In this document: positions 1 to 64,000 of the stretch, piece after piece
Position numbering within the stretch: the first letter of the stretch is position 1
How the letters are laid out: every line of letters begins with the position of its first letter
Assembly: GCA_030447505.1 (NCBI GenBank)
Contig: JAUJOT010000002.1
Span: forward strand, 310,001-374,000
Source: Solirubrobacteraceae bacterium
Lineage (GTDB): Bacteria > Actinomycetota > Thermoleophilia > Solirubrobacterales > Solirubrobacteraceae
Reading direction: 5' to 3'
DNA length: 64,000 nt
Program-made: the position numbers and the translations under genes
Notes under the pieces: model-generated
Told to the model about the DNA's origin: nothing
Database searches by the model: none
Seen by the model: only the letters and a program-made list of their open reading frames with translations

Positions 1-284
1 CGGACGTCGACGGCCTGCCGCCCGGAGAGGGCGCGTTCCTGCCCTGCTCGTTCTGGCTTGTCGACTGCCTCGCGCTGACCGGGCGCCGCGACGACGCGTT
101 GGCGCTCTACGACCGCCTGCTCGGGCTGCGCAACGACGTCGGGCTGCTGTCGGAGGAGTACGACCCGCACGCCAAGCGGCTCGTCGGCAACTTCCCGCAG
201 GCGTTCACCCACGTCGGGCTCGTGAACTCGGCGCTCAACCTCGATCCCGGCGTCGGGCCGGCGAACGTCCGCAGGCGGGCCTGA
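1..284 (+). CDS. GH15 glucoamylase/trehalase family protein, C-terminal fragment
   Basis: Only the last 93 codons are in the window; the reading frame enters at base 3 and stops at 282-284. The residues (PGEGAFLPCSFWLVDCLAL, then LSEEYDP and FPQAFTHVGLVNSA) match the end of the (alpha/alpha)6 barrel of glycoside hydrolase family 15, including the SEEYDP and NFPQAFTH segments typical of bacterial glucoamylase- or trehalase-type members. Such enzymes release glucose from alpha-glucans or trehalose. The stop overlaps the start of the next gene by one base (TGATG), and that gene looks like a glucose dehydrogenase, so a glucose-releasing then glucose-oxidising pair is plausible. Substrate cannot be told from this fragment. 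Confidence 0.85.
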   Translation, partial: DVDGLPPGEGAFLPCSFWLVDCLALTGRRDDALALYDRLLGLRNDVGLLSEEYDPHAKRLVGNFPQAFTHVGLVNSALNLDPGVGPANVRRRA

Positions 285-1330
285 TGCGGGCGATCACGGT
301 CATCCCGGGCGAGCGGGACTCGGCGCGCCTGGAGGAGATCGAGGAGCCGTCCCCGGAGGCCGGGGCCGTGCTCGTCCAAGCGGTCGCGATCGGCGTCTGC
401 GGTACGGACGGCGAGATCATCCGCGGCGAGTACGGATGGTCGCCACCGGGTCGCGCGCGGCTCGTGCTGGGTCACGAGTCGCTGGGACGGGTGATCGAGG
501 CGCCCGACGGCGCAGCGGTCAGCGCGGGAGATCTCGTCGTGGGGATCGTGCGGCGCCCCGATCCCGAGCCCTGCGTCTGCTGCGCCGCCGGCGAATGGGA
601 CCAATGCCGCAATGGACGCTATACCGAACGCGGGATCAAGGAGATCGACGGCTACGGCTCCGAGCGCTGGCGCGTCGAGCCGGAGTTCGCCGTGCGCGTC
701 GATCCCCAGCTGGGCCGGCTCGGCGTCCTTCTCGAGCCGGCGAGCATCGTCGCCAAGGCATGGGACCAGATCGACCGCATCAGCCGGCGCGCATGCACCC
801 GGATCGAGACGGCGCTCGTCACCGGCGCCGGAGCGATCGGCCTGCTGGCCGCGCTGCTGGCGCGCCAGCGAGGGCTTGACGTGCACGTGCTCGACATCGT
901 CGCCGCCGGCCCCAAGCCCGAGGCCGTCGCGGCACTGGGCGCCGCGTATCACCACGGCGACGTCAGGGAGATCGGCGATGTCGACGTGGTCGTCGAGGCG
1001 ACCGGCGTGGGCAGCGTCATCTTCGACGTCATCGGCCAGACGAATCCGGGCGGCATCGTCTGCCTCACCGGCATGTCGCCGGCGGGACGCAGGATCGAGA
1101 TCGACGCCGGCGCACTGAACCGCGAACTGGTACTCGAGAACGACGTCGTCTTCGGGTCCGTGAACGCAAACCGGCGCCACTACCGGCTCGCCGCCGACGC
1201 GCTGGCGCGCGCCGACCGCGACTGGCTGGAGCGGCTCGTCACGCGCTGGGTTTCGCTCGACCAGTGGCGAAGCGCGCTCGAACGCCGCGACGACGACATC
1301 AAGGTCGCGATCGCGTTCGACGCCGGCTGA
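284..1330 (+). CDS. Glucose 1-dehydrogenase-like zinc MDR oxidoreductase
   Basis: A 348-residue medium-chain dehydrogenase resembling archaeal and actinobacterial glucose 1-dehydrogenases, which oxidise glucose to gluconolactone with NAD(P). The sequence shows the catalytic zinc region (Cys39 in GVCGTD, His64-Glu65 in LGHES), a structural-zinc cysteine group (Cys97, 99, 100, 108), the LLEPASIVAKAW segment around Glu151 characteristic of the glucose dehydrogenase branch, and a nucleotide-binding GAGAIG at 181-186. The length is usual for the family. The ATG overlaps the TGA of the GH15 gene, implying translational coupling. Sugar specificity (glucose against galactose or other aldoses) is inferred. 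Confidence 0.85.
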   Translation: MRAITVIPGERDSARLEEIEEPSPEAGAVLVQAVAIGVCGTDGEIIRGEYGWSPPGRARLVLGHESLGRVIEAPDGAAVSAGDLVVGIVRRPDPEPCVCCAAGEWDQCRNGRYTERGIKEIDGYGSERWRVEPEFAVRVDPQLGRLGVLLEPASIVAKAWDQIDRISRRACTRIETALVTGAGAIGLLAALLARQRGLDVHVLDIVAAGPKPEAVAALGAAYHHGDVREIGDVDVVVEATGVGSVIFDVIGQTNPGGIVCLTGMSPAGRRIEIDAGALNRELVLENDVVFGSVNANRRHYRLAADALARADRDWLERLVTRWVSLDQWRSALERRDDDIKVAIAFDAG

Positions 1331-1428
1331 CGCCCGCGCCGGCGAGCCGCACCCGGCGGCCGGCGGCCGATCGGCAACGTAAGCTCCGCGGCCTGTCGCC
1401 AGCAGCCAGCAGCAGCCCCTCAGCCGCG

Positions 1429-2106
1429 TTGACGGCGACGGCGCGGCGCGGCCTCGCCCGCGCCGCCGCGATCAGCGCGCTCGCGCTCGTGCCGGAGGCG
1501 CTGCACGGCGCCGAGGATGTGCGCGGCGCTTTCGGCCCCGCGCCGGCGCTCGCCGTCCTGCTGCTCGCGCAGGCGGTCGCAGCCGCGGCCGCGCTGCACG
1601 GCCGGCGCTTCGGGGCACGCCTGCTGCTCGCCGTCAGCGCCGCGTGGATCTTCGGCGCCGTCGCCGATCATCCCGAGGCGTTCGCCGATCCGGCGGGCTT
1701 TCGCGACGGCTGGACGTCGGCGCTCCCCGTCCTCGCGCTCGTCGCGCTGAACGGCGCCGCGGCGGCGTACGCCCTCGCGCCGTCGATGCCGCGCCGCTGG
1801 GACGCGCTGAAGACGTCGCCCGCCGACGCGTGGGCGGCGTGCGAGTACGAGCGCGCCGTCGTGCTCGACGTGCGCGCGGCGCGCGAGCGCGCCGGCGGCG
1901 CGATTCCAGGTGCGATGCCGGCATCGTGGCGCGCACCGCAGGCGCCGCCCGGCGACCGCCCCGTGCTCGTCGTGTGCTCGCACGGCGGGCGCAGCCTGCG
2001 TGCCGTGCACAGGCTGCGCGCGGCCGGCATCGACGCGCGCTCGATCGCCGGCGGGATGAACGCCCACCGCCGAGCGCGCCTGCCGATCGAGGACGGGCCG
2101 TCGTGA
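1429..2106 (+). CDS. Membrane protein with C-terminal rhodanese-like domain
   Basis: About 225 residues if translation begins at TTG 1429; the frame is open further upstream but loses coding character there, so the start is uncertain. The N-terminal half has three hydrophobic segments (about residues 38-56, 62-80 and 96-116) and resembles a small membrane domain. The C-terminal part (about 125-225) looks like rhodanese, with LDVRAARERAGGAIPGA and the active-site loop CSHGGRS (Cys183), which could carry a persulfide. The stop overlaps the GTG of the next gene (GTGA), a phytoene-desaturase-like flavoprotein. Its function is unknown; sulfur transfer or redox sensing would fit the intact loop. 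Confidence 0.65.
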   Translation: MTATARRGLARAAAISALALVPEALHGAEDVRGAFGPAPALAVLLLAQAVAAAAALHGRRFGARLLLAVSAAWIFGAVADHPEAFADPAGFRDGWTSALPVLALVALNGAAAAYALAPSMPRRWDALKTSPADAWAACEYERAVVLDVRAARERAGGAIPGAMPASWRAPQAPPGDRPVLVVCSHGGRSLRAVHRLRAAGIDARSIAGGMNAHRRARLPIEDGPS

Positions 2107-3638
2107 GGGCGATCGTCGTCGGCGCCGGCCACAACGGGCTCGTGTGCGCGTGCTACCTGGCGAGCGCCGGGCTCGACGTGCTCGTCCTCGAAGCCTCCGA
2201 CCGCCCCGGCGGCGGCTCGCGCACCGACGAGACCGTGCCCGGCTACCGCTTCGACACCCATTCCGTCGCGCACAACATCATCAACATGACCTCGATCCCG
2301 CGCGAGCTCGGGCTCGCCGCGGCGGGGCTCGAGTACCGCGAGATGGACCCCTTCGCGATCGCCGTCTTCGCCGACGGCCGGCGCGTGCGCTTCCATCGAT
2401 CGATCGAGCGGACCGTCGCTTCGATCGCCGAGATCGACCGTGCCGAGGCCGCGGCCTACGGCGCGTTCATGGCAGAGGCGACGCCGCTCGTCGACCTCCT
2501 GACGCTCGGTCTGCAGGGCGGCGCCAGTCCGCGCGAGCTGTGCGGGCGGCTGCTGCGACGGATGCCGCAGGCCGCGCGCGTGCTGCGCCGCGGTGGGCTG
2601 CGGCTGACAGGCGAGCTGCTCGGCGGCTATGGCCGGCTGCTGCGCAGCCGCCTGCCGTCGGACCTCACGCGCGCGCCGATCAGCGCGTTCGCGGCACATG
2701 CCAACGCCGGCCCCGACGTGCCCGGCAGCGCGCTCTTCGGCTTCTGGCAGGCCGCCTACCACCGCCACGGCCAGTGGCACGCCACCGGTGGAGCGCAGGG
2801 GCTGAGCGACGCGCTGGCGCGGCGCCTGCAGCAGCTCGGCGGCAGCCTGCGCTGCGACGCCCGCGTCACGCGCATCGACGCCGCCGGCGGGCGCGTGCGG
2901 GCCGTCGAGCTCGCTGCGGCCGAGCGGCTGGCGGCCGACGTCGTCGTGACCGCGATCCACCCGAAGGCCGCGCTGCTCGAGCTGCTCGACCCTCCGCTGG
3001 GCGGCTCGCTCGGCGTCCAGCTGGCCGCCGCGCACGCGTCCAACACCGTGCAGATGCTCGTCCACGTCGCCGTCGACCGCCTGCCCGCATACACGCACGC
3101 GCGCGCCGGCGACCACAACGGCCTGCAGAGCTTCGTCGACGAGCTCGGCGAGCTCGTCGCCGCGTTCCACGCCGCCGAGGACCGGCGCGTGCACCTACCG
3201 GTTCCGGCGTACGCGTTCACGACCTCGGCGCTCGACGCGGGCCTCGCGCCGCCCGGCCATCACACCGTCTACCTCGCCTATCCCGCGGCGCCGTTTCACG
3301 TCGAGGGCGGCTGGGAGCGGGCCGCCCCGACCGTCGTGGAGAGCCTGCTCGACCAGATGCAGGCGCGGGCGCCGGGCTTTCGCGACACGATCCAGGGCAT
3401 CGCGGTGCGCACGCCGGAGCTGATGGCACGCGAGCTGCACTGGCCGGGCGCCCACCCGATGCACCTCGACATCACGCTCGACCAGCTGGGGGTGCTGCGC
3501 CCGATCGGCGCGCTCGGGTCGCATCGCACGCCGACGACCGGCATGTACGTCAGCGGCGCCGGCACCGCGCCGACCGCCGGGATCGCAGGCGGCCCCGGGC
3601 GCGCAGCGGCGCGCGCGGTGCTGCGCGACGTCGGTTGA
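2103..3638 (+). CDS. Phytoene desaturase-like NAD(P)/FAD oxidoreductase
   Basis: A 511-residue flavoprotein of the CrtI/amine-oxidase superfamily. The N-terminus has the dinucleotide-binding motif VVGAGHNGLVCACYLASAG followed by LEASDRPGGGSRT. The C-terminus has the second FAD-contact segment (MYVSGAGTAPTAGIAGGPGRAAAR). Homologues in actinobacteria are annotated as NAD(P)/FAD-dependent oxidoreductases of unknown substrate. No other carotenoid gene is nearby, so a carotenoid role is not supported. The GTG start overlaps the preceding stop, so it is probably co-translated with the rhodanese-like membrane protein. A relative of the same family lies at 48709-50259. Confidence 0.8.
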   Translation: MRAIVVGAGHNGLVCACYLASAGLDVLVLEASDRPGGGSRTDETVPGYRFDTHSVAHNIINMTSIPRELGLAAAGLEYREMDPFAIAVFADGRRVRFHRSIERTVASIAEIDRAEAAAYGAFMAEATPLVDLLTLGLQGGASPRELCGRLLRRMPQAARVLRRGGLRLTGELLGGYGRLLRSRLPSDLTRAPISAFAAHANAGPDVPGSALFGFWQAAYHRHGQWHATGGAQGLSDALARRLQQLGGSLRCDARVTRIDAAGGRVRAVELAAAERLAADVVVTAIHPKAALLELLDPPLGGSLGVQLAAAHASNTVQMLVHVAVDRLPAYTHARAGDHNGLQSFVDELGELVAAFHAAEDRRVHLPVPAYAFTTSALDAGLAPPGHHTVYLAYPAAPFHVEGGWERAAPTVVESLLDQMQARAPGFRDTIQGIAVRTPELMARELHWPGAHPMHLDITLDQLGVLRPIGALGSHRTPTTGMYVSGAGTAPTAGIAGGPGRAAARAVLRDVG

Positions 3639-3738
3639 GCGTTCGAGACGCGATCAGCGCGGGCGTTCGCCGAGGTCGTGCTCGGGCTGCGCCGGCGTGA
3701 CCTTCCGTGCGCGCGCTCACGCCGTCGTGTCAGCGGCG

Positions 3739-6147
3739 TCAGCGGCGTCTGCGGCGCCGCGGTCGGGCGCGCCGGCGAAGCACGCGCGTCGCGAAGACGA
3801 CGACCAGGCCTGCGACGAGCGCGATCAGGCTCTGCGGGCGCGACGGCGCGCGGCGGGCGACGGGCGGCGGTGCAGCCGCGGCGGCCGGTTGGGGCGCGGC
3901 CGCCGCGACCTCTGCCGGTCGCGCCTCGCTCGGCGGCGGCCCTGGCGCGACCGTCCGTCGCGCTCGCTCGCTCTGGCGCCGAAGGCGCCTGCCGGGCCAC
4001 TCGCTGTGGTAGCCGGCGAGCCCGATCACCGCGGGCACGAGCACGGTGCGCACCAGGAACGCGTCGATCAGCAGGCCCGTCGCCATCACGAACGCCAGCT
4101 GCTGGAAGGCCAGCAGCGGGACGAGCGCGAGCGCGGCGAAGGAGAACGCGAGGACGATCCCGGCGGCCGAGATCGCACGCGCCGCGCCGGCGCCGGCGAC
4201 GACCGTCGCCTCGCGCAGCGGCCGCCGCTGAGCCTCGTCCCAGACGCGGCCGACGAGCAGGATGTTGTAGTCCGAGCCGAGCGCGACGAGCAGCACGCCC
4301 GCCGTGACCGGCACGTAGTACGCGAGCTCCTCTGCATCGAGCAGCAGCTCGAACAGCCCGACCCCGAGGCCGATCGCTGCGACCGGGGCGAGCGCGGCGG
4401 CGGCGACCAGGTACAGCGGCGCGACCAGCCCGCGCAGGAACACGACGAGCACGAGCAGGACGGCGAGCAGCACCGCGGGAATCACGCGCCGCAGATCGAG
4501 GACGGTGCCGTCGATCGTCTCCTGAGACAGCGCCGTGTCGCCCGCGAAGCTCGCGTGCGCCTGCGGCAGCCCCGCCCGCGCCAGCAGCGTGTCGATGCGG
4601 TCGCGCAGCCCGTCGAGACGTTTGATCGCGGCGCTGCCGAGCGGATCGGCCGTAAAGGCGATGGCGTAGCGGGCGGCGTTGCCGTTCTCGGCCAGCAGCG
4701 CGCCGAGCTCGCGGTCGGTCGGGTTGAGCGGCGGGCCCAGGACCTCGGCGACGCCGGGCTGGTCGGCCAGCAGGCGCTGCAGGCGCGCGAGCGACTGGCG
4801 TCTCTGCGTGATGCCGCGCTGCTCGACGAGAAGCACCGTCGGCGAGAGGACGCCGGGCACGAACGCGGCCGACGCCTGGGCGTACGCGCGCCGCGCCTCG
4901 CTGTCGCTCGGCAGGCCTCGGATCAGCGGGTTGCCGAGGTCGATCGTCGCGATCGGCGCCGCCATCGCGGTCAGGGCGAGAAGCGATACCGCGATCGCCG
5001 TGCGCGGCTTGAGCACAGCCCAACGTAGGAGCCGGGCGACGACGCTGTCCCTCGGCTGGGGACCGTCGGCGGGCGCACCGGGGCGGTGCGGCCAGAACAG
5101 TCGCCGCCCGAGCAGCGCCAGCGAGGCGGGGACGAAGGTCATCGCCACCGCCATCCCGATCAGGACCGCGAGCGCCAGCCCCGGCCCGAAGGCGCGCAGG
5201 AACCCCGAACCCGCGACGACAAGCGCGCCACATGCCGCCGCGACGGCCAGCCCGCAGGTCAGGATGATCGGTGTCAGCTCGGCGGTCGTCGCGCGCGCGG
5301 CAGCGTCCGGCTGCTCGCCGCTGTCCAGGCGGCGACGAAATCGCGACAGGAAGAACAGGGAGTAGTCGGTCACGACTCCGAACAGCAGCGCGACGATGAC
5401 GGGCTCGACCTCGCTCGGAACCGAGACCCCGAGCGCCGCTCCGATCGTCGCCACCAGCCGGACGCACACGAGGTAGGCGATCGCGACGGCGGCCAGGTTG
5501 ACGAACGGGGCGAGCAGCGCGCGGAAGTACAGCCCCACGGCGACGAGCACGAAGAGGAGCGTCGCGCCCTCGAAGAGCGGCAGATGCTCTTCGATCACCT
5601 CCGCCTGGGCGGCGCGGGCCGGAATCGCCCCCGTGACGCCGACGAACGCGTCGGCGCCGTCGGCGCCGACGGCGGGGCGCACGTACTGCTCGGCGAAGCG
5701 CTCGGCTGCCCCGGTGCGTCCGTCGCGGCCGACGCTGGGCGGAAACAGCAACGGGATCAGCAGCGTCGTCGACCGCTCGCGGATCAGCGGGACGTCGCCG
5801 ATGCCGTTGGAGAGCAGATAGCCGCGCGTCTGGCGCAGCGTCGGCAGCTCGCCCCTGTCCAGGCGCACCGTCTGGAAGGCGACGCGCGCCTGATCGCGGA
5901 GCGACAGGCCATCGCCGTCGCGCACGACGATGGTCGTCCGGCTCAGGAAGGGGAACCGGAAGAGCTCCGCCGCGCGCTGCTCGGACTCGATCGCCTCCGC
6001 GCCCGTCGGCACGAGGTCGCCGAGAGCGCCGACCTGGGCCTCGCGGATCGACGGCAGCAGCAGCGTGAACGCGACCGCAGCGGCGATCCAGGCGAGGACG
6101 ATCGGCACCCGCGCGGCGATGACGACGCGAGCGAAGCGATCGGCCAT
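3739..6147 (-). CDS. MMPL-family RND transporter
   Basis: An 802-residue integral membrane protein with the two-fold MMPL layout: a first transmembrane helix (VIAARVPIVLAWIAAAVAFTL), a large extracytoplasmic domain, about five helices, then a repeat of helix, loop and helix bundle. The segment VVTDYSLFFLSRFRRRL in the first half and ALGSDYNILLVGRVWDEA in the second match the conserved helix 4 and 10 regions that carry proton-relay aspartates in MMPL/RND proteins. These pumps export lipids or hydrophobic compounds. The arginine-rich tail runs to the stop at 3739. It follows the two-helix membrane protein by 6 bases, so the two are likely co-expressed. Substrate unknown. Confidence 0.88.
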   Translation of the reverse strand: MADRFARVVIAARVPIVLAWIAAAVAFTLLLPSIREAQVGALGDLVPTGAEAIESEQRAAELFRFPFLSRTTIVVRDGDGLSLRDQARVAFQTVRLDRGELPTLRQTRGYLLSNGIGDVPLIRERSTTLLIPLLFPPSVGRDGRTGAAERFAEQYVRPAVGADGADAFVGVTGAIPARAAQAEVIEEHLPLFEGATLLFVLVAVGLYFRALLAPFVNLAAVAIAYLVCVRLVATIGAALGVSVPSEVEPVIVALLFGVVTDYSLFFLSRFRRRLDSGEQPDAAARATTAELTPIILTCGLAVAAACGALVVAGSGFLRAFGPGLALAVLIGMAVAMTFVPASLALLGRRLFWPHRPGAPADGPQPRDSVVARLLRWAVLKPRTAIAVSLLALTAMAAPIATIDLGNPLIRGLPSDSEARRAYAQASAAFVPGVLSPTVLLVEQRGITQRRQSLARLQRLLADQPGVAEVLGPPLNPTDRELGALLAENGNAARYAIAFTADPLGSAAIKRLDGLRDRIDTLLARAGLPQAHASFAGDTALSQETIDGTVLDLRRVIPAVLLAVLLVLVVFLRGLVAPLYLVAAAALAPVAAIGLGVGLFELLLDAEELAYYVPVTAGVLLVALGSDYNILLVGRVWDEAQRRPLREATVVAGAGAARAISAAGIVLAFSFAALALVPLLAFQQLAFVMATGLLIDAFLVRTVLVPAVIGLAGYHSEWPGRRLRRQSERARRTVAPGPPPSEARPAEVAAAAPQPAAAAAPPPVARRAPSRPQSLIALVAGLVVVFATRVLRRRARPRRRRRR

Positions 6148-6153
6148 CGCGCG

Positions 6154-6825
6154 TCAGCGGCCGCTGTGCTCGAGGTTCAGCCGCCGGCGCTCGGCGGCCG
6201 CCAGCTCACCGTAGCGTCCTTCGGCGAGGTCCACCCAGGGACGGTCGCCGACCTCGCGCTGCAGCCGCCGGTAGCTCATCGTCTGCAGCGCGCGATGGGC
6301 GAGCAGCCGCTCGAGCGGCGGTTCGCCGCCGAAGCGCTCGAGCAGCTGGCGCATCGCACGGCGCTCGCGGGCGCGCGCGAGCCGAGCGGGGAGGTACACG
6401 AACAGGATCGCGCTCGACGGGATCAGCGCGACCGACAGGCCCAGCAACGTGCTGAGGTTCGAGATGCTGTCGCGCGCGGTGCGGCCGCTGATCTTCGTCT
6501 CGCGCCCCACGTCGGTGATCTCCTTCGCGGTCCGGTCGATCCGGTCACCGACCAGCGGGATGTTCAGCTCGTCGAGCGCGCGCCCGGTGTCCTCGACGGC
6601 CCCGCCCGCATTGGAGATCGTCCTGCTGAGCTCGGTCAGGCCCTCGACCTCGTCGTGGACGCGCAGCCCGAGCAGCAGCCAGGCGACGACCCAGACGACG
6701 ACCAGGAGGTCGACCGCGATGATCCACGTGCCGACCGGCGGCCAGTTGCCGGCCGAGTCTCTTGCGTCGGCCGTGCTCACGCTGCTGAGCGCAGCAACGG
6801 CTCGCCGAGCGCCGCGCAGCGACAC
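6154..6825 (-). CDS. Two-helix membrane protein of unknown function
   Basis: A 223-residue protein I do not recognise. It has a hydrophobic segment near residues 32-55 (TWIIAVDLLVVVWVVAWLLLGL), an intervening helical region rich in charged residues (about 56-120) that could form a coiled coil outside the membrane, a second hydrophobic segment near 123-147 (LLGLSVALIPSSAILFVYLPARL), and a charged cytoplasmic tail. The arrangement suggests a helical hairpin with a soluble loop. It lies just upstream of the MMPL transporter on the same strand with a 6-base gap, so it may be an accessory subunit; that is inference from position only. Confidence 0.7.
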   Translation of the reverse strand: MSLRGARRAVAALSSVSTADARDSAGNWPPVGTWIIAVDLLVVVWVVAWLLLGLRVHDEVEGLTELSRTISNAGGAVEDTGRALDELNIPLVGDRIDRTAKEITDVGRETKISGRTARDSISNLSTLLGLSVALIPSSAILFVYLPARLARARERRAMRQLLERFGGEPPLERLLAHRALQTMSYRRLQREVGDRPWVDLAEGRYGELAAAERRRLNLEHSGR

Positions 6826-6840
6826 GCGCGGCCCCTCATG

Positions 6841-7158
6841 CTATGAGGCCTCCTCGACAGCCTGCTCGAGCTCGTCCTTGCTCATCTTCGAGCGGCCGGC
6901 GACGTCGAGATCCTTGGCCTTCTCGGAGAGCTCGTTCTTCGTCGGCTCGTCGCGTGAGCCGCCGGAGTCATCCTTGAGCTCCCAGTGGTCGCCCTGCTTC
7001 TCGGCGACGTTCTTCACCGACGCCCAGGCGGTGCGGTGAGCGCGCTCCTCGTCGTCGTACTCGTCGTGGGCGCTGTCGAGCGTCTTCTCGTACGTGCGCT
7101 GCACCTTGTCGGGTGAACGCTCGAGCGTGCTCGGAAGATCTTCCTTGTTGGCTGGCAT
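6841..7158 (-). CDS. ChaB and Rho_N domain stress-type protein
   Basis: A 105-residue, highly charged soluble protein. Residues 1-60 match the ChaB fold region (LPSTLERSPDKVQRTYEKTLDSA, then AHRTAWASVKN), and residues 74-105 look like a small SAP/Rho-N helical motif (ELSEKAKDLDVAGRSKMSKDELEQAV) that often binds nucleic acid. ChaB-like proteins are usually annotated as cation transport regulators or general stress proteins, on weak evidence. I chose ATG 7158 because GGAGG lies just upstream on this strand and because the longer open frame beyond it has no coding character. It is divergent from the stress-like gene at 7357. Confidence 0.8.
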   Translation of the reverse strand: MPANKEDLPSTLERSPDKVQRTYEKTLDSAHDEYDDEERAHRTAWASVKNVAEKQGDHWELKDDSGGSRDEPTKNELSEKAKDLDVAGRSKMSKDELEQAVEEAS

Positions 7159-7356
7159 CGCGCCTCCTTCGGATCGCCGTCGGGTCGCGCAACTACCCGC
7201 GCCGCGGCTCGCCTGAACGAGTGCGTCAGCGGCCTGACGAGAGTCCGACGACCGGCCGGCCTCGGTGAGAGACGTCACGCGGCTGACCGCTTGAGCGACG
7301 CTGTTCGCGCACGCGGGAACGCTGACGTGCGTGAAAGCAACACGGAGAGAGGTCCC

Positions 7357-7875
7357 ATGACCGCCGCCCACGACGAAGACCGCGGCGTGCAGCCGCCCCG
7401 TGAGACGATCGCCACCTTTCGTACCTATCGCGATGCCGAGCGCGCCGTGGACTGGCTCTCCGACCGCGGCTTCGCGGTCGACCGCGTCAGCATCGTCGGC
7501 ACCGGGATCGCGATCGTCGAGCAGGTGACAGGACGGCTGACGACGGCGCGCGCAGCGCTGAGCGGAGCGGCCCAGGGCGCGTTCGTCGCGCTGCTGTTCA
7601 CGTTGCTGCTGGGTATCTTCTTCACCGTCGCCGAGGGCTTCTGGGCACTGCTGCTCACCGCGCTCGGCGCGGGTGTCCTGTTCGGCGCGGTCTTTGCGGC
7701 TGCGCTGCACGCGTCGCGCGGCGGCCGCCGCGACTTCGCGTCGACCTCCGGCCTCAGCGCCGATCGCTTCGAGCTGCAGGCCGAGGTCGAGGTTGCCGCC
7801 GAGGCGCGCCTCGTGCTGGACGAGATGCCGCCGTCGGACCGCGATCACGCTGCCGGCGCGCTGCGACCCGCGTGA
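7357..7875 (+). CDS. General stress protein 17M-like (YflT-type) membrane protein
   Basis: A 172-residue protein. The first 60 residues (IATFRTYRDAERAVDWLSDRGFAVDRVSIVG) match the small alpha/beta domain of the general stress protein 17M/YflT family. Two hydrophobic helices follow (about 69-95 and 97-119) around a short turn, then a charged tail that ends with a second alpha/beta-like strand (FELQAEVEVAAEARLVLDEM). Members are commonly induced by general stress in Gram-positive bacteria. The ATG is preceded by a GAGAGAGG ribosome binding site. It lies divergent from the ChaB/Rho_N gene, so a shared 200-base control region (7159-7356) is possible. Confidence 0.75.
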   Translation: MTAAHDEDRGVQPPRETIATFRTYRDAERAVDWLSDRGFAVDRVSIVGTGIAIVEQVTGRLTTARAALSGAAQGAFVALLFTLLLGIFFTVAEGFWALLLTALGAGVLFGAVFAAALHASRGGRRDFASTSGLSADRFELQAEVEVAAEARLVLDEMPPSDRDHAAGALRPA

Positions 7876-7961
7876 GCGACGGGTGGCGACGCTGACGACG
7901 GCACCGTCAGCCAGATGACGGCGGGGACGTGCCGGGCGCGACGCAGGGCATCCAGCCGACG

Positions 7962-9002
7962 ATGAGCCTTGCTCGATCACGCGTCGCGGCCGTCGCTGCG
8001 CTCGCCGCATTGGCGGCGGGCTGCGGCGGCGACGATTCCGTCGAGCGGCCGGCGCGAGCCGAGGCGCCCGACGTCGTCGTCGAGGGTGCGCGCACCAACG
8101 GGACGCTCGCTCGCGTCCCGGAGATCTACCGGCGGCTGGAGCCATCCGTCGTCGCCGTCGAGGTCAGCGGGGCAGAGGGCCGCGGCGAGGGCAGCGGCGT
8201 CGTCTACGAGCCGCGCCGGATCGTGACCAACCACCACGTCGTCGCGGGCGCGGACGACGTCGCCGTCGTGCTGGCAAGCGGCAAGCGGATCAGCGCGCGC
8301 GTCGTCGCGAGCGACCCTCGGACGGACCTGGCGCTGCTGGCAGTCGGGCGCGTCCTGCCGCCGGCGAAGTTCGCCGAGTCGCTGCCGCCCGTCGGCTCGC
8401 TCGCCGTCGCGATCGGCAACCCGCTCGGGTTCGCGGGGTCAGTCACGGCGGGCGTCGTCTCCGGTCTGGATCGTGCGATCCCCTCCGGCGGCCGGACGCC
8501 GGCGCTCGTCAACCTGCTCCAGACCGACGCGCCGATCTCACCGGGCAACTCCGGCGGCGCGCTCGTCGGCGCGGACGGCGAGGTGATCGGCATCAACGTC
8601 GCGTACATCCCTCCGATCGCGCGGGCCGTCTCGATCGGCTTCGCGATCCCATCGCCTACGGTCGTCGACGTGCTGCGACAGCTGGCGGCCGACGGCGACG
8701 TCGAGCACGCGTTCCTCGGCGTGCAGCTGCGGCCGTTGACGCCCGAGGTCGCCGACCGGCTCGGCCTGCGGGTGCAGGAGGGCGCGATCGTGGCCGGCGT
8801 CGGCAACGGGACGCCTGGCGATCGCGCGGGTCTGCGCGCGGGCGACATCATCGTCGAGGTCGGCGAGCGAGAGGTCGCAAGCGTGGAGGACGTCCTCTCC
8901 GTCCTTCGCCGGACCGAGCCGGGGAACAAGCTGACGTTCACCGTCGTGCGCGACGGCGACCGGCGCGACGTCACCGTCACGACGGGCCGGCGCGCGGATT
9001 GA
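7962..9002 (+). CDS. HtrA/DegP-like serine protease with PDZ domain, lipoprotein
   Basis: A 346-residue trypsin-like protease of the HtrA/DegP type, expected outside the cytoplasmic membrane. The start at ATG 7962 gives a lipoprotein signal with the lipobox LAAGC (Cys21); a GTG 33 bases upstream is the alternative. The catalytic triad is visible: His92 in TNHHVV, Asp122 in RTDLALL and Ser197 in PGNSGGAL. A single PDZ domain follows (about 255-340, FLGVQLRPLTPEVADRLGL to the end). The family degrades or refolds misfolded envelope proteins. The gene lies between stress-type and lipoprotein genes, which suits an envelope quality-control role. Confidence 0.9.
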   Translation: MSLARSRVAAVAALAALAAGCGGDDSVERPARAEAPDVVVEGARTNGTLARVPEIYRRLEPSVVAVEVSGAEGRGEGSGVVYEPRRIVTNHHVVAGADDVAVVLASGKRISARVVASDPRTDLALLAVGRVLPPAKFAESLPPVGSLAVAIGNPLGFAGSVTAGVVSGLDRAIPSGGRTPALVNLLQTDAPISPGNSGGALVGADGEVIGINVAYIPPIARAVSIGFAIPSPTVVDVLRQLAADGDVEHAFLGVQLRPLTPEVADRLGLRVQEGAIVAGVGNGTPGDRAGLRAGDIIVEVGEREVASVEDVLSVLRRTEPGNKLTFTVVRDGDRRDVTVTTGRRAD

Positions 9003-9158
9003 CATGCGCCGTCGAGTGGCGATCGAGACGAAGGCGACCGTCGTTTCAAGCGCTTGCGCTTCGGTTCGAGCGGAGAACGGGTGGCGCGGGCTGCTGGATC
9101 GTCAAGCGCCGGCGCGAGGACGCGCTGGCGCCGCGATGCTCGCGACCGCCTCGCCGGC

Positions 9159-9317
9159 ATGAACCGGCTGGCGCTCGGAGCGCTTGCCGGCGTTCTGTTC
9201 GGCCTCGGGCTCGCGCTGGGCACGAACGTGTCCGGCCTCGTGCTCGCGCTCTACGGGTTGGTGCTCGGAGCGCTGCTCGCGGCGCTGTTCGTCAAGCTCT
9301 CGCGCGGGCCGCGCTGA
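9159..9317 (+). CDS. Small membrane protein
   Basis: A 52-residue ORF starting at ATG 9159. It encodes two closely spaced hydrophobic segments (LALGALAGVLFGLGLAL and GLVLALYGLVLGALLAALFV) joined by a short TNVS turn and ends in a basic tail, so it would form a helical hairpin in the membrane. Codon third positions are strongly G/C. No family is recognised. It lies between the HtrA-like protease and the lipoprotein gene on the same strand. Confidence 0.5.
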   Translation: MNRLALGALAGVLFGLGLALGTNVSGLVLALYGLVLGALLAALFVKLSRGPR

Positions 9318-9403
9318 CGCGGGCGGCAGCCTCGAGCGCTGCCATTGTCAGCGCGCTGACCGCCTCGCGATTCGCGGACGCTCCCGCGGGCAGTGCCACA
9401 TGT

Positions 9404-10024
9404 ATGAGACATCCCGTAGTGAGCCTGATCGCCGCCGCCGCGCTGCTGGGCGCGGCCGGCTGCGGATCCGACAACGACGCCGAGGACGAGCAGGCGGTGA
9501 CGACGGCCGGCGGCGGTCAGGTCACGGCGACGACCGAAGACCCCGACACCACCACCGAACCCGCGAGGGACGCCGGGCAGACGGACGCCGGGCAGACGGA
9601 CGGCGAGCTGTCGGCGGAGGGCCGTGCCGTGCTTGCCGCCACCCAGGATCTCGCCGCTGACGTCAGCGAGACCGCCGAGGAGTTCGGACGCGGGCGGATC
9701 GACGAGGACGAGGCGAGGGCGCAGCTCGAGCTCGCGCGCGAGCGCGCCGACGACCTGCGGCGCCGCGCGCAGGAGCTGCCCGCTGCCGGCCGCGGTCGCG
9801 AGCGGCTGGCCTCGTTGAACGAAGAGATCAGCCGTACCGCGAGTGACCTCTCGAGGCTCGTGTCCGAGGGTCGTCGAGAGAGCCGCGACGAGATCAGGGA
9901 GCGCATCGCGCAGCTGCGCGGCGAGGCGCGGTCGACGTTCGACACGCTGAGCGAGCAGCTCGACGAGCAGGCGCAGGAGCGAATCCGCGAAGCGCTCGAC
10001 CGCATCGGTGTCAACGCCCCCTAG
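9404..10024 (+). CDS. Putative lipoprotein with coiled-coil C-terminal domain
   Basis: A 206-residue protein with a lipoprotein signal peptide (VVSLIAAAALLGAAGCG, lipobox Cys near residue 19). A disordered Thr/Asp/Gln-rich linker follows, containing a 15-base tandem duplication that repeats DAGQT. A long charged helical region (about 65-206) is rich in Glu, Arg and Leu and is probably coiled coil. ATG 9404 was chosen because it places the signal peptide at the N-terminus; the frame is open further upstream without coding features. No enzymatic motif is seen. A strong hairpin terminator follows at 10038-10065. Confidence 0.7.
   Translation: MRHPVVSLIAAAALLGAAGCGSDNDAEDEQAVTTAGGGQVTATTEDPDTTTEPARDAGQTDAGQTDGELSAEGRAVLAATQDLAADVSETAEEFGRGRIDEDEARAQLELARERADDLRRRAQELPAAGRGRERLASLNEEISRTASDLSRLVSEGRRESRDEIRERIAQLRGEARSTFDTLSEQLDEQAQERIREALDRIGVNAP
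9569..9598 (+). repeat. 15-bp tandem repeat, two copies
   Basis: GACGCCGGGCAGACG occurs twice head to tail (9569-9583 and 9584-9598) inside the linker of the lipoprotein gene and adds one DAGQT unit in frame. Confidence 0.9.
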
Positions 10025-10037
10025 TGAGTCGCCCAGG

Positions 10038-10065
10038 AACGTTGCGCCCGACCGGGTGCAACGTT
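10038..10065. terminator. Bidirectional hairpin terminator
   Basis: AACGTTGCGCCC, a GACC loop, then GGGTGCAACGTT. The 12-bp stem has a single G/T position that wobbles in RNA, and TTTG follows on the + strand. It lies between the convergent lipoprotein gene (stop 10024) and the formate dehydrogenase membrane subunit gene (stop 10078), so it could end transcripts from both sides. Confidence 0.75.
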
Positions 10066-10077
10066 TGTGGGCGGCCC

Positions 10078-11496
10078 CTAGTACGGCGCGCGCCCGGTGC
10101 CTGGCGTGCCAGGCACCGGGCCGGCGCGGCCGAGCAGGCGCTCCGCGATCAGGCTGGCGCGGCGGACCGCCTCCGGGTACGCGCCCCGAGCGCGCGGTCG
10201 ACGGAGCGGGGTGCGCAGCGACGACGGGAGGCGACGCGCAGGGCGCCGCGTGAGGGGCTCGTCGTCGGCCATGACCGCGCCGCGCGCCACGCGCGCGACC
10301 GCCTCGTCGTCGGTCGCCGAGGTCCGGCCCGCGCCGATCCAGGCGTAGCGGAACGCCAGGCCTGCGCCGAGCTGGCAGACGCTGGCGACATCATCTGCGC
10401 GACGGCCCAGCGGCCGTCGCAGGAGCCGCAGCGCGAGCCCCGTGCGCGCGGCCCACGTGGCGCTGCGAAACAGCCGCCCGGGCATGCCGTGCTCGAGGCT
10501 GCGCGCGGCGCGGCCCAGCCGCTTCTCGTTGAACGAGGCGAGCGCGAGCTCGCTCAGCATCGCGCCGGTCTCGACGTTGCCGAGCGCCGCGCGCGTCGGG
10601 TGGCCCGCGGGCAGGCCGGCGGCGACGAGCGCCAGCCGCGTCGCCGCCGCTCCCGTCGCGGCGGCCGTGCAGACGAAGATCGGTCCCAGCAGCAGGCGGC
10701 TGCGCGCCCACAGCGGGACCGCCGTCGTGGCCAGCAGCACGCCGGTGTAGGACCCGAGGTAGGCCCCGACGACGACGTTCGCGCCGCCGATCGCGCGCGC
10801 GGCGCGCGGCCGGCCGAGCAGGTCGGCGGCCACGGCGGCGCCGGCGAGGCCGCTGAAGCCGGCGAGCGACCACGCGCCGAGGTTCATCGGCGATCGCGGC
10901 TTGAAGATCCGCAGCATGTTCAAGAAGCGTGACGGGCGACCGAGGTCGGCGATCAGCAAGGGCGGCGACGGCAGCACGGCGGCCAGCGCGACGTTGCGTG
11001 CGATCGCCGCCGAGCGGTGGTCGCCGGCCAGGTCGCAGCCGAGCGCGACGAATGACGAGCCGGCCGCGATGCCGCCGAACCAGAAGTACAGGGGCACCTC
11101 CCATGTCCAGACCGGGGCGCTGATGACGGGGCCGCGGACCGGCGGCATCTCGCCGCCGCGCATGCGACGGTTGGCCTGCGCTACCGCCGGCAGGTCCGCG
11201 GTCGCGCTTGCGTACTGCGTGTCGTCCTTGAAGAGGAACGACCACGCGGCGTCGGCCCAGCCGCCGCGCTGCAGCGCCACGCGCGCGCCCGGCTCGGCGC
11301 GCTCCCAGGCGCCCGGCTCGCCTCGCGTTCCGAGCGCCGGCGACATGTCGCGGCCGCCGCCGGCGCGGACGGGCCGCTGCGTCTCGCGCTCGGCCGCGGT
11401 CGCCGGCGGCTCGTCGGCCGGCATCACCGTGGCCGGGGCCGGCGTGTCGCCGAGTGGCGCGCGGGGAACGCGCCGGTCGTCATCGGGCTCGCTCAT
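10078..11496 (-). CDS. nrfD: NrfD/PsrC-type membrane subunit of formate dehydrogenase
   Basis: A 472-residue polytopic protein related to NrfD/PsrC, the quinone-facing membrane subunit of many molybdopterin oxidoreductases. A disordered N-terminal region (about 1-110) is followed by WTWEVPLYFWFGGIAAGSSFVAL, the usual first NrfD helix, and about eight more hydrophobic segments to about residue 370. An Arg-rich tail ends in GPVPGTPGTG. It would pass electrons between the FdhB iron-sulfur clusters and menaquinone. The ATG (11496) overlaps the in-frame stop of the frame-corrected fdhB (ATGA), which indicates coupling. The long charged N-terminus is unusual for NrfD. No cytochrome b556-type subunit is present. 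Confidence 0.85.
   Translation of the reverse strand: MSEPDDDRRVPRAPLGDTPAPATVMPADEPPATAAERETQRPVRAGGGRDMSPALGTRGEPGAWERAEPGARVALQRGGWADAAWSFLFKDDTQYASATADLPAVAQANRRMRGGEMPPVRGPVISAPVWTWEVPLYFWFGGIAAGSSFVALGCDLAGDHRSAAIARNVALAAVLPSPPLLIADLGRPSRFLNMLRIFKPRSPMNLGAWSLAGFSGLAGAAVAADLLGRPRAARAIGGANVVVGAYLGSYTGVLLATTAVPLWARSRLLLGPIFVCTAAATGAAATRLALVAAGLPAGHPTRAALGNVETGAMLSELALASFNEKRLGRAARSLEHGMPGRLFRSATWAARTGLALRLLRRPLGRRADDVASVCQLGAGLAFRYAWIGAGRTSATDDEAVARVARGAVMADDEPLTRRPARRLPSSLRTPLRRPRARGAYPEAVRRASLIAERLLGRAGPVPGTPGTGRAPY
10093..10120. repeat. Perfect 12-bp inverted repeat
   Basis: CCCGGTGCCTGG, a CGTG loop, then CCAGGCACCGGG, lying inside the last codons of the NrfD-like gene. It sits 27 bases from the hairpin at 10038-10065, so the fdh transcript could end in two tandem hairpins; it may add to termination or to 3' end stability. 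Confidence 0.7.
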
Positions 11497-12541
11497 CGCT
11501 GCCACCTGCGCGCCGCGGCGCGCGCCGCCCAGCCGCGCGGCCCGCTCGGCTGCGCTCCCCTGGCGGCGAGCACGAACGCCGCCGCCACGCCGGCGGCCGC
11601 CAGCAGCCCCGCGCCGAACGCCGCCGCCGTCGCGGGCACGACGTTCTCCTGGATCGGCGACTCGGCCTGCGCCGGCAGCCCGTAGCGCTCGGGAGCGTGC
11701 GTGAGCAGGAAGAACGCGCCGAGCCCCCGGCGAGCTCCTCGTCGGGATCGTCGCCGGCGCCGTAGAGGTAGGCGTCGCCGATGCCGCGCCGGTGCAGCTC
11801 GCCGACGCGCCGGGCCGCGATCTCGACGAGCTCGTCATAGGGCCCGAACTGGATCGAGTCGGTCGGGCAGGACTTCGCGCAGGCCGGCTCGAGGCCGTCC
11901 TCGATGCGGTCGTAGCAGAGGGTGCACTTGGCGGCGCGGCCGTCCTCGTGGTCGCGCGCGACGACGCCGAACGGGCAGGCGGGCACGCAGTAGCCGCACC
12001 CGTTGCAGACGTCGGGCTGCAGGATCACCGTGTCGAACTCGGTCCGGATCAGCGCCCCGGTCGGGCAGGCGTCGAGGCAGCCGGCGTTCGTGCAGTGCTT
12101 GCAGACGTCGGACATGAAGATCCAGTCGTCCATCGCCGCGACGGCCGCGGCGACGTCGACGCCGCCGTCGGCGCCGGCCGCGGCGACGCTCACGAGGTCG
12201 GGACCGTCGCCCTCGGTACCGCCGGCGGCGGGGATCTGCGGCAGCTGCCCGCCCGCACCGGCGCGCAGCCGCCGCGCGGCGTCGTCGCGCGCGGGCGGCG
12301 TCGCCTCGGCCAGCTCGACGAAGCGCACGTGGCGCCACGTCGACGCGTTCAGGCCGCCGGTGTGGTCGTAGGAGCCGCCCTTGAGGAACTGGGCGCCGTC
12401 GCCGGGAAGGTCGTTCCACTGCTTGCAGGCGACCTCGCAGGCCTTGCAGCCGATGCAGACGGTCGTGTCCGTGAAGAAGCCCATCCGCTGCGCCTCGGGG
12501 CGCTCGATCGCGCGCTCGGTCGCTGAGGCGCGCGTCGTCAC
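11493..12541 (-). CDS. fdhB: Formate dehydrogenase iron-sulfur subunit FdhB (frameshifted in this sequence)
   Basis: Ferredoxin-like subunit carrying four [4Fe-4S] clusters. Four Cys groups are present: CIGCKACEVAC, CKHCTNAGCLDAC, CNGCGYCVPAC and CTLC with CAKSC. The GTG start at 12541 overlaps the fdhA stop (GTGA) and gives an N-terminus before MGFFTDTTVCIGC. The frame breaks at the CCCCC run 11724-11728. Restoring one base gives GGLGAFFLLTHAPERYGLP, then a C-terminal membrane helix (VVPATAAAFGAGLLAAAGVAAAFVL), as in FdhB/FdnH proteins. The corrected frame stops at 11493, overlapping the nrfD start as ATGA. As printed, the protein lacks its anchor and runs on in the wrong frame to 11480. A sequencing error is more likely than true inactivation. 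Confidence 0.88.
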
Positions 12542-15500
12542 GTGATCTCCGATGGGTACTCGGCGGCCGGATCGTCCTCGTCGGGCCGGATCGGCCGCTG
12601 CAGCCGCGCACCCGCGAGCCTGGCCGTCGTCGGGCGCTCGCGCCGCCCGGCGCGGACGTTGCAGGAGAAGGCCTTGGACTCCTGGATGTTGACGTTGGGG
12701 TCGCCCGACAGCGCGCCGAGGTCGTTCGTGCTGTCGCCGTGGACGCCGCCCGCGAAGCCCCAGTGCCATGGCAGGCAGACCTGGTGGACGATCCGCCCGT
12801 CGAGCTTCAGGGGGCGCACGCGCGGGGTCACCTTCGCCCGCGCCTCGATCTCGCCCCGCGACGTCTCGACGGTCATCCAGCCGCCGTCCTCGATGCCGCG
12901 GTCGGCGGCGAGCGCCGGGTCGATCTCGGCGAACATCTCGGGCTGCAGCTCGGCGAGCCAGGGCAGGTTGCGGCTCATCGCACCGGCGGTGTGGTGCTCC
13001 GTCAGGCGGAAGCTGGTGGCGACGATCGGGTAGCGCGGATCGCCGCTGGCGTTGTAGGGGTTCTCCGGCCGCTGCCACTTGACGGCCGCCGGGTTCATGT
13101 GGAGATCCGGATACAGCGGGTGCTCGAAGGGCGACTCGAACGGCTCGTAGTGCGTCGGCAGCGGGCCGTCGAGCAGGCCGCTGGGAGCAAACAGCCAGCC
13201 GCGCCCGTCGGGCAGCATGATGAACGGGTCGTCGCCGGAGATCGCGTCCATCGCCAACGCGTCGGGCGGCGCCCTGTAGTCGGGGCGCTTGTCGGCGGGG
13301 AAGTCGGGGACGTCGTAGCCCGTCCAGCGCTGCTGCTCGGCGTCCCACCAGACGTAGCGCTTGCGCTCCGACCACGGCCGTCCGTCGGGATCGGCCGACG
13401 CACGGTTGTAGAGCACGCGCCGGTTCAGCGGCCATGCCCAGCCCCAGTGCGGCGACACCCAGCCGCCCGGCGCGGTGATGTCACCGGGGTCGCGCCGGCG
13501 CGCCTGGTTGACGCCGTCCTCGAAGTAGCCGCTGTAGATCCAGCACCCGCATGCCGTCGAGCCGTCGTCGCGCAGGGCGGTGAAGGCGGGCAGCGGCTCG
13601 CCCGTCGCGACGTCGTAGCCGTTGATCTCCCTGGCGACGGCCTCGACATCGGGCTCTCGGATCTCCCCGTGCTCGGGGTAGTCCCAGGTGAGGTTGAGGA
13701 TCGGCCAGTCGCGGTCGCGCCGCGAGCCGGCGTAGTGGGCGCGCACGCGCCGGCCGAGGTGGTGCATGAACCACAGCTCCGAGCGCGCGTCAGCGGGCGG
13801 ATCGAGCGCCTTGTCGCGCCACTGCAGCAGCCGCTGGGTGTTCGTGAACGTCCCCTCCTTCTCGACGTGCGAGGCGGCCGGCATCAGGAAGACCTCGGTC
13901 TGGATGTCCTCGATGCGCAGCTCGCCGGACCTCACCTCGGGGCTGTCGCGCCAGAACGTCGCCGACTCGATCTCCGTCAGGTCGCGCACGACGAGCCACT
14001 TCAGGCTCGCCAGCGCGCGGCGCTGCAGACCCGAGTGCTGCGAGCCGACGGCCGGGTTCTGGCCCATCAGGAACAGGCCCTCGACGCCGCCGTCGATCGC
14101 GCGCAGCATCGTCGAGAAGTGCGAGTGGTTGCCCGTCAGCTTGGGCAGGTGCCGGAAGCCGAACTCGTTCTCGCGGGTCGCCGCTTCGCCGAACCACGCC
14201 TTCAGCAGCGAGACGACGTAGGTCTCGTAGAACGCCCACCAGCCGCGCTGCTTGCCGCCCGCCTCGACGTGGTCGCACAGCGACGGCCCGTCGGCAGCCG
14301 CGCGCGGCATCTCCAGGTAGCCCGGGAGGATGTCGAACAGCGTCGGGATGTCCGTCGAGCCCTGGATCGACGCGTGCCCGCGCAGCGCCATGATGCCCCC
14401 GCCGGGGCGCCCGATGTTGCCGAGCAGCAGCTGCAGGATCGCCGCCGTGCGGATGATCTGCACGCCCGCCGTGTGCTGCGTCCAGCCGACGGCGTAGCAC
14501 AGCGCGGTGGTGCGATCGCGTCCGGAGTTCTGCACGAGCGCGTCCGCGACCGCGCGGAAGTCCTGCTGAGAGATGCCGCAGACGCGCTGCACGAACTCGG
14601 GCGTATAGCGGGCGAAGTGCCGGCGGAGCACCTGGAAGACGCAGCGTGGATGGCGCAGCGTGTCGTCGCGCGGGGCGCCGCCCGGATCGATGCCGCCGCC
14701 GCTGCGCTCGTCGTAGCCCTGGCTCGTGTGCGTCTGGGCGTCGCCGTCGGTGCCGCCGCCCGCGTTCTCGTACTGCCACGTCGCCGGGTCGTACGTCGCG
14801 GTCTCTGCGTCGAAGCCCGAGAACAGCCCGCCGAGGTCCTCGGTGTCCTGGAAGTCGTCGCGCAGGATCGTCGGCGCGTTGGTGTAGTTGACGACGTACT
14901 CGCGGAAGTAGGACTCGCTCTCGATGACGTGGCGGATCAGCGCGCCGAGCAAGGCGATGTCGGTGCCGGCGCGGATCGGGACGTGGAGGTCGGCGAGCTG
15001 GCTCGTGCGGCCGAAGCGCGGATCGACGTGGATGATCGTCGCGCCGCGCTCCTTGGCCTTCATCACCCAGCGGAAGCCGACCGGATGCGCCTCGGCCATC
15101 GAGGATCCCTGGATCAGGACGCAGTCAGCGTTCTGCAGGTCCTGCTGGAAGCCGGTGGCGCCGCCGCGCCCGAACGTCGCGCCCAGACCGGGCACCGTCG
15201 AGGAGTGTCATATGCGCGCCTGGTTCTCGATCTGGATCGCCCCCATCGCGGTGAAGAGCTTCTTGATGAGGTAGTTCTCCTCGTTGTCGAGCGTCGCGCC
15301 GCCGAGGTGGGCGAAGCCGAGCGTGCGGTCGACGCGCCAGCCCTGGCGGTCGGCGTCCTGCCAGCCGTTCTCGCGGGCCGCTACCACGCGCTCGGCGATC
15401 ATGTCCATCGCCTGCTCGAGCTCGAGCTCCTCCCAGTCGCTGCCGCCCGGCCGCCGGTACCTCACCTTCGTCAGGCGCCCGGGCTGCTGGACGAGCTGGC

Positions 15501-15828
15501 GCGACGCGGCTCCCTTCGGGCACAGCGTCCCCTGGTTGATCGGCGAGCGCGGGTTGCCCTCGATGTCGACGAGCTCGCCCCCGCGCGTGTAGACGAGCTG
15601 GCCGCAGCCGACGGCGCAGTAGGGGCACACCGACTCGGTCACCTTCAGGCCGGCGACGCGCGCGCCGGCGCGTCGCGTCGGCGGCGAGGCGGCGCTGGCG
15701 CCCATACCCCAGTCGAGCGCTCGACCGAGCAGCGGAACGCGCCGCGCGCGCTCGAACGAGCTGGGCCGTGACCCGGGCCTGCTCGGCTGTCCGTCGCGCT
15801 CGTCCACGGGCCGTTCTCGCCGGCTCAT
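12538..15828 (-). CDS. fdhA: Formate dehydrogenase catalytic subunit FdhA, selenocysteine-containing
   Basis: Molybdopterin (Mo/W-bis-MGD) formate dehydrogenase of 1096 residues, read through an in-frame UGA at 15210-15208 as Sec207. It oxidises formate to CO2 or does the reverse. The N-terminal [4Fe-4S] domain has Cys68, 71, 75 and 103 (CPYCAVGCGQ and LCPKGAA). The residues either side of the UGA read IENQARI-U-HSSTVPGLG, the selenocysteine site of known FdhA proteins. The rest continues without a break to the MGD-binding C-terminal domain (HHTAGAMSRNLPWLAELQPEMF). A SECIS hairpin lies directly after the UGA. No twin-arginine signal is seen, so a cytoplasmic-facing enzyme is likely. ATG 15828 was chosen; GTG 15855 is an alternative. 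The stop overlaps the fdhB start. Confidence 0.92.
15179..15210 (-). promoter_or_regulatory. UGA codon plus bacterial SECIS element in fdhA
   Basis: On the minus strand the UGA (15210-15208) is followed after 12 bases by GTGCCC, the loop GGTCT, then GGGCGC, a 6-bp stem with one wobble pair. The GGUCU apical loop sits at the same codon distance from the UGA as the SelB-binding loop of Escherichia coli fdhF. This supports selenocysteine insertion rather than termination. Confidence 0.88.
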
Positions 15829-15893
15829 ACCCGGCTGCGCGCGCACGCGAATCACCGCTTCGCCGACGAGGCGCGGGTCGGTGGCGCGTCGCC

Positions 15894-15917
15894 TCTGCGT
15901 CTGATCGCAGACGCAGA
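15894..15917. promoter_or_regulatory. Inverted repeat upstream of fdhA
   Basis: TCTGCGTCTG, ATCG, CAGACGCAGA: a perfect 10-bp dyad in the 150-base gap between the YihY-like gene (stop 15979) and fdhA (start 15828). It has no T tract on either side, so it could be an operator or attenuator for the fdh operon as easily as a terminator for the upstream gene. Confidence 0.55.
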
Positions 15918-15978
15918 TGTCGGGGCGAGCCCAAAAGGCGATCCGCTCGGACTCCTGAGTTCGAAGCCGCCGGCGTGG

Positions 15979-17013
15979 TCAGCCTCGTCGCTCGCTGGGC
16001 CGGTCGGCGCCGCGAGCGCCAGGGCGGTCGGCGGCTCCGGGCGAGCCGGCGGGCGCCCCGCGGTCGTCACCGCCATCGGCCGAGCGCGGCCGCACGACGA
16101 GGCCGCGCAGCGCTCGCCGCAGGCGCCGCTTCAGCGGCTCCTGACTCGGCGTCGGGGGCGGCCCGTCGCGCACCGCCGGCCACTCCGACGCGACCTCGGC
16201 GCCGAGCAGGAAGAGATTGGCCGTGACGAAGACGAAGACGAGGAACGCGATGATGCCGCCCAGCGACGCGTAGACGGCGCCGTAGTTGGCGGCGTTTTCG
16301 AGGTAGATCGAGAAGCCCGCCTTGGCGGCCTCGAAGCCGAGCACTGCGACCAGCACACCGGGCCACGTCTCGCGCGGCCCGCTGCGGCGCGCCGGCACGA
16401 CCGCGAAGACGAACGCGCAGACGGCGAACGCCAGCAGCGCGGGGACGAGCCGGCCGGCCAGCAGGATCGCATCGTGCGCCAGCGCGCCCGCAACGCCGAG
16501 CCGGTCGCCGAGCGACGCGACGAGCTGCACGGCGAGCGTGATCGCAAGCGACGTCGCGATGACGACGCCCGTCGCGAACACCAGCAGCAGGTCGACGAGC
16601 TTGCCCTGCAGCGGCGGCCGCGGGTCCGCGACCTCCCAGGCCGCGTTGAGCGCGTGGCGAACGGCGCCCATCACGGCGCTGGCGGCGAACAGCAGGCCGG
16701 CGCCCCCGAAGATGCCGAAGCCGCCGCTGGCCGACGTCACCGAGGCCAGCAGCTGCTCGAGGTCCGCGCGCCCGCGGTCCTCGCGCAGGGGGACGTTGTC
16801 GAGCACGAACTCGATCACCCGCTGGCGGGCCGCATCGTCGTCGGCGACGAGGCCGAAGACCGCGACGAGCACGATCGCCAGCGGAAACAGCGACAGCAGC
16901 GAGTAGTAGGAGATCGCCGCCGCCCGCTGAGGACAACCGTCGTCGAAGAACTCGCCGAGGGCTCGCCCGGCGAGCGCGATGCCCGAGCGCGTCGCACGGC
17001 TGATCGGCCCCAT
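15979..17013 (-). CDS. YihY/virulence factor BrkB family membrane protein
   Basis: A 344-residue membrane protein of the YihY/BrkB (formerly RNase BN) family. The segment DDGCPQRAAAISYYSLLSLFPLAIVLVAVFGL is the family hallmark, and about six hydrophobic helices follow up to TANLFLLGAEVASEW. The C-terminal 60 residues are charged and disordered. Function in this family is not settled; transport or envelope roles have been proposed. Start at ATG 17013; a TTG at 17037 in the same frame overlaps the upstream stop (TTGA) and may be the true coupled start. Confidence 0.85.
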   Translation of the reverse strand: MGPISRATRSGIALAGRALGEFFDDGCPQRAAAISYYSLLSLFPLAIVLVAVFGLVADDDAARQRVIEFVLDNVPLREDRGRADLEQLLASVTSASGGFGIFGGAGLLFAASAVMGAVRHALNAAWEVADPRPPLQGKLVDLLLVFATGVVIATSLAITLAVQLVASLGDRLGVAGALAHDAILLAGRLVPALLAFAVCAFVFAVVPARRSGPRETWPGVLVAVLGFEAAKAGFSIYLENAANYGAVYASLGGIIAFLVFVFVTANLFLLGAEVASEWPAVRDGPPPTPSQEPLKRRLRRALRGLVVRPRSADGGDDRGAPAGSPGAADRPGARGADRPSERRG

Positions 17014-17033
17014 CGCTGCGCCGTACCCGCCGA

Positions 17034-18188
17034 TCAACCCTGAGCACGGCTGACGGGATCGAGCGAGACGCGTTCCGGCGCCTGCGCCGGCGGTCGCTCC
17101 GGTCCCGAGTATGCGCGCGAGCGCGTTTTCAGGTAGTCGAGGACGTCCCATGCGGTCGCGGCGACGGGGACCGCCAGCAGTGCGCCGACGAGGCCGGCGA
17201 GCACCGCGCCGGCCGTCAGCGCGAGCAGGATCGCCACCGGGTGCAGCGCGATCGAGCGGCCGACGACGAGCGGGTACAGCAGGTCGCCCTCGAGCTGCTG
17301 GATGACCGTGATGACGACCACCACCAGGAGAGCAGCGACGGCCCCCTCGGTGACGAGCGCGACGAGCGCAGCGACCGCGCCCGCCAGGACGGCGCCGGCG
17401 AGCGGCACGAACGCTCCCAGGAACGTCAGCACGGCCAGTGGCAGGACGAGCGGCACGCCGATCACGAGCAGGGCGATCCCGATCAGCACGGCGTCGACGA
17501 GCGCGATGATCGCGACGCCGCGGACATAGCCGCAGGCGGTCGACCACATGCGCCGGCCGATCGCGTCGGCGTCCGTGCGATGGACGATCGGGAGCAGCTC
17601 GACGGTCCACGACCAGATCCGCCGCCCGTCGTGGACGAAGAAGAAGAGGACGACGAGCGTCAGCAGCAGGCCGGCGATGACCTCGAAGACGAGCGCGGCG
17701 CCCGAGAGCAGGCTGCCGGTGACGTTGCCCGCGCCGCTCGCGCCCTCGAGCGCGCGGTCGACGGCGCGCGTGACCTGCTCGCGCTCGATGTCCAATGGCC
17801 CCTGGCTCAGCCACCGCAGCGCTTCGTCGAGCCCCTGGCGGGCGCTGCGCCCGACCTCGTCGAACTCGGCGACGATCGCGGGGACGATGCTGACGAGCAC
17901 GCCCACGAACACGGCCAGCGCAGCCAGCATCACGACGAGCGCCGCGGCGGCGCTCGGGATGCCGAGGCGCCGCAGGGCGTCGGCCGGCCCGACGAGCAGC
18001 GTCGCGAGCAGCAGCGCCAGCAGCACCGGGAGCACGACGAGCCACAGCTGGACGACGACGAATCCCGCTATCGCCAGCCCGGCGGCCGCCAGCACGACGT
18101 TCAGGCCGAGCCGCGCGACCGGCCACAGCGAGCCGGCCACGGCGGACCGACCTGGCCGCCGGCCGCCGTCCGCGGCCTCATCGCTCAT
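17034..18188 (-). CDS. AI-2E family transporter (PerM-like permease)
   Basis: A 384-residue permease of the AI-2E/PerM family. Two N-terminal helix pairs (about 22-90) lead to an amphipathic soluble region (about 105-165), then five or six further helices including LLLTLVVLFFFVHDG, the glycine-rich GAFVPLAGAVLAGAVAALVALV and the family motif QQLEGDLLYPLVVGRSIALHP. The family exports small signals or may act as sodium antiporters; the substrate is unknown here. The start overlaps the upstream small membrane gene by 11 bases, and the end abuts the YihY gene, so these genes form one operon. Confidence 0.88.
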   Translation of the reverse strand: MSDEAADGGRRPGRSAVAGSLWPVARLGLNVVLAAAGLAIAGFVVVQLWLVVLPVLLALLLATLLVGPADALRRLGIPSAAAALVVMLAALAVFVGVLVSIVPAIVAEFDEVGRSARQGLDEALRWLSQGPLDIEREQVTRAVDRALEGASGAGNVTGSLLSGAALVFEVIAGLLLTLVVLFFFVHDGRRIWSWTVELLPIVHRTDADAIGRRMWSTACGYVRGVAIIALVDAVLIGIALLVIGVPLVLPLAVLTFLGAFVPLAGAVLAGAVAALVALVTEGAVAALLVVVVITVIQQLEGDLLYPLVVGRSIALHPVAILLALTAGAVLAGLVGALLAVPVAATAWDVLDYLKTRSRAYSGPERPPAQAPERVSLDPVSRAQG

Positions 18189-18432
18189 GCGTCCCCCCGC
18201 CGATGACCCAGTCGGCAAGCCGCGCGAGCGGCCCGCGGCCGGCGTTCGAGCCGAGCTTGACGATCACGGCCAGCGCGAGCGTCGTGCAGACGCCGGCCAG
18301 CAGCCGGACCCACCAGCGGTCCGGCACCGCCGCGCCGACCGTCACGCCGATGCTCAGCAGGACGCCCAGCAGCGTGATGCCGCCCGTCGTGAGGCTGAGG
18401 CTGCGGGCGCTGCGCTCGCCGGAATCGGCCAT
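18178..18432 (-). CDS. Small two-helix membrane protein
   Basis: An 84-residue protein starting at ATG 18432. Two hydrophobic helices (about residues 13-33 and 38-57) are separated by PDRWW, followed by a short basic tail. It resembles small uncharacterised actinobacterial membrane proteins. It overlaps the AI-2E permease start by 11 bases and may act with it. No motif indicates a function. Confidence 0.6.
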   Translation of the reverse strand: MADSGERSARSLSLTTGGITLLGVLLSIGVTVGAAVPDRWWVRLLAGVCTTLALAVIVKLGSNAGRGPLARLADWVIGGGTHER

Positions 18433-18485
18433 CAGGCTCGCAGTACCCGCCGGGGCGCATGACCGCGCCAATTCGTTCGCCTTCG

Positions 18486-19577
18486 CTACGCCGTAGGTCG
18501 CCCGTCCTCCTCGTCGTGGCGGCGCGCCTCGTAGCGCGTTCGTGCGCGGTCTCGCAGTAGCGGGGTGTACGTGCGGCCGTGGGCTGCGGCGAGCGCGCGC
18601 AGGAAGCCGTCGACGGCTCCGATGAACCGCCGGAAGTCTTCCGGCGCCTCCTCGCCCGGCTCGACGAGGTCACCCGCCGCCTCGCGCAGGCGCCGCAGCC
18701 GGGCCGCCGCGTCGTCGCGCGCCAATGGCCGGCGCACGTCGCCCCGGCGGCGCATGAAACGTCGGTCGTAGTCGTCCATCAGCCGCTCGAGCTCCTCGCG
18801 CAGGTCGATGCCGTAGAGCTCGGCGTACTCGGCGCGCTCGGTCCGCACGCCCCAGAGCAGCGTCGCGCAGATCAGGCTGGTTGCAGTCAGGAGGGCGAGC
18901 AGCGACTCCGACCGGTCGTGGGTGTGGAAGAAGTAGAGGACCGGGAAGCGCCGGCTGTCCTGATGCACCCTGATCAGGCTGCGCTTGAGCTGTGAGAGCT
19001 CGGTGCGCCCGCCCTGCGCGACAAAGCGCACCGCCTGGCGTTCGTCGGTCGCGTCGACAGCCGCCGCGATCCTCGCTGCCGACCCGAGCTCGGACGCGAG
19101 CGGGTAGACGGAGATGAGGTAGGTGATCGCCGCGGTGATGACGGCCAGCCCGGCGGCGGCCTCGAGCGCGGTCACGAGCCGCAGCGCATCCGACGGGGCG
19201 ACGACGTCGCCGAAGCCGACGGTCGTCAGCGCGACGCCGCTCACGTACAGCGCCTCCGCGACTCCGGCGTCTCCGAACGCGACCGACGGGGCGTAGGCAA
19301 ACGACTCGATCGACGGCAGGTAGATCAGGGCAAAGCCGAGCCAGAGGCCGATCACCCAGCCCGCGAACTGGGCGACGAGCGCGACCGGCGCGCCGAAGGT
19401 GAGGACGGCCTGCGAGCCCGTCAGCGACCCTGCCGTCCGCGTCGCGCTCCAGATCGCGCGCAGGACGAGGCGGCTCAGCGGACCCTCGACCTCCGGATGC
19501 AGCACCGTCAGGACGACGTCGACGGCGACGAAGGCGACGACGAGAGCGCCGAGGGCGGCGAACAGCACGTGCGACAT
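18486..19577 (-). CDS. Potassium channel family protein (two-helix pore)
   Basis: A 363-residue protein with N-terminal helices and a pore loop holding the selectivity filter TTVGFGD (residues 118-124), the signature of K+ channels. Helices lie near 4-26, 64-88, 105-116 (pore helix) and 130-152. The cytoplasmic C-terminal region (about 160-363) is mainly helical with one further hydrophobic patch (LLALLTATSLICATLLWGV) and does not look like a RCK/TrkA_N domain, since no nucleotide-binding glycine motif is present. I chose ATG 19577, which starts just before the first helix. It faces the aldehyde dehydrogenase gene across a 326-base gap. Confidence 0.85.
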   Translation of the reverse strand: MSHVLFAALGALVVAFVAVDVVLTVLHPEVEGPLSRLVLRAIWSATRTAGSLTGSQAVLTFGAPVALVAQFAGWVIGLWLGFALIYLPSIESFAYAPSVAFGDAGVAEALYVSGVALTTVGFGDVVAPSDALRLVTALEAAAGLAVITAAITYLISVYPLASELGSAARIAAAVDATDERQAVRFVAQGGRTELSQLKRSLIRVHQDSRRFPVLYFFHTHDRSESLLALLTATSLICATLLWGVRTERAEYAELYGIDLREELERLMDDYDRRFMRRRGDVRRPLARDDAAARLRRLREAAGDLVEPGEEAPEDFRRFIGAVDGFLRALAAAHGRTYTPLLRDRARTRYEARRHDEEDGRPTA

Positions 19578-19903
19578 CGTGACGCGCCGGTGCACGAGGC
19601 AGCGCCCCGCCCGACCGCGGCAGTGGCGACGCAACGAGCAGCCGGCTCGCGGTTAGACGCCGTGGCGTGCGGGGATACTCGCGGCGTCAGCGTCCAGCAA
19701 GCCCTTACCGCTTGCCGTGCGCAGCCGTAGAGCCGCGTCCGTTTCCTTCTGGACGCGTCGCCGTCTTCACGGGCCGTATCGCCGTGAGGGCGGAGCTCTA
19801 CGGACAGCGCGGCCGAGCGCGCGCTGGGAGATCAACACGCAACATGGGGATTCGCCATGCAAATCGTGCGTGGCGCGACCGCTCGGGGGGAAGAGAGGCA
19901 GGC
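19578..19903. other. Divergent intergenic region, 326 bp
   Basis: Lies between the K+ channel gene (-) and the aldehyde dehydrogenase gene (+). I see no ORF with coding character. The last 30 bases hold a purine-rich stretch (GGGGGGAAGAGAGG, about 19886-19899) that serves as the ribosome binding site for GTG 19904. Promoters for both genes are expected here but no clear -10/-35 pair can be assigned. Confidence 0.6.
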
Positions 19904-21334
19904 GTGAAAGCGAGCGTGATGGACGCAGCGAGCGCTGCCGAGCGCATCGAGGTGCATGACCCCGCCACGGGCGAGGTGCTGGACACGATCCCTGCCGGGG
20001 GCTCCGCGGCCGCCGACGCGGCGGTCGAGACCGCGCGCGCCGCGTTCCCCCGCTGGCGCGAGACCTCGCCCGCCGACCGGGGGGCCGCGCTGAAGGCCGC
20101 GGCGCGCGGCGTGCGCGAGCACCTCGACGCGATCGCAGAGCTGCAGACGCGCGAGAACGGCAAGCCGCTGGCCGACTCGCGCGGCGGCGTCGAGGCCGGC
20201 ATCGGCGCGCTCGAGCAGTACGCGGAGCTCGGCGCGCTGCACCGCGGCCTGCGCTTGGCGGGCGCCTGGTCGGCGACCGACGAGATGGTTCACGAGCCGC
20301 GCGGCGTCATCGTCCTGCTCGTGCCGTGGAACGACCCCGTCGCGATCGCCTGCGGTCAGATCGCGGCTGCCGTCGTGACGGGCAACACCGTCGTGTTCAA
20401 GCCGAGCGAGAAGACGCCGCTGTCGGGCGCGCTCGTCGCCGACATCCTCGCCGAGCACCTGCCCCCAGGCGTCCTGAACCTCGTTCTCGGTGACGGCCGC
20501 GCCGGACGGGCGCTCGTCGCGCACCCGGGCGTGGACCTCATCATGCACACCGGCTCGGTCGCGACCGGCCGGGAGATCGCGCAGGCCGCGGCGGGGACGG
20601 CGAAGAAGGTCCTGCTCGAGCTGGGCGGCAAGGACCCGCTGATCGTCGACGCCGGCGTCGATCCGGAGTGGGCCGCCGAGCAGGCGGCGATCGGCGCGTT
20701 CGCCAACGCAGGGCAGATCTGCACCTCCGTCGAACGAATCTACGTCCATCAGTCCGTCGCCGAGCCGTTCGTCGACGCGCTGACGCGCCGCGCGCAAGAG
20801 CTGACAGTCGGCCCCGGCTTGGACCCCGCGACGGAGATGGGCCCGCTGATCGACGACGGCCAGCGCGACCTCGTCGACGAACACGTCCGAGAGGCGGTGC
20901 GAGACGGCGCCGAGATCCGCACCGGCGGCCACGCGCTCGGCGTGCGCGGCTCGTTCTATGCGCCCACCGTGCTGACCGGAGTGCGCGACGACATGCGAGC
21001 GATGCGCGAGGAGACGTTCGGCCCGGTCGCCGCCGTCTGCGTCGTCGGGTCCTTCGACGAGGCGCTCGCGGCCGCCAACGCCGGCGAGTACGGTCTCGCC
21101 GCAACCGTCCTGACCGCCGACGACGAGCACGCACGCCGCGCCGCCCGCGAGCTGGAGGTGGGCACCGTGAAGATCAACGCCGTCTTCGGCGGCGCGCCCG
21201 GCGGCGCCGCACAGCCGCGCAAGGCCAGCGGCAGCGGCTTCGGCTACGGCCCCGAGCTGCTCGACGAGCTGACGGTCACGAAGGTCGTGCACCGCGCGCA
21301 CGCGGTGCCGGCAGCTGCACAGCAGACGCCGTGA
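19904..21334 (+). CDS. NAD(P)-dependent aldehyde dehydrogenase
   Basis: A 476-residue aldehyde dehydrogenase superfamily enzyme that oxidises an aldehyde to the acid. It shows the substrate/cofactor segment VPWNDPVAIACGQIAAAVVTGNTVVFKPSEKTP, the catalytic Glu in LELGGKDP, the nucleophilic Cys in FANAGQICTSVERIYV and the terminal EETFGPVAAV motif. GTG 19904 was chosen for its strong purine-rich ribosome binding site; ATG 19919 lies five codons in. It is monocistronic, with gaps of over 300 bases on both sides, so context gives no substrate. Confidence 0.88.
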   Translation: MKASVMDAASAAERIEVHDPATGEVLDTIPAGGSAAADAAVETARAAFPRWRETSPADRGAALKAAARGVREHLDAIAELQTRENGKPLADSRGGVEAGIGALEQYAELGALHRGLRLAGAWSATDEMVHEPRGVIVLLVPWNDPVAIACGQIAAAVVTGNTVVFKPSEKTPLSGALVADILAEHLPPGVLNLVLGDGRAGRALVAHPGVDLIMHTGSVATGREIAQAAAGTAKKVLLELGGKDPLIVDAGVDPEWAAEQAAIGAFANAGQICTSVERIYVHQSVAEPFVDALTRRAQELTVGPGLDPATEMGPLIDDGQRDLVDEHVREAVRDGAEIRTGGHALGVRGSFYAPTVLTGVRDDMRAMREETFGPVAAVCVVGSFDEALAAANAGEYGLAATVLTADDEHARRAARELEVGTVKINAVFGGAPGGAAQPRKASGSGFGYGPELLDELTVTKVVHRAHAVPAAAQQTP

Positions 21335-21882
21335 CAGCCGCCGGTCGCCGGCGATCGGCACAGCCGGACGGCTCGTCGAGTCGGTCTGTCGTCTGATCCG
21401 CGGGCGGGAGGTTCGCGCGCAGGCCTGGAGCCAGCCGGGGTCAGCAGCCTGTCGAGGAAGTGCCGTCCGGGGCGTTGCAGACAATGCGGCGATGGCGATC
21501 GCGATCAGGACGGGCGAGCAGACCGGGCAGCGCGACGATCACCAGCGCCTTGGCTTCTGTCGCGACTGCTTTCCGCAGGCGCAATGCCGGCTTTGGCGGA
21601 CGCGCAACGAAGCCGAGCCGGTCTGCATCAGCTCGTGCAGCGGTTGCGGCGAATGTCAGCCGCCTGACACCGAGCGCCGCGCTGCTGCTGCTTCGGGAAG
21701 CTCGGCACCCGTGCGGTCCCGCAAGGATTTCGCCCACAGCGAGGGCGCTCCCTGCCGGGGCGGCGACGGCGCGCGCTCGCCGCGACTGCTCTGTCCGAAC
21801 GGCGACAACGGCCTGCCGGCTCGTCCACGTCGCCGCGCTGAGCGCCGCTGTCGTGCCCCTACGCAACCGGAGGGAGGCCGTC
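21335..21882. other. 548-bp gap upstream of the heptose glycan operon
   Basis: No convincing gene. Base composition is somewhat less GC-rich and third-position bias is absent in all six frames. A short open frame on the + strand (from about 21492) contains a cluster of Cys residues but has no ribosome binding site or codon bias. The stretch is likely the promoter and leader for the operon that begins at 21883; GGAGGGAGG (about 21869-21877) is its ribosome binding site. Confidence 0.5.
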
Positions 21883-23559
21883 TTGCGCGTGCTCGGCATC
21901 AACTCGGTCTTCCATGATCCCGCCGCCGCGCTCGTCGTCGACGGCGAGCTGGTGGCGGCCGGCGAGGAGGAGCGCTTCAGCCGCCGAAAGCACGGCAAGG
22001 AGCCGGTTCCGTTCTCGACCTGGGAGATGCCGACGCAGTCCGCGCGCTGGTGCCTGGCGCACGCCGCGATCGAGCCGGGCGAGCTCGACGCAGTCGCGTG
22101 CTCCTACGACCCCGAGCTCGCGCCGGTGCCCGGAGAGGACATCACGGCCGACGGCTGGGAGGATCTGCGCACGCTGTACGCCCGTCGGGCGCCGCTGTTC
22201 CTCGCCTCCGCGCTGCCGGGACTCGACCCGTCGAAGGTGCGCTTCGTCGCGCATCACGTCGCGCACGCGGCGTCCTCCTATCTGGCGGCGCCGCGGCGCT
22301 CGTCGGCCACGCTCTGCGTCGACGGGCGCGGCGAGTCGTTCTCGCATCTCGCCGGTCACGTACGTGACGGCGAGCTGGCGATCCTCGCTCGCCAGCGCCT
22401 GCCGCACTCGCTCGGCCTGATGTACGAGGAGCTCACCGCCCACCTCGGGTTCCGCCGCTCGTCCGATGAGTACAAGGTGATGGCGATGGCCGCCTACGGG
22501 CGTCCGCGCTTCCGCGACGCGTTCCGTCAGCTCCTGCGCGCGACCGACGACGGCGGCTTCGTCACCGAGCCCGTCCCCTGGGCGCACTTCGCGCCGCCCG
22601 CAGGTGGCGGCGAGGAGTTCACCGACGACCACGCCGACCTCGCCGCGAGCGTCCAGACGCGGCTGGAGGAGGTGCTGCTCGATCTTGCGCGATGGCTGCA
22701 CGAGCGCACCGGCGAGTCGCTGCTGACGCTCTCGGGCGGCGTCGCGCTGAACTGCGTCGCGAACTCCCGTCTGTGGCGCGAGGGCCCGTTCGACGAGGTC
22801 TGGGTCCAGCCCGCCGCCGGCGACGCCGGCACCGCGCTCGGCGCCGCGCTGCACACCGCGCACGGCCTCGGCGACGACGTGCGCCCGATGACCACGGCTG
22901 CGCTCGGGCGGCGCTGGAACGACGACGAGCTCGCGGCGTGGCTCGACGGCGCGGGCGTCGCGTACGAGCGCGCCGACGACGTCGCAGAGGTGGTCGCCGA
23001 GGCGCTGTCACGCGACGCGATCGTCGCCTGGTTTCAGGGCCCCAGCGAGTATGGCCCGCGAGCGCTCGGTCACCGCAGCCTGCTGGCCGACCCGCGGCGC
23101 AGGGAGAACCTGCAGCGCCTGAACGACGTCAAGGGCCGCGAGCAGTTCCGGCCGATCGCGCCGATGGTCTGCCACGACCGCGCGGCGCAGATCTTCGAGG
23201 GCCCGCTGCCGAGCCCGTACATGCTGTTCACGCACCGCGTCCGCGACGGCTGGACGGAGCGGATTCCCGCCGTCGTGCACGTCGACGAGACCGCGCGCGT
23301 GCAGACCGTCGATCCGGCCAGCGAGCCGCTCGTCGCCCGGATGCTGAGCGCGTTCGAGCAGCGCACCGGCGTTCCCGTGGTGGTCAACACGAGCCTCAAC
23401 ACGGCCGGACGGCCGATCGTCGACGATCCGCGCGACGCGCTCGAGTGCTTCGGCTCCTCGCCGATCGACGTGCTCGCGATCGGCTCGCTGGTCGTCCGCC
23501 GCGGCCACGCTCTACGCCCCGCGGCGCTCTCGTCGACCGCGCGCGAGGCGACGCCATGA
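21883..23559 (+). CDS. NodU/CmcH-family carbamoyltransferase
   Basis: A 558-residue O-carbamoyltransferase of the NodU/CmcH/TobZ type, which moves a carbamoyl group from carbamoyl phosphate to a hydroxyl, usually on a sugar, through an adenylate. It opens with LRVLGINSVFHDPAAALVVDG. Metal-binding histidines lie in FVAHHVAHAASSYL, the ATP-site segment is SGGVALNCVANSRL, and the C-terminal domain has FQGPSEYGPRALGHRS, KGREQFRPIAP and NTSLNTAGRPI. The TTG start has an excellent ribosome binding site. It heads the heptose operon, and its stop overlaps the next ATG. Compare WapO, a NodU-family protein that carbamoylates core heptose in Pseudomonas; a heptose acceptor here is inference. Confidence 0.88.
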   Translation: MRVLGINSVFHDPAAALVVDGELVAAGEEERFSRRKHGKEPVPFSTWEMPTQSARWCLAHAAIEPGELDAVACSYDPELAPVPGEDITADGWEDLRTLYARRAPLFLASALPGLDPSKVRFVAHHVAHAASSYLAAPRRSSATLCVDGRGESFSHLAGHVRDGELAILARQRLPHSLGLMYEELTAHLGFRRSSDEYKVMAMAAYGRPRFRDAFRQLLRATDDGGFVTEPVPWAHFAPPAGGGEEFTDDHADLAASVQTRLEEVLLDLARWLHERTGESLLTLSGGVALNCVANSRLWREGPFDEVWVQPAAGDAGTALGAALHTAHGLGDDVRPMTTAALGRRWNDDELAAWLDGAGVAYERADDVAEVVAEALSRDAIVAWFQGPSEYGPRALGHRSLLADPRRRENLQRLNDVKGREQFRPIAPMVCHDRAAQIFEGPLPSPYMLFTHRVRDGWTERIPAVVHVDETARVQTVDPASEPLVARMLSAFEQRTGVPVVVNTSLNTAGRPIVDDPRDALECFGSSPIDVLAIGSLVVRRGHALRPAALSSTAREATP

Positions 23560-25073
23560 CGTACGACATCGTCGTCCCGACGATGGGACGGCCGTCGCTG
23601 CAGCGCCTGCTCGCCTCGCTGGCGGGCGCGCAGGGCCCCGCCCCCGACCGCGTCCTGCTCGTCGACGACCGGCCCGATCGCGACGCTCCGCTGCTGCCGG
23701 CCGGCCCGCCCCCGGGGCTGGCGGTCGAGCTGCTGGCAGGGCGCGCCGCCGGCCCGGCCGCCGCACGCAACGTCGGATGGCGCGCGGCCAGCGCGCAATG
23801 GGTCGTGTTCCTCGACGACGACGTCGAGGTCGAGCGCGAGTGGCCCGCCGCGCTGGCGCACGATCTGGCCGGCCTGTCCACAGGCACGGCGGCGAGCCAG
23901 GGGCGCATCGTCGTGCCGCTGGCGCAGGACCGCCGCCCGACCGACTGGGAGCGCAACGTCCGCGGCCTCGAGGACGCCGTCTGGGCGACCGCCGACATGG
24001 CCTACCGCTGCAGCGTGCTCGAGCGCCTCGGCGGCTTCGACGAGCGCTTCGCGCGCGCCTACCGCGAGGACGCCGACCTCGCCCTGCGCGCCCTGCGGGC
24101 GGGATGGCGGCTGGAGCGCGGAGCGCGCAGCGTCGTGCACGAGGTGCGCCCGGCGCCGTGGCACGTCAGCGTGCGCCTGCAGGAGGGCAACGCGGACGAC
24201 GCGCTGATGCGCGCGCTGCACGGACCGCGCTGGCGCGACGAGGCGCAGGCGCCGGCGGGCCGACTGGCGGCGAACATCGCGACGACCGCCACGGGCGCGG
24301 CAGGGCTCGCCGCGCTCGCATCGCGACGCCGCGGATCGGCGCTCGCGCTCGGGGCCGCGTGGGCATCGGCGACCCTGCACTTCGCGTCCCGGCGCGTCGC
24401 GCCCGGCCCGCGGACGTTCGAGGAGCTGGGGCGGATGCTCGCGACGAGCGCGCTGATTCCTCCTGCCGCCACGCTGCACCGGCTGCGCGGCGAGATCGCC
24501 GCGCGCGGCGTCGTCGCCGCCGGCGGCGCGGCACCGGAGCCGCTTCGCACCGCGCCGCCGGGCGCGGTCCTGCTCGATCGCGACGGCACCCTGGTCGTCG
24601 ACGTGCCCTACAACGGCGACCCGGCCAAGGTGCGGCCGATGCCCGGTGCGCCCGAGGCCGTCGACCGGCTGCGACGCGCCGGCGTCAAGCTCGCGGTGAT
24701 CTCGAACCAGAGCGGGATCGGTCGCGGGATGCTGACGGAGGAGCAGGTCGCGGCCGTCAATGCCCGCGTCGAGGAGCTCTTCGGAGCGCTGGGACCGTGG
24801 ATGGTCTGCCCGCACGCGCCCGACGCCGGCTGTGACTGCCGCAAGCCGAAGCCCGGTCTCGTGCTCGGCGCCGCCGCGCGGCTGCGCGTCGCGCCGCAGC
24901 ACTGCGCGGTGATCGGCGACATCGGCGCGGACGTCGAGGCGGCGCGCGCCGCGGGCGCGCGCGGCGTGCTGGTCCCGACGCCCGTCACCCGTGCCCAGGA
25001 GGTGCGCGCGGCGGCCGAGGTCGCGCCGGACCTCGGGTCCGCGGTCGACCTGCTGATCGGGGCGCAGCCGTGA
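23556..25073 (+). CDS. GT2 glycosyltransferase fused to heptose-bisphosphate phosphatase (GmhB)
   Basis: A 505-residue two-domain protein. Residues 1-225 are a GT-A family 2 glycosyltransferase: IVVPTMGRPSLQRLL, the metal-binding FLDDDVEVE (86-92) and GGFDERFARAYREDADLALR. Residues about 336-495 are a HAD-IIIA phosphatase of the GmhB type: nucleophile LLDRDGT (Asp341, Asp343), SNQSGIGRG, and the zinc loop CPHAPDAGCDCRKPKPG. GmhB removes the 7-phosphate from heptose 1,7-bisphosphate in ADP-heptose synthesis. The ATG overlaps the carbamoyltransferase stop, and the TGA overlaps the next GTG. GmhB is normally a separate protein of about 190 residues; the fusion is unusual. Confidence 0.88.
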   Translation: MTYDIVVPTMGRPSLQRLLASLAGAQGPAPDRVLLVDDRPDRDAPLLPAGPPPGLAVELLAGRAAGPAAARNVGWRAASAQWVVFLDDDVEVEREWPAALAHDLAGLSTGTAASQGRIVVPLAQDRRPTDWERNVRGLEDAVWATADMAYRCSVLERLGGFDERFARAYREDADLALRALRAGWRLERGARSVVHEVRPAPWHVSVRLQEGNADDALMRALHGPRWRDEAQAPAGRLAANIATTATGAAGLAALASRRRGSALALGAAWASATLHFASRRVAPGPRTFEELGRMLATSALIPPAATLHRLRGEIAARGVVAAGGAAPEPLRTAPPGAVLLDRDGTLVVDVPYNGDPAKVRPMPGAPEAVDRLRRAGVKLAVISNQSGIGRGMLTEEQVAAVNARVEELFGALGPWMVCPHAPDAGCDCRKPKPGLVLGAAARLRVAPQHCAVIGDIGADVEAARAAGARGVLVPTPVTRAQEVRAAAEVAPDLGSAVDLLIGAQP

Positions 25074-26095
25074 CACACGTCCTGCTGGCGCGGATGGACA
25101 ACGACGGCGACGTCCTGCTGTCGGGGCCCGCCGTGCGCGCGGCCGCTGCCCGCGCCAGCCGCGTCACGTATCTCTGCGGCCCGCGCGGCCGCGCCGCCGC
25201 GGAGCTGCTGCCGGGGGTCGACGAGGTCGTCTGCCATCACTGCCCGTGGATCGACGCGCATCCCGAGCCGGTCTCGGCAGCGGCGATCGACGCCCTCGTC
25301 GACGACGTCGCGCGCCGCCTCGTCGACGAGGCGATCATCCTGACGTCCTTCCATCAGAGCCCGCTGCCGCTCGCGCTCCTGCTGCGCCTGGCCGGGGTGC
25401 CGCGCCTGGCGGCGACGAGCATCGACTACCCCGGCTCGCTGCTCGACGTGCGCCATCGGATCTCCGACGACGTCCACGAGGTCGAGCGCGCGCTGGACCT
25501 CCTGGCCACGGCCGGGTACCCGCTGCCACCCGGCGACGACGGAGCGCTGGCCGTCGAGCGCCCGGCGACCGGCTGGGACGGCGTCCCCGCCGATCCCTAC
25601 GTCGTCGTGCATCCGGGGGCGTCGGTGCCCGCCCGCGCCTGGGCCCCGGAGCGCCACCAGGCGCTCGTGCGCGCGCTGCTCGAGCGCGGTCATCGCGTCG
25701 TCGTCACGGGGGCAGCGTCGGAGACCGGCCTGACCGCGCACGTCGCCGGCGGCGGCGCTGCCGTCGACCTCGGCGGCAGGACCACGCTGGCCGAGCTTGC
25801 CGAGGTGCTCGCGCATGCCACGTGCGTCGTGGTGGGCAACACGGGGCCGGCGCACCTCGCGGCTGCGGTCGGGACGCCGGTCGTCTCGCTCTTCGCGCCG
25901 ACCGTCCCGCCGCTGTGCTGGCGACCGTGGGGCGTGCCGCACGAGCTGCTCTTCCTCGAGCTGCCCTGCGCCGGCTGCCGCGCCCGCGACTGTCCGGTGC
26001 CCGGGCATCCGTGCGTGCAGGGCGTCGGAACCGACGAGGTCGTGCTGGCCGTCGAGCGTTTCGCCTCAGACCGCAGCGCAACGGTGGCGGCATGA
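25070..26095 (+). CDS. GT9 heptosyltransferase-like glycosyltransferase
   Basis: A 341-residue GT-B enzyme of family 9, the family of ADP-heptose:LPS heptosyltransferases. The N-terminus (VLLARMDNDGDVLLSGPAVRAAAARA) matches the acceptor-side start, YVVVHPGASVPARAWAPERHQALVRALLERGHRVVVTG is the typical second-domain entry, and VVVGNTGPAHLAAAVGTPVVSLFAPT is the nucleotide-sugar site. Coupled at both ends by 4-base overlaps. Use of ADP-heptose is inferred from family and from the adjacent heptose-synthesis genes. Confidence 0.87.
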   Translation: MTHVLLARMDNDGDVLLSGPAVRAAAARASRVTYLCGPRGRAAAELLPGVDEVVCHHCPWIDAHPEPVSAAAIDALVDDVARRLVDEAIILTSFHQSPLPLALLLRLAGVPRLAATSIDYPGSLLDVRHRISDDVHEVERALDLLATAGYPLPPGDDGALAVERPATGWDGVPADPYVVVHPGASVPARAWAPERHQALVRALLERGHRVVVTGAASETGLTAHVAGGGAAVDLGGRTTLAELAEVLAHATCVVVGNTGPAHLAAAVGTPVVSLFAPTVPPLCWRPWGVPHELLFLELPCAGCRARDCPVPGHPCVQGVGTDEVVLAVERFASDRSATVAA

Positions 26096-27042
26096 GGATC
26101 CTGCTGTGGCACGTGCACGGCTCGTGGACGACGGCGTTCGTCCAGGGCGACCACGAGTACGTCGTCCCGGTCATCCGCGACCGCGGCCCGGACGGGCGCG
26201 GCCGCGCCCGCACGTACGAGTGGCCGGCCTCGGTGACGGAGGCGACCCCCGAGGAGCTGCGCGAGCTCGACTTCGACGTCGTCGTGCTGCAGCGCCCGCA
26301 CGAGCTCGCGCACCTGTGCGAGGACTGGCTTGGCCGCCGCCCCGGGCGCGACGTGCCGTGCGTCTACGTCGAGCACAACGCGCCGCAGGGGCGGATCGCC
26401 GAGATGCGCCACCCGGCGGCCGACCGAGACGACCTCCTGGTCGCGCACGTGACGCACTTCAACGAGCTCTTCTGGGACTGCGGGCGCACGCCCACGACGG
26501 TCGTCGAGCACGGCATCGTCGACCCCGGCTACCGCTACACGGGCGAGCTGCCGCACCAGGCGATCGTCATCAACGAGGCTCGCCGGCGCTCGCGCGTCAC
26601 CGGAACCGACCTGCTCGCCCGCTTCGCCGAGGCCGCGCCGATCGACCTCTACGGGATCGACGCGGGCGCGCTGGGCGGCTTCGACGACGTGCCGCAGGCG
26701 GTGATGCACGCCGAGCTCGCGCGGCGGCGCGTCTACACCCACCCGATCCGCTGGACGTCGCTCGGACTCTCGCTGCTCGAGGCGATGCACCTCGGGATGC
26801 CGGTCGTCGCGCTCGCCACGACCGAGGCGATCGAGGCGGTGCCCGCCGGGGCCGGCGTCCTGTCGACGAACGTCGACGTGCTCGTCGAGGCGGTAAGAGC
26901 CTACGTTGCCGACCGCGAGCGGGCCGCCGCGGACGGCGTTCGCGCCCGTCAGGCGGTGCTCGCCCGCTACGGCCTCGAGCGCTTCGTGAAGGACTGGGAC
27001 GTCACGCTGCAGAACGTCACCTCCAGAAAGGTGCGCGCATGA
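26092..27042 (+). CDS. GT-B glycosyltransferase
   Basis: A 316-residue glycosyltransferase with a short GT-B layout. It begins MRILLWHVHGSWTTAFVQGDHEY and has VEHNAPQGRIAEMRHP, a nucleotide-sugar region (YTHPIRWTSLGLSLLEAMHLGMPVVALATTEA) and an acidic EA pair as in family 4. Similar proteins occur beside heptose and mannosyl transferases in actinobacteria. It overlaps the previous gene by 4 bases (ATGA), and 3 bases or more overlap the next. Donor and acceptor unknown. Confidence 0.8.
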   Translation: MRILLWHVHGSWTTAFVQGDHEYVVPVIRDRGPDGRGRARTYEWPASVTEATPEELRELDFDVVVLQRPHELAHLCEDWLGRRPGRDVPCVYVEHNAPQGRIAEMRHPAADRDDLLVAHVTHFNELFWDCGRTPTTVVEHGIVDPGYRYTGELPHQAIVINEARRRSRVTGTDLLARFAEAAPIDLYGIDAGALGGFDDVPQAVMHAELARRRVYTHPIRWTSLGLSLLEAMHLGMPVVALATTEAIEAVPAGAGVLSTNVDVLVEAVRAYVADRERAAADGVRARQAVLARYGLERFVKDWDVTLQNVTSRKVRA

Positions 27043-28871
27043 GAATCGCGATGGTCTCCGAGCACGCCAGCCCGCTGGCCGTGCTGGGCGGTGTCGACGC
27101 GGGCGGCCAGAACGTCCACGTCGCGGCGCTCGCGACCGCTCTTGCCCGCCGCGGCAACGAGGTCGTCGTCTACACGCGGCGCGAGGACCCGTCGACGCCG
27201 TCGCGGATCACGATGAGCCCCGGCGTCATCGTCGAGCACATCGACGCCGGCCCGGCGAGCGCGGTCCCCAAGGACGAGATGCTGCCGTACATGGACGAGT
27301 TCTCCGACGGCCTTCGCAAGGCATGGCGGCGCGAGCGCCCGCAGGTCGTGCACGCGCATTTCTGGATGTCGGCGCACGCCGCGCTGCCGGCCGCGCGCGC
27401 GCAGGGGATCCCGCTCGTCCAGACCTTCCACGCGCTCGGCGTCGTCAAGCGCCGCCACCAGGGCGACCTCGACACGAGCGCGCCGGAGCGAATGGAGATC
27501 GAGCGCGAGATCGTGCGCCGCGCCGACCGGATCGTCGCCACCTGCACCGACGAGGCCTTCGAGCTCATGCGCCTCGGCGCCAGCACCGAGCGCGTGACGG
27601 TCATCCCCTGCGGGGTCGATCTCGAGCGCTTTCGCCCGCAGGGGCCGGCCGAGCCGCGGCCCGCCGGCCTGCGCCGCGTCGTCTGCGTCTCGCGGCTGGT
27701 GCAGCGCAAGGGCATCGGCAACCTCGTCAGCGCGCTCGCGCACGTTCCCGACACCGAGCTCGTCGTGGCCGGCGGCCCGCAGCGAGATCGGCTCGACGAC
27801 AACGCCGAGGCCCAGCGGCTGATCGGGATCGCACGAGAGGCGGAGATCGCGGATCGCGTCGAACTGCGGGGGCGCGTCTCGCGCGACGACCTGCCGGCGC
27901 TGCTGCGCTCGGCCGACGTCGTCGTCTGCGCGCCGTGGTACGAACCCTTCGGGATCGTCCCGCTGGAGGCGATGGCGTGCGGCGTGCCGGTCGTCGCCTC
28001 CGCCGTCGGCGGGATGATCGACACCGTCGTCGACGGCGTGACGGGCGTCCACGTTCCGCCGCGCGACCCCGAACGGCTGGCGGAGGCCCTCCGCGCCCTG
28101 CTCGACGACGAGGAGCGCCACCTCGCCTACGGCCGCGCCGGCGCCTCGCGTGCGCGGCGGCTGTACGACTGGGAGCGAGTGGCCTCGTTGACGTCGGACG
28201 TCTATCTCGAGGTCGGGGCGGGACGCGGCAAGCGCCGGCGCTTCGCGCGGGCGTCGCCGGCGAGCGATCACCTCGATGCGCTTCGATCGGCGCTGGACGC
28301 CTTTGACGACGAGGTGGAGCGCCTCGACCGCTGGGGGACGGCCCTCGCCGACCAGCTCGCGGCCGGCGCGCGCCTGCTGACGGTCGGCAACGGCGGGAGC
28401 GCCGCCGAGGCGCAGCACCTCACGGCGGAGCTCGTGGGGCGGTTCGAGAACGAGCGCCGGCCGCTGTCGGCGCTGTGCGTGCACGCCGACACCTCGAGCC
28501 TGACGGCGATCTGCAACGACTACGGCGTCGAGGAGGCGTTCGCGCGACAGGTTCGCGCGCACGGCCGCGAGGGCGACGTCCTGATCGCGATCAGCACGTC
28601 CGGCCGCAGCCCCAATGTCCTGGCGGCCGCGGATGCCGCGCACGAGTGCGGCATGCGGACGTGGGCGCTGACCGGCGCCGCGCCCAATCCGCTCGCGGAG
28701 GTCGCCGACGACGCCGTCTGTGTGCCGGCGGTCTCGACGGCGACGGCGCAGGAGCTTCATCTCGTCGCCGTGCACCTGCTCTGCCGCGCCGTCGACCGGC
28801 GGATCGCCGAGCTCGACGCGCGGCCCGCGCGCCGCCAGCGCCGCCGGCTGCCGCTGAGGGCGGACGCGTGA
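27039..28871 (+). CDS. GT4 glycosyltransferase fused to sedoheptulose-7-phosphate isomerase (GmhA)
   Basis: A 610-residue fusion. Residues 1-395 are a GT4 transferase related to MshA and sucrose-type enzymes (GGVDAGGQNVHVAALATAL, SRLVQRKGIGNLV, YEPFGIVPLEAMACGVPVVAS). Residues about 408-595 are a SIS domain of the GmhA type: GNGGSAAEAQHLTAELVGRF (from 451), ISTSGRSPNVL and AQELHLVAVHLL, keeping the His and Glu residues used by E. coli GmhA (AQH..AE and QELH). GmhA makes D-glycero-D-manno-heptose 7-phosphate from sedoheptulose 7-phosphate. There is no start or stop between the domains. The ATG overlaps the previous stop, and the TGA overlaps the next GTG. Confidence 0.9.
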   Translation: MRIAMVSEHASPLAVLGGVDAGGQNVHVAALATALARRGNEVVVYTRREDPSTPSRITMSPGVIVEHIDAGPASAVPKDEMLPYMDEFSDGLRKAWRRERPQVVHAHFWMSAHAALPAARAQGIPLVQTFHALGVVKRRHQGDLDTSAPERMEIEREIVRRADRIVATCTDEAFELMRLGASTERVTVIPCGVDLERFRPQGPAEPRPAGLRRVVCVSRLVQRKGIGNLVSALAHVPDTELVVAGGPQRDRLDDNAEAQRLIGIAREAEIADRVELRGRVSRDDLPALLRSADVVVCAPWYEPFGIVPLEAMACGVPVVASAVGGMIDTVVDGVTGVHVPPRDPERLAEALRALLDDEERHLAYGRAGASRARRLYDWERVASLTSDVYLEVGAGRGKRRRFARASPASDHLDALRSALDAFDDEVERLDRWGTALADQLAAGARLLTVGNGGSAAEAQHLTAELVGRFENERRPLSALCVHADTSSLTAICNDYGVEEAFARQVRAHGREGDVLIAISTSGRSPNVLAAADAAHECGMRTWALTGAAPNPLAEVADDAVCVPAVSTATAQELHLVAVHLLCRAVDRRIAELDARPARRQRRRLPLRADA

Positions 28872-30322
28872 GCTCGCATTCGCCCCTGGTCGTCGTCGGC
28901 GACGCGCTGCTGGACCGCGACGTCGAGGGGTCGGTCGAGCGGCTGGCCCCCGACGCGCCCGTCCCCGTCGTCGAGGAGCGCGAGGTCTGCGTGCGCCCGG
29001 GAGGCGCCGGCCTCGCCGCGGTGCTCGCCGCGCGCGGCGGGCGTGACGTCACGCTTGTGACCGCGCTCGGCGACGACCGCGCCGGCGCCGAGTTGCGCGA
29101 GGCGCTGGAGTCCTGCGGCGTCGAGGTCGTCGACCTCGGCCTGCGCGGCGCGACGCCCGAGAAGGTGCGCGTCCGCACGGCCGGGCGCTCGCTCCTGCGC
29201 CTCGATCGCGGCGGCGGCGGCGCCGCGAGCGTCGGCGGGCTGACCGCCGCCGCCCGCGCCGCGATCGAGTGGGCCGGCGCCGTGCTCGTCGCCGACTACG
29301 GTCGCGGCATCGCCGCCGAGCCGACCGTGCGCGAGGCGGTCTGCGGGATCGCAGACCACGTGCCCGTCGTCTGGGACCCCCATCGGCGCGGCCCCGCGCC
29401 GGTGCCGGGGGCGGCGCTCGTGACCCCGAACGCCGACGAGGCCGCGCACTTCGCGAGCGAGCACGAGGGGCGCGGCACCGACGTCGCGGCCGCGCGCGCG
29501 GCTGAGCTGGCGCGTCGCTGGCGCGCCCAGCGCGTCTGCGTGACGCGCGGCCGGCTCGGAGCGCTGGTGGCCGCCGAGGACGGCACGATCATGGCCTTCC
29601 CGGCCGAACCGATCGCCGGCGGCGATTGCTGCGGAGCCGGCGACCGATTCGCGTCGCGCGCCGCCGAGCTGCTCGCCGACGGCGCCGACGCCCTCGCCGC
29701 CGTCGCGGGCGCGGTCGCCGCCGCGACGACGTTCGTCGCCGCCGGCGGCGCCGCCGCGGTCAGGACCACGCCCTACCGCGCCGGCGGCGCGGCGGCGATC
29801 GGCGAACCCTCCACGCTTGTGGCGGCGACGGCCCGGCTGCGCGGTGGACCGTCCGCGGGCGGGGGTCAGGACGCCGCCGACGTCGTCGCGCGGACCCGCG
29901 CCGCGGGCGGGACCGTCGTCGCCACGGGCGGCTGCTTCGACCTGCTGCACACCGGCCACGTCCGCACGCTCGAGGCGGCGCGCGAGCTCGGCGACTGCCT
30001 CGTCGTGCTGCTGAACTCCGATGCCTCCGTACAGCGCCTGAAGGGGCCCGCGCGGCCCGTCGTCGGCGAGCAGGACCGGGCGGCCGTGCTGCGCGCGCTG
30101 CGCTGCGTCGACGCCGTCGTCGTCTTCGAGCAGGACACCCCGGCCGCGGCGCTCGAGCGCCTGCGGCCCGACCTCTGGGTCAAGGGCGGCGACTACGCCG
30201 TCGAGGACCTGCCCGAGGCCGAGGTCGTCGCGAGCTGGAACGGCAGGATCATCCTGCTGCCCTACCTCGACGGCCGTTCGACCACGAAGCTCATCCAGGA
30301 GGCCGCCGTCCGTGCCGTCTGA
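28868..30322 (+). CDS. hldE: Bifunctional heptose 7-phosphate kinase / heptose 1-phosphate adenylyltransferase (HldE-like)
   Basis: A 484-residue two-domain enzyme for the phosphorylation and ADP-transfer steps of ADP-heptose synthesis. The PfkB-type kinase domain (about 1-315) has VVVGDALLDRDVEG, LAPDAPVPVV, RPGGAG and the catalytic GAGD (256-259). The nucleotidyltransferase domain (about 345-484) has TGGCFDLLHTGHV (HTGH 361-364) and WVKGGDY. The kinase half departs from the standard sequence (RPGGAGLAAV where RPGGAANVA is normal), so substrate preference may differ from the second HldE at 39616-41115. It is coupled by GTGA to the GT4-GmhA gene and overlaps the SDR gene by 11 bases. Confidence 0.9.
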   Translation: MSSHSPLVVVGDALLDRDVEGSVERLAPDAPVPVVEEREVCVRPGGAGLAAVLAARGGRDVTLVTALGDDRAGAELREALESCGVEVVDLGLRGATPEKVRVRTAGRSLLRLDRGGGGAASVGGLTAAARAAIEWAGAVLVADYGRGIAAEPTVREAVCGIADHVPVVWDPHRRGPAPVPGAALVTPNADEAAHFASEHEGRGTDVAAARAAELARRWRAQRVCVTRGRLGALVAAEDGTIMAFPAEPIAGGDCCGAGDRFASRAAELLADGADALAAVAGAVAAATTFVAAGGAAAVRTTPYRAGGAAAIGEPSTLVAATARLRGGPSAGGGQDAADVVARTRAAGGTVVATGGCFDLLHTGHVRTLEAARELGDCLVVLLNSDASVQRLKGPARPVVGEQDRAAVLRALRCVDAVVVFEQDTPAAALERLRPDLWVKGGDYAVEDLPEAEVVASWNGRIILLPYLDGRSTTKLIQEAAVRAV

Positions 30323-31004
30323 ACCGCTTGGAACCGTGATCGTCACCGGTGCTGCGTCGGGGCTGGGCGCGGCCGTTGCCGCCGCCGTCGCGCGCGCCGG
30401 CGGAACACCGGTCTCGCTCGACCTCAACGCGCCCGCCGACGGGATCGCCCACGAGCAGGTCGATCTCGCGGACGTCCGCGCCACGGAGGACGTCGTGCGG
30501 CGGATCGCAGACCGGGCGGGCGACCTACGCGCCGTCGTCACCGCGGCGGGGACCGACGCGTGCGGCAGGCTCGAGGAGGTCCCGGGCGAGCGCTGGGACC
30601 GCGTCGTGGCCGTCAACCTGCTGGGCACCGCGGCGGTGGCGCGCGCCGCGCTGCCGGCGCTCGAGGCCAACCGCGGGCGCATCGTCACGGTCGCCTCGAC
30701 GCTCGGGCTGCGCGCGCTCAGCGACGCGACGGCGTACTGCGCCAGCAAGTTCGGCGTCGTCGGCTTCACGCGCGCGCTCGCGGTCGAGACGCAGGGGCGC
30801 ATCGGCGTGACGCTGCTCGTCCCGGGCGGCATGCAGACCGCCTTCTTCGACGACCGCGCCGAGCAGTACAAGCCCGGGCCGGACGCCCGCCTGAGTCCGC
30901 CGTCGGAGGTCGCCGAGGCGGTCGTCTTCGCGCTGACGCGCCCCGCCGGCGTCGAGCTGCGCGAGATGGTCGTCGCGCCCTCGACCGAGCCGTCCTGGCC
31001 GTGA
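30312..31004 (+). CDS. Short-chain dehydrogenase/reductase
   Basis: A 230-residue classical SDR. It has the cofactor motif VTGAASGLGAAVA, the active-site region TVASTLGLRALSDATAYCASKFGVVGFTRAL (Ser, Tyr and Lys) and PGGMQTAFF. It is NAD(P)-dependent and cytoplasmic. It starts at GTG 30312 inside the end of hldE and stops over the GTG of the next GT9 gene. Its position suggests it modifies a sugar or nucleotide sugar of the pathway. It lacks the long extended-SDR architecture of HldD, so I do not call it the heptose epimerase. Confidence 0.85.
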   Translation: MPSEPLGTVIVTGAASGLGAAVAAAVARAGGTPVSLDLNAPADGIAHEQVDLADVRATEDVVRRIADRAGDLRAVVTAAGTDACGRLEEVPGERWDRVVAVNLLGTAAVARAALPALEANRGRIVTVASTLGLRALSDATAYCASKFGVVGFTRALAVETQGRIGVTLLVPGGMQTAFFDDRAEQYKPGPDARLSPPSEVAEAVVFALTRPAGVELREMVVAPSTEPSWP

Positions 31005-31930
31005 CCGGCTCGGTCGTCGTCCTGCGAGCACTGGGTCTCGGCGACCTGCTGACCGGCCTTCCCGCCCTGCGCGCGATCGCGGATGCGTTCCCCGAGCACG
31101 AGAAGCTGCTCGCGGCGCCGTCGGCGCTCGCGCCCCTCGTCGACCTCGCCGAGCTGCCGTTCTCGATCAGCGACCACGCCGGACTGGCGCCACTGCCGGC
31201 GGAGCTGCAGCGCGCCGAGGTGGCGGTCAACCTGCATGGCCGAGGCCCCCAGAGCCATGCCGTCCTGCGCGCGCTCGAGCCCGGCCGGCTCGTCGCGTTC
31301 GCCGCGGCAGGCAACGACGGGCCGCGCTGGCGCGCGGGCGAGCACGAGGTCGAGCGCTGGTGTCGGATGCTGCGAGAACATCGAATTCCCGCCGATGCGG
31401 GGCGGATCGACATCCGAGCGCCGGGCGTCGAGGTCGACGACGACGCGCGCGAAGCGACGCTGCTGCATCCCGGCGCCTCGAGCGCTGCGCGCCGCTGGCC
31501 GCCGGCGCGCTGGGCCGCGGTGGCTCGCGCCGAGCACGAGGCCGGGCGCAAGGTGCTGGTCACCGGCAGCGCGCCGGAGGCGCCGCTCGCACGCCGGATC
31601 GCGCGCGACGCCGGGCTTCCCCCGTCGGCCGCACGTGCGGGTGAGACGGACCTGCTCGGCCTCGCCGCGCTCGTGGCCGCGGCGAGCCGCGTCGTCTGCG
31701 GCGACACCGGCGTCGCGCACCTCGCCACGGCGCTCGGCACCCCGTCGGTGATCCTCTTCGGCCCGATATCGCCGCACGAGTGGGGCCCGCTTGGCTACCG
31801 TCCGCGCCATCGCGTGCTGTGGAGCGGCAGCTGCGGCGACCCGCACGGCGAACGTGTCGACCCGGGCCTGCTGGGCATCGGCTCCGAGCAGGTGCTGGCC
31901 GAGCTGCACGACCTCGCGCGCGGTGCATGA
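31001..31930 (+). CDS. GT9 heptosyltransferase-like glycosyltransferase
   Basis: A 309-residue family 9 GT-B enzyme. The N-terminus VVVLRALGLGDLLTGLPALRAIADAFP and the C-terminal VCGDTGVAHLATALGTPSVILFGPISPHEWGP are classic for heptosyltransferases, with HPGASSAARRWPPARWAAVA between. It is the last gene of the coupled operon that starts at 21883; no overlap follows. Acceptor unknown. Confidence 0.87.
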   Translation: MTGSVVVLRALGLGDLLTGLPALRAIADAFPEHEKLLAAPSALAPLVDLAELPFSISDHAGLAPLPAELQRAEVAVNLHGRGPQSHAVLRALEPGRLVAFAAAGNDGPRWRAGEHEVERWCRMLREHRIPADAGRIDIRAPGVEVDDDAREATLLHPGASSAARRWPPARWAAVARAEHEAGRKVLVTGSAPEAPLARRIARDAGLPPSAARAGETDLLGLAALVAAASRVVCGDTGVAHLATALGTPSVILFGPISPHEWGPLGYRPRHRVLWSGSCGDPHGERVDPGLLGIGSEQVLAELHDLARGA

Positions 31931-32069
31931 GAAGCCTCATGGCCAGATGCTGCTGGCCGCCCTGCCCCGGCCGTCGGCGTCGGCTGCAGTGCGGACGCGG
32001 CGACGACGGGAGACTGCCCTGAGCTCTCGCGACAGCACCGCACCGCGCGGCCGGATCAGGCGCCTGAGC

Positions 32070-32453
32070 GTGCGTGCCAGCCCGGACAGCGCATCGCGGT
32101 CGGCGATCGCCGAGGCGCAGCAGCAGGCGCGCGCGGGCGATACCGCGTGGCGCGACTGGCTGGTGCGCGTGAACCGCGGCGAGGCGGCCGTCGTCCAGCT
32201 CGTCACGACTGCCGACGTCGACATCTGCGGCGTACCGGACCGCATCGAGGTGACCAATCACGGCGTCTGGATCGAACGCGACGCTCATCCGCCGAAGATC
32301 GAGGAGCAGATCCGCGAGATCGCGTACAAGGACGTCGGCCCGCTGCACGACGCGCTGCTCGTCCGGGGAGTCGACGTGCCGGTCCAAGAGATCGAGGACA
32401 TGTTCTTCCACGTCGAGCTCGATCCCGCGCTCGTCCGCTCGTCCGCGACCTAG
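32070..32453 (+). CDS. Hypothetical protein
   Basis: A 127-residue protein I do not recognise; GTG 32070 is the first plausible start before the region with strong G/C third-position bias. From about residue 15 it reads as a compact alpha/beta protein (WRDWLVRVNRGEAAVVQLVTTADVDICGVPDRIEVTNHGVWIERDAHPPKIEEQIREIA) with no Cys pairs, signal peptide or membrane segment. It stands alone between the heptose operon and a Crp/Fnr-type regulator. Confidence 0.55.
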   Translation: MRASPDSASRSAIAEAQQQARAGDTAWRDWLVRVNRGEAAVVQLVTTADVDICGVPDRIEVTNHGVWIERDAHPPKIEEQIREIAYKDVGPLHDALLVRGVDVPVQEIEDMFFHVELDPALVRSSAT

Positions 32454-32570
32454 TCCGGCTCGACGCAGCGCGCGGGCGAGCGAGCCCGTCGAGGCGTGAC
32501 AGCACGTGGTTCTGGGTAGGGGACGGCTGCGCGGGCGAGTGCGGCCGCGAGGCCGGCGGAAGGGATCGAC

Positions 32571-33380
32571 GTGACGCACCCAGCGCTGCCACTTCCCGAC
32601 ACGAGATCGAGCCAACGACAGACTGCGGCCCCTGACTCATCCTCGGAGGGGCCGCTGACGGTCGCGCCGGAGCATCCGGCCTGGAGGGGCGCGAATCTCG
32701 TGCGGGTGTTCGACGAGGACCCGGATCTGCTCAGCGGTCTCGATCCCGCGAGCGTCGACCTCCTGCGCCACCGTGCCGTCGCGCCGAAGCTGTGGGTCGA
32801 GGCGGGCCCGTGGACGCCGCCGGTTGCGGAGGACCAGCGCGGGTGGTTCGGCCTGCTCGTCCTCGAGGGCCTGATCATCCGCTCGGTGCACCTCGAGGGC
32901 CGAGACTGCCCCGAGGTCGTCGGAGCGGGCGATCTGCTGCGGCCCTGGGACCACGATCACGACAGCTCGATCCCGGTGGCGATCTCCTGGTCGGCGCTCG
33001 AGCGCACCACGCTCGCTGTCCTCGACGAGCGCTTCGCAGCGATCATCTGCCGCTGGCCGACAGTCGCGGCGGGCTTGCTCTCGCGCGCCGCGCAGCGCTC
33101 GCGAAGCCTCGCATTCCAGCGCGCGATCGTGCACGTGCGTCGCGCCGAGACGCGACTGCGCATGCTGCTCTGGCACCTCGCCGACCGCTGGGGCCGCGTC
33201 ACGCCGCACGGCGTCCACCTGCCGCTCGCGCTCACGCACGAGACGCTGGCCCACCTCTCGTGCATGCGCCGTCCGACGGCGTCGACGGCGCTGCAGGTCC
33301 TGATCCGCAGCGGCGAGCTCGAGCGGCGGCGCGACGGCACGTGGTTGCTCAAGGGCGACCGGCGGCCGACCGCCGCGTGA
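32571..33380 (+). CDS. Crp/Fnr-family transcriptional regulator
   Basis: A 269-residue protein with a disordered N-terminal 35 residues, a cupin-like cyclic-nucleotide-binding-type domain (about 55-165, including LLVLEGLIIRSVHLEGRDCPEVVGAGDLLRPWD) and a winged HTH (about 185-260, LTHETLAHLSCMRRPTASTALQVLIRSGELERRRDGTW). The effector is unknown; only two Cys are present, not the four needed for an Fnr-type iron-sulfur cluster. GTG 32571 is preceded by GGAAGGG. It lies between the two glycan blocks on the + strand; its targets cannot be read from the sequence. Confidence 0.83.
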   Translation: MTHPALPLPDTRSSQRQTAAPDSSSEGPLTVAPEHPAWRGANLVRVFDEDPDLLSGLDPASVDLLRHRAVAPKLWVEAGPWTPPVAEDQRGWFGLLVLEGLIIRSVHLEGRDCPEVVGAGDLLRPWDHDHDSSIPVAISWSALERTTLAVLDERFAAIICRWPTVAAGLLSRAAQRSRSLAFQRAIVHVRRAETRLRMLLWHLADRWGRVTPHGVHLPLALTHETLAHLSCMRRPTASTALQVLIRSGELERRRDGTWLLKGDRRPTAA

Positions 33381-33540
33381 CGGCGCCGGGAGCGACGCGC
33401 AGAGCCGATCGCGCCCGCGTGCGGCGGTGGCTCGGACGCCATCGGGCGGGCGCCGGCCACGAGAGCCGTCGCCCGGCGAGCGGGTCCGGACGAAGGCGGC
33501 GGGCTATACGAACGCCGACCGCGACCTTGGAGGTGCCCCG

Positions 33541-34137
33541 ATGGGATCACGCAACGAGACTCCCGACACGCCGAATGTGAGCGAGACCGAGCTGCGCGAG
33601 ATGCATCTCGACGAGCTCCGCGAGACCGCCAAGCAGGAGGGGATCTCGGGAACCTCGCAGATGCGCAAGGAGGAGCTCGTTCAGGCCGTCGCACAGGAGC
33701 GAAGCGGTGCAGCCGCCGAGCACGAGCAGGGTGACGGAGCGGGCGACGTCGGCGCGGGGCCCGACGGCGGCCAGATCCGGACCGGGCCGGAGACCTCCCG
33801 GTCGCTGAAGTACGCCCAGGAGGTGACGTCGCCCGACGACGATCCCGAGCGCCCGGGACGCAGCCTTGCGACGACCCACCACGAGGTGATCAAGCAGTGG
33901 GCCGAGGAGCGCGGCGCCACTCCCGCGACCGTCGAGGGGACCGAGCACGAAGACCACCTCGGCGTGCTGCGGTTCGACTTCGGCGGCGGGGCCAAGAAGC
34001 TGCGCCACGTGAGCTGGGACGAGTGGTTCGAGACGTTCGACGCCCGCCGGCTGAACTTCATCTATCAGCAGGAGCGCAGCGACGGCCGGCAGAGCAATTT
34101 CTTCCGGCTCGAGAGCCCGGAGCGCGAGGACGCCTGA
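33541..34137 (+). CDS. Rho_N-domain protein with C-terminal unknown domain
   Basis: A 198-residue acidic protein. Residues about 16-50 form a Rho N-terminal-like helical motif (LREMHLDELRETAKQEGISGTSQMRKEELVQAV). A disordered Gly/Asp-rich linker follows, then a compact domain (about 117-190: HHEVIKQWAEERGATPATVEGT, VLRFDFGGGAKKLRHVSWDEWFETFDARRLNFIYQ) seen in many bacterial and haloarchaeal proteins of unknown function. Strong GGAGG before ATG 33541. It resembles the ChaB/Rho_N protein at 6841-7158 in having the same kind of small nucleic-acid-binding motif. Confidence 0.78.
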   Translation: MGSRNETPDTPNVSETELREMHLDELRETAKQEGISGTSQMRKEELVQAVAQERSGAAAEHEQGDGAGDVGAGPDGGQIRTGPETSRSLKYAQEVTSPDDDPERPGRSLATTHHEVIKQWAEERGATPATVEGTEHEDHLGVLRFDFGGGAKKLRHVSWDEWFETFDARRLNFIYQQERSDGRQSNFFRLESPEREDA

Positions 34138-34175
34138 GCGCCGAGGCCCCGAGCGCGAGGACGCCTGAGCGCCGA
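34120..34175 (+). repeat. 25-bp direct duplication spanning the stop codon
   Basis: The 25 bases beginning GAGCGCGAGGACGCC occur at 34120-34144 and again at 34151-34175, six bases apart. The first copy contains the TGA of the Rho_N gene, and the second repeats it without coding meaning. This looks like a recent tandem duplication. Confidence 0.85.
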
Positions 34176-34179
34176 AGCA

Positions 34180-35140
34180 TCACGTCGCGCGCTCGATCAC
34201 GTTGCGCGTGACCTGCTCGACGGCGGGGCAACCCTGGGCGAGGACGCGCGCCCAGTCCGTCGTCGAGGCGGTGAAGACGGTTCCGCCGGGCGAATGCACG
34301 CCGAGCGTCGCGGCGCGGTTGCCCATCCCCCAGCCGCTTTCGGCGACGTCTCCGACAGCGAGGATCACGAAGTCGCGCGGCGTTCCGTCTTCGCATGACG
34401 GGCGTACCGGCCGGCCCCGCCGCAGGTCGCCGCGATCGAAGTGCGCGCCGTCGCACTCGTAGCCGACGAGGTACTCGTCGGGGCGGTTGCCGAAGACGTC
34501 GCCGTCGCGCAGCCCGGTGCCCTCGTAGACCCAGTGGTCGGCCTGCTGGACGGCGAAGCCGACGGGCAGCGCGCCCGCCCCGCGCGGGCGCTCGCCCCCG
34601 TTGCGGAAGCTGACGCCGGTCATCGCGTTCTCGGGGCGGTCGGGCGCCGGTACGTCGGACCACTGGTGCACGCGCCGAAACGAGCTCTCGTCGTCGAACG
34701 TGACCTGCCACCAGGCGGTGTTGCCGCCGAAGAACCCGACGTTCCCGCCCGCTGCGACGTACCGCTCGACGCCCGTCCGCATCGCGTCGCTCCAGTACTC
34801 GTCGTGCCCGAAGCTGAGCAGCAGCCGGTACGGCGCGAGCAGCGCGCCCGTCCCGCCGTCGGCGTGCAGGTCGAGGTCGGTGCAGAAGTCGACGCGGTAG
34901 CCGCTGCGCTCCAGCCATGCGACGGCGAGCGCGTCCCAGTGTCCGAACGTCTGCCGAGGCGAGGGGTCGAACGGGTCGGGGTTGAATGAGTCCCACGGCG
35001 TCCCGCCGGTCCCGCCACCCGGGCGGCGCACGGACACGGCGGGCGGCACGGCGACGGGCAGGTCGGCGGGCTCGGGCACGCTGTACAGGCACCAGCCACC
35101 CGCCCGCGCGCCGGCGTCGTAGCGCTGCTCGCAGACCTGG
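34180..35140 (-). pseudogene. N,N-dimethylformamidase beta-like C-terminal domain, 5' end missing
   Basis: About 320 residues of the domain found at the C-terminus of N,N-dimethylformamidase large-subunit relatives. Recognisable segments are LLLSFGHDEYWSDAMRTGVERYV, GFFGGNTAWWQVTF, ADHWVYEGTGLRDGDVFG and GGTVFTASTTDWARVL; the fold is glutaminase-like. No start codon or N-terminal domain precedes it: it runs directly out of the damaged carbamoyltransferase gene in another frame. Either a deletion fused the two genes and removed the 3' end of one and the 5' end of the other, or the assembly is wrong. The role of such proteins in glycan loci is unknown. Confidence 0.65.
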
Positions 35141-36453
35141 TTGCGAGCGGACGGAACCACTCGCGGCCCTTGACGTTGAAGTTGATGTGGTCCTGCATCG
35201 CGGGGTGGCGCGCGTCGGCGATGATGCTGCGGTTGCCGAGCGCGCGCGGCCCCGACTCGCTGCGCCCGTTGTGGACGGCGATGACGCCGCCGCCGGCGAG
35301 GATCTCGACGACGCGCTCGAGCAGATCCTGCGGACGCTCGACGACGAGGTCCTCGGCGCCCCCGTTCAGCGCCGCCTCGAGCGCGGACTCGTCGATCTCG
35401 GGGCCGAGGAAGTCGTGCGACCAGCGAAAGTCGCTCGGCTGCCCGAGCACCGCGATCATGCCGTACAGCGCGCAGCCGACCGCCGTGCCGCCGTCGTGGG
35501 GGCTCGGAGGGATGAAGACGCCGCGGAACGCGCTCTCGCGCACGAGGCGCCCGTTCGCGGAGCAGTTCAGCGCCGCGCCGCCCGCGTAGCAGAGGTTCGT
35601 CTGCCCGGTCTCGTCGGCGAGCCACCGTGCCACCCGCAGCAGCGCCGACTCGAACGCCTGCTGGCCCTCGGCGGCGAGGTTCGCGCTGTCGGCGATCGAG
35701 GCGCCGTCGGCGGTCGGGAAGAGGAAGCGCTCGCGCTCGGCGAACAGCTCCTGCCACTCGTCGGGGATCAGGACGCGGTACTCGTCGACGACGAGCTCGG
35801 GCAGGCCGAGCGCACCGCGCCGGCCGAACGGCGCGAGCCCCATCACCTTGCCCTCGTTTCCCTCCCCGCTCGGGAACATCATCCGGGTGAGCAGGTAGTA
35901 GAAGCAGCCCAGGCCGACGGGACGGTCCCAGTCTCCGTCCCACAGCTGCTTGCCGATGCAGTCGATCCGCCCGGCGCGATCGCAGTCGTAGAACGACGCG
36001 ATCTCGAGCAGCTCGGGCGCCGCGCCGGCGGCGCCCGGGAACGGCTCGCTGATGTCGCGCACGCGGCTTCCCTGTGCGTCGATCACCATCACGCCGGCCG
36101 CCTCGAAGGGACGGGTGAAACGCGCTGTACAGGTGCGCGAGGTGGTGCGAGACCTGCTCGACACGCATCTCGCCGCGGAAGCGCAGGTTCTCCGCGAGCT
36201 CGTCGTGATACGCGTCCCGGTTCTCGACCTCGCTGTCGGACGAGTAGCACTCGACGACGAGGTCGAGCGGCTCACGGAGCTCGGGGAAGCTCGGAAGGTA
36301 GCGGTCGCGCACGTCGCCCAGCCGGCCCCAGTGGTGCTTGCGCCGCGTCAGGCGCTCCTTCTGCAGGCTCGCCACATGCGAGCGCCCGCGGGCGACGGCG
36401 ATCGAAGCGTCCTGCGTGCGGTTGATGCCGACCACTGTCGGGGCGTCATCCAT
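35141..36453 (-). pseudogene. NodU-family carbamoyltransferase, frameshifted and truncated
   Basis: The gene starts at ATG 36453 with GGAGG upstream (MDDAPTVVGINRTQDASIAV). The first frame runs to SHHLAHLYSAFHPS, then shifts near 36107-36113 (GGGAC) and continues in a second frame as FEAAGVMVIDAQGSRVRD, GGAALNCSANGRL, SESGPRALGNRSIIADAR and FNVKGREWFRPL. It ends near 35145, before the usual last 100 or so residues (the NTS-N segment seen at 23390 in the intact paralogue). The ATG overlaps the upstream GT9 stop by 8 bases. If functional when corrected, it would carbamoylate a sugar like the protein at 21883. Confidence 0.75.
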
Positions 36454-37705
36454 GGGTCGTGCCTCCTTCGAGTCGGGCCGCGTGCACGCTTCGCGGCGCC
36501 GCGGCGCTGGTGCTCCTACCCACTCCGACGTCGAGCACACGCGCGCCGGGCGACGCGCGTGCGTGCGCGCGTGCGGTCGCCGTCGCCGTTGCCGTCGCCG
36601 CAGGCTCGTCGCAGGGCTGTCTGGCGAGCAGGTCGTCGCACGTCGCCACGACCTCCTCGACGGTCACCTCGCCGACACGCGCGTCGCCGCAGCGCCGGCA
36701 CCCGTCGCGCAGGCAGCGGTCGATCGTGTCGCGCGCCTGCGAGGCTCCCAGCGCGCGGTGGCGACCGGCGTTCAGAGGAGCCCAGCGGCCCGGATCCGAC
36801 GCCACGAACACGACGACGCTGGGAGCGCCGAGCGCCGCCGCGAGATGCGAGGTACCGGTGTCGTTCGTGACGGTGATCGCGGCATGCGACAGCAGCGCGG
36901 CGAGCAGCCCGAGCGGCGTCTCGCCGGCGAGGTCGACGGCCGGCGCTCGCATCGCCGCCGCCACGAGGCGCGTCGCTCGCCGCTCGGCCGCGCTGCCGGT
37001 CAGGACGATCGCCAGGCCACGCGCGGCGAGCGCGTCGGCGGCCGCCGCGAACCGCTCGCCCGGCCAGCGCCGGTCCTCCTCCGCGGCGCCCGGATGCAGG
37101 CATGCGTAGGCGCCGTCGGCGAGCCCGTGGCGCTCGGCCAGGTCCTGCCACGCCGCCTCGTCCTCGCAGAGCAGGGGGAACTCGAGCGAGGCGTCGCCGG
37201 CGGGAAACCCGAGGAAGGCCATCAGCGCGAGATGTCGCAGCGGCTCGGGAGCGTCGCCGGGGTACGCCAGGAACAGCTCGGGGTCGGGCGCCGGCAGCCC
37301 GGGAAGGAAGAAGCCGGCCGTCCGGCGCGCGCCGAGCAGCGCGACGAAGGGATTGGTCGCCACCCCGCTGCCGTGCATCTGCAGCGCCAGGTCGTACGGC
37401 CGACGCTGGCTGTGGGCGAGGAACGCGACGCTGCGCGCGGGGTCGGCGACAACCTCGGGGACCCCCGGGAAGCCCGGGAACGGGAGCAGCTCGTCGACGT
37501 AGTGCGCGAAGCGCGCGACCAGCCCGGCGCTGCTCGACAGGCCGATCAGCGTGACCTGGGCCTCGGGGTTGGCGGCGCGCAGCGCGCGCAGCGCGGGCAC
37601 CACGCAGAGGAAGTCGCCGAGCCCGCGCAGGGCGCGCAGCACCGCGATCCGCTCCAGCGGCGCTGGCGGCGCCCAGCCAGAGGAGGATCCCGATGCCGGC
37701 GTCAC
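36446..37705 (-). CDS. GT9 heptosyltransferase-like glycosyltransferase with low-complexity tail
   Basis: A 419-residue family 9 enzyme. It has IAVLRALRGLGDFLCVVPALRALRAANPEA at the start, CLHPGAAEEDRRWPGERFAAAADALAARG, and TVTNDTGTSHLAAALGAPSVVVF in the donor site. A four-Cys cluster near the end (CLRDGCRRCGDARVGEVTVEEVVATC) resembles the small metal-like knuckle of many actinobacterial GT9 proteins. The last 55 residues are low complexity (ATATATATARAHARA), from a GACGGC-like microsatellite. GTG 37705 overlaps the upstream stop (GTGA); its own stop overlaps the carbamoyltransferase start by 8 bases. Confidence 0.85.
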   Translation of the reverse strand: MTPASGSSSGWAPPAPLERIAVLRALRGLGDFLCVVPALRALRAANPEAQVTLIGLSSSAGLVARFAHYVDELLPFPGFPGVPEVVADPARSVAFLAHSQRRPYDLALQMHGSGVATNPFVALLGARRTAGFFLPGLPAPDPELFLAYPGDAPEPLRHLALMAFLGFPAGDASLEFPLLCEDEAAWQDLAERHGLADGAYACLHPGAAEEDRRWPGERFAAAADALAARGLAIVLTGSAAERRATRLVAAAMRAPAVDLAGETPLGLLAALLSHAAITVTNDTGTSHLAAALGAPSVVVFVASDPGRWAPLNAGRHRALGASQARDTIDRCLRDGCRRCGDARVGEVTVEEVVATCDDLLARQPCDEPAATATATATARAHARASPGARVLDVGVGRSTSAAAPRSVHAARLEGGTTHG

Positions 37706-38775
37706 GGCGCGACCGTCGTGACGGGCCGGCGAGCGATGAGGTCGAGCGCGGCCTCCAGGACGTCTTCGGTGCTCACCTCGTCGACGAACGAGGCATCGTG
37801 CTCGCAGCGGCTGCTGACGTTCACCGCGCCGCAGACCGCGCACTGCGTCCGGAAGGCGGGCAGCGGGCGGTGGCGCTCGCGGTACAGCGGCGCGCCGTTG
37901 ATGACGTTCCCGATCCAGAAGATGCCCACCGTCGGCGCTCCGACCGCGTTCGACAGATGAAGCGGGCCGGTGTCGTTGGACACGACGACCGACGCCGCGC
38001 AGAGCAGGCCGCACAGGCCGCCGAGCGAGAGCGTCGCGCAGGCGTCCGTCGACGCGGCGCGCATCTGCTTGCAGACGGCGGCGACGATCTCCCGCTCGGG
38101 TTCGGTTCCGGTCACGACGACGCGCAGGCCCTCGGCCGCAAGGGCGTCGCCGACCGCCGCGAAACGGGCAGCCGGCCAACGCCGGCGCTCCGCCGTGGCG
38201 CCCGGGTGCAGGACCGCGAACGGCCCCGGCTCGACGATCTCGCGCGCCTCCTCGCGGTCGTCGTCGGTCACCGCGATCATCGGGTCGAGGGTGACCGGCC
38301 GGACGCCGACGAGCCCGGCGACCTCGAGCCAGCGCGGGACCTCCGGCTGCAGGTACACGTAGCGGATCCAGCGGTCCAGCAGCGGGGCGTCCTCGGCACG
38401 GCAGCCCGCTGTCAGGCGCGCGCCGAGCCGAGTCACGAAGGGGTTGGAGAAGCGCCCGCCGCCGTGCATCTGCAGCGCGACGTCGAAGCACTCGGCGCGC
38501 ATGCGCTCGAAGAACCGCTCCAGCTCGCGCGGATCCTCGTCGGCCTGCTCGTCGCCGCGCACGCCGCGGCTCGCGGGGACGACGACGACGCGGTCGACGG
38601 GGCCGGGCCGCCCGTGCAGGAACTCGCGGTGCCACGGCTGGGCGAGCAGCACGATCTCCGCGTCCGGGTAGGCCGCGCGCAGCGCCGCCAGCGCCGGGAC
38701 GCAGAACAGGAAGTCGCCGAGCGCGTTGGCGCGCAGCACCGCGATCCGCTCCACCCCGGGCTCAGGAGCTCGCAC
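37702..38775 (-). CDS. GT9 heptosyltransferase-like glycosyltransferase
   Basis: A 357-residue family 9 GT-B enzyme: IAVLRANALGDFLFCVPALAALRAAYP, LQMHGGGRFSNPFVTRLGAR, VLHPGATAERRRWPAARFAAVG and VVSNDTGPLHLSNAVGAPTVGIFWIGN. It is closely similar in these motifs to the GT9 at 43288-44382, so the two are paralogues. The C-terminal region has a C-x2-C knuckle (CAVCGAVNVSSRC). GTG 38775 overlaps the end of the GT2 gene by 14 bases. Confidence 0.88.
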   Translation of the reverse strand: MRAPEPGVERIAVLRANALGDFLFCVPALAALRAAYPDAEIVLLAQPWHREFLHGRPGPVDRVVVVPASRGVRGDEQADEDPRELERFFERMRAECFDVALQMHGGGRFSNPFVTRLGARLTAGCRAEDAPLLDRWIRYVYLQPEVPRWLEVAGLVGVRPVTLDPMIAVTDDDREEAREIVEPGPFAVLHPGATAERRRWPAARFAAVGDALAAEGLRVVVTGTEPEREIVAAVCKQMRAASTDACATLSLGGLCGLLCAASVVVSNDTGPLHLSNAVGAPTVGIFWIGNVINGAPLYRERHRPLPAFRTQCAVCGAVNVSSRCEHDASFVDEVSTEDVLEAALDLIARRPVTTVAP

Positions 38776-39619
38776 GTGCGGGCTCCGCGACGACCGGCAG
38801 GACCCAGGGCGCGTCGACCCCGCGCTCGGAGACGGTTGTGGGAAGCTCCTGGTGGTACGCGCCGGATGGCAGGATGCCGCAGCCGCCGCGGCGCGCCATC
38901 ACGCGCAGCTGCGCCAGGACGTCCTCGCCGGCGTGCGTCGCCGGCAGCTGCTCCCAGAACGAGAACCCGCCCGCGTCACGCAGCGCCTCGGTGTCGTAGA
39001 GCACGCAGCCCCCGGCCCACGCGAGCTTGTAGCGCAGCCTCGATCCGGGCGCGAGCCGCAGGCGGCGGGCGACGTGATGGAGGTTCGCGGCGTTGTGCAG
39101 CTTGTGGCGCTCCCAGGCCGGACCGCCCGGCGTCACGAGCTCGGGCTCGACCGGACCCTCCCACAGCTCGAACGCCTGCTCGTGCGGGCGCACGTCGTCG
39201 ACGAACGACAGCCCGACGAGACCCGCTGCGACGAGCCCGCAACCCTCCTCGCTGATCGTGCGCCACAGGCGCTCGATCAGGTCGGGCTCGAGGATGACGT
39301 CGTCGTCGATGAAGAGGCAGTACGGGGCCCGCGCGTTGTCGAGCAGGAACTGGCGCTGCTCGGCGAGACCTCGCCGCGGGAGGTGACGATGCAGCTCGAC
39401 CTCGCGGCCGTGGGCGCGCAGGACGCACACGGCGGCGATCACCTCGGGCACGTCGAAGCTCGCCGCGCGCCTGCTCTGGTCGGAGACGACGACGCGCAGG
39501 TCGGCGTGCGTCTGGGCGATCAGGCTCGTCAGCGTGATCGCAAGGGCCGCCGGCCGCTCGAACGTCGGGATCAGGACGTCCAGCGACGCGCCCGCGCCGG
39601 CCGCTGCGGCGTCGCTCAC
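38762..39619 (-). CDS. GT2 glycosyltransferase
   Basis: A 285-residue GT-A family 2 enzyme. It has LDVLIPTFERPAALAITLTSLIAQTHADLRVVVSDQS, the metal-binding FIDDDVILEPDLIERLW, a conserved W-G-G segment (YKLAWAGGCVLYDTEALRDAGGF) and a catalytic-base region (HAGEDVLAQLRVMARRGGCGIL). It overlaps hldE by 4 bases and the following GT9 gene by 14 bases. Sugar specificity is not readable. Confidence 0.87.
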   Translation of the reverse strand: MSDAAAAGAGASLDVLIPTFERPAALAITLTSLIAQTHADLRVVVSDQSRRAASFDVPEVIAAVCVLRAHGREVELHRHLPRRGLAEQRQFLLDNARAPYCLFIDDDVILEPDLIERLWRTISEEGCGLVAAGLVGLSFVDDVRPHEQAFELWEGPVEPELVTPGGPAWERHKLHNAANLHHVARRLRLAPGSRLRYKLAWAGGCVLYDTEALRDAGGFSFWEQLPATHAGEDVLAQLRVMARRGGCGILPSGAYHQELPTTVSERGVDAPWVLPVVAEPARASS

Positions 39620-41115
39620 GTCGCGTGCGGCCGCAGCCGCTCGACGATCCGGGTGGTCGAGCGCTCGGGCACCTGGGCGAGGATCCGCAGCTCGGCGCCG
39701 AGCGCACGTACCAGTGGCGCCTCGGGAACCGTGTCGGCGCTGTAGTCGCCGCCCTTGACGACGACGTCGGGTCGCAGCGCGCGCAGCAGCTCCTCCGGTC
39801 GGTCCTCGTCAAAGGCGACGAGATGGTCGACGCAGGACAGCGCCGCAAGGACCTCGACGCGGTCTGCGAGCGAGTTGATCGGACGCTCCGGGCCCTTCAG
39901 CCGCCGCACGCTGGCATCCCCGTTCAGCGCCACGACGAGGACGTCGCCCAACTCCTTGGCCGCGTTCAGCAGCGCGATGTGGCCGCGGTGCAGGATGTCG
40001 AAGCAGCCGTTGGTGAAGACGACGCGCCGCCCTTCGCGCCGGTGGCGCTCGCCCTCGATCACGAGCCGCGCGGCGTCGGGCACGAGCTTGCCCCCGGGCA
40101 GCAACCGCAGCCGCAGCTCGGCGGGCGAGCAGGTCGCGGTTCCCGGCTTGGCGACGACGACGGCGGCCGCGGCCGCCGCCACCTCGGCCGCGCCGGCCGG
40201 GTCGCCGCCCGACGCGAGGCCGAGTGCGAAGGCCGCCGTGAACGTGTCCCCCGCTCCCGCCGAGCAGCGCTCGGGAACCGCATCGGTGTAGACGCGGTGC
40301 GGCGGGCGGTCGCGCTCGAGCAGGACGGCGCCGTCGCGGTCCAGCGTGACCGCGACGATGTCGACGCCGGTGACGTCGAGCAGCCGCTGCGCCCCCTCCG
40401 CGACGGCGCGCGCGCGATCGCCGCCAGGCGGGGCGAGCCCGCCGACGGCGGCCTGTGCCTCCTCGAAGTTCGGCGTGCACGCGAACGTGCGCGCGCGGCG
40501 GTAGCGCCGCGGGTCCTTGGCGTCGACGACGATCGGCGGCGACGCGGGCGATCTCCGCGCGGCGAGCGCCTCGATCACGCCGTCCGTCATGACGCCGGAC
40601 CCGTAGTCGGCGACGACGACCGCATCGACGGCGCTGGCGCCTTCGCTGAGCAGTGATCGCACCTCGCCTTCGAGGTCGGGCGTCAGCGGCGAGAGCATCC
40701 CCTCGTCGAAGCGAACGAGCATCTGCCCGTCGGCGAGGACGCGCCGCTTGGCGACCGTCGCGCGCTCTTCGCTGACGACGACCGCGCCGACGTCGACGCC
40801 GAAGCTGCCGACGAGCTCGAGCAGCCGCTGACCGGCGTCGTCGCGGCCGACGACGGAGATCAGCCGCACCGCGGCGCCGAGCGACGCGAGGTTGACCGCG
40901 ACGTTCGCCGCCCCGCCGGGCGCTTCCGTGCGCCCGCTGACGGTCACGACGGGCACCGGGGCCTCGCGCGAGAGATCGCTCGCCCGGCCGTCCAGGTATG
41001 CGTCGAGGATCACGTCGCCGACGACGAGCACGCGGAGCCCCGCGAACGCATCGAGCAGGCCGGCGACGTCCGGCCGAGCGTCGACCCGAGCAGGCGAATC
41101 GGCGGCCGTCGTCAT
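39616..41115 (-). CDS. hldE: Bifunctional heptose 7-phosphate kinase / heptose 1-phosphate adenylyltransferase HldE
   Basis: A 499-residue two-domain enzyme, close to the canonical HldE pattern. The kinase domain (about 20-325) has VVGDVILDAYLDG, SREAPVPVV, APGGAANVAVNLASLG (66-80), VAKRRVLADGQMLVRFD and GAGD at 287-290. The cytidylyltransferase-like domain (about 360-499) has VFTNGCFDILHRGHI (HRGH 376-379), LNGDASVRRLKGPERPIN and VVKGGDYSADTVPEA. ATG 41115 was chosen for the compact N-terminus. It heads the minus-strand operon hldE-GT2-GT9-GT9-carbamoyltransferase, a second source of ADP-heptose beside the enzyme at 28868. Confidence 0.92.
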   Translation of the reverse strand: MTTAADSPARVDARPDVAGLLDAFAGLRVLVVGDVILDAYLDGRASDLSREAPVPVVTVSGRTEAPGGAANVAVNLASLGAAVRLISVVGRDDAGQRLLELVGSFGVDVGAVVVSEERATVAKRRVLADGQMLVRFDEGMLSPLTPDLEGEVRSLLSEGASAVDAVVVADYGSGVMTDGVIEALAARRSPASPPIVVDAKDPRRYRRARTFACTPNFEEAQAAVGGLAPPGGDRARAVAEGAQRLLDVTGVDIVAVTLDRDGAVLLERDRPPHRVYTDAVPERCSAGAGDTFTAAFALGLASGGDPAGAAEVAAAAAAVVVAKPGTATCSPAELRLRLLPGGKLVPDAARLVIEGERHRREGRRVVFTNGCFDILHRGHIALLNAAKELGDVLVVALNGDASVRRLKGPERPINSLADRVEVLAALSCVDHLVAFDEDRPEELLRALRPDVVVKGGDYSADTVPEAPLVRALGAELRILAQVPERSTTRIVERLRPHAT

Positions 41116-41422
41116 GCGACGGCGCCCCGGAGCTGCCACGCCCGCTTCGCCGGACGCGCGCCCGCGCCATCGCCATCGCCCGCGCCCCGCCGCGACGGTT
41201 CGCTTCGGACTCCGCTAGACGTCGCGCAACCACTCATGTCGCTGTTCGCTCCTGACCTCGGCGCGCCTTGCGGCTACCCCAGGCGCTGCTGCTTCATGCG
41301 TATCCTGCTCCTCGCATCGGACGTCACGCTCGCACCACTCGCGCAGGACACGGGCAAGGCGCTGCGGCAGCTCGCGAGCGCCCCGACGTGTCCGTCTCGC
41401 GCCGACCGGGCAGAGACGGCTT
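41116..41422. other. Divergent region between hldE and methyltransferase genes, 307 bp
   Basis: It separates the hldE operon (-) from the methyltransferase operon (+) and must hold promoters for both. The hldE-proximal part has GCCATC-type repeats. The right half (41296 on) contains a short + strand open segment described in the next entry. No sigma-factor box is clear. Confidence 0.5.
41296..41384 (+). other. Coding-like N-terminal segment out of frame with the downstream gene
   Basis: ATG 41296 begins MRILLLASDVTLAPLAQDTG then KALRQLASA, with strong G/C third positions, but the frame decays after the CCCC run at 41381-41384. From there the frame of the downstream methyltransferase has coding character (RRVRLAPTGQRRLVPDWVPS). 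Removing one C would join them into one protein with a longer N-terminus. The alternative is a leftover 5' end of a lost glycosyltransferase. Confidence 0.3.
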
Positions 41423-42241
41423 GTGCCCGACTGGGTCCCATCCTGCTCGATCGCCGTCGACCGCCTGCGCAACCGCGTCGAGAGGCGGCGCGATACGGAA
41501 GCGCTTCCCGGCGCTCCCGGCGGCGCCGACGCTCGCAACTTCGTCCGCGAGCTGGCGCTCGAACGGCACGGCTACCGCGTCGACGAGGGCTGGGAGGAGT
41601 GGCTGCACCGCGCGCTGGGAGCGCCGTGGCCGTGTCCGGCGCTCGAGCGCTTCGCCGCGCTCTGGCAGACGCTCGGCGGCGAGCTCCACGGCGCCCCGAT
41701 GCCCGGGACGCTCTGGGACGCAGACGCCGCATTTGCCCGGGCCGCGTTCTGCGCGGCGGCGCACAGCGGCGCGCGCCGCGTCGTCGAGACCGGCGTCGCA
41801 CGCGGGATCACCAGCCGCTGCCTGCTGGAGGCGCTCGGCAGCGACGGGCACCTGTGGAGCATCGACATGCTGCCCAACGACCGCGGCTGGGCCGCGCTGA
41901 CGCGAACGGCCGTGCCACGCGAGCTCGGCGCCCGCTGGACGTACGTCGCGGGGAGCACGCGCCGGCGGCTGTCGCCGCTGCTACGCGACATCGCGCCGAT
42001 CGACGTCTTCCTGCACGACAGCCACCACACCGGGGCGAACATGCGCTTCGAGCTCGGCGCGGCCTGGCCGCGGCTGAAGCCGGGCGGCCTGCTGCTGTGC
42101 GACGACGTGCAGGAGAACGGCGCGTTCGCCGAGCTGGTCGACGGCCTGCCGCGCGACCAGTGGGCGGTCGGACAGGAGGAGCACAAGCCGGCGCTCTTCG
42201 GCATCGCGGTGCGGCTGCTCGAGACCTCGTCAGGCGGCTGA
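41423..42241 (+). CDS. Class I SAM-dependent methyltransferase
   Basis: A 272-residue protein from GTG 41423. Residues about 105-260 form a Rossmann methyltransferase: VVETGVARGITSRCLLEALGSDGHLWSIDMLP (SAM site), IDVFLHDSHHTGANMRFELGAAWPRLKPGGLLLCDDV, typical of the Methyltransf_24/CmcI-like group found in glycan and antibiotic loci. The N-terminal 100 residues are helical and specific to this set. The start is uncertain because coding-like sequence in another frame precedes it. It sits 6 bases before a GT2 gene, so sugar O-methylation is a reasonable guess. Confidence 0.82.
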   Translation: MPDWVPSCSIAVDRLRNRVERRRDTEALPGAPGGADARNFVRELALERHGYRVDEGWEEWLHRALGAPWPCPALERFAALWQTLGGELHGAPMPGTLWDADAAFARAAFCAAAHSGARRVVETGVARGITSRCLLEALGSDGHLWSIDMLPNDRGWAALTRTAVPRELGARWTYVAGSTRRRLSPLLRDIAPIDVFLHDSHHTGANMRFELGAAWPRLKPGGLLLCDDVQENGAFAELVDGLPRDQWAVGQEEHKPALFGIAVRLLETSSGG

Positions 42242-42247
42242 CATCGC

Positions 42248-43291
42248 GTGCCCGGCCGCGACGCGAGCATCGTGATCGACAACTTCGAGTACGAGCGCTT
42301 CCTCGGCGAGGCGATCGACAGCGCGCTGGCGCAGGCGCACGACGACGTCGAGGTGATCGTGGTCGACGACGGCTCGACCGACGGCTCGCGTGATCTGATC
42401 GCCGGCTACGGGCAGCAGCTGACGGCGGTCCTCAAGGACAACGGCGGGCAGGCGTCGGCGTTCAACGCGGGCTTCGCCGCCTGCAGCGGGCAGGTCGTGA
42501 TCTTCCTCGACAGCGACGACGCGCTCGAGCGCGGCGCGGCCGGCGCGGCGGTGCAGGAGCTGCGGCGCGCGCCGTACGCGAAGCTCCACTGGCCGCTGCG
42601 CGAGATCGACCGCGACGGGCGCGCGCGGGGGACGCTGAACCCGCAGGTGCCGCTCGACGAGGGTGAGCTGCGCGATCGGGTGCTCGAGCGCGGGCCGGGC
42701 GCGTACGTGACGCCGCCGACGTCGGGCAATGCCTTCGCGCGCTCGTTCCTCGAGCGCGTGATGCCGCTTCCCGAGGATCTGCGCGTCTGCGCGGATGCCT
42801 ACCTCTACGACCTGGCGCCGCTGTTCGGACGGATCGCCCGCGTGCGCGAGCCGCTCGGCCGGCTGCGTCGCCACGCGAGCGCCTTCGGCGGCCTCGGCCT
42901 CGAGGAGCGACTCGACCACACGCTGCTCGTGCACGAGCGCGTCCGCCCGGCGCTCGCCGCCCGCTGCCGCGAGCTGGGGCTCGAGCCCGACGAGGACGCC
43001 TGGCGCGCGCGCTCCTGGCCGCTGCGCCAGCGCCGCGCGCTCGACGCGCTGTGGACGGTCGTGCCGCGCGGCGTCCCGTTCGCGCTCGCCGACGCCGGCA
43101 CGTTCGCGATGGAGCCGCCGGCCGTGCCGGTCGCGCCCGACGCCGGCGCGGGCGAGGTCGCCGCGACCGGTGTGCGCTTCCTCGCCGTTCCGTGGCCCGG
43201 GTTCGGTTGGCTGGCGCGCGTGCGTCCCGCACTCGGCGCGCGCCGGGTCCTGCTCGACAGCGACGACCTCGTCGTGCTCGAGCTGGCGTGA
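42248..43291 (+). CDS. GT2 glycosyltransferase
   Basis: A 347-residue family 2 transferase. It has ASIVIDNFEYERFLGEAIDSALAQ, VIVVDDGSTDGSRDLIAGYG, NGGQASAFNAGFAACSG and the DXD region FLDSDDALERGAAG within the first 100 residues; the usual NYN-type start reads DNF. The C-terminal third is helical and Arg-rich, with a late segment (RFLAVPWPGFGWLARVRPALGARRVLLDSDDLVVLELA) that has no known motif. GTG start; its stop overlaps the next GTG (GTGA). Confidence 0.87.
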   Translation: MPGRDASIVIDNFEYERFLGEAIDSALAQAHDDVEVIVVDDGSTDGSRDLIAGYGQQLTAVLKDNGGQASAFNAGFAACSGQVVIFLDSDDALERGAAGAAVQELRRAPYAKLHWPLREIDRDGRARGTLNPQVPLDEGELRDRVLERGPGAYVTPPTSGNAFARSFLERVMPLPEDLRVCADAYLYDLAPLFGRIARVREPLGRLRRHASAFGGLGLEERLDHTLLVHERVRPALAARCRELGLEPDEDAWRARSWPLRQRRALDALWTVVPRGVPFALADAGTFAMEPPAVPVAPDAGAGEVAATGVRFLAVPWPGFGWLARVRPALGARRVLLDSDDLVVLELA

Positions 43292-44382
43292 CCGGCGGGC
43301 GCGTCGCCGACGTCGCCCGGATCGCGGTCCTGCGCGCGAACGGGCTGGGTGACCTGGTCTTCGCGCTGCCCGCGCTCGACGCGCTGCGCGCGGCCTATCC
43401 CGAGGCCGAGATCACGCTGCTCGCGACCGAGATGCACCGCGACCTGCTGTCGGGCCGCCCGTCTGCCGTCGACCGCGTCGTCCCCGTGCCGCGACACCCC
43501 GGCGTGCGCGACGACGGGCCCGACGGCGACCTCGAGGCGTTCCTGGCCGCGATGCGCGCCGAGCGCTTCGACGTCGCGCTGCAGCTGCACGGCGGCGGGC
43601 GGTTCTCGAACCCGTTCGTGCGGCGCCTCGGAGCCCGCGTCACGGCGGGCTCGCATACGCCCGACGCCGAGCGCCTCGACCGATCGGTCGCGTACGTCTA
43701 CCTGCGCTCGGAGGTGCTGCGCCAGCTCGCGCTCGTCGCGCTCGTGGGCGCGGCCCCCGTCGGGTTCGCCTCCCGGCTGGCCGTCACCGCCGCCGACCGC
43801 GAGGCGGCCGCGGCGCACGTCGACGGGCCCGACCCGCTGCTCGTGCTGCACGCGGGCGCGACCGACGCCCGCCGCCGCTGGCCGCCCGAGCGCTTCGCGC
43901 TGGTCGCCGACCGCCTCGCCGCGCGGGCGGGGACGATCGCGATCGCGGGCGGCCCAGACGACCGCGAGCTCGCCGACGCGGTGCAGCGCGCGATGCGCGC
44001 TCCGGCGCAGAACCTCGCAGGCCGTCTCTCGCTGCCGGCGCTCGTCGGGCTGCTCGACCGCGCCGCGCTGGTGATCGCCAACGACTCCGGGCCGCTGCAT
44101 CTCGCCGCCGCCGTGGGGACCCCCACCGTGGGAATCTTCTGGGCCCCGAACGTCGGCAACAGCACGGTGCTCGCGGACGCGCCGCACCGGCCGCTCGCCT
44201 CGTTCACCGTCGCCTGCCCGCAGTGCGGCGGCGACAGCCTGCGCGACGACTGTGGGCACCGCGTCTCGCACGTCACCGATGTCGCGGTCGCCCACGTCGT
44301 GGCCGCCGCCGAGGAGCTGCTGGGATGGGAGGTCGGCGACGAGCGGGCGCTGAGCCAGGCGCTCGACCCGCGTGCGCCGTGA
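43288..44382 (+). CDS. GT9 heptosyltransferase-like glycosyltransferase
   Basis: A 364-residue family 9 enzyme: IAVLRANGLGDLVFALPALDALRAAYP, LQLHGGGRFSNPFVRRLGAR, VLHAGATDARRRWPPERFALVADRLAAR, VIANDSGPLHLAAAVGTPTVGIFWAPN, plus a CPQCGGDSLRDDCGH knuckle near the end. It strongly resembles the enzyme at 37702-38775 on the opposite strand. Coupled to the GT2 gene by GTGA. It converges on the BON-methyltransferase gene with 33 bases between stops. Confidence 0.88.
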   Translation: MTGGRVADVARIAVLRANGLGDLVFALPALDALRAAYPEAEITLLATEMHRDLLSGRPSAVDRVVPVPRHPGVRDDGPDGDLEAFLAAMRAERFDVALQLHGGGRFSNPFVRRLGARVTAGSHTPDAERLDRSVAYVYLRSEVLRQLALVALVGAAPVGFASRLAVTAADREAAAAHVDGPDPLLVLHAGATDARRRWPPERFALVADRLAARAGTIAIAGGPDDRELADAVQRAMRAPAQNLAGRLSLPALVGLLDRAALVIANDSGPLHLAAAVGTPTVGIFWAPNVGNSTVLADAPHRPLASFTVACPQCGGDSLRDDCGHRVSHVTDVAVAHVVAAAEELLGWEVGDERALSQALDPRAP

Positions 44383-44415
44383 GGGCGGCTACCCGTGCTC
44401 GGTGTAACGCGACCG

Positions 44416-45165
44416 TCAGCTGAACCAGCGCGCGAGCTCGGCGCTGTCCGCGCGACCCGCGGCCAGCGGCTGGAGGTCGGCGTGGACCGTGTCCGCGGTC
44501 CCGCTGACGCACAGCGGTCGCCACGGCGGCACGTCCGGGCGCGCCGGGTCGCAGAACCAGCGAAACGTGAGCGGATCGATCGCGCGCACGTGCGTCGGGT
44601 CCGCGGCAGCGTTGACGTGACGCCAATGAGGGCAGAGGACGTGCAGCACTCCGGTCGGCTTCAGCACGCGATGCAGCTCGGCCATCACCGCCACCATGTC
44701 GGCGACGTGCTCGAGGACGTGCACGGCGAAGACGTGGTCAAGCGAGGCGTCGGCGAACGGCAGCCCGCCGTCGAGATCTGCGACGACGTCGACGCCGGGC
44801 TGCTCGACGGCGTCGACGCCGACCGCGCAGGGCACCTGCTTGCGCCCGCCGCAGCCGATGTCAGCGACCGCCAGCTCGCCGGCGCGCTCGACGGCGACGA
44901 GGTCCCATGCGGCGAGGATCCCGTTGACGTCCCGGACGGCGTCGCGCACGAGCTCGCGGTCGGCCTCGGACGGGACGCTGCCCGTCACGTGCGCGACGCC
45001 GCCGCTGACCGCCACGTCGAGCACGAGCTGCTCCGTGCGCCGGTCATGCGCGAGGCGGGCGGCGACCGCGGCGGCGAGGACCTCGTCGCGCAGCGCGTGC
45101 GCGACGCTTGGCGCGACGCGTCGCGCGATGATGCTCGGCGCGTCGTTGTAGGTGCTCTCTGCCAT
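44416..45165 (-). CDS. BON domain fused to SAM-dependent methyltransferase
   Basis: A 249-residue protein. Residues about 30-92 read as a BON domain (LAAAVAARLAHDRRTEQLVLDVAVSGGVAHVTGSVPSEADRELVRDAVRDVNGILAAWDLVAV), a lipid-binding fold usually found in secreted OsmY-type proteins. Residues 98-230 are a small Methyltransf_11-like domain (LAVADIGCGGRKQ, LPFADASLDHVFAVHVLEHVADMVAVMAELHRVLKPTGVLHVLCPHW). There is no signal peptide, so it is cytoplasmic. The combination is uncommon. It might methylate a lipid-linked sugar beside the adjacent glycan genes. Confidence 0.8.
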   Translation of the reverse strand: MAESTYNDAPSIIARRVAPSVAHALRDEVLAAAVAARLAHDRRTEQLVLDVAVSGGVAHVTGSVPSEADRELVRDAVRDVNGILAAWDLVAVERAGELAVADIGCGGRKQVPCAVGVDAVEQPGVDVVADLDGGLPFADASLDHVFAVHVLEHVADMVAVMAELHRVLKPTGVLHVLCPHWRHVNAAADPTHVRAIDPLTFRWFCDPARPDVPPWRPLCVSGTADTVHADLQPLAAGRADSAELARWFS

Positions 45166-45355
45166 CGATGCCCTCCTCGTCGGTCTGATCCACCTACCCG
45201 GCGGCGCGACTCAACGCCCGCCCGCGCGAGTCGAGAACGCTGCGGGGACCGATCAGGTGCGAGGGCAAGCTCGTCCGATCCGCGGGTCGAGCTCGGCGCG
45301 GGCGCCAGCGTCAGCGAGGTCTGACAGTCGCCGTAGTAGGCCGTCGACTCACCGA

Positions 45356-46006
45356 TCACGTCTTGGCCGGCGGCGGCAGGAAGCGGATCGTGATCCGCTC
45401 GAAGCCGAGCGCGGCGAGCAGTCCCGTGAGCATCGCGCGCGTGTTGCGCTCGGCGAGGCGCAGCAGCCCGGGGTTCTCGCGCGCCGCGCGCTCGATCCGG
45501 CGCTCGGCGAGCAGCAGCAGGTCGCGTTGCTCGTCGGCGTCGTCGTCGAACAGGTCGCCGACGCGGTTGACCAGCCCGCGCTCTTTACTGAGGGCGCGGC
45601 TGCGCTCGAGGTCGACGCGCGCTTCGGAGAGGTGCGGCGCCGGGAGCGTGACCGTGACAGTGCTGCGGTCTTCGGACACCCGCACGCTACGCGAGCCGAG
45701 CCCGCCGAAGTCGACGGCGGCATCGACGCTTCCGGCCGCGATCAGCAGCGCCCGCTCGCCGGCCAGGAACGAGGGCAGCAATCCGACGTCGCGCTCGATG
45801 TCGATCAGCTGCTGGTAGTTCCCGGTTGCGGCGCGGTACTCCGACAGCGACTCGAGCGAGCGCAGCAGGGCCGGCTGGCTACGGTCCCTCGTCTCCGTCG
45901 AGAACGGATTGAGGTCGCCGAGCCCCGGCATGATCGACGGCACCACGACGACCGCGGCGATGACGGCGGCGAGGGCGATCAGCGCCTTGAGCGCGGGGCG
46001 ACGCAT
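45356..46006 (-). CDS. DUF4230 domain protein with N-terminal membrane anchor
   Basis: A 216-residue protein with an N-terminal hydrophobic helix (about 4-25, LKALIALAAVIAAVVVVPSIM), then a DUF4230-like extracytoplasmic domain: LRSLESLSEYRAATGNYQQLIDIERDVGLLPSFLAGERALLIAAGSVDAAVDFGGL, then a helical tail ending in FERITIRFLPPPAKT. The function of the family is unknown. ATG 46006 is used; GTG 46018 is possible. It is 40 bases downstream of the AAA ATPase stop on the same strand. Confidence 0.75.
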   Translation of the reverse strand: MRRPALKALIALAAVIAAVVVVPSIMPGLGDLNPFSTETRDRSQPALLRSLESLSEYRAATGNYQQLIDIERDVGLLPSFLAGERALLIAAGSVDAAVDFGGLGSRSVRVSEDRSTVTVTLPAPHLSEARVDLERSRALSKERGLVNRVGDLFDDDADEQRDLLLLAERRIERAARENPGLLRLAERNTRAMLTGLLAALGFERITIRFLPPPAKT

Positions 46007-46045
46007 CGTGCCGTCCACGGTAGCGCCGTCGAACCGCGTCGAGCG

Positions 46046-47509
46046 CTACGCGGTCGCGGCCCGGACGTCGGCGAGCGTCAGCGCCATCAGCGCGTCGCGG
46101 TCGGGCGTCGAGCCGCTTGCGAGCAACCGCTCGGCCTGGTGGGCGACGACGTCGTCGAACAGGTTGCGCACCGTGCGGGCGTTGCCGAAGTAGCGGTCGC
46201 GGGCGCCGTGCAGGCGCTCCATCGTGCGCTGCAGCTCGTCGCGCGCGTCGGCGTCGAGCCTGTAGTCGGCGGCCGTCGCGAACACCTCGAAGATCTGCAC
46301 GAGCTCGAGGGGAGCGTAGTCGTCGAAGTGGATCGTCTCGCCGAAGCGGCTGCGAACGCCGGAGTTCGAGGCCAGGAACTCGGACATCTCCTGCGGATAG
46401 CCCGCGGCGATGACCGCGAGGCGGCTGCGGTCGTCCTCCATGCGCTTGAGCAGCTCGACGAGCGCCTCGGGGCCGAAATCCCCGTGGCTGCCGGGTCGCA
46501 CCAGCCCGTAGGCCTCGTCGAGGAACAGCACGCCGTCGAGCGCGCGGTCGATGACGTCACTCGTCTTCGTCGCGGTCTGACCGACGTAGCCGGACACGAG
46601 GTCCTCGCGGGTGACCTCGACGACCTGCTCGGTGGCGAGCAGCCCGAGGCTCTTGTACAGGCGCCCGAACAGCCGCGCGACGGTCGTCTTGCCGGTTCCC
46701 GCGCCGCCCTCGAAGACGAGGTGCAGCGAGACCTGGACCGTCTTCAGACCGGCCGCCCTGCGGATCGAGGCGATCCGCAGCAGCTCGGCCAGGCGCCGCA
46801 CCTGCGCCTTGACGGAGGCCAGGCCGACGAGCCCGTCGAGCTCGGCGAGGACGGCGTCGAACGCGTCCTCGTCGAAGCGCAGCGAGGCTGGATCGGGTGG
46901 CGGCGCCGGACGTTGCGCTGTGCGGCGCTCGGGCGCGGCGCCCGCGGCGCGCGCCGACACCGGGCGCAGCTCTTCGAGCGCCTCGCGGGCGGCGTCGACG
47001 ATCTTCTCGCGACCCTCGACCGGAGCGCGCTCGGCAACGGCGATCGCCGCTCGCAGGCTCGCCTCGGCGTCGGCGCGACGCCCGAGGCGCCGCAGCGACT
47101 CCGCGCGTGCGATATGGGCGTAGGCGACCGGCATGAACGCGTTGCCGAAGACCGCGGCGAGCGCGATCGCCTCGTCGAACGCCGCCAACGCGCGCTCGTC
47201 GGCGCCCTGCCCGGAGCGCGCGAGGCCGAGCCGCCGATACAGGTCGAACAGCTCCCTGCCGCCGCTGACACCGTCGCAGCGCAGCGCCGCGACCGCCTCG
47301 CCGAACGCCTCCTCCGCGGCGCGATAGTCGCCCTGGCTCATCGCCCGCTCGCCGCGCTGGGCGTGCAGCCTGGCGAGCAGCTTCGGCGGCGAGCCGAGCT
47401 TCTCCAGCGTCTCGCGCGCGAGCCGCTCCAGCCCCTCGGCGCGCAGGAAGTCGCCGGAGCGCACGAGCTCGGCGGCGTGACGCAGATAGGACTCGAAGCG
47501 GTCGGACAT
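46046..47509 (-). CDS. TPR protein with CbxX/CbbX-type AAA ATPase domain
   Basis: A 487-residue protein. The N-terminal 180 residues form TPR-like helical repeats (GDYRAAEEAFGEAVAAL, DERALAAFDEAIALAAVFG). A Pro-rich linker (about 185-208) leads to an AAA+ domain of the CbxX/CfqX type: DGLVGLASVKAQVRRL, Walker A GGAGTGKTT (268-276), Walker B LFLDEAYGL (Asp331-Glu332) and SGVRSRFGETIHFDDY. This architecture resembles EccA of type VII secretion, but no ESX gene is in the window. It may remodel an unknown partner. ATG 47509. Confidence 0.83.
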   Translation of the reverse strand: MSDRFESYLRHAAELVRSGDFLRAEGLERLARETLEKLGSPPKLLARLHAQRGERAMSQGDYRAAEEAFGEAVAALRCDGVSGGRELFDLYRRLGLARSGQGADERALAAFDEAIALAAVFGNAFMPVAYAHIARAESLRRLGRRADAEASLRAAIAVAERAPVEGREKIVDAAREALEELRPVSARAAGAAPERRTAQRPAPPPDPASLRFDEDAFDAVLAELDGLVGLASVKAQVRRLAELLRIASIRRAAGLKTVQVSLHLVFEGGAGTGKTTVARLFGRLYKSLGLLATEQVVEVTREDLVSGYVGQTATKTSDVIDRALDGVLFLDEAYGLVRPGSHGDFGPEALVELLKRMEDDRSRLAVIAAGYPQEMSEFLASNSGVRSRFGETIHFDDYAPLELVQIFEVFATAADYRLDADARDELQRTMERLHGARDRYFGNARTVRNLFDDVVAHQAERLLASGSTPDRDALMALTLADVRAATA

Positions 47510-47575
47510 CGCGCCGAACGCTACGCAGAACCTGCCGGGGGGTGTACCAGTGGGCGACCCACTAGCCTGCCGTCG

Positions 47576-48712
47576 ATGGACGCAAAGCGGGTCGCGCGCG
47601 GCGTGAGCAGCACGCTCGGCGTCGTCGCGGCCGCGACCGCCGCGCGGCGGGCGTGGCGCTCGCAGCCGATCCACCTGGCGCGCATGAGCGGCACGTCGAT
47701 CAGCGGGCCGGACGCGGCCGGCTGGGTGACGGACTTCCTCAACGCCGCGTACTACGCGCGCCGCCCGGAGCTGCGCGACGTGGAGGATCTGCGGATCGCC
47801 TTTGCGATCCTCACGACGCGCTGGCACGAGCTCGGCCACCGCCGGCTGCGGGCGCCGGACGTGTTCGCCTTTCACCGCGCGTTCTTTCGCGAGCGGATCA
47901 TCGACGCCGCCCACACGCCGCGCGGCACGCTCGATCGCGAGCAGCTCTTCGCCGGGGCCACGCGGCTGCTCGGGCCGTGGTTCGAGCAGGCGTATCTCGA
48001 CGACGAGCGGCGCGCGCACGGGATCGTCTTCGAGAGCGCCGCGGCGCGCGAGGCCTACAAGCCCGAGTACCGCCTGCGCCACGCGAAGCTCGGCGCGCCG
48101 ACGCCGCCCGTGCTGCCGCGCAAGGAGCAGGTCTGGCACACGTACAATCCGGTCGCGATCGGCTCGGCGTCGCGCACGCTCGCCGCGCTCGCACGGCCCG
48201 AGACCTGGCCGGACTACGCGAGCGACCTCGGCCGCTTCACCGCGGTGCGCAGCGGCGGCCTCTCCGGGCAGGTGTTCGAGATCGAGATCATCAGCGCGCT
48301 GACGCCGCGCACGCCCGCGATCCTGCGCGGCTACGTGAGCGTCAACCGCTTCTTCACGCGCGATGACGACGCAGACGAGCTCGAGCACTACGCGGCGCGC
48401 CTGAGCGAGCTGATGGTGCGCTACGGGCGCGATCAGCCGCCGGCGTATCCGCGCGGCTGCACGCCGCTTGCGGTGATCTGCCTCGACACGCACGAGGGCC
48501 ATTTCATGGGCCGCGGGCGCAACCGGCTGCTCGTCTACGAGCTCGACGGCCAGGACTACCTGCGTGCGGCGGGCACGTGGGACGACATGCCGGTCACGCT
48601 CGAGCAGGCCTACCGCTCGCAGGGGCGCCGCGCGCAGGAGGCCTTCTGGGGCGACGAACGGCCCGAGTCGAGCATGATCGAGCAGATCGCGCTGAAGACG
48701 AACGCGCCATGA
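47576..48712 (+). CDS. Conserved protein of unknown function paired with an FAD oxidoreductase
   Basis: A 378-residue protein without a family I can name. It is mainly helical and Arg/His/Trp-rich, with an N-terminal amphipathic stretch (ARGVSSTLGVVAAATAARRAWR), the segment WHELGHRRLRAPDVFAFHRAFFRERI (two His that could bind a metal), KEQVWHTYNPVAIGSASRTLAALARPETWPDY and DTHEGHFMGRGRNRLLVYEL. There is no signal peptide and no clear membrane segment. The stop overlaps the ATG of the phytoene-desaturase-like gene (ATGA), so the two products are likely made together. A non-heme oxidase or lipid-modifying role is speculation. Confidence 0.7.
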   Translation: MDAKRVARGVSSTLGVVAAATAARRAWRSQPIHLARMSGTSISGPDAAGWVTDFLNAAYYARRPELRDVEDLRIAFAILTTRWHELGHRRLRAPDVFAFHRAFFRERIIDAAHTPRGTLDREQLFAGATRLLGPWFEQAYLDDERRAHGIVFESAAAREAYKPEYRLRHAKLGAPTPPVLPRKEQVWHTYNPVAIGSASRTLAALARPETWPDYASDLGRFTAVRSGGLSGQVFEIEIISALTPRTPAILRGYVSVNRFFTRDDDADELEHYAARLSELMVRYGRDQPPAYPRGCTPLAVICLDTHEGHFMGRGRNRLLVYELDGQDYLRAAGTWDDMPVTLEQAYRSQGRRAQEAFWGDERPESSMIEQIALKTNAP

Positions 48713-50259
48713 CCGGCGAGCGCTACGACGCGATCGTGATCGGCGCGGGGCCCAACGGCCTGACGGCGGCGGTGACGCTCGCGCGCGGCGGGCGCTCGGT
48801 GCTCTGCGTCGAGGCGTCGGGCACACTCGGCGGCGCGGCGTCGACCGCCGAGCTGACGCTGCCGGGCTTCAAGCACGACGTCTTCTCGGCGGTGCACCCG
48901 GCCGGGGTCGCGTCGCCGGTCTTCGCCGACCTCGGCCTCGAGCGCCACGGCCTGCGCTGGATCCAGCCCGAGCTCGCGATGGTCCACCCGCTGCGCGACG
49001 GGCGCGCCGCGGCGCTGTCGCGCGACCTCATGTACACGGCGCGCTCGCTCGACGCGCTCGGCGCGGGCGACGGCCGGCGCTGGGCGCAGCTCGTCAGCCC
49101 GTACCTGCGCCATTTCGAGCCCGTCCGGGCGACGATGCTCGCCGGCTTTCCGCCCGTCGCCGGGCCCGCGCGGCTGCTGCCCGCGTTCAGGCTTCAGGGC
49201 TCGCTGGAGTTCGTCCGGCTGCTGCTCATGTCCGCCGAGGCGCTCGCGGGCGAGGTGCTGCGCGGCGACGGCGCGGCATGGCTGTACGGCTCCTCGCTGC
49301 ACGGCGACGCGCCGCTGGACAGCGCCGGCAGCGCGATCGCCGGCTTCTGGCTGAACCTGCTCGGCCACGCGGTCGGCTGGCCGAGCCCGGAGGGCGGAGC
49401 GGGCAGCATCACGGGCGCCCTGGCGAGCCTGCTGCACGAGCTCGGCGGCCAGACGCGCAGCAACGCGCCGGCGACGCGCGTGCTCGAGCACCGTCGGCGG
49501 GTGACCGGCGTCGAGCTCGCCGGCGGTGAGCGCATCGCGGCGCGAACCGTCGTCGCCACGACGACGCCGCACGGCCTCGTCGGGCTGGCCGGCGAAGCGC
49601 TCGGCGACGCCTACACGCGCAGGGCGCTGCGCTTTCGCTACGGCCCGCAGACCGTCAAGCTCGACTGGGCGCTCGACGCGCCGATCGGATGGCGAAACGA
49701 GGACGCGCGGCGGGCGGGAACCGTCCACGTCGGCGGCACCGTCGCCGAGCTGCGCGCCGCGCTGCTCGACGTCGCGCGCGGCCGGCTGCCCGAGGATCCG
49801 TTCCTGCTCTGCGGCCAGCAGACGATCGCCGACCCGACGCGCGCCCCGGCGGGCAGACACACCGCCTGGGCGTACACCCACACGCCGCCGGGGGTCGACT
49901 GGGAGCGCGAGCGCGAGCGCTTCGGCGATGCGATCGAGCGCCAGATCGAGCGCTTCGCGCCCGGCTTTCGCGAGCGGATCCTCGCGCGCCACATCATGAC
50001 CCCAGCCGAGCTCGAGGCGCGCGACGCGAGCCTGCCGGGCGGAGACGTCGGTCACGGCAGCTACGCGCTGGACCAGCTCGTCTTCCGGCCCGTCCCGTCA
50101 CTGAACCCCTACTCGACTCCGGTGCGCGGCCTGTTCATCGGCGGCGCGTCGACCTTTCCCGGCGGCGCCGTGCACGGCGTCAACGGCCACGCCGCCGCAC
50201 GCGCCGCGCTATCCGAGACACGGATTCCGCGGCCGCCGCGCCTGCGGCTCGCCCGCTAG
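48709..50259 (+). CDS. Phytoene desaturase-like NAD(P)/FAD oxidoreductase
   Basis: A 516-residue flavoprotein of the CrtI/amine-oxidase superfamily. The N-terminal FAD motif is AIVIGAGPNGLTAAVTLARGGRSVLCVEASGTLGGAASTAE; the C-terminal FAD contact is FIGGASTFPGGAVHGVNGHAAARAAL. It belongs to the actinobacterial group of uncharacterised NAD(P)/FAD oxidoreductases, as does the protein at 2103-3638, but the two are not close in their middle regions. It is coupled to the unknown protein at 47576. No carotenoid synthase is nearby. Confidence 0.82.
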   Translation: MTGERYDAIVIGAGPNGLTAAVTLARGGRSVLCVEASGTLGGAASTAELTLPGFKHDVFSAVHPAGVASPVFADLGLERHGLRWIQPELAMVHPLRDGRAAALSRDLMYTARSLDALGAGDGRRWAQLVSPYLRHFEPVRATMLAGFPPVAGPARLLPAFRLQGSLEFVRLLLMSAEALAGEVLRGDGAAWLYGSSLHGDAPLDSAGSAIAGFWLNLLGHAVGWPSPEGGAGSITGALASLLHELGGQTRSNAPATRVLEHRRRVTGVELAGGERIAARTVVATTTPHGLVGLAGEALGDAYTRRALRFRYGPQTVKLDWALDAPIGWRNEDARRAGTVHVGGTVAELRAALLDVARGRLPEDPFLLCGQQTIADPTRAPAGRHTAWAYTHTPPGVDWERERERFGDAIERQIERFAPGFRERILARHIMTPAELEARDASLPGGDVGHGSYALDQLVFRPVPSLNPYSTPVRGLFIGGASTFPGGAVHGVNGHAAARAALSETRIPRPPRLRLAR

Positions 50260-50291
50260 CCGCTAGAGCTAGCACGACCCGCGGGCGGGCG

Positions 50292-50657
50292 CTACGCCTG
50301 GCGCCCCGCGCTGCGGGGGCGCCCGGGCCGGTCTGCGAGGTCAGCCTGGCTCACCGCCTGCTGGCCGAACCCCGACCGCAACTCGGCCGTCCGCGTGACG
50401 AGCTGCTGGGCGCGGGACGACAGCGTGGTGCGGACGCCGCCGCGGGCGCCCAGGTCGCGCGCGTCGGCGACGAGTTCGCGCACCGCGGCAGAGATCTCCA
50501 GCAGCTGCGCAGCCGCGTTCTGCTGCGCCGTCGTGAAGCGGTCGCCGGCGGCGACCTTCTGTGCGATCTCCTCGTAGGCGAGCGTCAGCTCGAACTCGGC
50601 GGCGCCGGCCGCCTCCCGCAGCGCGGCGACGTCGTCGGACGGTTCAGTGGTGCTCAT
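50292..50657 (-). CDS. Small helical hypothetical protein
   Basis: A 121-residue soluble protein from ATG 50657, almost entirely helix-forming (AALREAAGAAEFELTLAYEEIAQKVAAGDRFTTAQQNAAAQLLEISAAVRELV) with an Arg/Gly-rich tail. No Cys, signal or known motif. It converges with the FAD oxidoreductase gene (gap 32 bases, with three CTAG sites) and is divergent from the thioredoxin gene. Confidence 0.65.
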   Translation of the reverse strand: MSTTEPSDDVAALREAAGAAEFELTLAYEEIAQKVAAGDRFTTAQQNAAAQLLEISAAVRELVADARDLGARGGVRTTLSSRAQQLVTRTAELRSGFGQQAVSQADLADRPGRPRSAGRQA

Positions 50658-50776
50658 GCCCGGGATCATCCCCCTCGGCGCGTGCCCGCGCAAACGCATC
50701 GGCGTGATGCACCCGACCCTCGCAGGACGGTTGGAACGAACGCGAGGGCGGCCGCCTGGCAAGCTTTGATGCCCGC

Positions 50777-51220
50777 ATGGCAGCGAAGCCGACGATCATC
50801 ACCTGCCTCGACTGCGCGACGAAGAACCGTGTCCGGCCGACGACGCAGGGCGTTCCGCGTTGCAGCGTCTGCCACACGGTGCTGCCGTGGATCGTCGAGA
50901 CCGACGCCGGCGGCTTCGACGAGGAGATCGTCGCCTCGGTGCCGGTGCTCGTCGACTTCTGGGCGCCGTGGTGCGGCCCCTGCCGGATCGTCTCTCCGGT
51001 CGTCGAGCAGATGGGCAGCGAGTACGCCGGGCGCCTGAAGGTCGTCAAGCTCAACATCGACGACGCGCCGGCGATCGCCTCGCGCTTCGGCGTGCAGGGA
51101 ATCCCGCTGCTCGTCGTCGTCCAGGACGGGCGGGAGATCGACCGCGTCGTGGGAGCCGTTCCGGCGCAGCGGTTGCGGGCGCTGCTCGCACCGCACCTGC
51201 TGGCGACTGGCGGGGCTTGA
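50777..51220 (+). CDS. Thioredoxin with N-terminal zinc ribbon (TrxC/Trx2-like)
   Basis: A 147-residue thioredoxin. Residues 1-40 hold two C-x2-C pairs (Cys10, Cys13, Cys29, Cys32) of a small zinc ribbon as in Trx2/TrxC proteins, and the thioredoxin fold (about 42-145) has the active site FWAPWCGPCR (Cys66, Cys69) and the cis-Pro loop VQGIPLLVVV. It reduces protein disulfides in the cytoplasm. Zinc-bearing members can respond to oxidative stress. It has its own ATG and no overlap with neighbours. Confidence 0.9.
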   Translation: MAAKPTIITCLDCATKNRVRPTTQGVPRCSVCHTVLPWIVETDAGGFDEEIVASVPVLVDFWAPWCGPCRIVSPVVEQMGSEYAGRLKVVKLNIDDAPAIASRFGVQGIPLLVVVQDGREIDRVVGAVPAQRLRALLAPHLLATGGA

Positions 51221-51251
51221 CGCGCCGACAGCGCGACTATCGTCGGCCGCC

Positions 51252-53525
51252 ATGGTTCAGATGGCGATGGCCCTCGTCAGACGCCGCCGGTCCGGGAGCA
51301 TCGCGGCTGCGATCGCGATCGCGATCGCGATCGCAGCCCTCCCCGCACCGGCAAGCGCCCAGGCCCAGTCGGCATGTCCTGGTGCCGTCCCCGTCTGTCC
51401 GTACAGCGCGACATCGCAGATCGGCCAGCGCGGCGCGGGCGTGCTGCGCTTCCCGCAGTCGGTTGCGATCGGGCCCGACGGCTCGGTCTACGTCGCCGAC
51501 CAGTCCTCGAGCGTCGTCCAGGTCTTCGGTCCCGACGGCTCCTTTCGGCGCGAGGTCGGGCGCGCGGGCAGGCGTCCCGGTGAGCTGACATCGGTCGGCG
51601 CGATCACGGTCGCCGCCGACAACACGCTGTTCGTCGCCGACGGCAGCAACCGGATCGATCGCTTCGATGCCGCCGGAAACCTGCTCGGCTCGTTCGGGCG
51701 CCGCGGCACGGGCGTCGGCGAGTTCAACTTCGGCAAGGGCGGCGGCAACGACGCCCCCGCCGGCGGAGGCCTCGTGACGTCGGGCAACCTGCTCTTCGTC
51801 TCCGACAGCCTCAACAACCGCCTGCAGCGCTTCAACCTCGATGGATCGGGTGCCACGGAGATCGTTCCGCCGGGCCGGCTCTACAATCCGCGCGGGCTGG
51901 CGGTGCGCGGCCAGCGGCTGATCGTCGCCGACGACAAGAACCACCGGCTCGTCGTGATGGACTTCGGCGGCCGCGTGATCCGCACCGTCGGCAGCGGGCA
52001 GGGCGCGCGCGGAAACCAGTTCAGCTTTCCGTTCGGGGTCGCGATCGATCCGCAGGGTCGCGTCTTCGTCGCCGACGACATCAACCAGCGCGTGCTGCGC
52101 TTCGGCCCGCAGCCCGACTACAAGTACAAGGCCCGCTGGGGTCACTACGGCACCGGCCCCGGCCAGCTCGCCTACCCGCGCGCGATCGCGTCGGACAGCT
52201 CCGGCGCGCTGCACGTGACGAACACCGGCAACGACCGGATCGACGTCTTCGACCGCAGCGGCCGGCTGCTGCGCTCCTGGGGCGTGTCCGGTCGCGGCCG
52301 CGGGCAGTTCAACGCGCCGCTTGGTGTCGGCGCCGACGCCAACGGCGTCGGCGCGGTCGCCGACTCGATCAACGGCCGCATCGAGCTGCTGCACCCCGAC
52401 GGGTCGATCGCCTCGAGCTGGGGCTCGCCGGCGCCAGGGCCGACGATCCTGCGCTCGCCCGTCGCGGTCGCCTTTGACGCCGCCGGCGACGCGTACGTGC
52501 TCGACCAGCGGCGCGCCCGGATCGTCGTCTTCTCGCGCGCGACGGGGCTGCCGGCGCGCACGATCGCCGCCCAGGGCAGCGGTCCCGGCCGCCTGCTCGA
52601 CCCGTCTGCGATCACGATCGCCGGCGGCGTGATCACGGTCGGCGACACCGGCAACCGCCGGATCGCGCGCTTCACGACGGCCGGCGAGTACCTCGGCGCC
52701 TGGACGAACACCGGCGCGGTGCGCGGCGTCGCCGTGACGCCCGACGGCTCGCGCACGTACGCCAGCGCAACCGACAACCGGATCACGGTCTACGACGCGC
52801 AGGGCGCCGTCGTGACGCAGTTCGGCGGCTCGGGGCGCAAGCTGGGCAAGCTCTCCGCCCCCGCGCAGATCGCGCTCGACGGCGGCGGCAAGCTGTGGGT
52901 CGCCGACCGCGGCAACAGCCGCATCCAGCGCTTCGGCCCGGACGGCGAGCGGCTGGGCATGTTCGGCGAGCGCGGAACCGGGCCCGGCCAGTTCATCAAC
53001 CCGACCGGCGTCGTCGTCGACTGCCACGGCGTGCTGACGGTGACCGACACGCGCAACAACCGCGTCCAGCAGTTCGTGCTCGCCGCAGCGGAGGCGCCGC
53101 CCTGTGTCGCGACCGCGCCGCTCGGCAACCCGCCGCCGCCCAAGGCGCCGACGCTGCCGCCGCCGCTCGGGCCCGAGCTCGACGTGAAGGTCCTGCGCAC
53201 AGGCAGGCTGTTCGCGACGCGCGTGCTGCCGCTGCGCGTCGGCTGCGACACGATCTGCCGCGTCGAGCTGACCGGCACGCTGACCGAGCGCAACAAGCCC
53301 AAGAAGCGCAAGCGCGCGTTCTCCGTCAGCCTGCGTCCGGCGGTCGTCAGGCTGGCTGCGGGCGATTCGAAGGTCCTGCGCGTCAGGCTCACGCGGACGC
53401 AGGTCGCGCGGTTGCGCAAGGCGATGAAGAGCCGCCGCCGGCTGACGGTGACGCTGCAGATCGAGGCCACCGCCGACGCGGGCGAGCCGACGACCGTCAG
53501 CCGCAGCTTGACCGCACGCGGATAA
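51252..53525 (+). CDS. Secreted NHL-repeat beta-propeller protein
   Basis: A 757-residue protein with a signal peptide (SIAAAIAIAIAIAALPAPASA). At least ten NHL-type blades follow, each with a VAD/ITD-x-NNR-x-QRF pattern: VADQSSSVVQVF, VADGSNRIDRF, VSDSLNNRLQRF, VADDINQRVLRF, VADRGNSRIQRF, VTDTRNNRVQQF. Linkers of the GTGPGQL/F type separate blades. The C-terminal 150 residues are a Lys/Arg-rich beta domain after a Pro-rich hinge. Such proteins bind ligands or carbohydrate outside the cell. The signal peptide is encoded by a GATCGC tandem repeat. A secreted SGNH hydrolase follows in the same orientation. Confidence 0.85.
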   Translation: MVQMAMALVRRRRSGSIAAAIAIAIAIAALPAPASAQAQSACPGAVPVCPYSATSQIGQRGAGVLRFPQSVAIGPDGSVYVADQSSSVVQVFGPDGSFRREVGRAGRRPGELTSVGAITVAADNTLFVADGSNRIDRFDAAGNLLGSFGRRGTGVGEFNFGKGGGNDAPAGGGLVTSGNLLFVSDSLNNRLQRFNLDGSGATEIVPPGRLYNPRGLAVRGQRLIVADDKNHRLVVMDFGGRVIRTVGSGQGARGNQFSFPFGVAIDPQGRVFVADDINQRVLRFGPQPDYKYKARWGHYGTGPGQLAYPRAIASDSSGALHVTNTGNDRIDVFDRSGRLLRSWGVSGRGRGQFNAPLGVGADANGVGAVADSINGRIELLHPDGSIASSWGSPAPGPTILRSPVAVAFDAAGDAYVLDQRRARIVVFSRATGLPARTIAAQGSGPGRLLDPSAITIAGGVITVGDTGNRRIARFTTAGEYLGAWTNTGAVRGVAVTPDGSRTYASATDNRITVYDAQGAVVTQFGGSGRKLGKLSAPAQIALDGGGKLWVADRGNSRIQRFGPDGERLGMFGERGTGPGQFINPTGVVVDCHGVLTVTDTRNNRVQQFVLAAAEAPPCVATAPLGNPPPPKAPTLPPPLGPELDVKVLRTGRLFATRVLPLRVGCDTICRVELTGTLTERNKPKKRKRAFSVSLRPAVVRLAAGDSKVLRVRLTRTQVARLRKAMKSRRRLTVTLQIEATADAGEPTTVSRSLTARG
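51311..51334 (+). repeat. GATCGC hexanucleotide repeat, four units
   Basis: Four tandem GATCGC units (GCGATCGC-type palindromes) inside the signal peptide of the NHL-repeat gene, encoding alternating Ala-Ile. Length changes would stay in frame and alter the hydrophobic core. Confidence 0.9.
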
Positions 53526-53626
53526 TCTCTCGCGTGGCCGCGCGGGGTGGCCGCCGGACGAGCGTTGGGATTTCGAGGATTCAAGGGAGAGGCTTCGCTA
53601 CGGCCGCCGATCGCGGCGCCAGGCAT

Positions 53627-54214
53627 GTGTTTCGGCTGAGCGTCGGCCTCGTGCTCGCGGTCCTGCTGATGCTGCTCGTCTCGGGGGTGGCGCAGGCGCG
53701 TGCCGCCGACGGCGACGTGCTCGAGGTCGGCGACTCGCTGGCTGTCGGCACGCAGCCCTTCCTCGGCGAGATGCTCGCCGATCGCAACCTCGTCTCCAAC
53801 ATCCGCAACGGCATCACGACGCCGCAGGGCATGCGGCTGCTGCGGATGTCACTGCGCACCGTGGTGCCCAAGACGGTCGTCGTCAGCCTCGGAACGAACG
53901 ACGGCGGCGACCCCAAGCGCTTCGCAGACCGCCTGCGACGCACGCTCGCCCTGCTCCCGGCGGACACCTGCGTCGTCTGGTCGACGATCATCCGCCCGCG
54001 ACGCAAGGGTCCCTACCGCCCGCTCAACCGCGTGCTGCACAGGCTCAAGAAGCAGGAGCCGCGGCTCGTCGTCGTCGACTGGGAGCACGCGGTGACCGGC
54101 GGCGCCGTGTTCCTGCCCGACGGGCTGCACGCCGATCGCGCCGGCTACCGCTACCGCAGCGCGATGATCGCCGATGCCGTCAACCGCGGTTGTCGCGCCA
54201 GCGCCGGCGGCTGA
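53627..54214 (+). CDS. Secreted SGNH/GDSL-like hydrolase
   Basis: About 195 residues from GTG 53627, a start that puts the signal peptide (VFRLSVGLVLAVLLMLLVSGVAQARA) first; the upstream 90 bases in frame lack third-position bias, so the longer GTG 53534 start is less likely. The mature part has the SGNH blocks: VLEVGDSLAVGTQPF (Ser), NIRNGITTPQGM, VVSLGTNDGGD (Asn) and PDGLHADRAGYR (Asp-His). These are esterases or acyltransferases acting on carbohydrates. It lies near an OafA-type acyltransferase with its own SGNH domain, so both may act on one surface polymer. Confidence 0.8.
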   Translation: MFRLSVGLVLAVLLMLLVSGVAQARAADGDVLEVGDSLAVGTQPFLGEMLADRNLVSNIRNGITTPQGMRLLRMSLRTVVPKTVVVSLGTNDGGDPKRFADRLRRTLALLPADTCVVWSTIIRPRRKGPYRPLNRVLHRLKKQEPRLVVVDWEHAVTGGAVFLPDGLHADRAGYRYRSAMIADAVNRGCRASAGG

Positions 54215-54236
54215 TCTTCCCGCGCCCGCCCGGCGC

Positions 54237-54257
54237 CTTTCGCTGAGCGAGCGAAAG
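54237..54257. terminator. Hairpin between convergent genes
   Basis: CTTTCGCT, loop GAGCG, AGCGAAAG: an 8-bp stem in the 45-base gap between the SGNH hydrolase (+, stop 54214) and the acyltransferase (-, stop 54260). It could end transcription from both sides; there is only a weak T stretch (CCTTT) on the left arm. Confidence 0.6.
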
Positions 54258-54259
54258 CC

Positions 54260-56326
54260 CTACTCCCACTCCTGCATGAGCCCTTCGATCTTGCGCCCCA
54301 GCGGCGCGCCCAGCGTCCTGGCGAACACGAGCGTGAAATGGTGCAGGTCCTTGTAGACGAGCGCGCCGCCGATCACCGGATAGCACAGGCGCCTGCCGCA
54401 GAACACGTCGCTGAGGTCGATCGCCTGCAGGCGGGGCGAGTGCTCCTTGCGCGCAGCGATGACAGCCGGATCGTCGTCGAGCGCCGACTTGCGCGGCAGC
54501 GCGCACCTCAGCCCTGGGCGCTTCTTCGCGACGATCGCCGCGTCGATGCACTCGGCCGTGCGGCCGAAGACGTTCGGGCTGTCACGGATGATCACGATCT
54601 GCTTGACGCTGTCGGGCAGCGTCTTCCAGGCCTTGCGCACGCCGTCGATCTTCGCCTCGAGCATCGTGCGCCCCCGCGGCACGCGCACCGTGCCGCCGGT
54701 GATCCCGACGATGAACACGGTGTCGACCTCCGGGTGCTTGCGAAAGAAGCGCGGCACGCCCTTGACCCAGCGCAGGCACTGCGAGCGCGTCGGCTCGGGC
54801 GTCAGCTTCGTCGCCGCCGAGAACACGCAGCTCGTGCGCGTCAGCGACAGACCGCGCCAACCGCGCTGGCGGGCGACGACGTCGAGCGGTGCCCGCCAGT
54901 GCGAGGCGTGGCTGTCGCCGAGCAGCGCGACCGTCTTTCGTGCCTTCCCAGGCTCGACGCCGAAGTCGCAGACGCTCACGCCGCTCTCCTTGCGGAAGTT
55001 CGCGCAGGGCGCGTTCTCCTCGTGCCTCGCGGCGACCGGCAACGGCACGACCTTCGTGCGCAGGGCGCGGTTCTGACAGGGGTTTCGCGAATCGCGCGCG
55101 GCAGCGCCGAAGCAGTCGGGCGTGTGCGCGACGAGCTCGACGGAGTCGCGCTCGGCCTCGTGGATCTGCGCCTCGACGTGCGACGTGCCGCCGACGAGGA
55201 CCGCTGCGAGGACGGCCGTCGCGGCGGCGCTGCAGGCGAACGTCATGCGCGGCTGCGCCGACAGCCAGGCACTGCGGCGGACCGGGTCCTCGACGAGCAC
55301 CTTCGTCAGCGAGGCCAGCAGCACGGTCAGCACCGCCACCAGGATCCGCGTCTCCGTCAGCCCCGGGTTCGTGAAGACGAAGGGCGCGAACACGAGCAGC
55401 GGCCAGTGCCAGAGGTAGACCGAGTAGGAGATGTCGCCGAGCGACTGCGCGGGCCTGAGCCGCAGGATCCGCGAGGGCGCCCAGCGCGCGGCCGGCATCC
55501 CGGCGTGGATGACGGCCAGCGCGCCGAGCACCGGCACGGCGGCCGCCCAGCCCGGAAACGCGGTCTCGCTGCCGTAGGACGCGGCCGCGTAGGCGACCGC
55601 CGCCAGCCCCGCCCACGACAGCAGGGCGCGGGCCCGGTCGGGCAGCGCCGCGCGCGCGCCGAGCAGCGCGAGCAGGCCGCCGGCGCCGAACTCCCAGACC
55701 CGCGTCGGCGTCACGAAGTACGCCGCGGCGGGATTGGCCGCGGTCTCGCTGATCGAGTACCACAGGCTGAGACCGGTCACGGTGAGCAGGACGCCGGTGA
55801 TCGCCATGCGCCGCCGCGCCGTCCACGCCGCGACGACGATCAGCAGCGGCCAGATGACGTAGAACTGCTCCTCGGCCGACAGCGACCAGAAGTGCTGCAC
55901 CGGTGACGGGCGGTTGTCGGCGCCGAGATAGTCGACGGCGTCGGACGCCAGCTGCCAGTTCTGGACGTACGCGGTGCTCGTCGCGATCTCGGTCAGGAAC
56001 TGCTGCCAGTGCAGCGGCGGCACGAGCGCGATCGTCGCCACCGCGCACACGAACAGCGTCAGCAGCGCGGCCGGCAGCAGGCGACGCGCGCGGCGCGCCC
56101 AGAACTGCCAGAGCGACAGCGTGCCCGTCGTGTCGACCTCGCGCAGGAGGTGCGCGGTGATGAGAAATCCGGAGATCGCGAAGAACACGTCGACGCCGAC
56201 GAACCCGCCCGGCATCGCCTCCGGCCAGACGTGATAGACGACGACCGTCAGCACCGCCACCGCGCGCAGCGCCTGGATCTCCGGGCGCACGGCCGAACGC
56301 CTGCGGCTCTCGATCGGCTCGGGCAC
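54260..56326 (-). CDS. OafA/YrhL-type acyltransferase with C-terminal SGNH domain
   Basis: A 688-residue membrane enzyme that O-acylates surface sugars. Residues about 10-385 form the acyltransferase-3 domain with about ten helices (EIQALRAVAVLTVVVYHVWPEAMPGGFVGVDVFFAISGFLIT, FWSLSAEEQFYVIWPLLIV, ISYSVYLWHWPLLVFAPF). Residues about 460-680 are a periplasm-type SGNH domain (VALLGDSHASHWRAPL, KDLHHFTLVFARTLGAPLG with the Asp-x2-His pair). The GTG start is at 56326. Substrate unknown; a glycan or lipid in the cell wall is likely. Confidence 0.9.
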   Translation of the reverse strand: MPEPIESRRRSAVRPEIQALRAVAVLTVVVYHVWPEAMPGGFVGVDVFFAISGFLITAHLLREVDTTGTLSLWQFWARRARRLLPAALLTLFVCAVATIALVPPLHWQQFLTEIATSTAYVQNWQLASDAVDYLGADNRPSPVQHFWSLSAEEQFYVIWPLLIVVAAWTARRRMAITGVLLTVTGLSLWYSISETAANPAAAYFVTPTRVWEFGAGGLLALLGARAALPDRARALLSWAGLAAVAYAAASYGSETAFPGWAAAVPVLGALAVIHAGMPAARWAPSRILRLRPAQSLGDISYSVYLWHWPLLVFAPFVFTNPGLTETRILVAVLTVLLASLTKVLVEDPVRRSAWLSAQPRMTFACSAAATAVLAAVLVGGTSHVEAQIHEAERDSVELVAHTPDCFGAAARDSRNPCQNRALRTKVVPLPVAARHEENAPCANFRKESGVSVCDFGVEPGKARKTVALLGDSHASHWRAPLDVVARQRGWRGLSLTRTSCVFSAATKLTPEPTRSQCLRWVKGVPRFFRKHPEVDTVFIVGITGGTVRVPRGRTMLEAKIDGVRKAWKTLPDSVKQIVIIRDSPNVFGRTAECIDAAIVAKKRPGLRCALPRKSALDDDPAVIAARKEHSPRLQAIDLSDVFCGRRLCYPVIGGALVYKDLHHFTLVFARTLGAPLGRKIEGLMQEWE

Positions 56327-56367
56327 TACCGCGTCCGGGCCCTGATCATGATGCGTGCCATCTCCCC

Positions 56368-56853
56368 CTAACGCGCGACTCGCGGCGCAGGTTGCGCCGC
56401 TGCCTCGATCAACGGCATCGTCCGCGGCGGGACCTGCCGCGTGAGGACGACGTAGCTCGTGCAGCGCCGGATCGCGGGCGTCGCCGTCAGCCTGTTGACG
56501 ATCTGCTGCAGATGCTCGGTGTCGCGCGCGACGACGCGGCAGATGAGATCCTGCGGGCCCGAGATCGCGTCGGCCTCCAGCAACTCGGGGATCGACTCCA
56601 TGACCTCGACCGCCGCGGCCAGCTCGCCCTGCGCGAGCTCGATCAGGATAAACGCGCTGATCGCATAGCCCATCGCGACCGGGTCGACCTCGGGGCCGTG
56701 GCCGGTGATGACGCCCCGCGACTCGAGCTTCGCGAGGCGCGCCTGCACCGTGCCGCGTGCGACGCCGAGCTGGCGTGCGATCTCGAGCAGGCCCACGCGA
56801 GGGAACTTACGCAGTGCTGCGATGAGACGGGCGTCGAGGCGATCGATGGACAA
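56368..56853 (-). CDS. Lrp/AsnC-family regulator
   Basis: A 161-residue regulator. The N-terminal HTH reads LDARLIAALRKFPRVGLLEIARQLGVARGTVQARLAKLESRGVITG and the C-terminal RAM ligand-binding domain reads ILIELAQGELAAAVEVMESIPELLEADAISGPQDLICRVVARDTEHLQQIV. TTG 56853 is the only reasonable start. It lies divergent from the phenylalanine/tyrosine catabolic genes with a 120-base gap, so control of that operon by aromatic amino acids is likely (inference). Confidence 0.88.
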   Translation of the reverse strand: MSIDRLDARLIAALRKFPRVGLLEIARQLGVARGTVQARLAKLESRGVITGHGPEVDPVAMGYAISAFILIELAQGELAAAVEVMESIPELLEADAISGPQDLICRVVARDTEHLQQIVNRLTATPAIRRCTSYVVLTRQVPPRTMPLIEAAAQPAPRVAR

Positions 56854-56973
56854 GCTGACCAGTATCTCAGATGGTTCTGCGAATCTGCTGCGCGATTTGC
56901 CCTGTCGAGATGAGCAGACTTGCAACGCGGCCGCGAAGGCCGCACTCTCTGTCGTACGAGAGAGGAGCACGCC
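56854..56973. promoter_or_regulatory. Divergent control region with a dyad next to the phhA start
   Basis: A 120-base gap that is less GC-rich than its neighbours. The near-perfect dyad CTCTgTCGTACGAgAGAG (56947-56964), whose centre TCGTACGA is itself a palindrome, overlaps the purine-rich ribosome binding site of the phenylalanine hydroxylase gene. It is a candidate operator for the divergent Lrp/AsnC regulator, or an mRNA hairpin over the binding site. A looser AATC...GATT repeat lies at about 56880-56900. Confidence 0.5.
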
Positions 56974-57867
56974 GTGTTCGAAGAAGCGCAGCTGTACTCG
57001 CCGGTGACGACCGACGTGAGCGGTGAGGTTACCGTCCACCTGCACGACGGCCATCCCGGCGCGAACGACCCCGCGTACCGTCGCAGGCGCAACGAGATCG
57101 CCGCCGCCGCGCTCAGCTGGCGGCCGGGTATGCGCGCCCCGCGGATCGACTACAACGCCGACGAGCAGGAGGTCTGGCGCACCGTCTGCCGTGAGCTCGC
57201 CCCGCTGCACGAGCGGTACGCCGTCGGCGAGTACCGCGCCGCGCTCGGCGCGCTCGACCTGCCGGCCGATCACATCCCCGGCCTCGACGCGATCAGCGAG
57301 CGGCTCGCGACGCGCAGCGGCTGGAGCTACGTGCCGGCCGCCGGCCTGGTCGACCTGCGCAGGTTCTACGCCGGCCTCGGCGACCGGATCTTCCACTCGA
57401 CGCAGTACGTGCGCCACCCGGCGATGCCGCTCTACACGCCCGAGCCGGACATCGTCCACGAGGTCATCGGTCACGGCCACCTGCTCGCGACGCCGACCTT
57501 CGGCGAGCTGCACCGGCGTGCCGGCGCCGCCGCACTGCGGCTGCGCGAGGAGCAGTCGCTGCGCTTCCTGTCGCGCGTCTTCTGGTTCTCGCTCGAGTTC
57601 GGCGTCGTCGTCGAGGACGGCGAGCTGCGCGCCTACGGCGCCGGCATCCTCTCGAGCTCGGGCGAGATCGCGCAGTTCGCGGCGATGCAGCTGCGCCCGC
57701 TGAGCCTGCGCGAGATGGGCAGCGCCGACTACGACATCACGACGTACCAGCCCGTCCTGTACCGCGCCGAGTCCGTCGCGGAGATCGAGGCCGTCGTCGG
57801 CGGCTTCTTCGACACCTGCACCGACGAATCGATCGAGGAGCTGCGCCATGAGCACGCTGTGGCCTGA
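56974..57867 (+). CDS. phhA: Phenylalanine 4-monooxygenase
   Basis: A 297-residue pterin-dependent iron hydroxylase that makes tyrosine from phenylalanine. The iron ligands are plain: His162 and His167 in DIVHEVIGHGHLL and Glu208 in FWFSLEFGVV. The substrate region (HSTQYVRHPAMPLYTPEPD) and YQPVLYRAESVAEIEAVVGGFF are also typical. It has the short bacterial form without a regulatory domain. GTG 56974 has an AGAGAGGAG binding site. It overlaps hppD by 20 bases. It is the first gene of the Phe/Tyr degradation operon. Confidence 0.93.
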   Translation: MFEEAQLYSPVTTDVSGEVTVHLHDGHPGANDPAYRRRRNEIAAAALSWRPGMRAPRIDYNADEQEVWRTVCRELAPLHERYAVGEYRAALGALDLPADHIPGLDAISERLATRSGWSYVPAAGLVDLRRFYAGLGDRIFHSTQYVRHPAMPLYTPEPDIVHEVIGHGHLLATPTFGELHRRAGAAALRLREEQSLRFLSRVFWFSLEFGVVVEDGELRAYGAGILSSSGEIAQFAAMQLRPLSLREMGSADYDITTYQPVLYRAESVAEIEAVVGGFFDTCTDESIEELRHEHAVA

Positions 57868-58993
57868 CCCCGCCGCCGACCATCGAAGCCGGCGCGACTT
57901 CATGCCCCTGCACGGCATCGACCACATCGAGCTGTGGGTCGGCAACGCCGCGCAGGCGGCCTACCACTTCAGCCACGCCTTCGGCTTCACCGAGGTCGCC
58001 TACGCGGGACTCGAGACGGGGCTGCGCGACCGCGTCTCGCACGTCCTCCAGCAGGGTCGCATCCGGCTCGTGCTGACCGGCACCCTGGACGCCGCCACCG
58101 AGATCGCCGCGCACCAGCGCGTGCACGGCGACGGCGTGAAGTACGTGGCGCTGTCGGTGCCCGACGTCGACGCCGCCTACCGCGAAGCGGTCGCGCGCGG
58201 CGCTCGCGGACTGACGGAGCCGCACGAGCTGCGCGACGGCGAGGGCGCGGTTCGGATCGCGGAGATCGCCGCCTACGGAGATACCGTGCACCGCTTCGTC
58301 GGGCGCGCCGACTACGCTGGGACGTTCCTGCCGGGCTTCGTCGCCGTGGCGCACGACGGCGACCCGTCGCAGCCGGCCTCGCCCGCCCTGCTGGCCGGCA
58401 TCGACCACGTCGTCGCGAACGTCGAGCTCGGCGAGATGGAGCGCTGGGTGAAGTACTACGAGGACGTCTTCGGGATGACCGAGCTCATCCACTTCTCCGA
58501 CGAGGCGATCTCGACGGAGTACTCGGCGCTCATGTCGAAGGTGGTGACGACCGGCGACGGGCGCGTGAAGCTGCCGATCAACGAGCCCGCCGAGGGCGCG
58601 CGCAAGTCGCAGATCGACGAGTACCTCGAGTTCTACGGCGGCCCGGGCGTGCAGCACATCGCGGTCTCGACGACCGACATCGTGCGCACCGTCGAGGAGC
58701 TGCAGGCGCGCGGCGTGCGGTTCCTGCGCACGCCGGAGTCCTACTACGACGGGCTGCCCCAGCGCGTCGGCGAGATCGACCAGTCGCTCGAGGACCTGCG
58801 CCGCCTGGGCATCCTCGCGGACCGCGACGACGAGGGCTACCTGCTGCAGATCTTCACCAAGCCGCTCGGCGACCGGCCGACGATCTTCCTGGAGGTGATC
58901 GAGCGCCACGGCGCGCGCGGCTTCGGCGAGGGCAACTTCAAGGCGCTCTTCGAGGCGATCGAGCGCGAGCAGGCGCTGAGGGGGAACCTCTAG
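57848..58993 (+). CDS. hppD: 4-hydroxyphenylpyruvate dioxygenase
   Basis: A 381-residue iron dioxygenase converting 4-hydroxyphenylpyruvate to homogentisate. Two vicinal-oxygen-chelate domains are seen. The iron ligands are His187 (GIDHVVANV), His270 (GGPGVQHIAVST) and Glu349 (TIFLEVIER). The C-terminal helix RGFGEGNFKALFEAIEREQ is the usual gating helix. The ATG lies within the end of phhA. The tyrosine transaminase needed to form its substrate is not in the window. Confidence 0.94.
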   Translation: MSTLWPDPAADHRSRRDFMPLHGIDHIELWVGNAAQAAYHFSHAFGFTEVAYAGLETGLRDRVSHVLQQGRIRLVLTGTLDAATEIAAHQRVHGDGVKYVALSVPDVDAAYREAVARGARGLTEPHELRDGEGAVRIAEIAAYGDTVHRFVGRADYAGTFLPGFVAVAHDGDPSQPASPALLAGIDHVVANVELGEMERWVKYYEDVFGMTELIHFSDEAISTEYSALMSKVVTTGDGRVKLPINEPAEGARKSQIDEYLEFYGGPGVQHIAVSTTDIVRTVEELQARGVRFLRTPESYYDGLPQRVGEIDQSLEDLRRLGILADRDDEGYLLQIFTKPLGDRPTIFLEVIERHGARGFGEGNFKALFEAIEREQALRGNL

Positions 58994-59051
58994 TGGTCGC
59001 TCGTGCTGGTCGTCTTGCCGTTGCCACGAGGACCGACAGGAGGGGCCGCTG

Positions 59052-60224
59052 ATGCGCTACGTCTCGCTGGGCGACGTTCCGGCCAAGCGCCACACGCAGG
59101 TCCGCGACGAGGACGGCGGCGCGCTGCTCGTCGAGGAGGTGATGGGCTATGAGGGCTTCTCGGGCAACGAGTCGATCCTGTACCACCTGCAGTCGCCGTG
59201 CGACGTGGCGCAGGTCGGCTCGTTCGAGCCGATCGTGCTGGTCGAGTGGGTGCCCGACGCGCACGTGCACCGGCTGACGCAGACGGCGCCGCTCGAGCCG
59301 GCCGGCGATCCCGTGTCGGGCCGCCGCGTGCTGATGTTCAACGACGACGTCGCGATCGCGATCTGCAAGCCGGCCGACGAGTTCGACGGCTTCTACCGCA
59401 ACGGCGAGGGCGACGAGCTGATCTTCGTCCACGAGGGCTCGGGCGTCTTCGAGACGATCTTCGGAACGCTTCCCTACCGACCGCACGACTACGTCGTGAT
59501 CCCGCGCGGGACGACCTACCGCGTGAGGTTGGGCGACGCGCCGCAGACGTGGCTGACGTTCCACACGCCCGGCGAGATCGAGACGCCCAACCGCTACCGC
59601 AACCGCTATGGGCAGCTGCTCGAGCACGCGCCGTTCTCGCAGCGCGACTTCCACCCGCCGCGCTCGCTGGAGACCCAGCGCGAGCGGGGCGAGTTCGAGC
59701 TCGTCGTGCGGGCGCGGCGCGGACACCAGCGCTTCGTGCTCGACCACCACCCGCTCGACGTCGTCGGCTGGGACGGCTACGTCTATCCGTACAGCTTCAA
59801 CATCCACGACTTCGAGCCGAAGTCCGGCCGCCTGCACCAGCCGCCGACGGTCCACCAGACCTTCCAGGGGCCGAACTTCGTGATCTGCTCGTTCTGCCCC
59901 CGCAACCTCGACTGGGACCCGCTCGCGGTGCCGCTCCCCTACCACCACTCCAACCTGCAGTCCGAGGAGGTCATCTACTACGTCGACGGCCGCTTCGGCT
60001 CGCGCGCGGGTGTCGGCGAGGGCGCGCTGACGCTGCACCCCAGCGGACTGCCGCACGGCCCCCAGCCGGGCCGCGTCGAGGCCTCGCTGGGCGCGAGCCG
60101 CACCGACGAGCTCGCCGTCATGTGCGACACCTTCCGCCCGCTGCGCCTGACGACGCTCGCCCGCGACCTCGACGACCCGTCGTACGCGCTGAGCTGGCAC
60201 GCGGGGACGAGGGCGCCGGCCTAG
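59052..60224 (+). CDS. hmgA: Homogentisate 1,2-dioxygenase
   Basis: A 390-residue cupin dioxygenase that opens the ring of homogentisate to maleylacetoacetate. It matches the shorter actinobacterial form: GYEGFSGNESILYHLQSPC, HVHRLTQTAPL, FVHEGSGVFETIFG, YSFNIHDFEPKSGRLHQPPTVHQTF, with iron-binding residues in YHHSNLQSEEVIYYVDG (297-313) and HPSGLPHGPQPG (329-340). It follows hppD by 58 bases. Confidence 0.92.
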   Translation: MRYVSLGDVPAKRHTQVRDEDGGALLVEEVMGYEGFSGNESILYHLQSPCDVAQVGSFEPIVLVEWVPDAHVHRLTQTAPLEPAGDPVSGRRVLMFNDDVAIAICKPADEFDGFYRNGEGDELIFVHEGSGVFETIFGTLPYRPHDYVVIPRGTTYRVRLGDAPQTWLTFHTPGEIETPNRYRNRYGQLLEHAPFSQRDFHPPRSLETQRERGEFELVVRARRGHQRFVLDHHPLDVVGWDGYVYPYSFNIHDFEPKSGRLHQPPTVHQTFQGPNFVICSFCPRNLDWDPLAVPLPYHHSNLQSEEVIYYVDGRFGSRAGVGEGALTLHPSGLPHGPQPGRVEASLGASRTDELAVMCDTFRPLRLTTLARDLDDPSYALSWHAGTRAPA

Positions 60225-60281
60225 TACAGCGCTCTGACGGATGCAGACACGACCGGCGCGGACCCTAGGTTGGGACGCGCG

Positions 60282-61367
60282 ATGACGACGTGCGAGCGAT
60301 CGGCCGCGAGCCTGCCGTGGGGCGTCGTGCGGATCGGCGGCGGCTCGCCACAGCCGGCACTGCGCGATCGCGACGCCGTCGTCGTCGTCGCCGGGCTGCC
60401 GGGCCTGCAGGAGCCGGACCTCGCCGCCGCGCTCCGCGCTCCGACGCTCAACGCGCTGATCGAACTCGGCCCGAGCGCCTGGCGCGCCGTGCAGACCGCC
60501 GCAGCCGACGCGCCCGCCAGCGCGCGCACCCCGCTCGCGGCCACGACCGCCGTCCTGCCGATCCGGATCCCGGACTTCGTCGACTTCTACGCCTCGCTGG
60601 AGCACGCCACGAACTTCGGCCGGATCTTCCGCCCGAGCGCGCCCGCGGTGCGCGAGAACTGGCGCCAGATGCCGGTCGCCTACCACGGCCGCGCCTCGAC
60701 GGTCGTCGTCAGCGGCACCCCCGTTCGCCGGCCGCGGGGACAGACGACGCCGGGCGTGCTCGCCCCCACCGCCCAGCTCGACCTCGAGGCCGAGCTCGGC
60801 TACGTCTGCGGACCGAGCAGCGGCGGCCCGATCGCGATCGACCGCGCGGAGGCGCACATCTTCGGCGTCGTGCTCGTCAACGACTGGAGCGCGCGCGACA
60901 TCCAGCGCCTCGAGTACGAGCCGCTCGGCCCGTTCCTCGGCAAGTCGTTTCAGACCTCGATGTCCGCCTGGATAACGCCGCTCGACGCGCTCGACGGCGC
61001 GCGCGTCGCGCCGCCGGCGCAGGACCCGCCGCCCGCGCGCTATCTCAGGGCGAAGGATCGATGGCTGCTCGACGTCGACCTCGAGATCGAGATCAACGGC
61101 GAGATCGTCTCGCGGCCGAGCGCCGGGCGCCTGTACTGGACGCCCGCGCAGATGCTCGCCCACCTCACCGTCAACGGCGCGCGCCTGAGCGCCGGCGACC
61201 TCTTCGCGAGCGGCACGATCAGCGGCACGCAGCCGCACAGCGAGGGCTCGCTCGCGGAGCTCTTCGCCGGACAGCGCTGGCTTGACGACGGCGACGAGGT
61301 CACCCTGCGCGGCCGCGCAGGTGCCGTCGAGCTGGGTGAGGTGCGCGGGCGCGTCGCCGCCGCCTGA
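60282..61367 (+). CDS. fahA: Fumarylacetoacetase
   Basis: A 361-residue FAH-superfamily hydrolase that cleaves fumarylacetoacetate to fumarate and acetoacetate. Diagnostic segments are VAYHGRASTVVVSGTPVRRPRGQ, LDLEAELGYV (metal-binding Glu residues), LVNDWSARDIQ, LGKSFQTSMSAWITPLDAL and GTISGTQPHSEGSLAEL. ATG 60282 used; a TTG at 60270 also lies in frame. It is the last gene of the pathway. A maleylacetoacetate isomerase is not present here and must be supplied elsewhere or not required. Confidence 0.92.
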   Translation: MTTCERSAASLPWGVVRIGGGSPQPALRDRDAVVVVAGLPGLQEPDLAAALRAPTLNALIELGPSAWRAVQTAAADAPASARTPLAATTAVLPIRIPDFVDFYASLEHATNFGRIFRPSAPAVRENWRQMPVAYHGRASTVVVSGTPVRRPRGQTTPGVLAPTAQLDLEAELGYVCGPSSGGPIAIDRAEAHIFGVVLVNDWSARDIQRLEYEPLGPFLGKSFQTSMSAWITPLDALDGARVAPPAQDPPPARYLRAKDRWLLDVDLEIEINGEIVSRPSAGRLYWTPAQMLAHLTVNGARLSAGDLFASGTISGTQPHSEGSLAELFAGQRWLDDGDEVTLRGRAGAVELGEVRGRVAAA

Positions 61368-61464
61368 GCGACAGATCCGCGCGAGACCGGTGTCGATCCG
61401 CCAAGTACCCTCGGCGCATCACCGCCGTTGCCACCGCTGAGCGCGAGACCCGCACCTACCCCGG

Positions 61465-63093
61465 ATGACGCGCGTCTACGTCTGCGGCCACCGCAACCCC
61501 GACACGGACTCGATCGCCGCCGCGATCGGCTACGCGGAGCTGAAGAACCGCCTCGACAGCGGCAAGACGGAGTACGTCCCGGTCCGGCTCGGCGTCGTCA
61601 ACGCGCAGACGCAGTGGCTGCTGGACCGCAGCGGCGCGCCCACGCCGGTCCTCCTCTCGCACGCGCACCTGCGCGTGCGCGACGTCATGCGCTCGAGCTT
61701 TCCGGTCGCGCAGCGCTCCGATCCGGTCCGCAGCGTCGGCCTGCTGATGGCCCAGGAGGGCATCGACCTCGTCCCGATCGTCGACGACGGCGTCCTGACC
61801 GGGCTGCTGACCGAGCGCGCGCTCGCGCGCCGCTACATCCGCGAGTCGCGCGAGGCCTCGCGCCTGGACGTGCCGACGCCGGTGTCGGCGATCGTCGACG
61901 TGCTCGAGGGCGAGCTGCTGGCGGGCGACGCGGGGGTCGAGATCAAGGGGCGCGTGTGGGTGCAGGCGATGCACTCGACATCGCACAGCAAGGTCCAGCC
62001 CGGCGACGTCGTCGTGATCGGCGACCGTCCGGCGGCGACCGAGCGCGCGCTCTCCAACGGCATCGCGCTGCTCGTGCTCAGCAACGGCGTGCAGCCGACC
62101 GAGCGCGTGCTGCAGATCGCCGCCGAGCACGGCACGTGCGTCGTCCGCTCGCCGCTGGACTCCTATGTCACCTCGCGCATGATCACGCTGTCCGAGCCCT
62201 GCCGCGCGCTCGCCGAGAGCGACCCGCTGACGGTCCGCCGCGACGACCTCGTGCGCGACATCTCCGACGAGATCAAGAACGTCCACTACCGCGCCGCCGT
62301 CGCGGTCGACCGCAACGGCAGGCCGGTCGGCCTCGTGACGCGGTCGGACCTCGTCAACCCGCGGCCGCGCCGCGTGCTGCTCGTCGACCACGGCGAGCGC
62401 GCGCAGAGCGTGCCGGGCATCGAGGAGGCCGAGATCGTCGAGATCCTCGACCACCACCACATCGGCTCGATCGAGACGAAGCTGCCCGTGACGGCGATCT
62501 TCGATCCCGTCGGCTCGACGTCGACGCTCGTCGTCGAGCGCTTCCGCCAGGCGGGCGCCGAGCCCGCGCCGGCGACGGCGACGATGCTGCTCGGCGCGAT
62601 CGTCTCGGACACCGTGCTGCTGACGTCGCCGACGACGACCGAGCGCGATCATCGCGCGACCGCCTACCTCGAGTGGCTGCTGCGCGTCGACGCGCAGCAG
62701 TTCGGGCGCGAGATGTTCGAGCACAGCTCGGACGTCGCGGACGTGCCCGCCGCCGACCTCGTCACCCGCGACCTCAAGGAGTACGAGCTCGACAACGGCC
62801 GCACGCTGAGCGTCGCGCAGATCGAGACCGTCGGGCGCGCGGTGTTCGACCGCGCCGACGAGCTGCGCGCCGCCGCCGAGACGCATCGCGAGCGGCGCGA
62901 CCAGGTCCTGTTCGCGCTGATGCTCACGGACATCCTCGCCCAGCACACGCGCCTGCTCGTGGCCGGTAACGAGGCGCTGGCCGAACGTGCCTTCGAGATG
63001 CCGGTCGTCGACGGAGCGATCGAGCTGCCCGGCGTGATGAGCCGCAAGAAGCAGGTCGCGCCGGGGCTGCTGGCGGCGGCCAGCGCCGGCTGA
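61465..63093 (+). CDS. ppaC: Manganese-dependent inorganic diphosphatase with CBS and DRTGG domains
   Basis: A 542-residue DHH-family pyrophosphatase. The first catalytic segment is YVCGHRNPDTDSIAAAIGYAELKN (about 4-27). CBS domains (about 68-125 and 245-300, LRVRDVMRSSFPVAQRSDPVRSVGLLMAQEGIDLVPIVDD) flank a DRTGG-type segment (about 130-240). The second catalytic part has DHHHIGSIET, GSTSTLVVERFR and AIVSDTVLLTSPTTTERD, then the DHHA2 domain. CBS-PPases are regulated by adenine nucleotides. It stands alone downstream of fahA and helps drive biosynthesis by removing PPi. Confidence 0.9.
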   Translation: MTRVYVCGHRNPDTDSIAAAIGYAELKNRLDSGKTEYVPVRLGVVNAQTQWLLDRSGAPTPVLLSHAHLRVRDVMRSSFPVAQRSDPVRSVGLLMAQEGIDLVPIVDDGVLTGLLTERALARRYIRESREASRLDVPTPVSAIVDVLEGELLAGDAGVEIKGRVWVQAMHSTSHSKVQPGDVVVIGDRPAATERALSNGIALLVLSNGVQPTERVLQIAAEHGTCVVRSPLDSYVTSRMITLSEPCRALAESDPLTVRRDDLVRDISDEIKNVHYRAAVAVDRNGRPVGLVTRSDLVNPRPRRVLLVDHGERAQSVPGIEEAEIVEILDHHHIGSIETKLPVTAIFDPVGSTSTLVVERFRQAGAEPAPATATMLLGAIVSDTVLLTSPTTTERDHRATAYLEWLLRVDAQQFGREMFEHSSDVADVPAADLVTRDLKEYELDNGRTLSVAQIETVGRAVFDRADELRAAAETHRERRDQVLFALMLTDILAQHTRLLVAGNEALAERAFEMPVVDGAIELPGVMSRKKQVAPGLLAAASAG

Positions 63094-63154
63094 GGGCGGC
63101 GCACCGGCGCAGTTCTTCGGTCGTCGCAGCGATCCAGGTCCAACCGCCGCTCAG

Positions 63155-63316
63155 TCAGCCGACCCTGATGTCAAGCCCGAGCAGCAGCAGCGGCCAGAGC
63201 GCGACGGCCAGCAGCGCCGAGAGCAGCCGCCCGAACGTGGTCAGGTGGTCCCGGGCAGCCGAAGGCGCGACCCGCGTCTGCGCGGTGGGCTCGCAAGCCG
63301 TCAGACCGCGCGCCAC
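63155..63316 (-). CDS. Possible small membrane peptide
   Basis: A 53-residue open frame from GTG 63316. Its last third is one hydrophobic helix (RLLSALLAVALWPLLLLGLDI). Third positions are mostly G/C, unlike random sequence here. There is no recognised family and no clear binding site; it may be a spurious ORF. It lies downstream of the zinc-ribbon gene on the same strand. Confidence 0.35.
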   Translation of the reverse strand: MARGLTACEPTAQTRVAPSAARDHLTTFGRLLSALLAVALWPLLLLGLDIRVG

Positions 63317-63332
63317 CGACCTTTTCAGAAGC

Positions 63333-63593
63333 TCAACCGCGATCGCGCTCGGCGCGGACCTCGGTGTACCACGCGCCGCAGCTGACGCACTGCGCGACCC
63401 ATTCGCCGCCCGCCCGCGACTTGAACGCCAGCCAGTCGGCCGTCACGACACCGCTCGCGCAGCTCGGACAGGGCACCCGCGCGCCCGGATCGCGCGCCAG
63501 CTCGCGCACCGCCTCCGACCACGTGCGCGGCCGGATCCGCCGGTCGGCCGCGTCGAGGCGGTCGCGGCGCTTGTCCTTCGGGCGCTTCAGCAC
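63333..63593 (-). CDS. Small zinc-ribbon-like protein
   Basis: An 86-residue protein from GTG 63593. A basic helical N-terminus (VLKRPKDKRRDRLDAADRRIRPRTW) is followed by two Cys pairs, CPSCASG and CVSCGAWY, about 29 residues apart, which could bind one zinc. Family unknown. Its GTG overlaps the stop of the 34-residue ORF upstream by 7 bases. Confidence 0.6.
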   Translation of the reverse strand: MLKRPKDKRRDRLDAADRRIRPRTWSEAVRELARDPGARVPCPSCASGVVTADWLAFKSRAGGEWVAQCVSCGAWYTEVRAERDRG

Positions 63594-63691
63594 GACAGCA
63601 GCGCGTCTGCGTAGCCGAACACGAGCGCCGGGGCAGCCTCGCCGGGCTCGTCGAGCATCTCGAAGAACGTCGCGCGGGCTCCCGTGCTCAT
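63587..63691 (-). CDS. Short ORF upstream of the zinc-ribbon gene
   Basis: A 34-residue frame (MSTGARATFFEMLDEPGEAA then PALVFGYADALLSC) from ATG 63691 with almost pure G/C third positions. It overlaps the zinc-ribbon GTG, so it could be a leader peptide or a real small protein. It is divergent from the oxidoreductase gene, 27 bases away. No known family. Confidence 0.45.
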   Translation of the reverse strand: MSTGARATFFEMLDEPGEAAPALVFGYADALLSC

Positions 63692-63718
63692 GCCAAGACC
63701 GTATCCTGCGCGACGCGC

Positions 63719-64000
63719 ATGCCCAGAGCACCGGTCAAGATCGCCGTTCTCGGCGGCGGCTACGGAGCGAAGGTCCCGCTGCCCGTCCTCGCCGGTCTGG
63801 ACGAGTTCGAGCCGGTCGCCGTCTGGTCGCGGCGGCCCGAGCGGGCAAGCGAGCTCGCCGAGGAGCACGGCCTCGAGCTCGGCAGCGCCGACGTCGACGA
63901 GCTGCTCGCCCACCCGGGCCTCGAGGCCGTCCACATCGCGACGCCCGTCGCCACGCACGCGCAGATCGCGGTCGCGGCGGCGCGCCGCGGCCTGCACGTG
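63719..64000 (+). CDS. Gfo/Idh/MocA family oxidoreductase, N-terminal fragment
   Basis: The first 94 codons of an NAD(P)-dependent sugar/polyol dehydrogenase-like protein; the gene runs off the window. The Rossmann start is VKIAVLGGGYGAKVPLPVLAGLDEFEPVAVWSRRPERASELAEEHG, and DVDELLAHPGLEAVHIATPVATHAQIAVAAARRGLHV leads toward the conserved EKP site expected next. Substrate cannot be inferred. Confidence 0.88.
   Translation, partial: MPRAPVKIAVLGGGYGAKVPLPVLAGLDEFEPVAVWSRRPERASELAEEHGLELGSADVDELLAHPGLEAVHIATPVATHAQIAVAAARRGLHV

What the first reader, a model, noticed from the sequence alone, without database searches (positions are those of the whole stretch)
12538..15828. Selenocysteine formate dehydrogenase with a GGUCU SECIS hairpin
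An in-frame UGA (15208-15210) splits the FdhA frame exactly at the known Sec site (IENQARI-U-HSS), and the following GTGCCC-GGTCT-GGGCGC hairpin has the E. coli fdhF apical loop at the same distance. A gene caller would break this into two ORFs. It implies SelA, SelB, SelC and SelD elsewhere in the genome.
Basis: partly seen in the sequence, partly recalled or inferred. Interest (0 to 1): 0.78.

Follow-up and report, generated by a model that had tools for sequence, protein, structure and literature searches.

The report
Selenocysteine formate dehydrogenase gene, well supported
A soil-type actinobacterium (family Solirubrobacteraceae) carries a formate-oxidising enzyme whose gene uses one internal stop codon to insert the rare amino acid selenocysteine, guided by a small RNA hairpin; this is an ordinary, already recognised kind of enzyme, although its genome holds two unexpected selenium genes elsewhere and a conserved, unexplained base just before the recoded stop.

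Summary
UGA 15208-15210 (- strand) interrupts an otherwise intact 1,096-codon FdhA frame at the selenocysteine (Sec) residue of solved formate dehydrogenases. The hairpin GUGCCC-GGUCU-GGGCGC (15195-15179) starts at the same offset from the UGA as in E. coli fdhF and is the only such element in the window. 28 of 30 full-length orthologs from the order keep UGA; the other two have Cys, no intact hairpin and no selA. Across 68 distinct sequences the hairpin shows compensatory changes. The genome has tRNA-Sec(UCA), selA, selD and selB together on another contig. FdhA matches NCBIfam NF041513; a relative in Actinomycetospora oxidises formate in a selenium-dependent way. New member of a known kind.

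Caveat: in this assembly selB carries a one-base frame break that puts its SECIS-binding winged helix out of frame; fdhB has another. Same-genus relatives have intact selB, so an assembly error is likelier, but decay is not excluded.

Unexpected: beside selABCD lies a glycine/sarcosine/betaine-reductase cluster with two more in-frame-UGA selenoprotein genes (grdA, grdB) and no detectable grdD. The codon before the Sec codon ends in A/U in 106 of 108 genes (about 8% expected).

The parts
12538..15828 (-). fdhA: catalytic alpha subunit of a molybdopterin formate dehydrogenase, 1,096 aa with Sec at 207; start codon not tested
   Evidence: Frame with one internal UGA; NF041513 1694.7 bits (cut-off 1400) and TIGR01553 974.5 (814.2); Pfam Molybdopterin, Molybdop_Fe4S4 and Molydop_binding; PDB 1h0h E 4e-222
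15208..15210 (-). UGA codon read as selenocysteine (Sec207)
   Evidence: Aligns with Sec of 1h0h/1kqf; UGA in 28 of 30 full-length orthologs of the order, TGC/TGT in the other two
15179..15195 (-). SECIS apical hairpin GUGCCC-GGUCU-GGGCGC
   Evidence: Same 21-nt offset as E. coli fdhF; compensatory changes; lost in the two Cys orthologs
15211..15213 (-). AUA (Ile206), the codon just before the Sec codon; conserved A/U-ending codon of unknown role
   Evidence: 28 of 28 Sec orthologs of the order have AUA, against 1.46% of their other Ile codons; third base A/U in 106 of 108
11480..12541 (-). fdhB: iron-sulphur beta subunit; frame breaks near 11724-11740 (one base missing against relatives), after which the expected membrane-anchor tail (GLGAFFLLTHAPERYGLP...) continues in another frame to about 11493
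   Evidence: Fer4 domains; alignment with relatives
10078..11496 (-). fdhC: NrfD-type membrane subunit, the likely quinone-linked anchor
   Evidence: PF03916 NrfD 62.3 bits; its ATG overlaps the stop of the shifted fdhB frame

Best explanation
fdhA-fdhB-fdhC encode a membrane-linked formate dehydrogenase. At codon 207 the ribosome meets UGA. SelB, carrying GTP and Sec-tRNA(UCA), binds the hairpin that starts 12 nt after the UGA and delivers Sec in place of RF2-mediated termination. The Sec selenium ligates the molybdenum (or tungsten) of the bis-pterin cofactor, formate is oxidised to CO2, and electrons pass through FdhA/FdhB iron-sulphur clusters to the NrfD-like subunit and the quinone pool. 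Shown here: the codon, the hairpin and its covariation, the homology, the operon, and the presence of selA, selC, selD and a selB homolog. Inferred: actual Sec insertion, cofactor, electron path, and that the selB and fdhB frame breaks are not real inactivations.
For: Frame and alignment to solved selenoenzymes; family scores; hairpin covariation and offset; Sec/Cys natural experiment with selA absent from both Cys genomes; tRNA-Sec, selA, selD and selB; co-occurrence; operon partners. Actinomycetospora chiangmaiensis FDH1 is a similar fdhABC operon with selA and selB, detected by proteomics, and formate removal in that strain needs selenite (PMC7176365).
Against: In this assembly selB has one extra base before its C-terminal winged helix (PF09107, 64 bits, in another frame), which if real would remove SECIS binding. 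fdhB has a one-base deletion. A crude coding-frame scan did not find clearly more frame switches here than in two relatives, so a general excess of assembly errors was not shown. Longer context weakens the hairpin in silico. Four Sec-FDH genomes showed no selA, one of them 97% complete (G027).
Confidence: 0.87

Rival explanations
1. The gene family is a Sec formate dehydrogenase, but this strain's Sec system is decaying: the broken selB can no longer bind SECIS, so UGA 207 now acts as a stop.
For: One-base insertion puts the SelB winged helix out of frame and fdhB also carries a one-base break; no general excess of frame switches was shown.
Against: fdhA itself, selA, selD, grdB and grdA show no extra breaks. 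UGA, loop and hairpin pairing are intact. Same-genus genomes have intact selB. Single-base indels in GC-rich DNA are a common assembly error (general knowledge).
Confidence: 0.1
2. Sequencing error or pseudogene: the UGA is a miscalled TGC/TGT or a nonsense mutation in a Cys enzyme.
For: Cys forms exist in the order (L048, L050).
Against: UGA at the same codon in 28 orthologs of the order and in 75 of 80 further loci, the other five having UAG; covarying hairpin; Sec machinery present.
Confidence: 0.01
3. Two separate polypeptides are made by stop and restart: AUAUGA contains an AUGA start/stop overlap.
For: ATATGA is present in all 28 Sec orthologs of the order.
Against: The overlapping ORF has no conserved length (2 to 1,268 codons) and is not the fdhA frame; outside the order most genes have AUU or GUU, which makes no AUG.
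Confidence: 0.02

Closest known systems
NCBIfam NF041513 formate_DH_Act (actinobacterial formate dehydrogenase)
   Same: Full-length match 40-1068 of 1,097, 1694.7 bits over a cut-off of 1400; orthologs across Actinobacteria with in-frame UGA.
   Different: Nothing of substance.
Actinomycetospora chiangmaiensis DSM 45062 FDH1 (PMC7176365)
   Same: Sec FdhA (1078 aa), FdhB, FdhC; selenium-dependent formate removal.
   Different: There selA and selB sit in the FDH cluster; here the sel genes are on another contig beside a Grd cluster.
E. coli FdnG (1kqf) and Desulfovibrio W-FDH (1h0h)
   Same: Alpha-subunit homology and Sec site.
   Different: Membrane subunit here is NrfD-type; the gamma subunit of FdnGHI is a cytochrome b (general knowledge).
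E. coli fdhF SECIS
   Same: GGUCU loop at offset 21.
   Different: Stem sequence differs; the codon before UGA is GTC in fdhF, AUA here.

Membership tests
NF041513 / Sec formate dehydrogenase alpha subunit | Score over curated cut-off over full length | tested here: met
   1694.7 vs 1400 bits; TIGR01553 974.5 vs 814.2
NF041513 / Sec formate dehydrogenase alpha subunit | N-terminal 4Fe-4S cysteines and Sec/Cys-His active site | tested here: met
   C68, C71, C75, C103, site 207 and H208 invariant in A2
NF041513 / Sec formate dehydrogenase alpha subunit | Formate oxidation by a Mo/W bis-pterin cofactor | not testable with these tools
   Needs enzyme assay
Bacterial SECIS element | Hairpin just 3' of UGA with (G/A)GUCU-type loop | tested here: met
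Bacterial SECIS element | Binding by SelB | not testable with these tools
   Needs binding assay
Sec-decoding trait (SelA, SelB, SelC, SelD) | tRNA-Sec(UCA), SelA and SelD intact | tested here: met
Sec-decoding trait (SelA, SelB, SelC, SelD) | Intact SelB with C-terminal winged helix | tested here: inconclusive
   Domain present but out of frame in this assembly; intact in same-genus genomes
FdhABC membrane complex | Fe-S beta subunit and membrane subunit in the operon | tested here: met
   Fer4 domains and NrfD; fdhB has one frame break

The most novel reading that the evidence does not exclude
Besides the SECIS hairpin, this formate dehydrogenase family carries a second recoding signal: an A/U-ending codon (AUA or AUU, in very GC-rich genes) directly 5' of the Sec codon, acting through the P-site tRNA or the stop-codon context to favour SelB over release factor. 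It is kept when UGA is replaced by UAG (Geodermatophilus, Blastococcus, Modestobacter) and absent from the Cys forms.
Probability: 0.45. Interest if true: 0.5.

Novelty: new member of a known kind. Interest (0 to 1): 0.33.

Why it matters
The gene would be split or mis-annotated by a standard gene caller, so confirming it corrects the annotation and shows that this Solirubrobacteraceae lineage uses selenium. The Sec/Cys/UAG ortholog set makes the SECIS testable by covariation and exposes a conserved base just before the Sec codon that could bear on how recoding competes with termination. The neighbouring Grd selenoprotein cluster, otherwise best known from anaerobes such as clostridia (general knowledge), is in this lineage a more surprising lead than the finding itself.

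Tried and rejected
Folding energy alone does not distinguish the hairpin from shuffles. An AUGA restart ORF was checked and is not conserved. A pairing partner for the base before the UGA was sought by mutual information; the best columns reflect lineage and show no complementarity. A folding effect of that base was tested by changing it to C in silico: no consistent effect on the helix. Whether the assembly is generally indel-rich was tested with a crude coding-frame Viterbi scan; most switches are gene overlaps and the rate is similar to relatives, so it did not settle the matter. Rfam found nothing in the window at gathering scores and ARAGORN no tRNA. Papers on a 5' codon effect for bacterial Sec UGA or on Grd in Solirubrobacterales were not found in the library held.

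Full report
What is there. The window lies at G000:C7:310001-374000 of a 3.84 Mb, 13-contig genome. On the minus strand, 15828-12538 reads as one 1,096-residue protein if UGA 15208-15210 is read through. A mechanical ORF list breaks it in two. The protein matches NF041513 formate_DH_Act and TIGR01553 above their curated cut-offs, and phmmer aligns codon 207 with the Sec position of 1h0h and 1kqf.

The hairpin. GUGCCC-GGUCU-GGGCGC at 15195-15179 has its loop 21 nt from the start of the UGA, the same as in E. coli K-12 fdhF taken from NC_000913. No other site in 64 kb has this arrangement. Energy alone is uninformative in such GC-rich sequence. Evolution is informative: in 22 distinct sequences from the order and 68 from Actinobacteria, Myxococcus, Acidobacteria and others, 98.5% and 99.5% of cells pair. 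The third pair switches between C-G, G-C and U-A, the closing pair between C-G and G-C, and sliding the partner destroys the signal. These changes fall at codon wobble positions (Val/Gly and Pro/Leu). The loop U, the third base of a GGT or AGT codon, is present in 108 of 108 Sec genes.

Natural experiment. Among 30 full-length or near-full-length orthologs fetched from the order, 28 have TGA; L048 (G116) has TGC and L050 (G063) TGT, with two or three of the six stem pairs broken. selA was not found in either Cys genome but was found in 24 of 28 Sec-FDH genomes, against 15 of 93 others.

Machinery. On contig C11, in one cluster on the minus strand: selB (203.5-204.8 kb), selA (205,712-206,947), tRNA-Sec with anticodon UCA (207,001-207,090) and selD (207,189-208,115). 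SelB is the weak point. Its frame runs to ...SQLGAAVGA and then leaves the conserved sequence, while the winged helix (PF09107, 64 bits) continues in another frame. Alignment with four same-genus selB genes places one extra base at about C11:203,536. fdhB likewise lacks one base in CCGG-GGGC; its shifted frame ends in an ATGA overlap with fdhC, so the shifted frame is the ancestral one. I judge these more likely to be assembly errors, because fdhA, selA, selD and the Grd genes show no such breaks and the SECIS is intact; the frame scan did not prove it.

Mechanism. By homology and operon content (FdhB Fer4 domains, NrfD-like FdhC) this is a membrane-linked, quinone-reducing formate dehydrogenase with Sec as metal ligand; the electron path and the ligand role are inferred from the family, not shown here. 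A similar actinobacterial FDH operon is expressed, and formate removal is selenite-dependent, in Actinomycetospora chiangmaiensis (PMC7176365). Formate dehydrogenase alpha is the commonest bacterial selenoprotein in one large survey (PMC5029168, 822 organisms). Hence: new member of a known kind.

Beyond the finding. (a) The codon before the Sec codon is AUA in 28 of 28 Sec orthologs of the order, though AUA is 1.46% of their other Ile codons. Across 108 genes its third base is A or U in 106; third positions in the 80-locus set are 7.7% A/T. It persists in five Geodermatophilaceae genes where UAG replaces UGA and is absent from the Cys genes (GTC), from grdA (GTC) and grdB (ACC) here and from E. 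coli fdhF (GTC). No pairing partner or folding effect was found. Sequences are related, so the count is not a count of independent events. (b) Next to selD on the plus strand lies a cluster encoding GrdE/G-like, GrdB-like (in-frame UGA, TAT-U-GTGTRCG), GrdC-like, thioredoxin-like and GrdA-like (STECFV-U-TASGAMDL) proteins. GrdA with one UGA occurs in 10 of 121 genomes of the order and accounts for six selA-positive genomes without a full-length FDH. GrdD (NF040747) was not found over cut-off in any of the ten.

Noticed in passing
L078 (G000:C11:200001-220000), about 8740-13511 +; UGA codons at L078 10989 (grdB) and 13178 (grdA): Glycine/sarcosine/betaine-reductase-like cluster beside selABCD with two further selenoprotein genes (GrdA NF040748 213.9 bits over 130; GrdB TIGR01918 418.7 over 65; GrdC NF040746 553 over 450) plus a thioredoxin. 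No GrdD over cut-off in this or nine other GrdA-bearing genomes of the order; substrate and product unknown.
   Followed up: partly
window 15211-15213 and the orthologs in L022-L051, L091-L170: The codon directly before the Sec codon ends in A/U in 106 of 108 genes (AUA in all 28 of the order) despite about 8% A/T third positions; absent from Cys orthologs, grdA, grdB and E. coli fdhF. No structural partner found.
   Followed up: partly
L052 about 2537 (G000:C11 near 203,536): selB has one extra base relative to same-genus genes, putting the SECIS-binding winged helix out of frame; assembly error or real decay.
   Followed up: partly
window 11724-11740: fdhB lacks one base in CCGG-GGGC compared with relatives; its membrane-anchor tail continues in another frame up to the fdhC start.
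   Followed up: partly
L115, L132, L155, L162, L169: Geodermatophilus, Blastococcus and Modestobacter fdhA have UAG instead of UGA at the Sec codon with an intact hairpin (natural UAG-Sec in this family is, from memory, already published).
   Followed up: no
genome G027 (L029): 97% complete genome with a Sec-type fdhA and hairpin but no selA or selB found.
   Followed up: no
genomes G066, G049, G055, G094, G110: selA over cut-off but neither full or partial Sec-FDH nor GrdA found; they may hold other selenoproteins or be fragmentary.
   Followed up: no
L062 and L071 (genome G072): One genome carries two selB, two selA and two grdA copies on different contigs; duplication or mixed strains in the MAG.
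   Followed up: no
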